A stretch of 31,831 bases of DNA from a virus, in the IMG/VR virus record IMGVR_UViG_3300032235_000476, positions 1 to 31,831 of that record; one strand, given 5' to 3'. Position numbers and translations under genes: made by a program. How positions within the stretch are numbered: position 1 is the stretch's first letter; the number at the start of each line of letters is the position of its first letter. A model generated the notes under the pieces. That model did no database searches, had not been told where the DNA came from, and was given only the letters and a program-made list of their open reading frames with translations. This document shows positions 1 to 31,831 of the stretch, piece by piece.

Positions 1-7
1 AACATAG

Positions 8-27
8 ACAAGAGAGAGTTCTCTTGT
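8..27 (+). promoter_or_regulatory. Inverted repeat in the leader of the first gene
   Basis: ACAAGAGA (8-15) and TCTCTTGT (20-27) are a perfect 8-bp inverted repeat around a 4-base spacer, about 45 bases before the first start codon. It could be an operator for the HTH protein encoded just downstream or an mRNA leader hairpin. The promoter itself is probably left of the window. Confidence 0.45.
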
Positions 28-49
28 AAATCTAAATTCAACAACCCCC

Positions 50-64
50 TGATCGAAAGGATCA
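50..64 (+). promoter_or_regulatory. Hairpin holding the Shine-Dalgarno of the first gene
   Basis: TGATC (50-54) and GATCA (60-64) can pair around the loop GAAAG. The Shine-Dalgarno AAAGGA (about 56-61) lies in the loop and 3' arm, 10 bases before the ATG at 72. Folding would partly hide the ribosome site, which is compatible with translational feedback. The stem is only 5 bp, so this is suggestive. Confidence 0.35.
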
Positions 65-71
65 TTTTTAT

Positions 72-764
72 ATGTCAAAATTTGAATACACCGAAGAAAT
101 GGTAGCTCGTATGCACGACGTTGCAAAGAGCGAAATCACTGAAGAATCCATTGAAGCACTTATGACTGAGTTCGACTTCCCACGTCGTTCTGTAACTGCC
201 AAGCTACGTAAGCTAGGCTATGACGTTCCAAAGAAGCCCGGCGCTGCGCCAATCTTCTCTGCTGACGAAACTTCTGCTCTAGGTGAGTACCTAAATGATA
301 ACTCTGGCGAATTTACTGCCGAAGAAATCGCTGCTCACTTCTCTGATGCTTGGGGCCGTGAAGTTACTGCACGCCAAATCAATGGTAAGGCTCTATCAAT
401 GGAGCTAACTGGCGCAATTAAGCCTGCTGAGAAGAAAGCTGCTCCACGCACTTACTCTGATGCAGAAGAATCAACTATTGCTGATCTAGTCGGCGCTGGT
501 AAGTTCCTAGAAGATATTGCAGAGGCTGTTGGCCGTCCTGTAAACTCCATTCGTGGTAAGCTTCTATCAATGGGCCTAAAAGCTCCTCAGCGTGATAAGA
601 AAGCAGCTAAGTCTGATCCATACGAAGGCATCGAAGATATGCTAGACAAGTCAGTCGAAGAAATCGCTGCTGCTTTTGATAAGACAGCTCGCGGTGTTAA
701 GACTGTGCTAACTCGTCGTGGTCTAAGCTGCTCTGACTACACTCCAAAGGCTGCTGCTGAGTAA
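72..764 (+). CDS. Four-repeat helix-turn-helix DNA-binding protein
   Basis: The 230-residue protein looks like four tandem small three-helix modules joined by Lys/Ala/Pro-rich linkers. The putative recognition helices lie near residues 38-50, 97-112, 155-169 and 204-218 and share the pattern R-x-(V/I)-x-x-K-L-x-x-(L/M)-G, e.g. SIRGKLLSMGL. This resembles SANT/Myb-like or GcrA-like HTH repeats, though I cannot name the family. It has a good Shine-Dalgarno, its own terminator, and strongly biased codons: 13 of 15 leucines are CTA. That fits a highly expressed gene. I infer an abundant DNA-binding or regulatory protein acting early; a nucleoid-like or architectural role is equally possible. Confidence 0.8.
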   Translation: MSKFEYTEEMVARMHDVAKSEITEESIEALMTEFDFPRRSVTAKLRKLGYDVPKKPGAAPIFSADETSALGEYLNDNSGEFTAEEIAAHFSDAWGREVTARQINGKALSMELTGAIKPAEKKAAPRTYSDAEESTIADLVGAGKFLEDIAEAVGRPVNSIRGKLLSMGLKAPQRDKKAAKSDPYEGIEDMLDKSVEEIAAAFDKTARGVKTVLTRRGLSCSDYTPKAAAE

Positions 765-789
765 TCAGCAGTTAGCATAGACTAACTCT

Positions 790-820
790 AAGGACGGTGG
801 CAACACCGTCCTTTTTTATT
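790..820 (+). terminator. Rho-independent terminator
   Basis: A 10-bp perfect stem (AAGGACGGTG, loop GCAA, CACCGTCCTT) is followed by a T-rich run. It ends the transcript of the HTH gene 26 bases after its stop. An ATG at 797 lies inside the stem and is not a credible start for the next gene. Confidence 0.93.
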
Positions 821-829
821 GGGGATTTT

Positions 830-1138
830 ATGAAAAATTATTTTATATTACAAGAATTATCAGATGAATCATTAGATGCGGTTTTGAGTCTATCTCCTGC
901 TCAAAAGTCTAGTTATTTTGAAGCAATGGTTAAAACTTTTTATCCGAGAATACAAGAAAACACGCAAGAATTTGAAGAAATGGTAGCGACTTATCTTAGC
1001 AGCTTTTGCGTAGAGAAAATTTATAGATCAAATAGGTTTTTTAATGAAAAATTTACTCCTGTGTATACAGGAACAGGAATCATAAGAAACATTATATCAG
1101 ACTTATACTATTCAGACGATGAGCTCATAACTCATTAA
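830..1138 (+). CDS. Small protein of unknown function
   Basis: The product has 102 residues if read from the ATG at 830, which has GGGGA about 6 bases upstream. A longer reading from 797 would begin inside the terminator stem, so I reject it. The sequence is acidic and probably helical in its first half (an LSDESLDAVLSL-like start), with one Cys and an aromatic-rich C-terminus. It shows no signal peptide, membrane segment or recognised motif. It sits between a terminator and the promoter at 1147, so it depends on read-through or a promoter I cannot see. Its codons are AT-rich, unlike the gene before it. Confidence 0.7.
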   Translation: MKNYFILQELSDESLDAVLSLSPAQKSSYFEAMVKTFYPRIQENTQEFEEMVATYLSSFCVEKIYRSNRFFNEKFTPVYTGTGIIRNIISDLYYSDDELITH

Positions 1139-1146
1139 TATTTCAA

Positions 1147-1175
1147 TTGCATGGTTACTATTTACTTGTTATAAT
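1147..1175 (+). promoter_or_regulatory. Sigma70-type promoter with extended -10
   Basis: TTGCAT (1147-1152), a 17-base spacer and TATAAT (1170-1175) form a near-consensus promoter. TGT immediately before the -10 is an extended -10 (TGn). The start codon of the next gene is 23 bases downstream, after an AGAGG ribosome site. It probably drives the whole helicase-primase-polymerase operon with the host sigma70 holoenzyme. Confidence 0.85.
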
Positions 1176-1197
1176 AAATAAACACTAGAGGTAAATT

Positions 1198-1971
1198 ATG
1201 GCTAAGGCACCAACAACCGAAATTCCAGAAGCAAAAATAAGAAACGCAATTTGGTATCTTAAATCAGGAAAAACTAAAAAGTTTGTGTGTGAGTTTCTTG
1301 GTATTGCTTACAATACTAAAAAACTAGACACTCTGATTGAAGACTTTCACAAAAAGAATGAACGAGAAGCAGAACTCAAAAAAGCTGCAAAAGTAAAAGT
1401 ATTCACCCAGAAAGAAAAAGAAGGTATTGCCAAGCAATACCTAGCTGGCGAAGCGCAGTCAGTATTAGCTAAACAATACTTTATCTCTCCTCAAAGAATT
1501 AAAGCAATTCTAATGGAGATGAACACACCAATTCGTGGTCGTGGTAAAAACTCTGAAGCTAAAGTAGACCATATCGTACAAGATCTGGAAGTTAAATTTA
1601 AAGCTGGGGATAAAGTATTCCTAGCTAAGTATAACTGTTTTGCTATTGTTCATCAAGTTTATGATGAAGACTATCTAGAATATTTAGAAAATGGTAGACA
1701 ACGCTACGTAGAATTATACCCATTTAAACCAAATAAGTTTGGTATGGCTGGCAGATTTAGCGAGCCAGAAATCGGTGTTCACTACGAAATTTACTGGGTC
1801 TTGGAAGACGGAACAGAATTTAAACTATCCGCTATGAAATCAGTGCGGAATCGAATTATGGAAAAAATCGAAGAAACTGGTAGAGAGTATTATATGGTTT
1901 GGAGAGACGATGGAGATAATTGTTTTCTTTATGCTATGAGAGATGAACTTTACCCAGTTAAGGCAGGATAA
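1198..1971 (+). CDS. HTH-containing protein leading the replication operon
   Basis: The protein has 257 residues. Residues about 10-50 and 75-112 read as two helix-turn-helix units; the second (AGEAQSVLAKQYFISPQRIKA) resembles a resolvase or sigma-region-4 type HTH. The C-terminal half (about 135-257) is a mixed alpha/beta domain rich in Tyr, Trp and acidic residues that I do not recognise. It is the first gene after the promoter at 1147 and shares one base with the helicase gene (TAATG). A regulator or a DNA-binding accessory of the replisome is plausible, but nothing in the sequence proves either. Confidence 0.75.
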   Translation: MAKAPTTEIPEAKIRNAIWYLKSGKTKKFVCEFLGIAYNTKKLDTLIEDFHKKNEREAELKKAAKVKVFTQKEKEGIAKQYLAGEAQSVLAKQYFISPQRIKAILMEMNTPIRGRGKNSEAKVDHIVQDLEVKFKAGDKVFLAKYNCFAIVHQVYDEDYLEYLENGRQRYVELYPFKPNKFGMAGRFSEPEIGVHYEIYWVLEDGTEFKLSAMKSVRNRIMEKIEETGREYYMVWRDDGDNCFLYAMRDELYPVKAG

Positions 1972-3362
1972 TGGCAATAGACTTACAAAAACTAGCTCTG
2001 CGTAGATTACTAGATACGCAGAGTAATGACCTATACTCACGTTTACTAAACCAGTATTTTACTGGAATCAATGCAACACTTTACGACAAGATAAAATCAT
2101 TCTATAAAGCTAATGTACGTCTACCTTCGACAGAAGAGATATTAGCTATTAGGAAAGATGTTGCGTTACAAGATTATTTAGAAAATCAAATTTATGCAGA
2201 AGATAACTCTTGTGAAGGTTTACAAGACGAGTTTCTGATTGCACAGCTTCAAGATTACTATATCCGTGAAGAAACTATCTCATTCATGGATAAAATGATT
2301 GACAACCTAGATAATTTAGAAAAAGTAGAAATTGTAGATAAACTACAAAATCATCTACTACACCTTAACAAAGCTATACCTCATGATGATGAACTATATG
2401 ATGTAGCAGAACTTGACTTCTTTCCTAACGAAGAAGATTTTAAAATCTATCCATCTGGTCTATCACACGAATTTGATAGTATTAATGGGGGATTTGCTAC
2501 GCAAGAACTAGTGCTGCTAGGCGGACGTAGAGGTTCTGGTAAGTCTATTATTTCGCTGAACCTAGCGTTAAACCGTTTTCTTCAAGGAAATACGGTATCG
2601 TTTTTTACTATCGAAATGCGTTATAAAGAAGTATATGACCGAGTACAGTCTATTATTTCTGGAGTACCTTTCTTAGATATTTTTAGAAATCAATTAACTG
2701 ATAGTCAAAAACTACAAATGGCTAGAGCTAAGTTTGATGTTTTCTACGAAAAATCAGATATAGTGACTAATCTACTAGGAGAGCTTGAGCAAGCACGCGA
2801 CTTTAAAAAGTTTGAGCAGCGGGTAAAAGCTGAAAAGCCTAAACTAAAAGAACATAGATTGTTTATGATTGACGACGAGGGATTAACCCTAAATCGTATT
2901 GATCACTATAATAATATGTTTGCTAGTAAGTATCCAAACTATAACATGAGCGTAGTAGATTATATTAATATTATTAAACACGAAGATCAAAAAGATTGGA
3001 AAACTCAGATTACGATTGCAGATAGTCTGAAATCACAATCAAGAAAGTATGATCTAACTATGATTTCACCTTATCAGATTGATGCTAGCGGTGAAGCTCG
3101 TTTTGCTAAAGGTATTCTAGATAGTGCTGATAGAAGCTTCAACTTCTTTCCGCCTCCAGAAAACGAGGATAGAAGCCTTAATAATAAGGTTACTATTCAT
3201 ACAACTAAGATGCGTAACGGTAAACATATGAGTTTTGACGTACTAATGGATTGGTCTTGTGTAAAAATTAATCCAAACGTATCTGAAGTAATTAATGAAA
3301 AACCGCACGGAGCAGCAAAGTTTGGCTCGGATAATGAAGTTCAAGGGCCTAGAGATATATAA
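1971..3362 (+). CDS. DnaB-like replicative helicase
   Basis: This 463-residue RecA-fold protein has Walker A GGRRGSGKS at residues 184-192, followed by a helix and FFTIEM (the motif H1a-like FSLEM of DnaB). VVDYINII about residue 328 fits the Walker B strand, and a late basic segment (TTKMRNGK) fits the C-terminal motif of DnaB/gp41 helicases. The N-terminal about 150 residues are helical, as expected for the primase-interacting domain. It would unwind DNA at the phage fork as a hexamer. The primase gene follows with a one-base overlap, the usual helicase-primase pairing. Length matches phage DnaB/gp41 proteins. Confidence 0.9.
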   Translation: MAIDLQKLALRRLLDTQSNDLYSRLLNQYFTGINATLYDKIKSFYKANVRLPSTEEILAIRKDVALQDYLENQIYAEDNSCEGLQDEFLIAQLQDYYIREETISFMDKMIDNLDNLEKVEIVDKLQNHLLHLNKAIPHDDELYDVAELDFFPNEEDFKIYPSGLSHEFDSINGGFATQELVLLGGRRGSGKSIISLNLALNRFLQGNTVSFFTIEMRYKEVYDRVQSIISGVPFLDIFRNQLTDSQKLQMARAKFDVFYEKSDIVTNLLGELEQARDFKKFEQRVKAEKPKLKEHRLFMIDDEGLTLNRIDHYNNMFASKYPNYNMSVVDYINIIKHEDQKDWKTQITIADSLKSQSRKYDLTMISPYQIDASGEARFAKGILDSADRSFNFFPPPENEDRSLNNKVTIHTTKMRNGKHMSFDVLMDWSCVKINPNVSEVINEKPHGAAKFGSDNEVQGPRDI

Positions 3363-4219
3363 TGGATTTAGTAGAGCTATTAAATAAACGAGGTATACCG
3401 TATAAAAAGACTAATAACCCTTATGAGATATTAGTTACTTGTACTAGCGGACTACATCAAGATAATAACGCTAGTTTATCTTATAATCTAGAAAAACACA
3501 TATTTAACTGTTGGAGTTGTGGTTTTCGTGGTGGTGCTACTAAGTTTCTCCAGTCTATTGGAGAAACAATCCTTATTGATTTTGATAGTAAACAACCTTA
3601 CAGAATCAAAAAACTTAAAGAAAAACTAAGAGCAAAAATTGAAGTAGATGATATTAAGCTGCCAGATGATAGAAAAATCTACCTAGAAGAGTTCAGAGGT
3701 ATTGATGCAGCTATCTACAGGGAGTTTGCAGCTTTCACTACTAATCAAATGGATTTAACAGACTACCTATGCGTACCTGTTTATCAACACGGCAAATTAA
3801 AGTTTATTGAGGGAAGACTACTAAGAGACTTGCCTAACCAGCCAAAATACTATAGACGCCCTGCAAAAGCTGTAGTATCAGATGTGTTATTTCCGCTAGA
3901 TAAAATTAAAAATACGAACTACGTTATTTTAGTAGAAGGTATGTTTGACGCTATTAATATGTGGAAAATAGGCTATAAAAACACACTGTGTATATTCGGC
4001 ACCACTAACTTTAGTAAGAAGAAACTAGATCTATTAGATAATATGGGAATTACTAGAGTAGATATTATGATGGATTCTGATGCTCCTGGTGTAAAAGCAG
4101 CAGAAAAAATAGCTGAAATGTTGGATTCACGCAATATTTATGCTAGAATTATAACATTACCAAAAGGCGTTGACCCTGGCGAGTTAACTAAAGAACAAGC
4201 AGAGAGGCTATTAAAGTGA
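3362..4219 (+). CDS. DNA primase (CHC2 zinc finger plus TOPRIM)
   Basis: This 285-residue compact primase has an N-terminal zinc ribbon with C27, H32, C50 and C53. The TOPRIM domain shows VEG with Glu at 192 and DSD at 238-240, the metal-binding acidic residues of DnaG-type primases. It is about half the length of bacterial DnaG, and no separate helicase-binding domain is visible. It would lay RNA primers for lagging-strand synthesis with the helicase encoded just upstream. The polymerase gene begins inside its stop codon (GTGA). Toprim phage primases of this size are common. Confidence 0.9.
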   Translation: MDLVELLNKRGIPYKKTNNPYEILVTCTSGLHQDNNASLSYNLEKHIFNCWSCGFRGGATKFLQSIGETILIDFDSKQPYRIKKLKEKLRAKIEVDDIKLPDDRKIYLEEFRGIDAAIYREFAAFTTNQMDLTDYLCVPVYQHGKLKFIEGRLLRDLPNQPKYYRRPAKAVVSDVLFPLDKIKNTNYVILVEGMFDAINMWKIGYKNTLCIFGTTNFSKKKLDLLDNMGITRVDIMMDSDAPGVKAAEKIAEMLDSRNIYARIITLPKGVDPGELTKEQAERLLK

Positions 4220-6495
4220 CAGAAGTATGTTTTGTATTCGCAAGCACTGCGGAAAAAGAAGCTAAAAAGACTATTGATAAATATCTTAAAAATGTTGAGT
4301 ACGACGTTAAATATTTATCTTCGCAACCTAAAGAAAAAATCCTGAAAAAAGATGTAGACCTAGATTTAGCTGAGCTATCTGGGTATAAAATCACATGCCC
4401 GATCGGTGCTGATGCATTGAAGTATGTTGCTGGTATGACAGGTATTCAGAAGTATAATGGCGTATTTGTAGAGAAGAAGTATCTTCCTATTATGCATCCA
4501 AATATTATTTTGATTAAGCCTCAGATTGAGGATGACATTAAAAAAGCATTCAATCAAATCCCAAAGCTACTAACCGGTGAAAATCTCGGTGTAGAGATTG
4601 AGAAAGATTACTGCTTTGTAGAAACTGAGCAACAGTTCCAAAGTTATAAACAACAGCTTGATGACGCTGCTATTATCGTAGCCGATATCGAGACCACTAG
4701 TGTATCGCCATTTACAGGTACTATTCTAGGTGTAGCCTTATCTACTAAGGCACATCAAGGTATTTACGTATCTGCTGAAATTGTGCAGAAACATAAGAAC
4801 TGGTTCTATAATCTATTTAAAACTAAAAAAGTAATTTTCCATAATGCTAAGTTCGATATGGGATTTATGGCACATGAGTACGGATTCGAGTTTCCAGACT
4901 TTGAAGATACTATGTTGTTGCACTATTGCCTAGAGGAATCTGTAGGTACGCACGGTCTAAAACCTCTAGCTATGCGTTTTACTGATTTGGGTGACTACGA
5001 ACGTGATTTAGACGAATATAAAAAGACTTGGGCTAGAAAAAACAAAGTAAAGCTCGAAGACTTTAACTATGGAATGTTGCCCAGCGATATTCTTGCTCCT
5101 TACGCTTGTAAGGACGCTGATGCTACTTTCCAACTATTTAGTAAGTTTATGCCTCTGGTAGATAAGAGTCCAGAGTTTACTAAACTATATCGCGATATTC
5201 TTATTCCTGCTACTTATGCCCTACGTAAGCTAGAAAAGAATGGCGGGCCTGTAAACAGAGCACAAGTTGAATGGCTTGCAAATCAGTATGAAATCGACGT
5301 AGAAGAATGCTTAGCTGAAATCGCTAACTCAGAAGCTGTAGCTCGTTTTGAGCGTATTCATGGTAAGATCTTTAATCCTAACTCAACTGCACAGTTGAGA
5401 GAGCTGTTCTTTAATATTCTAAATATTAAGCCCACAAAGAAAACAGAAACTGGTGCTTGGTCTGTAGACAAAGAAGTCCTCAAGGAAATTGACCATCCTC
5501 TAGCTGAAGCTATTCTGGACTTGCGTGAAAAGTCTAAGATGGCTGGTACTTATATTAGCAATATTCGTAGAGGTATCGACTATGACGATCGTCTGCGTAG
5601 TGGATTCAATATTCATGGTACTACTTCTGGCCGTCTATCTTCTAGTGGTACTCTAAACTATCAAAACATTCCTCGCGATAATAAAGATATTAAAAAGCTA
5701 TTCCGTGCTCGTCCTGGCTATAAGATTGTTCAGTGTGACCTTGGTACTGCAGAAGTTTATTATGCTGCTGTGCTTAGTGCTGATAAGTTTCTACAACAGG
5801 CGTTCATTGATAAGCTAGATTTCCACTCATATGTAGCTAAGCAGATGTTTAACCTTCCTTGTGAGGTTAAAGAAGTTAAGAAGCTATACCCTAACGAACG
5901 TCAATATGCTAAAGCTATCACTTTCGGTATCATGTATCAGGCTGGACCAGCTAAGATCGCTGAAACAGTTAATAAAGATGCTAAAGCCGGTGAAGAAATT
6001 AGCGTATCTCAAGCTAAACAGTTTATTAATAAGTACTTTAACGAAGCTAAAGCCCTAAAACGCTTTATTGATGCTTCGAACGATCAGATCGAAAACTATG
6101 CTTATATCTACGCTTTCTTCGGTCGTAAGCGCAGACTGCCAGAAGCTAAAGCTCCAAATCCAGGAGTAGCTAAACATGCTATTCGTTCAGGAGTTAACTT
6201 TCTTGTGCAATCAGTAGCATCTGATATTAACGTTCTAGGACTTATTGATCTAATCAAGTGGGTAGAAACTAATGGTTATGACGATGTTATCAAGCCTTTC
6301 ACAGTAGTTCATGACTCTATTGTTTCAGAAGTACGTGAAGACCTAGTACCACTATACATCGAGAATGCACGTCGTTGTATTCAGACAGATAGAGGATTGT
6401 CTATTCCTAACTGCCCTATTAAAGTAGATTTTGAAATAGGTGATAGCTGGGGTGAGTTAGAAAATGAAAAAGAGTATCTCGAACAAATTTCATAA
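4216..6495 (+). CDS. polA: Family A DNA polymerase with 3'-5' exonuclease and UDG-like N-terminus
   Basis: The 759-residue replicative polymerase starts at GTG 4216, with GAGAGG 9 bases upstream. Proofreading motifs are Exo I D157/E159, Exo II D214 and Exo III Y296/D300. Polymerase motif A is D508..E513, motif B R562/K566/F570/Y574, motif C H699-D700-S701. The aromatic residue equivalent to E. coli Pol I 762 is Phe (F570). Motif C has Ser where Glu is usual (HDS instead of HDE). Residues about 56-110 resemble the C-terminal part of a uracil-DNA glycosylase fold (GADAL, later HPN at 94-96), but no GEAPG catalytic motif is seen. It lacks a 5'-3' exonuclease domain; a separate exonuclease gene lies at 18156. 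Confidence 0.95.
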   Translation: MTEVCFVFASTAEKEAKKTIDKYLKNVEYDVKYLSSQPKEKILKKDVDLDLAELSGYKITCPIGADALKYVAGMTGIQKYNGVFVEKKYLPIMHPNIILIKPQIEDDIKKAFNQIPKLLTGENLGVEIEKDYCFVETEQQFQSYKQQLDDAAIIVADIETTSVSPFTGTILGVALSTKAHQGIYVSAEIVQKHKNWFYNLFKTKKVIFHNAKFDMGFMAHEYGFEFPDFEDTMLLHYCLEESVGTHGLKPLAMRFTDLGDYERDLDEYKKTWARKNKVKLEDFNYGMLPSDILAPYACKDADATFQLFSKFMPLVDKSPEFTKLYRDILIPATYALRKLEKNGGPVNRAQVEWLANQYEIDVEECLAEIANSEAVARFERIHGKIFNPNSTAQLRELFFNILNIKPTKKTETGAWSVDKEVLKEIDHPLAEAILDLREKSKMAGTYISNIRRGIDYDDRLRSGFNIHGTTSGRLSSSGTLNYQNIPRDNKDIKKLFRARPGYKIVQCDLGTAEVYYAAVLSADKFLQQAFIDKLDFHSYVAKQMFNLPCEVKEVKKLYPNERQYAKAITFGIMYQAGPAKIAETVNKDAKAGEEISVSQAKQFINKYFNEAKALKRFIDASNDQIENYAYIYAFFGRKRRLPEAKAPNPGVAKHAIRSGVNFLVQSVASDINVLGLIDLIKWVETNGYDDVIKPFTVVHDSIVSEVREDLVPLYIENARRCIQTDRGLSIPNCPIKVDFEIGDSWGELENEKEYLEQIS

Positions 6496-6973
6496 TATAG
6501 CTTACCCTATATTTACTACAACTAGTAGACCTTATAAAATAGAGTATTCTTTAGATAAAATATATCTATTAAAGTCTCCAGATAGTAGTAAAGAGCTTAT
6601 TGACGATAAGAGTTACCCAGGTGATTACTTTGCTAGATTGCTACAAATAAAGGATAGATTTAAGTTCGACCATACTTGTAAAAATCTACAAGATTTATTA
6701 ATTAGTAAAGCTAAATGGGGTATGGACAGTTGTGCCATACCTCATGACTTTTCTAAACTAGTAGCTGTGCCTGCAGAGAAACGAAAAATAATAAAAATTG
6801 ACAATAGTTTAGTTTGGGTAAGAAATATTTCTTATCCATTTGAAATATCGACTACAGAAAGTTTTAGTAATTCTGACGAACTTTATGCTACAATTATTCA
6901 TGTTAACGGAGAATGGTTTATTAAAGATTTCTCACAAGATAAAGTTTTAAATAGACCATACATTTATGTATGA
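6464..6973 (+). CDS. Protein of unknown function in the replication operon
   Basis: The protein has 169 residues and starts at ATG 6464 inside the last 32 bases of the polymerase gene, with GGTGAG about 11 bases upstream. It joins the next helicase gene by an ATGA overlap. The sequence is mixed charged and aromatic, with no membrane segment, Cys motif or nucleotide-binding loop. Tight coupling on both sides points to a replication or recombination accessory, but I recognise no family. Its base composition is more AT-rich than the polymerase. Confidence 0.75.
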   Translation: MKKSISNKFHNIAYPIFTTTSRPYKIEYSLDKIYLLKSPDSSKELIDDKSYPGDYFARLLQIKDRFKFDHTCKNLQDLLISKAKWGMDSCAIPHDFSKLVAVPAEKRKIIKIDNSLVWVRNISYPFEISTTESFSNSDELYATIIHVNGEWFIKDFSQDKVLNRPYIYV

Positions 6974-8256
6974 ATAAAGTAAAAGTCGGTGCTATAACAA
7001 TAGCAGAAAAAATTTATATAGACAAACAGGGATTAGATGATTCATCTGACCTACTAGCTGCTTATACTTATAATAATGGTGATGAGTTCTTATCTACTAT
7101 AGAAGAAACTGAAGAACATTTTATTGTACCTTCTAATTCCTATCATAAGCTAGACTGGAGTTCTCTAGTTGATAATAGAAATTTTTCACACTTAGATTAT
7201 AAGTTAGAGTTCAATGGTTTATTACGTGTTGAACAACAAGAAGCTGTAAATAAATTTTTCATAGGTGAAAGAGCTAGAAGCGGGTTATTACAGGCAAAAC
7301 CTGGATGGGGTAAGACATTTGCAGCCTGTAATTTAATCGCTAGAAATAATAGTAAAACGCTTATTTTAGTGCACACAGTATTACTTTTTGAACAATGGCT
7401 AGATGAGATAGCAAAACAGATACCTAACATTACCGCAGGAAAAATAGGAGACGGTTTCTTTTCTATTAGTGATGTTACTGTAGCTATTTATAAAACTGCT
7501 TATAACAATATTGAGCAGTTAAGAGATGAATTTAGTACTCTAATTGTAGACGAAGCTCATAAGTGTCCTGCAGATATGTTCTCAACTGTAGTTAATAATA
7601 TAAATGCTAAAGTAAAGATAGCAATTACTGCAACTCCTAGAAGAAAAGACGGTAAGCACATTTACCTAGAGGATTTTTTCTCAACCTTTAAAGTTGTAGC
7701 AGAAGATTTGCGAGACTTAGCAGTACCATCAGTGACTATAGTACCTACAGATTTTAAATTTGCTATTATAGATCCAAAACGTGATTGGTCACGCGCAGTT
7801 AATAAACTATGTGCAGATTCCGATTACCAAGAATTAATAGCAAATAAAGCTAATAGCTATATAAAACAAGGTAGATGTCCTTTAATAATAGGGGACAGAG
7901 TACAGATGTTAAAAGATTTACAAAAGAAAATACCTAATAGTATTTGCGTAATTGGTGAATCTGATAAAGCAATACGAGAAGACGCATTAGAGAACCTAGG
8001 TAAAACTTACAAAGCTATACTTACTACTAAATTGTTTGACGAAGGTATTAGTTGTCATAGATTGGATACGCTGTTTTTCACATGTCCTAGTAATAATCCA
8101 GTACAATGGGAACAGAGAATAGGCAGAATAGAGCGGCTGCATCCAGAAAAACAATTTCCTTTAATAGTTGATTTTTGGTTGTCTGGAAAAGTTGTAGCTA
8201 GACAACAAAAAGCTAGATTACTGTGGTATACAAGTCGTGGCTACCACATTCTTTAA
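6970..8256 (+). CDS. Superfamily 2 DNA helicase, UvsW-like
   Basis: The protein has 428 residues. An N-terminal accessory region of about 80 residues precedes a helicase core. The Q-like segment LRVEQQEAV is followed by Walker A KPGWGKT with K115, DEAH at 194-197, motif III TATPRR and motif VI QRIGRIER at 382-389. This is the layout of T4 UvsW and bacterial UvrB/RecG-type DEAH translocases. It likely remodels branched intermediates or D-loops during recombination-dependent replication. It would work with the gp46/gp47 pair and the resolvase-like nuclease encoded further on. Confidence 0.9.
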   Translation: MNKVKVGAITIAEKIYIDKQGLDDSSDLLAAYTYNNGDEFLSTIEETEEHFIVPSNSYHKLDWSSLVDNRNFSHLDYKLEFNGLLRVEQQEAVNKFFIGERARSGLLQAKPGWGKTFAACNLIARNNSKTLILVHTVLLFEQWLDEIAKQIPNITAGKIGDGFFSISDVTVAIYKTAYNNIEQLRDEFSTLIVDEAHKCPADMFSTVVNNINAKVKIAITATPRRKDGKHIYLEDFFSTFKVVAEDLRDLAVPSVTIVPTDFKFAIIDPKRDWSRAVNKLCADSDYQELIANKANSYIKQGRCPLIIGDRVQMLKDLQKKIPNSICVIGESDKAIREDALENLGKTYKAILTTKLFDEGISCHRLDTLFFTCPSNNPVQWEQRIGRIERLHPEKQFPLIVDFWLSGKVVARQQKARLLWYTSRGYHIL

Positions 8257-8668
8257 TTGGTCTGAAATATGGATATTAAGCAAAAGAGATCTAGCCTCAA
8301 TAATTTGTTTGACCTATGCTCAATCTAAAGATTATAATGAGTTATCAGCTAAAACAATGATGAACAGATTAAAACTTGATCATATACCGCCAGAGTTATT
8401 TCATCATAAAATATTTACTCAATATAAACATACGCTAGTATGTAATTATAAAACAAAAGATCCGCAAAATTATTTCAATAACGCGTCGTTTCTTTATACG
8501 AATACATCTGCAAAGCATAAGGCTGTTTACATAAAAGCTTTAGGATTGCGAAAGTTTACATCAGATAAAAATTATATTCCATTAAAGTACTTTCCTAATG
8601 TGACGTATAATCCATTTCTGACTGTAAACGATGATAAGATATACTTTCCACTAGAGTCCTCGGTCTGA
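8237..8668 (+). CDS. Unknown basic protein, start uncertain
   Basis: The protein has 143 residues if read from GTG 8237, which overlaps the helicase end by 20 bases and has no convincing Shine-Dalgarno. An ATG at 8269 is out of frame and stops after 19 codons. The product is basic, rich in Lys, His and aromatic residues (IPPELFHHKIF, YKHTLVCNYK), with no recognised motif. It lies between the helicase and the single-stranded DNA-binding protein, so a DNA-binding accessory is possible. Nothing firmer can be said. Confidence 0.6.
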   Translation: MATTFFNWSEIWILSKRDLASIICLTYAQSKDYNELSAKTMMNRLKLDHIPPELFHHKIFTQYKHTLVCNYKTKDPQNYFNNASFLYTNTSAKHKAVYIKALGLRKFTSDKNYIPLKYFPNVTYNPFLTVNDDKIYFPLESSV

Positions 8669-8713
8669 GGAAACACACCACTAAGAACTAAGTTCATTTA
8701 AGGAGAAAACAAC

Positions 8714-9370
8714 ATGGTAGCTTGGGAAAAAGCCAAAGGCAAACAAACCACAGGAAATCAAAACAAAAGAGATATTGAGCGAGTAACGCTAGGTCTAGGT
8801 GACACAAAACTACGTTTAGTAGGCGATGTAATGCCTAGATACTGCTACTGGGTAGTCACAAAAGATGGTAAGAAAATGCCAGTAGAGTGCCTGCAGTTCG
8901 ATAGAGACACAGAAAGCTTCAATGCTAGTATCAAAGACCCATTCAAAGAAATTGATGCAGATGTTTATGCAGAAAAACCACAATTTGCATATGTTTGTAA
9001 TGTAATTGATCGTAAAGATAACAAAGTCAAACTACTTGATCTACGTTCTACTATTTACGCTCAAATTGTAGATTATGCCACAAATCCAGAATACGGTTCT
9101 CCCGCTGATTCAGAAAGCGGCTATGATCTAACACTGAAAAAAGAAAAAACTGGACCACTTCCTCAGAATGTGAAGTACACTGTTATTCCTGCTCGTAGTA
9201 GCAAGGCTTTAACAGAAGAAGAACGCGCTCTAGAACTATATGATCTGTCTAAAATCTTTAAGCGTCAGACTTATGATGAGCAAAAGCAATGGTTGCTAGA
9301 AAATACAACACTATTTGCAGGCGATGCTAGCAATGAGTTTAAACCTGAAGGCGTTGATGATCTAGCATGA
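8714..9370 (+). CDS. Single-stranded DNA-binding protein (gp32-like)
   Basis: The protein has 218 residues with a strong ribosome site (AAGGAG, 9 bases before the ATG). The basic, flexible N-terminus (WEKAKGK...NQNKRD) is followed by a beta-rich core (VTLGLGDTKLRLVGDVMPRYCYW, then a WVVTKDGKKMPVEC stretch) that fits an OB-fold. The C-terminus ends acidic (FKPEGVDDLA), as in gp32 and SSB where the tail recruits partners. The cysteines do not form an obvious zinc site. Codons are better adapted than in its neighbours, fitting high expression. The assignment rests on layout and context rather than a diagnostic motif. Confidence 0.7.
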   Translation: MVAWEKAKGKQTTGNQNKRDIERVTLGLGDTKLRLVGDVMPRYCYWVVTKDGKKMPVECLQFDRDTESFNASIKDPFKEIDADVYAEKPQFAYVCNVIDRKDNKVKLLDLRSTIYAQIVDYATNPEYGSPADSESGYDLTLKKEKTGPLPQNVKYTVIPARSSKALTEEERALELYDLSKIFKRQTYDEQKQWLLENTTLFAGDASNEFKPEGVDDLA

Positions 9371-10188
9371 AAAAGTCTTTATCTGAACTAGCCAATAAAA
9401 CTGTAGATAATACATCAACAGAGGAGGCTCCTAAGACAAAGAGTTTTGGTGCTTTTAAACAGATCAACGGTACTCAAGCTGTAATAGATTTAGACGTACT
9501 AAGAAAATATAATATTTTCTTTGCTACTCCTTGTTATGGCGGAATGCTTACAGATCAATTTTTTCTAAGTATGTTTCGTGTATCGCAAGTACTGATGCAA
9601 CATGGTATTAACTTTAGAATTACTACTCTTCGTAATGAAAGTCTGATTTCTAGAGCTAGAAATATACTTACTGCTATGTTTTTAGATAGCGACTGTACCC
9701 ATTTAATGTTTATTGACTCTGACATTGAGTTTCAACCAGAAGACATTTTACGGGCACTAGCATACGATAAACCAGTAATTGCTGGTGCATATCCAAAAAA
9801 AGCACTACCTGTGCAGTATGCTATTAATTTTAAATTCGTAAATCCAGAAACTAGGCAGATCAGAGTTGAGAACGGAGCCGTTGAAGTACTAGACGCTTCT
9901 ACTGGATTCTTCATGGTCAAGCGAGAGACTGTTGAAAAAATGATATCAGCTCATCCCGAGCTTCATTATCGTAATGACTCTAATATTGATCCAAAACTCA
10001 ACAAATACTGCTATGCTCTATTTGATACTATGATTGATCCTGATGACAATCGTTATTTGTCAGAAGATTATACTTTCTGCAGACGTTGGCAAAAAATGGG
10101 TGGAGAAATTTGGTTAGATCCTAATACTAAACTAAACCACGTAGGTAGCTATACCTTCGAAGGTGATGTAAGTAAGATTATAGGATAA
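9367..10188 (+). CDS. GT-A-fold glycosyltransferase-like protein
   Basis: The protein has 273 residues. After a 45-residue variable N-terminus, IFFATPCYGG starts a Rossmann-like GT-A core. MFIDSDIEF carries the D117-S-D119 (DxD) metal and nucleotide-sugar site, and EDYTFCRRW near the C-terminus resembles the ED catalytic-base motif of family 2-like transferases. A G-x-Y-P-K-K segment follows the DxD strand. It shares ATGA with the SSB gene and is followed by a methyltransferase, an odd pair inside a replication operon. Substrate is unknown; modified DNA bases, the host envelope or virion proteins are all possible. Confidence 0.8.
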   Translation: MKKSLSELANKTVDNTSTEEAPKTKSFGAFKQINGTQAVIDLDVLRKYNIFFATPCYGGMLTDQFFLSMFRVSQVLMQHGINFRITTLRNESLISRARNILTAMFLDSDCTHLMFIDSDIEFQPEDILRALAYDKPVIAGAYPKKALPVQYAINFKFVNPETRQIRVENGAVEVLDASTGFFMVKRETVEKMISAHPELHYRNDSNIDPKLNKYCYALFDTMIDPDDNRYLSEDYTFCRRWQKMGGEIWLDPNTKLNHVGSYTFEGDVSKIIG

Positions 10189-10192
10189 AGCC

Positions 10193-10891
10193 GTGTATAG
10201 ATTCTCTGAAGAACTAGAACATAAAAATTTCAAAGACAAAAACAGAGTAGACTCGATTGATACGTACTGGGATGATGACTATGATTTAGCTGATCCTGGT
10301 GGTTGGGAGCATAGACATACTCACGAAGCTGAGATAATATCACAAGTTATATCTCAGCTTGGTATCAAAAAAGTACTAGAACTAGGATCAGGTCCTGGTA
10401 ACTTAGCTACTAAGATCATTGATAAGACTAATGTTGATTATACTTTAGTAGATGGTGATAGTGCGCTTCGTGCTCATGCTAAAAGAGGAAATAAAGGTAA
10501 ATTACTAGTAATTGATCTATTTGATTCTTTTGACACCAGTAACTTAGATAATGATTATGATCTGATCGTAGCTAATGACTTTCTAGAACATATTAGGAAT
10601 CCTAGTCTTATTCTAGAAAAAGTAAGAAATGATCTAACTACAGATACATCTTACTTTTTTCTTTCTTCACCAAACTGGAGAATGAAGCATCAGTTTTACT
10701 ATCCTGGTCTTTTTGACTATGATAATCTAGTAAAATTTATGATACAAGAAGGCTATAAATTACACTATGTCTTTGACTCTTGGGCAAATCATGTACCTGT
10801 ACGTGCGCCTAGACTGAGTAGTGAATCTTCTCTACCAGAAGGTCATATTTTTGACTGGAATCATTACTTGTTATTTAAAAAAGAAGTATAA
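10193..10891 (+). CDS. Class I SAM-dependent methyltransferase
   Basis: The protein has 232 residues and uses a GTG start with AGGA 8 bases upstream. Motif I is VLELGSGPGN at residues 61-70, then LVDGD (acidic end of strand 2) and DLIVANDFLEHI (motif II/post-II), the UbiE/Methyltransf_11-like arrangement. The C-terminal region is aromatic (FYYPGLFDYDNLVKFM) and may form the acceptor pocket. It directly follows the glycosyltransferase and may methylate the same product. It is the last gene before the structured gap at 10892. Confidence 0.85.
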   Translation: MYRFSEELEHKNFKDKNRVDSIDTYWDDDYDLADPGGWEHRHTHEAEIISQVISQLGIKKVLELGSGPGNLATKIIDKTNVDYTLVDGDSALRAHAKRGNKGKLLVIDLFDSFDTSNLDNDYDLIVANDFLEHIRNPSLILEKVRNDLTTDTSYFFLSSPNWRMKHQFYYPGLFDYDNLVKFMIQEGYKLHYVFDSWANHVPVRAPRLSSESSLPEGHIFDWNHYLLFKKEV

Positions 10892-10892
10892 G

Positions 10893-10926
10893 TAAAAAAT
10901 AAAGGCGGGGAGCAATCCCCGCCTTT
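10893..10926 (-). terminator. Strong GC hairpin, terminator-like on the minus strand
   Basis: A perfect 10-bp stem AAAGGCGGGG/CCCCGCCTTT has a 6-base loop. On the + strand it is followed by GAAAC, not a U-run. On the minus strand it is followed by ATTTTTTA, the classic tract. It may stop + transcripts weakly as well, but the geometry favours termination of a minus-strand transcript. There is no minus-strand protein gene here. Confidence 0.65.
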
Positions 10927-11090
10927 GAAACTCCGTTTCAACGCTACAAAGCATTATAACCTTTGAGGGTGTGTATCTGCGACTCAAAATAATAGGCGCA
11001 GTTGTCCCACCAAACAATATGTAACTCCGTTACACTCTAAACGTATGTACACGCTACGCAGAGTTATACAAAAACTTTGTAGCGTTGTTC
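10893..11090 (-). ncRNA. Candidate structured minus-strand RNA
   Basis: Read on the minus strand, the 13-bp repeat (11087-11075 with 10951-10939) would close a domain containing a 6-bp hairpin with GGA loop (11034-11020). A second GGA-loop hairpin (10941-10925) overlaps its 3' end, and the GC stem 10926-10901 is followed on this strand by ATTTTTTA. This has the layout of a structured small RNA ending at an intrinsic terminator. Only weak promoter matches are visible, so transcription is unproven and the 5' end is a guess. Confidence 0.3.
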
Positions 11091-11182
11091 CACAGCTGTG
11101 AAATATTGTGCGAGCTGTATTCGATAACGTTGTACAACCTGTGAACAAATAATAGCACAATATTAGAAAAGAGTCCAAGTCT

Positions 11183-12145
11183 ATGATTAGAATTTTAAGT
11201 TCAGCTGACTGGCATGTTAATCTACACCGCAAAAAGATCCCTGCTGCTTGGCAGATGAGACGATTCCAAATGCTGTTTGACCGACTACTAGAACTGGAAA
11301 ATCGGTGTGATGTACATGTTATTGCAGGTGATCTATTTGATAAAGAACCAGATCCAGATGAAATCTGTTTAGTTCTTTCATATTTAAACTCTGTGCAAAA
11401 GCCAACACTAGTTATTCCAGGAAATCATGAAGCTACCTCTCGCGGTCGTACATTCTGGGAACACTTTAAACTAGAAAATACAATTAAAAACCCTCTTGTA
11501 CACATCTTTACAGAAAACGCTCGTATTGAGATTGCTGGGCAAGGATTCTGCGCTTTTCCATATGGCAGTGTACAGACTAATAACCTTCCTGCATATGTAG
11601 ACGGCGATGTGCTGATAACGCACATTCGTGGCGAAGTGCCGCCGCATATTAGTGCAGAATATGATTTTGAAAAGCTGCGTCCTTGGAAACTTGTACTGCT
11701 AGGCGATTTACACTTTAGACATAAGTACAAAGACTATCCAGTTTACTATCCTGGTTCTCCGCTTAACACCACTTTTGATCGTGATGATAAGCGAGAATAT
11801 GGAGTTGACATTATAAACCTACGCAGCATTGATGATTATAGCGTAGACTTTGTAGATTTAAAGCTGCCTAAGCTGCTTCGTCGTACTGTATCGGTCAATG
11901 AGCCTATGACACAAGACATATATCATCATGTTATATATGAAGTTACTGGATCAATTGATGAACTAGCTAAGGTCAAAAAGACTGACATGCTAGATAAAAA
12001 GATGGTTGAAAAACCTACAACAGATGCTACTCTAGATTTAAAAGACAAAAGCATTTATGAAGAACTTGAAATATATTTACAGTATATTAAAGTTGCAGAC
12101 GCTGAAACAGTGCTAACAGCGTTTAAACAGTTAGGAATACAATGA
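11183..12145 (+). CDS. SbcD/gp47-like recombination nuclease subunit
   Basis: The 320-residue calcineurin-like phosphoesterase has all the metal-binding motifs: D9-x-H11, GDLFD with D50, GNHE with N81/H82, H147 and GDLH with D175/H177. Together with the next gene product it forms the Mre11-Rad50/SbcCD/gp46-47 complex. This complex resects DNA ends and cuts hairpins for recombination-dependent replication and host DNA breakdown. The last four bases overlap the gp46 start (ATGA). Length matches T4 gp47. The ribosome site is weak (AAAGAG), and the gene follows the structured region at 10892. Confidence 0.93.
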   Translation: MIRILSSADWHVNLHRKKIPAAWQMRRFQMLFDRLLELENRCDVHVIAGDLFDKEPDPDEICLVLSYLNSVQKPTLVIPGNHEATSRGRTFWEHFKLENTIKNPLVHIFTENARIEIAGQGFCAFPYGSVQTNNLPAYVDGDVLITHIRGEVPPHISAEYDFEKLRPWKLVLLGDLHFRHKYKDYPVYYPGSPLNTTFDRDDKREYGVDIINLRSIDDYSVDFVDLKLPKLLRRTVSVNEPMTQDIYHHVIYEVTGSIDELAKVKKTDMLDKKMVEKPTTDATLDLKDKSIYEELEIYLQYIKVADAETVLTAFKQLGIQ

Positions 12146-13971
12146 CAGAAATCATACTTAAAAACCTTAGCTTCTCAAATATGTTTTCTTACGGAAGCGA
12201 TAACAGCATTGATCTTAATCGCAACCGTATCACTCAGTTAACTGCTGTAAACGGATCAGGTAAAAGCTCGATTGCACTAATTCTACAAGAAATACTGTAC
12301 AGCAAAAATGTTAAAGGTATTAAAAAAGGCGATATTATAAATCGCTATATCAAAGACAAAAACTGGTCTGGAATCTTAACTTTTAGCGTAGATGCAGTAG
12401 ATTATAGCGTAAGTGTAAAGCGTTCTGGAGCCTCCACTAAAGTAGAACTGCACAAGAACGGCGTTGATGTTTCTGAACACAAAGTAGTAGACACATACAA
12501 AAAGATACAAGACATACTAGGTCTAGACTTTGAGATATTTTCGCAAATTACATATCAATCTTCTGTTGATTTGTTAGACTTTCTAAAAGCTACTGATACA
12601 AATCGTAAAAAATTCTTAATCAATCTTTTCAATCTTGAACGTTATATCTCTATAGGTGAGCGCATCAAAGCTCGCAGTAGTGAAACTGAAAAAGAACAAA
12701 TTAAACTGCAAGGTGAGCTAAAGTCTATTGAAGACTTTTTAAATACCACTACTATTCCTGATATGCTATACTTTAAACCAGAAGTTTGCGTAGACACTAG
12801 TAAAGATGTACGTATTGCAGAAATTGATAATGAACTGTTGAATATTAACGCAACTTGTAAACGTATTGATAAAAACAATATGTATATCAGTGAACGTAAT
12901 AGCTTAAGTTTTGATTTAGCTATGCCTTATCCTAAAGCTTTTGAATATGCTAACGAGTATCAAGCACTAAAGTTTGATCTTACTAGCTTAAATAACGATA
13001 TTCAGCGTATGCAAAAAGAACACGATAATGTAAAAATCAATGACTCGTGCCCTGCTTGCGGACAAAAGATAGACAATTCTCACTTAGTACGTATTCAACA
13101 AGAACTACGAGATAAGATAGATAAAGCTAAGCAATCTTATAATGAAGGATTGGTCACAGCTAAACGTTGGAGCGATGAGCTAACAGAAGCTAATGCAGCA
13201 AGTAAGGCGTATAGTGTTAACAAAACTGCTATTCAGCGTTTTGAAGAGCTAAGTCAGTTAATTGATAACGATCTACCAACTACATATCCTGACCATGCAG
13301 CACTCAGCCGTGAGCGAAAAGAACTACAGCAAGAAGTAGACGAAAGACAAAGACTAGTTCGTGAAGTAACAGACCATAACAAGCGCGTAAGTGCTCACAA
13401 TGCTAAAGTAGAAGCTCTTAAAGAGCAAAAATCAGATTTTATAATTAGACAAGATAGATTAAAAACAGATATACTTAATAAGTCGTCAGAAGCAAATGCA
13501 TTAAATGTCTTGAAAAAAGCCTTTAGCACTTCTGGAATCGTAGCATTTAAGTTAGAGAGTCTAACAAAAGAGCTAGAAACGACAATTAACTATTATCTAT
13601 CTGTACTAAGCGATGGTCAATTTCAAGTAGAGTTTTCACTAGACAAAGAGAAGCTTAATATCAATGTTATTAACAATGGTATAAGCGCTCCTATCGAAAC
13701 AATGTCTGGCGGAGAATTTAGTAGAATACAAACTTCAATACTATTAGCAATTCGTAGCCTGCTTTCCAAATTAGGTGGTAGCAGTATAAACTTGTTGTTT
13801 TTAGATGAAATTACGGGCGTGCTAGATGATGAAGGAAAAGAAAAATTAATAGAAGTTCTTCAGCGTGAAGATAATCTAAACGTATTTTTAATTTCTCATG
13901 ATTTTACACACCCACTTATAGACAAAGTGTCTATTAATAAAATTGATAATATTAGCTCTATACAAGGCTGA
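12142..13971 (+). CDS. SbcC/Rad50/gp46-like ATPase subunit
   Basis: The 609-residue SMC-type ATPase has Walker A VNGSGKS with K41. Long coiled-coil arms follow, with a zinc hook CPAC at residues 303-306 between them. The signature is MSGGE at 521-525, Walker B LFLDE at D555/E556 and the H-loop SHD at 585-587. The ATPase heads open and close around the gp47 nuclease and control its access to DNA ends. The arms are much shorter than in SbcC (about 1,000 residues) and about the size of T4 gp46. Translation is coupled to the preceding nuclease gene. Confidence 0.95.
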   Translation: MTEIILKNLSFSNMFSYGSDNSIDLNRNRITQLTAVNGSGKSSIALILQEILYSKNVKGIKKGDIINRYIKDKNWSGILTFSVDAVDYSVSVKRSGASTKVELHKNGVDVSEHKVVDTYKKIQDILGLDFEIFSQITYQSSVDLLDFLKATDTNRKKFLINLFNLERYISIGERIKARSSETEKEQIKLQGELKSIEDFLNTTTIPDMLYFKPEVCVDTSKDVRIAEIDNELLNINATCKRIDKNNMYISERNSLSFDLAMPYPKAFEYANEYQALKFDLTSLNNDIQRMQKEHDNVKINDSCPACGQKIDNSHLVRIQQELRDKIDKAKQSYNEGLVTAKRWSDELTEANAASKAYSVNKTAIQRFEELSQLIDNDLPTTYPDHAALSRERKELQQEVDERQRLVREVTDHNKRVSAHNAKVEALKEQKSDFIIRQDRLKTDILNKSSEANALNVLKKAFSTSGIVAFKLESLTKELETTINYYLSVLSDGQFQVEFSLDKEKLNINVINNGISAPIETMSGGEFSRIQTSILLAIRSLLSKLGGSSINLLFLDEITGVLDDEGKEKLIEVLQREDNLNVFLISHDFTHPLIDKVSINKIDNISSIQG

Positions 13972-14010
13972 GGCACTAGATAGAGATTTTTATGCGTAAG
14001 GAGAAACAAA

Positions 14011-16134
14011 ATGCTAACAATTGGAAAACATCCAATTCTATTTCAATTTAAAAAAGACTTTAGAGAACGTCTACTGAACACACCAGTAGATTGGGGATAT
14101 GGCGGATTATCTGCTTTTACTTATTATCGCACTTATTCACGTAAAAAAGCAAACGGTAAACTAGAAACATGGCAAGAGTGTGTAGTTCGTGTTATTGAGG
14201 GTATGTTCTCAATCTTAAAAACACACGCTATTACATCTGAACATACTTGGAATGAGAAGCGTGCTCACAAGCTAGCAGAAGAAGCTGCAGAGCGTCTATT
14301 AGCTTTCAAGTGGACTCCTCCAGGTCGTGGACTATGGATGATGGGTACTCCTTTCGTATATGAAAAAGGCGGAGCTTGTCTAAACAACTGTGGATTCGTA
14401 TCTACAGAAAACATTGATGCAGAAATGTCTAAACCATTCGCATTTCTAATGGATATGAGCATGGTCGGCGTTGGTATCGGATTTGATACTAAAGGAGCTG
14501 GTAAAGTTGCAGCATATGTTCCAGAAGGTGATCCAGAAGTAATTACTGTAGAAGATTCACGTGAAGGCTGGGTTGAATTAATTTCTTGTTTAATTGACTC
14601 TTATCTAGAAGAAGGATCTACTCCTGTAGAGCCAGATACAAGCTTAGTACGTGCTTATGGAGAGCCTATTCACGGATTTGGTGGTGTAGCTTCAGGGCCA
14701 GAACCGCTAGTACAAGGCTTCTATGGTATCAAAGATATTCTAGAAAAGCGTGCGCTAAGCGAAAACCCACTACTAACTTCTGTAGACATTACTGATATTA
14801 TGAATATTATCGGTAAGATTGTTGTAGCTGGTAACGTTCGTCGTACTGCAGAAATTGCGTTTGGCGAGCCAGAAGATGAAGAGTTTGCGAATATGAAAAA
14901 CTGGGAACAGTTTGGAGTAGAAACAGGCTCAACTGCTCCACACGAGCTAGAACTAGTCAACGCAGATGATTATGCAGAGTACAATAACAACTGGGATGCT
15001 CGTTCAAAGATTGCTCGTAAGTACACTTCCGAAGATTGGGCTTATAAGTTTGGCGGATGGCGTTGGGCTTCAAATAACTCTATTTTTGCTCGTGTAGGCA
15101 TGGATTATACTGAAGTAGCTAAAAAAGTTGCTTCTAATGGTGAGCCAGGATTTGCTTGGTTAGAAACTATGCAAGCATATGGTCGTATGAAAGACCCAGC
15201 TGACCATAAAGACTATCGTGTTCGTGGCGGTAATCCGTGCTTAGAACAGTCTCTAGAACCTTATGAACTATGCTGTTTAGTTGAATCATTCCCTGCAAAG
15301 CACGATGATTATTGGGACTATCAGCGTACTCTAAAATTTGCTTATCTGTACGCAAAAACAGTTACTCTAGTACCAACTCACTGGAAAGAAACTAATGACG
15401 TTATTAAGCGTAATCGTCGTATTGGTACTTCTCAGAGCGGTATTCAGGAAGCTATTCTTAAGTTTGGTCGCAAAAAGTATCTAGAGCAGTTCTGTGACCA
15501 AGCATATAACTATATTAACTATCTAGATAAAAAGTATAGCGAGTGGTTAGGTGTTCCACTATCTATTAAAAAGACTAGTGTTAAACCTAGTGGCACAGTA
15601 TCTCTAGTAGCTGGAGCACTACCAGGTATTCATTATGCTAAAGCAGAAAGCTACTATCGCTTAATTCGTGTAGCAAATACTTCTAATCTACTACCTATTC
15701 TACGTGCAGCTAATTACCGTATTGAAGATTCTATCACTGACCCGCTAAAAACCAGCGTAGTCTATTTTCCAGTAACTCACGCTCCTGGTACTATTAGCGA
15801 TAAGGATGTATCTATATGGGAACAGTTTGCAAACGCAGTAGATCTACAACACTACTGGGCTGATAACCAAGTATCTATTACTATCTCTTTCCAGGAGCAC
15901 GAAAAGAATCAAATTGCTCGCGCTCTTAGCTGCTTTGACAATAAGCTAAAAGGCGTAAGCTTACTTCCTCTAACTGATCATGGTTATGCGCAAGCACCAT
16001 ATACTCAGGCTCCTAGAGAAGAAGTTCTAGCTTACTCAGAACAACTATTACCTCTGGACTTTAGCAGCTTAACTCATGAAGGTGAGAATGCAGATGCTAA
16101 TAAGTTCTGCGACGGTGACGCTTGCTTGATCTAA
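14011..16134 (+). CDS. nrdJ: Class II cobalamin-dependent ribonucleotide reductase
   Basis: The 707-residue protein resembles monomeric adenosylcobalamin-dependent RNR such as Lactobacillus leichmannii RTPR. PPGRGLWMMGT precedes an N-terminal Cys pair region (C123, C127). NPCLEQ holds the putative thiyl-radical Cys C410, followed by C421/C422. The C-terminus carries a redox pair C700 and C705. It reduces ribonucleotides to deoxyribonucleotides for phage replication without oxygen or a second subunit, but needs cobalamin from the host. A strong AAGGAG site precedes the ATG. Glutaredoxin, dUTPase and ThyX genes nearby complete a dNTP set. No intein or split is seen. Confidence 0.92.
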   Translation: MLTIGKHPILFQFKKDFRERLLNTPVDWGYGGLSAFTYYRTYSRKKANGKLETWQECVVRVIEGMFSILKTHAITSEHTWNEKRAHKLAEEAAERLLAFKWTPPGRGLWMMGTPFVYEKGGACLNNCGFVSTENIDAEMSKPFAFLMDMSMVGVGIGFDTKGAGKVAAYVPEGDPEVITVEDSREGWVELISCLIDSYLEEGSTPVEPDTSLVRAYGEPIHGFGGVASGPEPLVQGFYGIKDILEKRALSENPLLTSVDITDIMNIIGKIVVAGNVRRTAEIAFGEPEDEEFANMKNWEQFGVETGSTAPHELELVNADDYAEYNNNWDARSKIARKYTSEDWAYKFGGWRWASNNSIFARVGMDYTEVAKKVASNGEPGFAWLETMQAYGRMKDPADHKDYRVRGGNPCLEQSLEPYELCCLVESFPAKHDDYWDYQRTLKFAYLYAKTVTLVPTHWKETNDVIKRNRRIGTSQSGIQEAILKFGRKKYLEQFCDQAYNYINYLDKKYSEWLGVPLSIKKTSVKPSGTVSLVAGALPGIHYAKAESYYRLIRVANTSNLLPILRAANYRIEDSITDPLKTSVVYFPVTHAPGTISDKDVSIWEQFANAVDLQHYWADNQVSITISFQEHEKNQIARALSCFDNKLKGVSLLPLTDHGYAQAPYTQAPREEVLAYSEQLLPLDFSSLTHEGENADANKFCDGDACLI

Positions 16135-16694
16135 GCAGCCCTTGTATAAAACTATGCAGGCTCCATAACGGAGTCTGCATAGGCTGTAGAAGAACTCAAG
16201 ATGAGATTAGAGAGTGGTACTATGGCGATAGTAATATTAGACAAAAGATACTAGATAGGATAAGTATGAAAGTTAGATTTGTAAAAGACCATGAAGATGC
16301 ACAGCTACCAACTTATGGAACAGCTGGAGCTGCTGGTGCAGATGTTTATAGCGTCAAAGAGTATAAAATAGGCCCTGGTCAGCATGTACTAGTAGATACT
16401 GGATTAAAATGCGATATACCAGAAGGATTTGAACTACAAGTTAGACCTCGTTCAGGTATAGCACTAAAGAATAAAATTACTGTACTTAATAGTCCAGGTA
16501 CTATTGATAGTGATTATACAGGCAAGCTTGGAGTTATTCTTATGAATCACTCAGATGAGATTTTTTCTGTAAAACCAGGTGATAGAATTGCACAAATAGT
16601 GGTAGCACCTGTAGTACAAGCTACCTTTGCTTGGGTAGAAGATACAAAGAGTACAGAACGTGGTTCTGACGGCTTTGGCTCTACAGGAGTTTAA
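16122..16694 (+). CDS. dut: DUF1289-dUTPase fusion
   Basis: The 190-residue reading frame starts at TTG 16122, overlapping nrdJ by 13 bases. Residues 5-46 match the small DUF1289 domain: SPCIKLC and CIGC give C8, C12, C19, C22, then RTQDEIREW. Residues 50-190 are a trimeric dUTPase with all five motifs: GAAGADVYS 69-77, RPRSG 108-112, GTIDSDYTG 126-134, GDRIAQIV 153-160 and RGSDGFGSTG 180-189. It hydrolyses dUTP to dUMP, the ThyX substrate. An in-frame ATG at 16266 with AGGA before it could also yield dUTPase alone, so the fusion may be full-length, internally initiated, or both. DUF1289 function is unknown; its cysteines suggest metal binding. Confidence 0.88.
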   Translation: MLDLSSPCIKLCRLHNGVCIGCRRTQDEIREWYYGDSNIRQKILDRISMKVRFVKDHEDAQLPTYGTAGAAGADVYSVKEYKIGPGQHVLVDTGLKCDIPEGFELQVRPRSGIALKNKITVLNSPGTIDSDYTGKLGVILMNHSDEIFSVKPGDRIAQIVVAPVVQATFAWVEDTKSTERGSDGFGSTGV

Positions 16695-16695
16695 T

Positions 16696-16923
16696 ATGCA
16701 AGCTATTGTGTGGTCAACTAGCACTTGTAGCTTCTGTAAACAAGCAAAAACTCTATTAGAAAAACATAATATTCCTTATGAAGAACGTCTCATTGGTGAT
16801 AATTGGACCAAAGAGCAACTTTTAGAAGTAGTACCCAACGCACGTACTGTTCCTCAAATTTTTATTGATGAAAATTACGTAGGCGGTTATACTGATTTAG
16901 TGAGCTATTTAAACAGCCCATAA
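16696..16923 (+). CDS. Glutaredoxin
   Basis: The 75-residue thioredoxin-fold protein has the active site CSFC at residues 11-14, the cis-Pro loop TVPQIF and the glutathione-contact GGY motif near the C-terminus. The start is ATG 16696, one base after the dUTPase stop, with AGGAG upstream inside the dUTPase end. A longer upstream reading in the same frame is not needed. It probably re-reduces the C-terminal cysteines of NrdJ. Length is typical of compact phage and bacterial glutaredoxins. Confidence 0.93.
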   Translation: MQAIVWSTSTCSFCKQAKTLLEKHNIPYEERLIGDNWTKEQLLEVVPNARTVPQIFIDENYVGGYTDLVSYLNSP

Positions 16924-16935
16924 GAAGGAATATTA

Positions 16936-17655
16936 ATGACTAGAAATACAGCTAAACAAAAGCCGCGAGTAGTTGCGGAACAAGGCTATCGTAAGATTAG
17001 AATTGATGATTTACTAACTTTTGAGCCTATTACTGAGAATCAGCACAAAGCTAAAAAAGCTTATAGCAGAGATAGAAATCTAATGCTTAAAGGTTATCCA
17101 GGAACTGGAAAAACGTTTTTAGCATTATTGTTTGCTCTTCAAGAAGTGTTAGACCCTTCTTCTGATTATAAGCGTGTTGCTATAATTCGTTCAGTAGTAC
17201 CTACCAGAGATATCGGCTTCTTAAAGGGAGACGATAAAGAAAAGATAGCTGTATATGAAACTCCTTACAGAGATATCTGTGAGGAGCTTTTTAATATAAA
17301 AGGTGCTTATGATATACTAAAAGCACAAGGAACTATTATATTTGATACAACATCATTTATACGTGGTAGAAGTTTACATAACACTATATTCATTGTTGAT
17401 GAGTGTGAGAACCTTAATTTTCATGAACTAGACAGTGTTATTACTCGCGTAGGCAACTATAGTAAAATTATATACTGTGGAGATCACGGACAAACAGATT
17501 TTACTAAAGAAGGCGATAAAATAGGATTAATTAACTTTAGCCGTATTCTAAAAGAAATGGATAACTTCACATTCGTTGATTTTGGAATAGACGACATTGT
17601 TAGAAGTGCGCTAGTTAAATCCTATATTATAGCAAAAGATAGATTAGGATTTTAA
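16936..17655 (+). CDS. phoH: PhoH-like ATPase
   Basis: The 239-residue P-loop protein has Walker A GYPGTGKT at residues 53-60 and Walker B IFIVDE at D155/E156, followed by the PhoH-typical CENLN and later ITRVGNYSKIIYCGD. The fold is that of PhoH/helicase superfamily 1-like ATPases, common in marine phages. Its role there is unresolved; RNA metabolism and phosphate-stress links have been proposed. A good ribosome site (AAGGAA) precedes it. It sits between dNTP-metabolism and nuclease genes. Confidence 0.92.
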   Translation: MTRNTAKQKPRVVAEQGYRKIRIDDLLTFEPITENQHKAKKAYSRDRNLMLKGYPGTGKTFLALLFALQEVLDPSSDYKRVAIIRSVVPTRDIGFLKGDDKEKIAVYETPYRDICEELFNIKGAYDILKAQGTIIFDTTSFIRGRSLHNTIFIVDECENLNFHELDSVITRVGNYSKIIYCGDHGQTDFTKEGDKIGLINFSRILKEMDNFTFVDFGIDDIVRSALVKSYIIAKDRLGF

Positions 17656-18111
17656 ATGGTAAATAGAAGTAAAATTAAGGGGTCCGCTTATGAAGCAAAG
17701 ATAAAAGACATATTAAATGCTGCTTTCCCTAATATTCAATTTGAGCGAGTGCCTCTTAGCGGTGCTATTGAATATTTAAAAGGCGATATATGGACTCCTC
17801 ACGATACAGCAGCATGGCCGTGGTGCATAGAAGCAAAACACTATGCAGAACTTGAGTGGAACAATCTGCTAACCTCTAAGACTACAGATATACTGAACTT
17901 TTGGAAACAAACGCTTAGAGAAGCTGAAACAATGAAGAAAAAGCCTTTGCTAATCTTTAGATGGAATAGATCAAAAGATTTCGTGGCTTTTGACGACGAC
18001 ATACATATTGAATCTTATATTGAAGTAAAATCGTTTGGATATTCCTTTAAGATAGCGCTGTTAGACGATTGGCTAAAAGCCGTAAAAAGTCAAACTAATC
18101 TTGCTAAGTAG
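17656..18111 (+). CDS. PD-(D/E)XK nuclease, putative Holliday-junction resolvase
   Basis: The protein has 151 residues and begins directly after the phoH stop codon. GSAYEAKIKD gives E13, KGDI gives D44 and WCIEAKHY gives E59-x-K61, the PD-(D/E)XK catalytic set. An SGA segment and a late W-x-Q-x-x-R-E-A helix resemble archaeal Hjc-like and phage resolvase families. The likely job is cutting branched recombination or replication intermediates before packaging. Replacement by another role, such as a nicking repair nuclease, cannot be excluded. Length is right for a minimal resolvase. Confidence 0.75.
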   Translation: MVNRSKIKGSAYEAKIKDILNAAFPNIQFERVPLSGAIEYLKGDIWTPHDTAAWPWCIEAKHYAELEWNNLLTSKTTDILNFWKQTLREAETMKKKPLLIFRWNRSKDFVAFDDDIHIESYIEVKSFGYSFKIALLDDWLKAVKSQTNLAK

Positions 18112-18131
18112 TTATATTATTGATAATATAA
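18101..18131 (+). promoter_or_regulatory. Possible promoter overlapping an AT-rich inverted repeat
   Basis: TTGCTA (18101-18106), 17 bases and TAATAT (18124-18129) preceded by TGA make a moderate extended -10 promoter candidate. The -10 lies in an 8-bp perfect inverted repeat TTATATTA/TAATATAA (18112-18131) that could be an operator. It would serve the exonuclease gene. Confidence 0.4.
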
Positions 18132-18155
18132 GTAATGTAATAAGGAATACAACAA

Positions 18156-18998
18156 ATGACAAAATCATGGAACGATTTAGAAGATGTTAAGTCTTTTGAT
18201 TATGAAGAGTTTAACAACCTTTTAATTCTTGACGCTAACAACGTCTCATATAGATTTTTACAACGTAATAACTATAATTCATACACCGACGAATTTAAGC
18301 GTACAGTACAATCTCTAGCAAAATCATACAAAGCTAAACGTACAATTGTATGTTTTGACTTTGGTAAATCATACTACCGTATGGAAATGCTAGGTGACTA
18401 TAAAGGTACTCGTAAAAAACCTGAAGAACCAGAAGAAATTAAGCGATATGAAGAGTTTTTTGAAGTTCTAAACAAACTACCAGAAGAACTAGACGAAGAA
18501 GTGCTTAAGTTTCGTGGTATTGAAGCAGACGATCTACTTACATATCTAACGCAACATCTATCTCCACGTTATGAGCATACTTGGATTGTTTCATCCGACA
18601 AAGACTTAATTCAACTGCTAGATACTAATATCTCAATCTTTAATATCTTCTCAAGAAAAGAAGTGACTATTAAGACCCTATCTGAAGATCTAGCTCTTAC
18701 TCCTAGTGAATTTATGATGTCACGTATTATTGAAGGCGATAAGAGCGATAATATTATTGGCATTGAAGGTATTGGGCCTAAACGAGCACAAGCACTCGCT
18801 AAAGAGTACAAAACTCTTGATAATCTGCTAAAAGCTCTACCGATCAAAGGTAAATCTCAGTATATTACTAATTTAAATGCTGGTCGTGAAACACTAATTA
18901 GAAACGAAAAGCTAATCAATTTAAAACGTTACTATCTAGACGCTATCTCAGCAGGTAAAGAAGGTGACGACCCATTAGAAGTTCTTAGTGAACTATAA
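18156..18998 (+). CDS. 5'-3' exonuclease (FEN-type)
   Basis: This 280-residue protein of the Pol I 5'-nuclease/T5 D15/T4 RNase H family has LLILDANNV with D26, VCFDFGKSYYR, FRGIEADDLL, VSSDKDL and GDKSDNI, the acidic clusters that hold two metals. IEGIGPKRAQALAKEY follows as the helix-3-turn-helix DNA clamp. It removes RNA primers and flaps, an activity absent from the phage polymerase at 4216. A ribosome site AAGGAA precedes the ATG and a terminator follows within a few bases. Length is typical. Confidence 0.93.
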   Translation: MTKSWNDLEDVKSFDYEEFNNLLILDANNVSYRFLQRNNYNSYTDEFKRTVQSLAKSYKAKRTIVCFDFGKSYYRMEMLGDYKGTRKKPEEPEEIKRYEEFFEVLNKLPEELDEEVLKFRGIEADDLLTYLTQHLSPRYEHTWIVSSDKDLIQLLDTNISIFNIFSRKEVTIKTLSEDLALTPSEFMMSRIIEGDKSDNIIGIEGIGPKRAQALAKEYKTLDNLLKALPIKGKSQYITNLNAGRETLIRNEKLINLKRYYLDAISAGKEGDDPLEVLSEL

Positions 18999-19000
18999 GA

Positions 19001-19032
19001 AAAAGGCGTCAGTAATTCCTGACGCCTTTTTT
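19001..19032 (+). terminator. Rho-independent terminator after the exonuclease gene
   Basis: The GGCGTCAG/CTGACGCC stem, extended by four A-T pairs, has a 6-base loop TAATTC and a run of T. It ends the long rightward operon shortly after the exonuclease stop. Confidence 0.93.
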
Positions 19033-19189
19033 ATAAAAATAATTTTAAACAGTGTTTATCTGTAGCCTAAACATTCTAAGTTGTAAAACTACATATAAAA
19101 CAATATCGTCCAGTACTTAAATTTTATATACGCTGGATACGCAAAAGACTTCCAGAATTTTATTTTGGAAAATTTTAAGAAAGAATTAA
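19033..19189. other. Leader region of thyX, no clear promoter
   Basis: The 157-base AT-rich gap follows a terminator, so a promoter is expected. The best match, TTGTAA (19081), 17 bases and TATCGT (19104), is weak. A 6-bp inverted repeat TGTTTA/TAAACA (19053-19073) and a TTCCA/TGGAA repeat near 19150-19168 are present. Confidence 0.4.
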
Positions 19190-19861
19190 ATGACTAAAAC
19201 TTATAACGATATTATGAAGGTACGACTAGTTGGTTATACTCAGCCAGTTGACATGATTGGGATTGATGACGTACAAGATTTAATCGCTTACTGTGCAAAA
19301 GTATCTAATCCACAGTTTCAAACAGATTTTTCTCGTTCTGAAAAGCTATTAAATTATCTTAAAGCACACGCTCACTGGTCGCCTTTTGAAATGGCTAGTG
19401 CTACGATGGAAGTAAGTACAACTCGCGATATTGCTCGCCAGTTTTTACGTCATCGCTCATTTAGCTTCCAAGAGTTCTCACAGCGATACGCTAATCCACA
19501 AGATATGGCTACGTCTTTTGTACTACGCGAAGCTAGACTACAAGATGATAAGAATCGTCAAAACTCTATTGTTATAGATGATGAAGAGTTACAAAATCAG
19601 TGGAATGCAGCACAACAAGACGTAATTGATCTAGCACAAGAAGCTTATGACTGGGCTATTGCTAACGGGATTGCAAAAGAACAAGCTCGTGTAGTGCTTC
19701 CAGAAGGTAATACAGTATCAAAGCTATACGTAAACGGTACGATTCGTTCTTGGATTCATTATACTGAACTTCGTTCAGCAAACGGGACACAACGGGAACA
19801 TATGGCACTAGCAGTTGCATGTGCTGAAGCAATTGCTAAAATATTCCCTATGATTAGTTAA
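19190..19861 (+). CDS. thyX: FAD-dependent thymidylate synthase
   Basis: The protein has 223 residues with the ThyX signature RHRSFSFQEFSQRY at 87-100 (RHR followed by the conserved Ser seven residues on). HWSPFEM upstream is also typical, as is the C-terminal RSWIHYTELR...QREHM block. It converts dUMP to dTMP using methylene-tetrahydrofolate, FAD and NADPH, using dUMP made by the dUTPase at 16122. The ATG at 19190 has only a weak purine-rich site; an ATG at 19214 is possible, but residues before it look normal. It stands alone between terminators as the last + strand gene. Confidence 0.94.
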   Translation: MTKTYNDIMKVRLVGYTQPVDMIGIDDVQDLIAYCAKVSNPQFQTDFSRSEKLLNYLKAHAHWSPFEMASATMEVSTTRDIARQFLRHRSFSFQEFSQRYANPQDMATSFVLREARLQDDKNRQNSIVIDDEELQNQWNAAQQDVIDLAQEAYDWAIANGIAKEQARVVLPEGNTVSKLYVNGTIRSWIHYTELRSANGTQREHMALAVACAEAIAKIFPMIS

Positions 19862-19863
19862 TA

Positions 19864-19889
19864 AAAAAGGGAGCCTAAGCTCCCTTTTT
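19864..19889. terminator. Bidirectional terminator between converging arms
   Basis: An AAAAAGGGAGC/GCTCCCTTTTT stem has the 4-base loop CTAA. A and T runs on both sides make it work in both directions. It closes thyX on the + strand and the minus-strand structural operon, whose last small gene stops inside the stem. Confidence 0.93.
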
Positions 19890-19976
19890 CTTCTTTGGTT
19901 TCTTTGTAGAAGGCGTCTTTTTAGTCGCCTTCTTTTTTATTTTCATGCTCTGAGTAAACGGCTCAGCAGCTATCAT
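19875..19976 (-). CDS. Lysine-rich 33-residue miniprotein
   Basis: The frame opens with MIAAEPFTQSM and continues with 12 lysines in 33 residues, ending KKKKGA. Its ATG overlaps the preceding gene's TGA as ATGA, the same coupling used across this arm, and its stop lies in the bidirectional terminator. A highly basic miniprotein could bind DNA or RNA. The frame also overlaps a + strand terminator-like hairpin that constrains its sequence, so coding is likely but unproven. Confidence 0.5.
   Translation of the reverse strand: MIAAEPFTQSMKIKKKATKKTPSTKKPKKKKGA
19908..19940 (+). terminator. Second + strand terminator
   Basis: AGAAGGCG (19908-19915) and CGCCTTCT (19926-19933) form an 8-bp stem with a 10-base loop, followed by a T run on the + strand. 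It is a back-up stop for transcripts from thyX. It lies within the lysine-rich minus-strand frame. Confidence 0.7.
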
Positions 19977-20170
19977 GGTTTTTCAGTACGAACACGCTGT
20001 AAAAGAGGATTTTTAACTTCTTTTACGACTAGCTTATCACCTTCACGGTAGTATGTTTTAGTAGCAGCATCGACTTTTGGGTCATAAGCTTCACGCATAC
20101 CGTAACGGTTGTCACCAATCTTTATTGTTGTACCGTTGCGAGTGTCAACACCAGAAAGTGACTTTGCCAT
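19973..20170 (-). CDS. Small protein of unknown function
   Basis: The product has 65 residues, is basic, and holds a likely beta-rich core (GTTIKIGDNRYGMREAYD, then KLVVKEVKNPLL). It follows the 111-residue gene by one base and is coupled to the lysine-rich miniprotein by ATGA. No motif is recognised. Its position next to structural-type genes suggests a minor virion or morphogenesis protein. Confidence 0.65.
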   Translation of the reverse strand: MAKSLSGVDTRNGTTIKIGDNRYGMREAYDPKVDAATKTYYREGDKLVVKEVKNPLLQRVRTEKP

Positions 20171-20171
20171 T

Positions 20172-20507
20172 TTACTTCATGTCCTTAATAACACGTCCGC
20201 CCATGCCACGAGTTACGTCTTCGTTAGCAACAGATACTGCCCCACTTGCGCCACCACGATTACCCGCTTTAGTAAATGAACGGCTATGACTTACGTCACC
20301 CATCATTACATCTCCTTGGTTAATGTAGCCGTCAGCACTTTTAAGTACTTTATTTGGGCTTGCTTTACCTGCAGGACGAGAATCGTTAGAACCTTCAAAA
20401 GATGTACGTTGTGTTCCACCCATTGGAGTAGTAGGAGCTGTTTTAGCATTTTTTACTAGTTTAAGATCTTCTGTGATCCCAGTGACTTCTTTTTTAATCA
20501 TTGCCAT
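20172..20507 (-). CDS. Low-complexity protein of unknown function
   Basis: The protein has 111 residues, rich in Gly, Ser, Thr and Lys, with a short helical start (KEVTGITEDLKLVKNAK). A long disordered part includes GGTQRTSFEGSNDS and a GNRGGASG stretch. It has AAGGAG 10 bases before the ATG; a second ATG two codons on is also possible. Such composition is common in small virion or scaffold-like phage proteins. Function is not recognisable. Confidence 0.65.
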   Translation of the reverse strand: MAMIKKEVTGITEDLKLVKNAKTAPTTPMGGTQRTSFEGSNDSRPAGKASPNKVLKSADGYINQGDVMMGDVSHSRSFTKAGNRGGASGAVSVANEDVTRGMGGRVIKDMK

Positions 20508-20530
20508 TATTTAAAGTCTCCTTATAAAAA

Positions 20531-21163
20531 TTAGGAAATCAGTGCTAGCACTGTTTCGATAGTGTTTCCTGTGTTAGAACCTGCAGAAGTTGATGCACGT
20601 ACAGTTACTACAGGAATGCCTGCTCCGCCGCCTGGTGCGAAATAAGCGTTAGCGCCTGCGTTCATAGCACTCCAGTTAATTCCTACGTTTGCGTTTGCAA
20701 CGATAGCTTGGTCAACTCCAGAAGCATCACAGTATGTCATTTCAACTTGACGAGTTGTAGTAGCAAAAGCCAGTGTTGCATGGTGGCGAACTGCGTGTTC
20801 TGCGTTAGCAAAAGTACAGTTTCTGAAAGTAAGCGGTGCAGAAGCTGCTCCTAGCTTGCTTACGCAAACAGAATCAGAGTTAGTAGCTGCGTTAGAGCCT
20901 AGGAAAGTAATATTTTCAAATATTGCGCCTGTGCTTGTGTTAGCTAGAGTTACTGGACCGTTTACAACGATTTCTTCTCTATCACCAACCCCGATTAAAG
21001 CTACGTCATTCCAGACAGAGTTAGCTGGAACTGTATATGTGCCTGGATATAGAAGAATAGTGTTATTGCCTTGTGCTAAAACATAAGATTCTACATCAGC
21101 TAGTGTTTCGTAGTTAGCTACACCATCTGTGCCGACTCTATAAGTATTCTTACTAGTAGTCAT
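20531..21163 (-). CDS. Right-handed beta-helix virion protein (putative decoration or spike)
   Basis: The protein has 210 residues. The opening GTDGVANYETLADVESYVLAQG, then NTILLYPGTYTVPANS, is the usual entry to a parallel beta-helix. Short beta repeats rich in Asn, Ala and Thr follow (VVNGPVTLANTSTGAIFENITFLGS and FRNCTFANAEHAVRHH). It has a strong AAGGAG site and its own consensus-like promoter (21204-21232), so it is probably abundant. No catalytic pectate-lyase or hydrolase residues are evident. A head decoration, fibre or spike role is an inference. Confidence 0.72.
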   Translation of the reverse strand: MTTSKNTYRVGTDGVANYETLADVESYVLAQGNNTILLYPGTYTVPANSVWNDVALIGVGDREEIVVNGPVTLANTSTGAIFENITFLGSNAATNSDSVCVSKLGAASAPLTFRNCTFANAEHAVRHHATLAFATTTRQVEMTYCDASGVDQAIVANANVGINWSAMNAGANAYFAPGGGAGIPVVTVRASTSAGSNTGNTIETVLALIS

Positions 21164-21203
21164 TAGTGTCTCCTTTTTTAGTAATCAATTAATGATTTAA
21201 CTT

Positions 21204-21232
21204 AGTGTGCCAGAAATTAGTTTGCTTGTCAA
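21204..21232 (-). promoter_or_regulatory. Promoter for the beta-helix gene
   Basis: On the minus strand, a perfect -35 TTGACA (21232-21227), a 17-base spacer and CACACT (21209-21204) with TGG directly before it form an extended -10 promoter. The -10 hexamer is weak in itself but the extension and perfect -35 compensate. It lies 41 bases upstream of the start codon. Confidence 0.7.
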
Positions 21233-21236
21233 AAAT

Positions 21237-21440
21237 TTATTTTTTGGTTTTAGGCTGTGGCACACCAGCCGTATTTAAAGCTATAGCTACTGCTTGTCTA
21301 CGCTGAGCTTCTTTAGCAGATATTCCTAAACGCTTAGATAGAGTTTTTACACCTTTACTACGTGTTTTACCTGGTTTTTTCATTAATTCAGATATGTTAG
21401 CAGATATAGTTTTCTGTGAGCTTCCTGATTTAAGAGGCAT
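21237..21440 (-). CDS. DUF6496-like small protein
   Basis: The 67-residue basic protein begins MPLKSGSSQKTISANISELMK and carries QAVAIALNTAG near the end. This pattern is known from many small phage proteins (DUF6496-like) with unknown function. An extra segment of about 15 residues (TRSKGVKTLSKRLG) lies between the two conserved parts. It overlaps the preceding acidic gene by 11 bases. A small virion or portal-region accessory is plausible. Confidence 0.75.
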   Translation of the reverse strand: MPLKSGSSQKTISANISELMKKPGKTRSKGVKTLSKRLGISAKEAQRRQAVAIALNTAGVPQPKTKK

Positions 21441-21774
21441 TTCTCATCATCCTTGCTGAAGGAGGTATCATATCCTCGTCTTCATCTTCCATTTCAACTT
21501 CTGATTCTTCTGGTGAACTAGCACCATTTCCTTCATCTTCTGTTTCTGGCTCTTCTTCATCGTCGCTTTCTTCATCTTCTTCAAAGCCTTGATAAACAGC
21601 GTAGTCACGAAGTGAGTTAACGTAGGCGTAACAAATAGCTAATTTATTAGTCCACCAAGTTGGTAATTCTGTTTCGCCTTCTGGTAAGCTAGTTAGTATG
21701 CTTTCTGCGTCTTCTATGATAGATTTACACAGCATTAAAGACGAAGCAACGTCTGTATGTCCTGATTTTTTCAT
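21430..21774 (-). CDS. Acidic small phage protein (SGHTDVAS family)
   Basis: The protein has 114 residues from ATG 21774, which has a clear AAGGAG site. Reading from 21828 would add a hydrophobic leader lying over the promoter, so I reject it. MKKSGHTDVASSL and PTWWTNKLAICYAYVNSLRDY match a family I know as conserved hypothetical proteins in aquatic phages. The C-terminal 45 residues are almost all Asp, Glu and Ser, followed by a short basic end. An acidic partner of the neighbouring basic protein is likely. Confidence 0.75.
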   Translation of the reverse strand: MKKSGHTDVASSLMLCKSIIEDAESILTSLPEGETELPTWWTNKLAICYAYVNSLRDYAVYQGFEEDEESDDEEEPETEDEGNGASSPEESEVEMEDEDEDMIPPSARMMRNAS

Positions 21775-21799
21775 TAAAGCTCCTTTACTATGTAATAAT

Positions 21800-21828
21800 A
21801 GTATAGTAAAAAATAATATTATATGCAA
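21800..21828 (-). promoter_or_regulatory. Promoter inside the minus-strand arm
   Basis: On the minus strand, TTGCAT (21828-21823), 17 bases and TATACT (21805-21800) make a strong match. The same -35 (TTGCAT) occurs at the promoter at 1147. It lies 26 bases upstream of the ATG at 21774 and separates transcription of the small virion genes from the modification island. Confidence 0.75.
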
Positions 21829-21836
21829 ATACTGTT

Positions 21837-22295
21837 TTATAAGTAACTAGATTCACAAGCTGTGTTATAATAAGCTGCAAAAAATCGCTCAGAACCAGTT
21901 TCTTTGTTATTTATTGTTTTTCCCGGTTTATATATTAATAGTTTTGATAATAAATCTATTACTATGTGATTTACAGTACAACGTAGGTATATTACTCCGT
22001 TTTGTTTGGTAACTCTTAATATTTCTAACAGTTGTTCTTCGCACAGTGTGCGATCTTCGGAAAATACCCCAAAACACAATACTTTATCAAAAGTAGCTGT
22101 TTCAAAAGGTAAATCGACTATATCAGCTAATATATCTGCTTCTGTAGATGCAATATCTACTCCTATAATAGTAGGGTTAAATATTTTATATAAGTTCTCA
22201 CCACAACCAGCGTCTAGTATTATACCGCTCTGCAAGTCGCTAAGTAACGATCTTCCGGTCTCTTCGTACCTATTAAGTCTTTTAACTATCTGCAT
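21837..22295 (-). CDS. Short SAM-dependent methyltransferase
   Basis: The protein has 152 residues with motif I ILDAGCGE at 27-34, IGVDIAS at the end of strand 2 and VDLPFETATFDKVLCFGVF as motif II. This is the Methyltransf_11 pattern. It lacks the usual last part of the domain and is shorter than family members (about 200-250), so the acceptor site may be reduced. It ends the modification island and overlaps kdsB by 14 bases. O-methylation of the sugar product is the simplest inference. Confidence 0.8.
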   Translation of the reverse strand: MQIVKRLNRYEETGRSLLSDLQSGIILDAGCGENLYKIFNPTIIGVDIASTEADILADIVDLPFETATFDKVLCFGVFSEDRTLCEEQLLEILRVTKQNGVIYLRCTVNHIVIDLLSKLLIYKPGKTINNKETGSERFFAAYYNTACESSYL

Positions 22296-22998
22296 TAATA
22301 AACCTACTTAAAACATATTGATAATCAGCTTCTACATCTACAGGAATACTGTCTATATCTTCTCTATACGTTGCTATATAGATTCCTGCTACTAGCGCCC
22401 TTAATAATTCCACACCTTCTACAGTTTCTAAAGCAGTAATATGATGATTTTTAAAAATGCTTAACGCTCGTCGTGTAAAACTTATTATACATAGTTGTTT
22501 TTTTAAAGGAATTTCTCCTCTAAAATTGCTAGGGCAAGTACTACGTGTTAAATATAATACTCTATTATTTTCTTCAACTACTTTTACTCTATTTATATCA
22601 TCTTCATATAATAGCTGATACGGCATAACGATTTCGCTGTTTAGTGTTTTTGTCTGTTTTATGAGATTATAAATAACTTCTGGGTCCAATAAGGGCTCAT
22701 CGCCTTGAATATCAACAATAATAGAATCTTCTGGTAAATTTAATAATTCAGCTGCTTCTGCTATTCTATCAGTACCATTTACATGGCTACTAGTTTTGAT
22801 AGTATTTATTCCATAGCTAGAACAAATTTCTATTATTTTATCAGAATCAGTACACACATACACGGCAGTTAGTTCTGCACACTTTAGTGCTTGTTGCGCT
22901 ACTTTTACTATCATAGGCACTCCGTCTATAGGTAAAAGTAGTTTTTCTTTTAAACGAGTGCTTTCAAGCCTCGCTGGTATTAATCCATAAATCTGCAT
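22282..22998 (-). CDS. kdsB: CMP-Kdo synthetase-like cytidylyltransferase
   Basis: The 238-residue protein is close to the length of KdsB (about 250). IPARLESTRLKEKLLLPIDG carries the nucleotide-binding R10, R15 and K19. GTDR at 75-78 and QGDEPL at 98-103 with D100 are the KdsB signatures. It would activate Kdo, or a related 2-keto acid sugar such as 8-amino-Kdo, to the CMP form using CTP. It overlaps the radical SAM gene by 35 bases. A KpsC/KpsS-like gene, whose family uses CMP-Kdo, lies in the same operon at 25799. Confidence 0.88.
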   Translation of the reverse strand: MQIYGLIPARLESTRLKEKLLLPIDGVPMIVKVAQQALKCAELTAVYVCTDSDKIIEICSSYGINTIKTSSHVNGTDRIAEAAELLNLPEDSIIVDIQGDEPLLDPEVIYNLIKQTKTLNSEIVMPYQLLYEDDINRVKVVEENNRVLYLTRSTCPSNFRGEIPLKKQLCIISFTRRALSIFKNHHITALETVEGVELLRALVAGIYIATYREDIDSIPVDVEADYQYVLSRFINADS

Positions 22999-23782
22999 AT
23001 TGTTTTCCCATTAAAGTGCCTACTACGCTACAATTTTTACACGAATCACTAACATTTCTATTGCCCAAGATTAACTGTTTACGAATAGCAGTAAATTCAT
23101 CACTCATCCATATATAGTTAAGATCTTGTTTTAATATGTTTCCAAATCTTTTTGATTTTTTCCAATCATTATAACATAATAGTACGTCTCCATTACTATC
23201 TATTATAGCTCTATAGGCTGGAATATAGCATGGATTTATTCTAGTTTCAGACCACAACAACCCACCTCTATTATTAAATCCATATGTTTCAAAGTTATCT
23301 TGTCCATTATCATAGTTATCACGTATATGAATATTTGTAGCAGCTAACTTTTGTATATTAGGATTATTGTCATAGTCATTAATTATAAGTCTAGTAAGTC
23401 CTGCATTAAAAAAATTGAATATACTATACTTATTAGATAATATTGTATCGCCGTTAGTAATCATTTCTACTGTGAATACTGATAGTATATTTATTATTTG
23501 TAGAATATTTGGATGTAATGTTGGCTCACTAAAACCGCTTAGTATTATATACCCAGTAAAGCTGTTAGCTTGCAGCTGCGATACTAGCGTTTGTACAGTT
23601 TCTAAAGCTATATGCGTATTCAAATTTTGATATAGCTTAGGATCGTGCCGAGGACAGAAACTACAGGTTCTATTACACAGCTCCGTAAGATTTATCTCAA
23701 CTGCTGCTAAACCAAGCAGCTTAGTGTTGTTAATATTACCAAAACTAGCACGTCTAAACTCGAGATGTTGTTCTAAATTCAT
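22964..23782 (-). CDS. Radical SAM enzyme with SPASM-like C-terminus
   Basis: The protein has 272 residues. LCNRTCSFCP provides C36, C40 and C43 for the SAM-binding 4Fe-4S cluster, followed by LSGFSEPTLHP (the GGE/GEP region), a TNGD motif and a TIM-barrel-like order. The C-terminal part CYIPAYRAIIDSNGDVLLC and SDSCKNCSVVG resembles a SPASM/twitch auxiliary-cluster domain. Substrate is unknown: sugar-nucleotide chemistry fits the island, but SPASM enzymes often act on peptides. It overlaps both neighbours, with ATGA at its start. No maturase partner peptide is apparent. Confidence 0.87.
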   Translation of the reverse strand: MNLEQHLEFRRASFGNINNTKLLGLAAVEINLTELCNRTCSFCPRHDPKLYQNLNTHIALETVQTLVSQLQANSFTGYIILSGFSEPTLHPNILQIINILSVFTVEMITNGDTILSNKYSIFNFFNAGLTRLIINDYDNNPNIQKLAATNIHIRDNYDNGQDNFETYGFNNRGGLLWSETRINPCYIPAYRAIIDSNGDVLLCYNDWKKSKRFGNILKQDLNYIWMSDEFTAIRKQLILGNRNVSDSCKNCSVVGTLMGKQYADLWINTSEA

Positions 23783-24651
23783 AGTAATTCTTTATTTATT
23801 AGTGCCATACGATACATATTATTTACTAGTCGATAACCGAACTTATCTGTTAACTTATTGGCTTTTTTAAATAATACATAATTGCCGATACTAGGCTCTG
23901 TAGGATAATTATTCTCTAAATATTGCTTAGTTTTCAACATTCGATTAATCACTGCTGGTGTGTGATGTATTAATTCTTGTGTTATTGTAGGTGCTAGAGA
24001 GTTACATACAAAGTTTGATCTGTATTCTTGTAGCTTAGCAGTAATTGTTTCAGATGCAAAAGCAAAACCTACTCGAAGTCCTGCTAGTCCTAAACTCTTA
24101 CTTAGTGTTTTTACAATAATTACGTTATCAGGTAAGCAATTGATCATAGAATTAGCTCTATAAAAATCTGCGTAAGATTCATCTATTATACACAACTTAT
24201 AGTTTTTACTGATACTAGTTAAATCTATACTATATCCTAATAACCCGTTAGGATTTGCTATATATAATACTTCATTTTTATCTGAATGTAGTAAATCAAG
24301 TGGTATAGATTTATATTCTTTATTGTACAGCCTGCAGTAGATTTCAACCATCTCAAAAGTAGGAGTTACTATACTTATATGTGTAAACGATAATGCTTTA
24401 AAAATACGTTCAAGTATCTCAGTTGCTCCGTAACCTATAGTAGTTTTATTTATAGGTTGGTTGTAATAGCTACAAATAGCATTATATAGCATAAAAGTAT
24501 CTGGATAACTACTTAAATTGATTTTAGTAGCAATCTGCTGAGCTGCTTTAACTATAAAAGCATCGTAATGAACATTTTTAGATAGATCAATTACAGGGAC
24601 ATCCTGATATTTAATATCTGGACGAGAAACTAGTACTTCTAAGTTTATCAT
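23779..24651 (-). CDS. HisC-like PLP-dependent aminotransferase
   Basis: The 290-residue fold-type I aminotransferase has GYGATEIL, the IANPNG loop (N133/N135), IIDESYADF with D157, and the pyridoxal-binding lysine K185 in TLSKSLGLAGLRVG with R193. This is the histidinol-phosphate aminotransferase-like subgroup. It is about 60 residues shorter than HisC, mainly at the ends. No other histidine genes are near, so an amino-sugar or amino-acid ligand role is more likely than histidine synthesis. The start overlaps the sulfotransferase gene by 41 bases. Confidence 0.83.
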   Translation of the reverse strand: MINLEVLVSRPDIKYQDVPVIDLSKNVHYDAFIVKAAQQIATKINLSSYPDTFMLYNAICSYYNQPINKTTIGYGATEILERIFKALSFTHISIVTPTFEMVEIYCRLYNKEYKSIPLDLLHSDKNEVLYIANPNGLLGYSIDLTSISKNYKLCIIDESYADFYRANSMINCLPDNVIIVKTLSKSLGLAGLRVGFAFASETITAKLQEYRSNFVCNSLAPTITQELIHHTPAVINRMLKTKQYLENNYPTEPSIGNYVLFKKANKLTDKFGYRLVNNMYRMALINKELL

Positions 24652-25258
24652 ATAGTATTATATCTTTCTCATAATAATTGCTAACAAGCTTAATAAGTGG
24701 CTTAGTATAAAATCGAGGTACTAATTCTTTTGTATCAGCGTTAGAAGACTTATTTATATATTTTAAGTTAGTAACCTCTTGATTAAAGTGTATTTTCCAA
24801 AAAAGTGCTAAATCTTCTGATATAGTATCGTACAATAACAGCGTAGAATTAGTATTTATAAAGTCTGTTTGTAATAAGTTCTGCCACGTATGATCTAGTA
24901 TAGTACCATTACCGTCTGAGACTAACTTATGAAAACTAGCAACAGACAGCTCGTGAACACCTTGTTTACATCTATATATAAATAAACTTAATAGCCGCTC
25001 AAGAGGATTTCTTATTATACAAAAACTGCTTGTGTTTTGTGGCACTATACCTAAACTAATAGCTTCATCTATAGTGATGTGGGATAGTGAGCTATCTGTT
25101 GTACAGTTTTGGCTTATAAAAGTATCACCATAGGTAGTGTGTGTTACTACGTCTTTACTACTTAGTATATTAGAATCAAGTATAACTCTAGCAATCGCAG
25201 TACTAGCATTTTTAGGTATTTTTATAAAAGCTAAATTATAAGATGATAAATATATCAT
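24611..25258 (-). CDS. Carbohydrate sulfotransferase-like protein
   Basis: The protein has 215 residues. FIKIPKNAST at 11-20 is the 5'-phosphosulfate-binding loop of PAPS-dependent sulfotransferases (family Sulfotransfer_2 type), and CIIRNPLERLLSLF at 80-93 is the 3'-phosphate site with R83. It would transfer sulfate from host PAPS to a hydroxyl or amino group, probably on a glycan. No signal peptide is present, so it acts in the cytoplasm. It joins the oxygenase upstream by ATGA and overlaps the aminotransferase. Confidence 0.85.
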   Translation of the reverse strand: MIYLSSYNLAFIKIPKNASTAIARVILDSNILSSKDVVTHTTYGDTFISQNCTTDSSLSHITIDEAISLGIVPQNTSSFCIIRNPLERLLSLFIYRCKQGVHELSVASFHKLVSDGNGTILDHTWQNLLQTDFINTNSTLLLYDTISEDLALFWKIHFNQEVTNLKYINKSSNADTKELVPRFYTKPLIKLVSNYYEKDIILYDKLRSTSFSSRY

Positions 25259-25818
25259 TCTGGTATATAGTTAGCACCTGTTGGATGCCTGGTTAGCCAA
25301 TGATTAATAGTGATTCTATAAGTACCAGCGCTTTCAAATGAATGCCAAGTAACATTATCTATCGGAGCAAATATAAGAGTTTTGTTTTCAGCCCACGTAG
25401 CAGTACTTACATACTCTTTATTGCTATTGTACAGTAAAGTGCCTATAGCTTGTCTAGGTGCTATGTACGTAACAGCAGATAGCACTTTCCACGGTGCTTC
25501 ATCGTGTATTTTATAAGAAAAGTCCCCTAAACAAATACTAATATCATAAAAATTGTATAAAGAAGTATAACGTCTATGATTACTAAAATGTTTAAGTAAA
25601 TCGGAATCTATTTTTGCAGATTCTGCAAAAGCGCTGGTAGCAGGAAACCTAACTTTAAAGTTTTCTTCTTGGCTTCTAATAACAGTACGATGTGACAAAT
25701 TATTAATATTAGTAGATATATATTTAATTAATTCTGATCTACAAGCTGAATAAAGTGTAGGGTCAAAATAATCTTGGATTTCTAAGTGAGGCCAAGGATT
25801 AGTTTGTAAAGTAGTCAT
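25255..25818 (-). CDS. 2OG-Fe(II) oxygenase-like protein
   Basis: The protein has 187 residues. YKIHDEAPWKVLSAVTYIAP gives H105 followed by D106/E107, a likely metal facial triad start (HxE form). WHSF gives H159, and YRITINHW gives R168, which would bind 2-oxoglutarate. Core beta strands (GTLLYN, TLIFAPIDNVTWHS) fit the double-stranded beta-helix. It would hydroxylate or otherwise oxidise an unknown substrate. The HDE spelling instead of HxD leaves activity uncertain. It overlaps the transferase gene by 20 bases. Confidence 0.72.
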   Translation of the reverse strand: MTTLQTNPWPHLEIQDYFDPTLYSACRSELIKYISTNINNLSHRTVIRSQEENFKVRFPATSAFAESAKIDSDLLKHFSNHRRYTSLYNFYDISICLGDFSYKIHDEAPWKVLSAVTYIAPRQAIGTLLYNSNKEYVSTATWAENKTLIFAPIDNVTWHSFESAGTYRITINHWLTRHPTGANYIPE

Positions 25819-26695
25819 CTATATTGCACTTCTTATTAAAATATTTATCAAAGCGTTGATATAAAGTATATGTATAATCTGTACTAACATCTATTATAAC
25901 TTTATTATAAAACCAGGATAAATATTGATATATATCTTGTTGAGGCATTTTTTTAAATAGCACTGTATCTATGTCATGTAAGTTACTGCAGTAATTAGCA
26001 ATAGCACCATAAGAATAGTCTATATCATTTCTGAGATAGGTAACTGGCTTATCTTTTAAAAGCGCGTACATACCAACACCAGACTCAGCAGTTACTAAAG
26101 CACTACAATTATCTACTAACATATTAGTATTTATATCTACGTGTAGTTCTACATACTCAGACTTATTATTAATATATTGCCACTGCTCAAGTGGATCAGA
26201 GTTATCTGGTGGAAAAGGGTGTGCTTTAAAAAGTACTTTATGTTTATTGTGTTTAGCCCACAAACACATATGCTCTATTAATAATAACTCATTACTCATA
26301 TCATTCAAGACAACTAAGATATATGGCGAATCAGGAGCGTATAGATTAGTATTGGCTTTGTACTTATTATAATCAACATTTAGTAAATATTCAATAGTAT
26401 CACTACTTGTGGCATGGCTAAGCCAGTAAGGTTTATAACTAAAATCACGAATTAAGTATTCTTCAGGACTTAGCTTAAAAAAATAAAATACTGGAGTCCC
26501 TTCGCCATAACTAAGATAACGACCGACACCAGTATTATAATAATAATTAAGTTTTCCTGTAAAGCTATTGGATATACTATGCACGCTATCCATAAAATGT
26601 TTTATGTGTTTAGCATTTATCCATTTTTCTCGCTGAGAATTGCGCTGTAAACACCAGTGATAGTGATCAATGCATTGAGTTAAATCCAAAGGCAA
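25799..26695 (-). CDS. KpsC/KpsS-like capsule-type (Kdo) glycosyltransferase
   Basis: The protein has 298 residues from a TTG start with a very strong GGAGG site 8-9 bases upstream; no ATG fits. VLFKAHPFPPDN with K157-H159-P160 and TAESGVGMYALLKDKPV at 202-218 match the nucleotide-sugar half of capsule polysaccharide export/synthesis proteins (KpsC/KpsS/WcbO family). In that family these proteins build the poly-Kdo linker from CMP-Kdo. With kdsB in the same operon, a Kdo transfer role is a reasoned inference. It overlaps the upstream gene by 29 bases. A less specific GT-B transferase is the alternative. Confidence 0.78.
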   Translation of the reverse strand: MPLDLTQCIDHYHWCLQRNSQREKWINAKHIKHFMDSVHSISNSFTGKLNYYYNTGVGRYLSYGEGTPVFYFFKLSPEEYLIRDFSYKPYWLSHATSSDTIEYLLNVDYNKYKANTNLYAPDSPYILVVLNDMSNELLLIEHMCLWAKHNKHKVLFKAHPFPPDNSDPLEQWQYINNKSEYVELHVDINTNMLVDNCSALVTAESGVGMYALLKDKPVTYLRNDIDYSYGAIANYCSNLHDIDTVLFKKMPQQDIYQYLSWFYNKVIIDVSTDYTYTLYQRFDKYFNKKCNIDDYFTN

Positions 26696-27164
26696 AACGA
26701 TAGCCCTCCGACCAAATTGCGTGCCATAAAGGCTGTTGTTTATCTATTTTAAAGCTTCTAGCAGTCCAGCCAATACTATCTTCATCATTGTGTATTAAAC
26801 CAGTTTCTGGATTTTTATATCTAAATATGCTACGGCGTTTAGAATATACATAGTATGTTCTGATACCTTCTAAATCAGAATTAGTATGCCAAGGCATAGA
26901 CGAGTATGGAGCGTAACAAATAGCATTTGTACATGAATTTGCTCCTAGCAAACTAGTAGCAGTGCTTAGTCTAGCATCATTAAGTAAGCATATATGACGT
27001 ATACTATTATCAGAACGATGAGGTACATCATTTGCAGGTATTGCTGTAGCAATAAAATCATGATACTTTACGTTACCAGCTGCAGGAAGTGTATTAGACT
27101 GTAAATACTCAGATATTAGCTGTTCTAATATAGTAGTTACCGCTGTATTAATTGTTGTTTTCAT
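26667..27164 (-). CDS. Second 2OG-Fe(II)-like oxygenase (HTNS type)
   Basis: The protein has 165 residues from ATG 27164; a TTG two codons earlier is possible. YAPYSSMPWHTNSD, LEGIRTYYVYS, FRYKNPETG and LWHAIWSEGYRFAFGF define a phage family I recognise as 2OG-Fe(II)-like. Residues H93 and N95 (HxN in place of HxD) with H148 and R156 give the likely pocket. The Asn ligand makes catalysis uncertain. It overlaps a small tail-associated gene upstream by 17 bases and is the first gene of the island. Confidence 0.7.
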   Translation of the reverse strand: MKTTINTAVTTILEQLISEYLQSNTLPAAGNVKYHDFIATAIPANDVPHRSDNSIRHICLLNDARLSTATSLLGANSCTNAICYAPYSSMPWHTNSDLEGIRTYYVYSKRRSIFRYKNPETGLIHNDEDSIGWTARSFKIDKQQPLWHAIWSEGYRFAFGFNSMH

Positions 27165-27390
27165 TTTCAAGCATTGCTAAAATAGCATCAATCTCTTCAA
27201 TAGTTAGCTGTGCTATAGGAGCAACCTCTATACCAACATCAGTGCCTATGAACTTTCCGTTTTCATACCTATCACCTACTGAAACTGGATTGATGGCTAG
27301 CACGTAAGTGCTATCTGGGGGGATAAAACTATCAGTAGCTACAATAACGTTAACTACTATATTATTTTCTATAACTGCATATTTTTTCAT
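27148..27390 (-). CDS. Small tail-associated protein
   Basis: The 80-residue protein begins MKKYAVIENNIVVNVIVAT and contains VSVGDRYENGKFIG. This N-terminal beta-hairpin and DRYENGKF pattern is frequent in small phage tail-fibre-linked proteins. The C-terminus is an acidic helix (TIEEIDAILAML) ending in Asn and Glu. It lies one base after the glycine-rich adhesin stop and runs into the first island gene. I infer a tail-fibre accessory or assembly protein. Confidence 0.72.
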   Translation of the reverse strand: MKKYAVIENNIVVNVIVATDSFIPPDSTYVLAINPVSVGDRYENGKFIGTDVGIEVAPIAQLTIEEIDAILAMLENENNN

Positions 27391-27391
27391 A

Positions 27392-28225
27392 TCAATAAAA
27401 TATTATCACTGCTCCAGCTAATCCGCCTCCTGGAGGCGTTGTAGTCTGAGGAATCTGGGAGCCAAATCCTGCTGATCCACCAGATCCTGGCCTGTATATA
27501 TTAGCAATTGAATAAGCTGTACTTGTCGGATAGCCGCCAGAAGTAGTTGGAAAATTTGTAACTGAATTAACGTTTTTCATAATTGCAGTTGCATCTTTAG
27601 CTTGTCCAAAGGAGTTAGCATCAAGACTTACAAGAGGCCAAACAGCTCCTATATTACCATTTTGTATGTTACCTGTAGTGCTAGTACCAGAAATTCCAGG
27701 AGTTCCGTTAATATTATTATTGAGATCACCATTAGTACCGTTAGTGCCGCCAGTAGCGCTAATACCAAAAAAAGTACTAGTACCTGTAGCAGCTCCAATA
27801 GTTGCTGGCATGACATTGGCTGCTACAAGAGGTATAAAACTAGCAGCAGCTCCTCCCAGACCGCCAGCACCACCGCTGACAGTTCGTGGCGTATCTCCTC
27901 CTTGTCGACCGCCAGCACCGCCAGATCCACCACCTCCTACTACTATAACATAGCCTTTAGTAACATCAGTAGGCACAGTCCAACTACTAGTAGCACTAAT
28001 TACGGTAATACGTGTATATACGTTGTCACCTCTTACTAAACGAATAGTGGGGTCTGCAGAAGTAGTAATTCCGTTATCACCATCAAAGGTGACTCCACCT
28101 TTGATAGTTAATAGGCTACCGCTGTCTATTATTTGATCTGGTAAAAGTCCAGCAGTCTGAGAACGACTTAAAGTGTTCCCATCAAGCATCTGAGTACCAG
28201 TAGTAGAATTTATGCTTAGAGGCAT
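27392..28225 (-). CDS. Glycine-rich tail-tip adhesin candidate
   Basis: The protein has 277 residues. The N-terminal part (MPLSINSTTGTQMLDGNTL) is followed by a beta-rich stalk ending in SSWTVPTDVTKGYVIVVGGGGSGG. Glycine-rich blocks with spacers follow (GGAGGLGGAAASF; GPG-type RPGSGGSAGFGSQI) and the C-terminus is GGGLAGAVIIFY. This is the architecture of phage tip adhesins with polyglycine packing, of which the gp38 adhesins of T-even phages are the best known. Variable loops between Gly blocks would contact the receptor. Homology to gp38 is by layout only. Confidence 0.75.
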   Translation of the reverse strand: MPLSINSTTGTQMLDGNTLSRSQTAGLLPDQIIDSGSLLTIKGGVTFDGDNGITTSADPTIRLVRGDNVYTRITVISATSSWTVPTDVTKGYVIVVGGGGSGGAGGRQGGDTPRTVSGGAGGLGGAAASFIPLVAANVMPATIGAATGTSTFFGISATGGTNGTNGDLNNNINGTPGISGTSTTGNIQNGNIGAVWPLVSLDANSFGQAKDATAIMKNVNSVTNFPTTSGGYPTSTAYSIANIYRPGSGGSAGFGSQIPQTTTPPGGGLAGAVIIFY

Positions 28226-28584
28226 TAGAAGTTCTCTGGTTCCAAACCAGCAGGCTTAACTAGCTTAAGAGCTTCTGGAGTGCTAGCAGCTTCTATACCA
28301 GGATGTGCAGGAGCATCGCGAAGTTCTTGTTTTTCTGCAACAATAGCTGTTGTGCTAGCACCTGTTTCAAGTGCTTTCATAAAATCTGCATCTAACTCTA
28401 GTAATCTAGGAGCGCGCGCACGACGAATGCGCTCGCGCCAGATGTTCCTAGCCATAGGCATATCTACTGAAATAACTCCAGCTTCACTATCTGCTGACCA
28501 AGCATCGCGAAAAATGCGTTCCTCTGGTAGCACATATAGTGAAGAATCATATAAATTCCCGCCAATTTTAATTAATACTGACAT
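28225..28584 (-). CDS. Tail-fibre accessory protein, possible chaperone
   Basis: The protein has 119 residues. A beta-strand start (IKIGGNLYDSSLYVLPEERIFRDAW) precedes a charged helical part (RERIRRARAPRLLELDADFMKALETG, then EKQELRDAPAHPGIE). The second half resembles the helical portion of tail-fibre assembly and XkdW-like proteins, where a D..L.ALE...A.....KQ.LRD.P.....I pattern recurs. AAAGGA lies 6 bases before the ATG. It shares one base with the adhesin gene, and an adhesin-chaperone or adaptor pairing is likely. Confidence 0.72.
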   Translation of the reverse strand: MSVLIKIGGNLYDSSLYVLPEERIFRDAWSADSEAGVISVDMPMARNIWRERIRRARAPRLLELDADFMKALETGASTTAIVAEKQELRDAPAHPGIEAASTPEALKLVKPAGLEPENF

Positions 28585-28594
28585 TTAGTTTCCT

Positions 28595-28972
28595 TTATCT
28601 CATTAATAGTACACATACGTCTGCAGGATCAACTGTGCTTTTAGCTGCGTTGCTATAAAAAGTATTTATGCGTAAGAATGTGCTGGTCTTCCAGTTAGTA
28701 ATTAGCGTTGAGTTAGGACCGCCTACCCAAGCACTTTGGTTTTGGTTTTCATAACCAACACTACCACTATAAGTATAATTTATATCGCCTATTGCTGTAC
28801 TAAAAGTAAGTGTTTGATCTCCGATAGCGTTATCTGTTATAGACGATGTAAAACCGCCGTTAGCTCTAATTGAGGGAACAGTAGTTAGAGGATTATAGTT
28901 TATATAAGCCCGTAATACGTATAATCCAACACCTCCAGTAGTTTGAAGGTTATCAACTTTTAAAGTACTCAT
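28595..28972 (-). CDS. Tail-fibre module protein, copy 4
   Basis: The protein has 125 residues from ATG 28972, which overlaps the upstream stop as ATGA; an earlier ATG at 28987 lies inside the upstream gene. It begins MSTLKVDNLQTTGG. The segment RAYINYNPLTT...IRANGGFTSSITDNAIGDQTLTFSTAIGDINY follows the well-known KAWVNFNG...SITDNGTGDYTVNFT pattern of phage tail-fibre repeats, here as a complete small protein. Three other genes (29337, 29725, 30096) look like divergent relatives. Confidence 0.75.
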   Translation of the reverse strand: MSTLKVDNLQTTGGVGLYVLRAYINYNPLTTVPSIRANGGFTSSITDNAIGDQTLTFSTAIGDINYTYSGSVGYENQNQSAWVGGPNSTLITNWKTSTFLRINTFYSNAAKSTVDPADVCVLLMR

Positions 28973-29340
28973 GCACTCATTCTCCAAGCATTACGCCACT
29001 CACGTGTTTTTGGAAATTGCTGTCTTTTACAAATCTTAAAACGTGGTTTATTTGCTGTTTTATCATTCCAAATATGTTGAGGAATATCTTTTATAATTAG
29101 ATATATAATAGCTTCTTCTTCGGTTAGTGGTGGAAGTTTAGGCGTTTGATATATAATATCATAACGTTCTTCTTCAGTTATCTCTTCTCGCAGTTTGAAG
29201 TGAGCTGTAATCGGTAACAGCTCTCCACCTTTCATAGCTTGATACATCCATTCTGGTGCAGGTATTAATACTTTAGCTGGAGCATCTGGCTCAAGAGGAT
29301 CTTCAAACAATACTACATAATCAGTTTCAAATCTGCTCAT
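28969..29340 (-). CDS. Unknown tail-cluster protein
   Basis: The 123-residue protein has N-terminal strands (DYVVLFEDPLEPDAPAKVLIPAP), an acidic middle (REEITEEERYDIIYQ; LTEEEAIIYLIIKDIP) and a basic C-terminus (KPRFKICKRQQFPKTREWRNAWRMSA). The REWRNAW end recurs in small proteins of tail-fibre regions that I cannot name. It is coupled on both sides by ATGA. A connector or assembly factor for neighbouring small fibre proteins is plausible. Confidence 0.65.
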   Translation of the reverse strand: MSRFETDYVVLFEDPLEPDAPAKVLIPAPEWMYQAMKGGELLPITAHFKLREEITEEERYDIIYQTPKLPPLTEEEAIIYLIIKDIPQHIWNDKTANKPRFKICKRQQFPKTREWRNAWRMSA

Positions 29341-29723
29341 CTTAAAAACCTATTATACGAACCCATAACGCCTACATATAGTGGATCTACGTAAGCTGTT
29401 GTATAAGCTGCTAATGTGACACCAGACCCTACTCCAACAGCGCCTGGATACGCTACGTTAGCAAGCGCAGCATTATTATCTCTTGCTATACAAGAACTGC
29501 AAGCAATTATTGTATTAGTATTACTAAGAGTTTGTAAATCTACTAAAACTCTATATCTACCTACAGAAATATCTATTATACTGGAAGTTGAATATGAGTT
29601 AGAAATAACTGGAGTACCTGTAGTAGCGTTAAAAGCGCACCATAGCTTATTACCTTTAACTAAGCCTTCGGTAAGAAAACTATTACTCTGAAAAAGTAAA
29701 TTAGAAACTAGTAGTGTACCCAT
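29337..29723 (-). CDS. Tail-fibre module protein, copy 3
   Basis: The protein has 128 residues. It begins MGTLLVSNLLFQSN and has GNKLWCAFNATTGTPVI, then SSIIDISVGRYRVLVDLQ, matching the positions of KAWVNF and SSITDNGTGDYTVNFT in the fibre module. It is Ser, Thr and Ala rich with beta character and no catalytic motif. The gap to the upstream gene is one base. It is likely a trimeric virion protein displayed at the tail. Confidence 0.72.
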   Translation of the reverse strand: MGTLLVSNLLFQSNSFLTEGLVKGNKLWCAFNATTGTPVISNSYSTSSIIDISVGRYRVLVDLQTLSNTNTIIACSSCIARDNNAALANVAYPGAVGVGSGVTLAAYTTAYVDPLYVGVMGSYNRFLR

Positions 29724-29724
29724 A

Positions 29725-30096
29725 TCAATACCCGTTGCAGGATACTATTCCTGCTGCCCATCCAGTAGTGTAATAGCTAACTCTATAAGCTGAACCAGTA
29801 TAAAAAGCGCCATTATACCCAAAACCCGTCACAGTGTAATCAGTAGACGTAGAGCATAATACAGGTCGTCTACTTATAGCAGTATCTATACGATTAGTAG
29901 GATAAAATTCTGCAATACCAGTTTGTATATCTACAACACTAGATAAACCAAATGAATAACGCACTTGAGCGGTATAAGAACCATTATATAGTGTATCGTA
30001 TATAACTACTGTTTTAGCATTTCCTGTATACGCATCAGCCATACTTCTAGTATTTGTGCCATCACTTAGATTACTCACTCGTAAATCAGAACTCAT
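29725..30096 (-). CDS. Tail-fibre module protein, copy 2
   Basis: The protein has 123 residues. MSSDLRVSNLSDGTNTRSM is a frequent start of fibre proteins (LRVSNL..G). AKTVVIYDTLYNG, then YSFGLSSVVDIQTGIAEFYPT, occupies the module positions. The C-terminus is Tyr and Gly rich (SAYRVSYYTTGW), suggesting a receptor-facing surface. It shares one base with the gene upstream (TAATG). Confidence 0.72.
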   Translation of the reverse strand: MSSDLRVSNLSDGTNTRSMADAYTGNAKTVVIYDTLYNGSYTAQVRYSFGLSSVVDIQTGIAEFYPTNRIDTAISRRPVLCSTSTDYTVTGFGYNGAFYTGSAYRVSYYTTGWAAGIVSCNGY

Positions 30097-30461
30097 TAGA
30101 ATATAACTCCTGATACATATTGAGGGCTGAGTTCGGCTGCTACACCTATACGAATACCCGGACCTGTACTGTCATATATTGCAGTAGTAAGATTAAAAGA
30201 AGTACCTACAGCATTTTGTACGTGACTAGTACCAACCATTCTAGTGCCGTTAGAGCCAGGTAAGCTTATAGACATTATAGAACGATACAGACCTACCCCA
30301 GTATCTTCTGTAGAAGATATGTTAAAAGTATTATTGCTAGTTACTACACCACCAATTACGTTTATGGTTACCCACGCTTTAGCAGATCCAGTAATTGGAT
30401 CACTAGTTAGGCACATTTGTGTGTCAGAAAAACCAATGCGGTCAGTAGTAACTGTACTCAT
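30096..30461 (-). CDS. Tail-fibre module protein, copy 1
   Basis: The protein has 121 residues from ATG 30461, which overlaps the upstream stop as ATGA; the ATG at 30473 is less well placed. MSTVTTDRIGFSD and GSAKAWVTINVIGG give the clearest KAWV match of the set. TFNISSTEDTGVGLYRSIMSI follows at the SSITDNGTGDYTV position. The rest is beta-rich with Gly and Ser loops. Confidence 0.75.
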   Translation of the reverse strand: MSTVTTDRIGFSDTQMCLTSDPITGSAKAWVTINVIGGVVTSNNTFNISSTEDTGVGLYRSIMSISLPGSNGTRMVGTSHVQNAVGTSFNLTTAIYDSTGPGIRIGVAAELSPQYVSGVIF

Positions 30462-30685
30462 AGTATAGTCCAAGTCTCCCCAGAACCGATAGTTACTGTG
30501 ATTCCGCTATCTATTGTTATAGGTCCTATACTCATAGCATTATAACCATTAGGAACTGTATAACTTACTTGTACATTACCTTTATTTAACCAAAAAGGTA
30601 AAGTAGAATCTTGCTGTACGAATCCTAAATTATTTGCATTTCTAGAGTCATCTATAAGACTTGTTCCATTAAGTAAAAATGCCAT
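30458..30685 (-). CDS. Small fibre-tip-like protein
   Basis: The 75-residue protein contains VSYTVPNGYNAMSIGPITIDSGITVTIGSGETWTIL, a repeated beta pattern seen at the ends of many phage tail fibres. It is preceded by AAGGAGT and lies two bases after the fibre gene stop. It may be a separate tip for the fibre encoded upstream or a virion surface protein. Confidence 0.75.
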   Translation of the reverse strand: MAFLLNGTSLIDDSRNANNLGFVQQDSTLPFWLNKGNVQVSYTVPNGYNAMSIGPITIDSGITVTIGSGETWTIL

Positions 30686-30687
30686 AT

Positions 30688-31831
30688 TTACTCCTTAATA
30701 AATATAAGTCTAAACTGTTCTTTAATTTTTGTCAATAACGATTTATTTTTGTCTTTTTTAAGCGCTTCAACTTCTGAGTTTAGTTCTTTAATTGCTTCAA
30801 TTAATAGTCCAACTATATTACCATATGATACAGTTTTATACTCGCCTTCGGTAACTACTTCTGGTAATATGGTTTCAATTTCTTGGGCGATAACACCTAT
30901 AGATCTAGCACCATGAATATCAAAGTATGTTCCTCGTATAGCAAGCACTTTACTTAGTGCATTATCAACTGTGTGCACATTACTTTTTACTCTAATATCA
31001 GATAGAGAGTTAAAGTCTGTAGCAGTAACTCGGCCTGTTGATGGATTAAAGAATAGTTTACTAGATGATATAGCTACGTTATTAACATCCCCAGCGGTAA
31101 TATCAGTGAAAGTAATATATCTTGTGCTATTAGTAGTAGTATCATCTGCTATGTTTACAGTACCTAAACGTGCCCAAGCAGCACCACTATATATTTCTGG
31201 TACAGCATTAGTAGTATTATACCTAAACATGCCAGTAGCAGGAGCAGTAGGACGCTGAGCAGTAGTACCAAGCGGCAGTCTTATAGCGGCGTTACTAGCT
31301 ATAATAGCATTACCAGTAACATGAAGTTCAGCTAGAGGACTAGGAGTATTAATACCTACGTTAGCAGTAGCCAGTAAAGTAATAGCGGTAACACTTTGAC
31401 CCGAGAATGCAACGTTGTTAAGCGTACCTACGCTATAACCTTGTGGAGCACCTACGTCAATAAAGGAACCAACAGCATCAGTATTGCTAGTTCTAAAATA
31501 TAATCTACCTGTATCTATAGTACCTACTAATTCACCAACTTCATAAGTTGTTTTATTAGCTGTAAGTGCTGTTATATTTTGCTCTACACGGTTACCAATA
31601 CCAACTCTAGTAAAGTTACCTCCCACTGGAGAACTCTTTTTGTTTACAGAATCTGCTATGTAAAGTGCTCCTGTTGTAGCACTTCGGAATAACATTCCGT
31701 TTGGTGGAGCTAGTCCAGCACCTGATACAGTAAAATTAACTGTAGCAGGCACTGCGGTAGAGTAGAAGTTACTTAATATAGAACGAAAGCTATCATTTTG
31801 CTGTAACCTAGCAGTGTTTAACGAAGTACCT
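30688..31831 (-). CDS. Tail fibre with S74 self-cleaving chaperone domain (5' end outside window)
   Basis: The frame stays open to the right edge: codons before the GTG at 31752 read NDSFRSILSNFYSTAVPATV, continuous with what follows, so the true start lies beyond 31831. About 380 residues are visible. A beta-structured stalk is followed by LHVTGNAIIAS and RPTAPATGMFRYNT repeats. The C-terminal about 104 residues form an S74 intramolecular chaperone: SDIRVKSN with Ser codon 31000-31002 and Lys five residues later, then IGVIAQEIETILPEVV and YGNIVGLLIEAIKEL. The domain trimerises the fibre and cuts itself off at the Ser. The released end is Lys-rich. Confidence 0.92.
   Translation of the reverse strand, partial: GTSLNTARLQQNDSFRSILSNFYSTAVPATVNFTVSGAGLAPPNGMLFRSATTGALYIADSVNKKSSPVGGNFTRVGIGNRVEQNITALTANKTTYEVGELVGTIDTGRLYFRTSNTDAVGSFIDVGAPQGYSVGTLNNVAFSGQSVTAITLLATANVGINTPSPLAELHVTGNAIIASNAAIRLPLGTTAQRPTAPATGMFRYNTTNAVPEIYSGAAWARLGTVNIADDTTTNSTRYITFTDITAGDVNNVAISSSKLFFNPSTGRVTATDFNSLSDIRVKSNVHTVDNALSKVLAIRGTYFDIHGARSIGVIAQEIETILPEVVTEGEYKTVSYGNIVGLLIEAIKELNSEVEALKKDKNKSLLTKIKEQFRLIFIKE

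Follow-up and report, generated by a model that had tools for sequence, protein, structure and literature searches.

The window analysed here, which is the whole 31,831-nt stretch of virus record IMGVR_UViG_3300032235_000476, comes from an uncultured tailed phage. At positions 21837-27170 its minus strand encodes eight enzymes in intact genes that overlap one another (Table 1). From the adhesin side these are OG1, a glycosyltransferase (GT), OG2, a sulfotransferase, a HisC-like aminotransferase, a radical SAM (rSAM) enzyme, a KdsB-like enzyme and a methyltransferase. All eight reading frames lie where a preliminary description of this DNA had placed them, and the end given there, 27164, is an in-frame ATG two codons inside the OG1 frame, which starts with TTG at 27170. 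Adjoining genes overlap by 4-41 bases, and the group is flanked by the tail adhesin gene upstream and by small virion genes, a layout that supports the earlier proposal of a single operon. No terminator-like site was found on the minus strand from the adhesin through the methyltransferase gene, and a scan for promoter-like sites returned fewer than in shuffled sequences. The island shares its strand with the tail genes and lies opposite to the replication genes; judging from strand and gene order, it is probably expressed late, together with the tail genes.

Table 1. Genes of the island and its adhesin-side neighbours, with positions in the window.
Feature	Coordinates	Strand	Basis or remark
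OG1, 2OG-Fe(II) oxygenase-fold protein, 167 aa	26667..27170	-	probable ATG 27164; core gene nearest adhesin
Capsule-synthesis-type glycosyltransferase (GT), PF05159-like	25799..26695	-	Pfam
OG2, second putative 2OG-Fe(II) oxygenase	25255..25818	-	motif and similarity
PAPS-dependent sulfotransferase, PF03567 type	24611..25258	-	Pfam, PHROG 3347, motifs
HisC/CobD-like PLP aminotransferase, short form, 290 aa	23779..24651	-	PF00155, TIGR01141
BtrN-type radical SAM enzyme	22964..23782	-	PDB profile match, residue mapping
CMP-Kdo-synthetase (KdsB)-like cytidylyltransferase	22282..22998	-	NF003952, PDB KdsB matches
Small SAM-dependent methyltransferase, 152 aa, LDAGCG motif	21837..22295	-	PF13847/PF08241 above cut-off
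80-aa protein between adhesin and OG1, overlaps OG1 by 23 bases	27148..27390	-	phrog_14370
Glycine-rich tail adhesin, proposed acceptor	27392..28225	-	PHROG 863 and 2683 tail matches

Two of the enzymes had been described as 2OG-Fe(II)-like oxygenases. Neither OG1 nor OG2 matched in a Pfam search, and for these two and the sulfotransferase PDB profile searches yielded no usable match. The best Foldseek matches of an AF2 model of OG1 (pLDDT 83) are 2OG oxygenases, namely AlkB, HIF prolyl hydroxylase and Ofd2 (E 2e-4), and the protein as modelled has the double-stranded beta-helix fold of 2OG-Fe(II) oxygenases. Its candidate ligands form the motif W-H95-T-N97 ... H150 ... R158; the usual HxD/E...H metal triad is missing, and H-T-N is found in 9/9 aligned sequences, a uniformity partly due to the scan pattern. 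Catalysis by OG1 is uncertain because HxN stands in place of HxD. In OG2, the motif H105-D-E107 ... H159 ... R168 follows the HxD/E...H...R pattern, with H-x-E or H-x-D, H and R kept in nine relatives from phages and SAR11. Being also similar to an annotated 2OG oxygenase of phage S-SCSM2R, OG2 is a putative 2OG-Fe(II) oxygenase. The earlier label is thus borne out by the fold of OG1 and the motif of OG2, while OG1 departs from it in the HxD ligand motif.

The GT, previously called a KpsC/KpsS-like transferase, matches PF05159 at 21.8 bits (cut-off 20; 28.8 bits for the homologue in the relative L010) and gives weak matches to WbbB and KpsC in a PDB profile search (E 0.27-0.81). It has a K-x-H-P motif at 157-160 (KAHP) and an invariant S205; the HP motif, common to CMP-sugar transferases, is kept in 7/11 phage homologues. 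In the retaining beta-Kdo transferases KpsC/WbbB (GT107/GT99) the nucleophile motif is QXXXD (PMC10148158, PMC9587256). No such conserved motif is present in the 11 aligned phage GT homologues, so the GT is at most a relative of KpsC/KpsS, and the label is weakened. An AF2 model built from three sequences failed (pLDDT 37), and comparing the GT profile with that of a 446-aa SAR11 protein gave no significant match (probability 0.84%). Searching the phage collection by tblastn gave no match with either the GT or the sulfotransferase. The latter can keep its designation as a PAPS-type enzyme: it matches PF03567 at 33.9 bits (cut-off 22) and carries both IPKNAS and IRNPLERLLS, which we take to be its PAPS-binding loops.

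The aminotransferase is HisC-like, as first described, with a PF00155 match of 66.2 bits and, by alignment, a putative PLP lysine (K185) in the motif TLSKSLGLAG; against the HisC equivalog TIGR01141 it reaches 104.4, below the cut-off of 276.55. Its neighbour, earlier labelled radical SAM/SPASM-like, matches Pfam SPASM at 53.9 bits, and here the label could be sharpened. The enzyme matches the BtrN structures PDB 4m7s/4m7t at E 7.6e-24. Its SAM-cluster cysteines C36/C40/C43 (CX3CX2C), the auxiliary-cluster cysteines C185/C203/C248/C251 and R172 map onto C16/20/23, C169/187/232/235 and R152 of BtrN, so that 7/7 cluster cysteines, the BtrN spacing of the auxiliary cluster and the Arg152 equivalent are all retained. 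From its sequence, it can be named a BtrN-type radical SAM/twitch dehydrogenase, predicted to oxidise an alcohol. The phage rSAM sequences fall together in a phylogenetic tree, on long branches. The KdsB-like synthetase matches PDB KdsB structures and scores above the cut-off of the NCBIfam subfamily NF003952 (194.7 bits, cut-off 193) and below those of TIGR00466 (121.6 vs 155.2) and NF003948. K19, D100 in QGDEP and D221 are invariant in the alignment and presumably correspond to the catalytic K19/D95/D219 of A. aeolicus KdsB (PMC3149649). The methyltransferase keeps its earlier name from its Pfam matches.

An 80-kb relative, L007, has all eight genes in the same order at 58-79% identity, and the overlap length is identical at 6/8 junctions from the 80-aa gene through the methyltransferase. 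Between the window and L007, the eight genes have dN/dS of 0.10-0.35 with dS near or above 1, and conservation of all eight under this constraint excludes chance ORFs. Since dS is like that of the flanking genes, the cassette has been retained and is not a recent arrival. Its low GC (0.30-0.35) was dropped as a sign of recent gain, with third-position GC like the rest and dS matching that of the flanking genes. The core OG1-GT-OG2-sulfotransferase occurs in order in six viral contigs (the window, L007, L010, L075, L076 and L077), with the GT duplicated in L076 and L077 and the sulfotransferase in L077. Shorter forms are found in three more, OG1-GT-OG2 in L079/L080 and OG1-GT-rSAM in L072, and relatives of OG1 in 147 viral stretches. 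A HisC-rSAM pair is present in seven cyanophage-like genomes, namely S-SCSM2R, where it lies near a long tail fibre gene, and six more viral contigs. Homologues clearly do occur together in other phages with unbroken frames, the point on which the preliminary description had staked its proposal, and the phages with these core enzymes beside tail genes are partly unrelated to the window phage. What did not survive is the idea of one fixed eight-gene set. The cassette is modular, with the core joined to an exchangeable module, HisC-rSAM-KdsB-methyltransferase, in whose place relatives have a GT8-like enzyme or a different radical SAM gene.

In the window as in L007, L010 and L072, OG1 is immediately preceded by the gene for a glycine-rich tail protein and one small gene; other phages, too, have a small gene next to OG1 where the window has that of the 80-aa protein. 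When the OG1 relatives are taken together, the upstream protein belongs most often to tail-fibre families; in L075-L077 this protein had no PHROG match. L009, L011 and L012 span the site with neither adhesin nor cassette. From position and co-variation, we favour the adhesin over the host envelope as target of modification, although position by itself is no proof, since accessory genes are often inserted in tail regions. A literature search for hydroxylation or sulfation of phage adhesins returned nothing relevant.

We tentatively read the island as a tailoring operon, probably a late one, whose enzymes produce a CMP-activated acidic sugar or sugar-like cyclitol with an amino group and attach it, most likely to the tail adhesin. 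This reading builds on several observations: the genes are intact and conserved, most of the enzymes could be given a fold or family, and cofactor-binding residues are preserved; gene order is kept, the genes recur beside tail genes, and three to four of the enzymes have homologues that lie together in cellular glycan loci. The BtrN-type enzyme would first oxidise a hydroxyl to a ketone on an acidic sugar or carbocycle derived from the host, which the HisC-like enzyme would transaminate to an amine and the KdsB-like enzyme would activate with CTP. The GT would then transfer the activated product to its acceptor, where OG1 may have prepared the attachment site, and OG2, the sulfotransferase and the methyltransferase would decorate the transferred unit. 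As no sugar-forming or cyclase gene was recognised adjoining the island, the substrate must be supplied by the host or by some other phage locus. We infer the substrate, the order of the steps, the acceptor and the benefit, which could lie in a change of receptor binding or in shielding the adhesin. The proposal that the set makes, activates, transfers and decorates an acidic sugar is still the best reading of these enzymes, except that the AroB-, AroE- and DAHP-synthase-like partners seen in cellular loci point to a carbocycle as a possible product in place of a genuine Kdo-type sugar.

The operon might instead place a phage-made CMP-sugar on host LPS or capsule, abolishing adhesin binding and so causing superinfection exclusion or preventing adsorption to debris. 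The capsule-type GT would suit such a role, as would the second set in L007 (epimerase, hexapeptide transferase and GTs), and among cells the nearest parallel for rSAM, HisC, KdsB and OG2 occurring together comes from SAR11 surface-polysaccharide loci. However, no membrane transporter, ligase or polymerase was recognised, the operon lies among tail rather than replication genes, and the cassette co-varies with the adhesin in relatives, so that we consider this rather unlikely. It is improbable that the operon serves to make a small free compound resembling an aminocyclitol or nucleotide, which would work inside the infected cell against, for instance, host enzymes, defence or competitors. BtrN-type enzymes are known from antibiotic biosynthesis, and the rSAM enzyme weakly resembles the prokaryotic viperin models of PADLOC (30 bits), but viperin was rejected, with NF038283 far below its cut-off (23.3 vs 180) and the BtrN match far stronger; other defence models for the island enzymes were rejected as well. 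Moreover, the GT and sulfotransferase indicate a macromolecular acceptor, and several phages have the core without HisC/KdsB. That the island is a captured fragment of a host polysaccharide locus, a passenger under no selection, would agree with its variable presence among relatives and is very improbable given all frames intact in two phages at the dS and dN/dS above and a core order kept across diverged phages. DNA hypermodification, in which the enzymes would build a modified base or base decoration, deserves the least credence: radical SAM and PLP enzymes are known from phage base-hypermodification pathways, but these genes sit in a tail operon on the strand opposite to the replication genes, their cellular relatives are located in glycan loci, and KdsB and a sulfotransferase have no known role in base hypermodification.

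The tailoring pathway proposed for the adhesin borrows features from several known systems. The rSAM enzyme shares its SAM-cluster motif, auxiliary-cluster spacing and Arg152 equivalent with BtrN, the aminocyclitol alcohol dehydrogenase of butirosin biosynthesis, in which a PLP aminotransferase also takes part; oxidation of an alcohol to a ketone followed by transamination is a natural pairing. In the phage, however, the partner is HisC-like, no sugar-phosphate cyclase was recognised in the island, and CTP activation and a GT follow where butirosin has an antibiotic pathway. The combination of a KdsB-like enzyme and a PF05159-type HP-motif transferase in one operon recalls the group 2 capsule Kdo system (KdsB/KpsU, KpsC/KpsS), from which the phage differs in a KdsB-like enzyme below most KdsB cut-offs, a GT without QXXXD, and added aminating, oxidising, sulfating and methylating enzymes. 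Homologous rSAM, HisC and KdsB stand together with an AroB-like cyclase in a SAR11 surface-glycan operon, rSAM-HisC-GT-SDR-KdsB-AroB(-OG2), found in L026, L050-L052 and the archaeal-labelled MAG L030, with OG2 in L026, L030 and L052. SDR and AroB are missing from the phage island, whose GT, OG1, sulfotransferase and methyltransferase are its own; the phage HisC clusters with the L065 type. In cyanophage S-SCSM2R, HisC and rSAM are neighbours in the order seen here and KdsB and OG2-like genes lie elsewhere in the genome, but its genes are spread over two loci, and examination of the two regions revealed no OG1-GT-sulfotransferase core. Campylobacter phages CP220/CPt10 have a radical SAM module of several enzymes that can be swapped between closely related phages; it comprises five radical SAM genes and an amidinotransferase (PMC2853527), and no KdsB, GT or sulfotransferase was recognised there.

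Phage-borne sugar genes are already known. Neither the annotated phage collection nor the literature searched contained a recurring, modular, adhesin-linked operon in which BtrN-type alcohol-to-amine conversion is combined with CTP activation, transfer and sulfation. It is conceivable, if doubtful, that tail adhesins of diverse phages are enzymatically modified, with OG1 hydroxylating them and plug-in enzymes then adding a sulfated, methylated, CMP-derived amino-acidic sugar or cyclitol, so that receptor binding would be varied by chemistry as well as sequence. The island also offers a test system for the uncharacterised SAR11 surface-glycan rSAM-HisC-KdsB-AroB operon. If adhesins are decorated in this way, phage host range and neutralisation would depend on chemistry that is invisible to sequence-based adhesin models.

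The 31,831 bases of the whole virus record, the window, are divided between the two strands. Plus-strand replication genes (polymerase, helicases, ribonucleotide reductase and PhoH) fill the left two thirds, with the polymerase showing approximately 40% identity to T5-like phages, while minus-strand virion genes make up the right third from about 20,000. Among the latter lie eight intact open reading frames, neighboring ones overlapping by 4-41 bases each, whose family names are predictions: two putative 2OG-Fe(II) oxygenases (OG1, OG2), a capsule-type glycosyltransferase (GT), a sulfotransferase (ST), a HisC-like enzyme, a radical SAM enzyme (rSAM), a KdsB-like enzyme and a methyltransferase (MT). 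The first overlaps an 80-aa gene, itself downstream of a glycine-rich protein with matches to tail PHROG families (the adhesin), and a scan of the window found no minus-strand terminator-like site between the adhesin and the methyltransferase. The material consists of metagenomic contigs. Inside the replication region, a methyltransferase gene comes after a gene whose product weakly resembles Anp1-type glycosyltransferases (phrog_1574). The PhoH-like and dUTPase-like genes are mosaic, with the window PhoH 98% identical to that of contig L009 vs 64% for L007 and 63% for L006, and the dUTPase position in L006 only 48% identical to the window.

A search for relatives recovered all eight genes in the same order, at 58-79% identity, in the 80-kb contig L007, and the last four in L006 before the contig ends. 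Disrupted frames in relatives would have counted against the preliminary description; all eight are undisrupted in L007, with dN/dS against it of 0.10-0.35. Their dS of 0.9-1.9 is similar to that of flanking genes, and overlap lengths are identical at six of the eight junctions. The cassette has been retained since the window phage and L007 diverged. The nearby gene g111 has an unusually low dS to L007, 0.23, where the remaining genes in the comparison gave 0.7-1.9; recombination or an overlapping element may be the cause. The L007 phage also carries a second glycan set, comprising a hexapeptide transferase, an NAD-dependent epimerase and glycosyltransferases.

Loci sharing the flanking g111 were compared for their content between p28225 and an acidic protein. 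Locus L010 has an adhesin, a small gene and a diverged OG1-GT-OG2-ST core (29-39% identity), then a GT8-like gene that replaces HisC-rSAM-KdsB-MT. L009, L011 and L012 extend across the site without either adhesin or cassette. In L014-L016, the slot holds a radical SAM gene, an unrelated one, that overlaps a tail-fibre-like gene or directly adjoins it. Adhesin and cassette thus vary in presence together among the loci covering the site.

Features and gene orders in the window and in comparison loci
Sequence	Position	Strand	Feature
Window	9367-10891		Anp1-type glycosyltransferase-like gene, methyltransferase
Window	16122-17655		Mosaic PhoH-like and dUTPase-like genes
Window	20172-20507		g111
Window	21837-27170	-	Eight-gene cassette
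Window	27392-28225	-	Glycine-rich tail protein (adhesin)
L014	4016-5005		Unrelated radical SAM gene, ~330 aa, directly after tail-fibre-like gene
L015	7687-8679		Unrelated radical SAM gene, ~330 aa, directly after tail-fibre-like gene
L016	7407-8393		Unrelated radical SAM gene, ~330 aa, directly after tail-fibre-like gene
L031	16357-18708		Second glycan set of L007 phage
L032	1411-3407		Second glycan set of L007 phage
L065	878-6216		SAR11 locus with rSAM and phage-type HisC
L072			OG1-GT-rSAM; terminase and portal genes nearby
L075			OG1-GT-OG2-ST-rSAM
L076			OG1-GT-GT-OG2-ST
L077			OG1-GT-GT-GT-OG2-ST-ST; third ST and rSAM further on
L079/L080			OG1-GT-OG2

Scanning IMG/VR with an OG1 profile gave 147 relatives, of which 80 were kept; the uniformity of WHTN among them is partly due to the search pattern. 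The core occurs in order in L010 and L075-L077; the earlier proposal would have been refuted by homologues that never occur together in other phages. The whole set was seen in none of the 50,697 phage records of the searched collection. Several tail genes are common to L075 and the window; L072, L077 and L079/L080 showed no further similarity to window proteins within the contig stretch compared. OG1 usually follows a small gene preceded by a larger protein, and the PHROG matches of 39 such larger proteins fall most often into tail-fibre and related tail families. The HisC-rSAM pair is found in S-SCSM2R, where the long tail fibre gene lies nearby, and in six further contigs.

With NF003952 (cut-off 193), the KdsB-like protein reaches 194.7 bits, but it falls below the cut-off of other KdsB models. 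Its Lys19, Asp100 and Asp221, invariant in the aligned proteins, are probably counterparts of the residues responsible for catalysis in A. aeolicus KdsB (PMC3149649). The only significant solved relative of the radical SAM protein is BtrN (E 7.6e-24), which turns an alcohol group of an aminocyclitol into a ketone (PMC9012708). In the alignment, all seven cysteines match residues that bind the SAM cluster or the auxiliary cluster in BtrN, the spacing inside either group is the same, and BtrN Arg152 aligns with R172. The adjoining gene resembles HisC/CobD and has the motif lysine; BtrN-type alcohol oxidation would naturally precede the action of a PLP aminotransferase. Both putative PAPS loops are present in the sulfotransferase, and the methyltransferase is above Pfam cut-offs.

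GT lies narrowly above the PF05159 cut-off (21.8 vs 20), its L010 homologue scoring better (28.8), and keeps the K-x-H-P motif, as in CMP-sugar transferases. Retaining beta-Kdo transferases have QXXXD as their nucleophile motif (PMC10148158, PMC9587256). Because no conserved QXXXD was found among 11 aligned phage homologues, the protein is named a capsule-type glycosyltransferase instead of a KpsC. OG1 has no Pfam match and a metal motif of H-T-N, not HxD; the best structural matches of its model (pLDDT 83) are 2OG oxygenases. In OG2, HxE or HxD is retained together with H and R across phage and SAR11 relatives.

Cellular KdsB relatives led to SAR11 loci with rSAM-HisC-GT-SDR-KdsB-AroB, in which OG2 is sometimes present; a BtrN-like enzyme occurs in 36 of the 297 genomes of the SAR11 order. 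Wider neighborhoods showed this operon in L026, L030 and L050-L052, and without HisC in L053. rSAM lies close to KdsB in L054, L056 and L058-L061, and in L057 KdsB is 3 kb further away. The contig of L030 is labelled Euryarchaeota, possibly a binning error, its operon being very similar to that of SAR11. L065 combines rSAM and the phage-type HisC with DAHP-synthase-like and AroE-like genes and a cytidylyltransferase-methyltransferase fusion, these last assigned by reading the sequences, and possibly encodes a carbocyclic surface sugar pathway of unknown kind. The cyclase (AroB), AroE and DAHP-synthase-type partners in cellular loci hint at a carbocycle as the activated acid; acids of the quinate type would resemble Kdo in that the carboxylate is flanked by a tertiary hydroxyl.

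The most economical reading of the enzyme set is conversion of an alcohol to an amine, activation, transfer and decoration. rSAM would oxidize the alcohol to a ketone, the HisC-like enzyme would convert this to an amine, the KdsB-like enzyme would activate the product with CTP and GT would transfer it, with oxidation, sulfation and methylation accompanying these steps. The adhesin is favored as acceptor because of the position in the tail operon, the co-variation with the adhesin and the recurrence beside tail genes, and we put forward the whole pathway on the adhesin tentatively; its main rival, modification of the host envelope, is somewhat less likely. Sugar genes are already known in phages, and exchangeable radical SAM modules are known from Campylobacter phages (PMC2853527). 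The window cassette is a variant in which a core linked to the adhesin is combined with interchangeable modules for making sugars.
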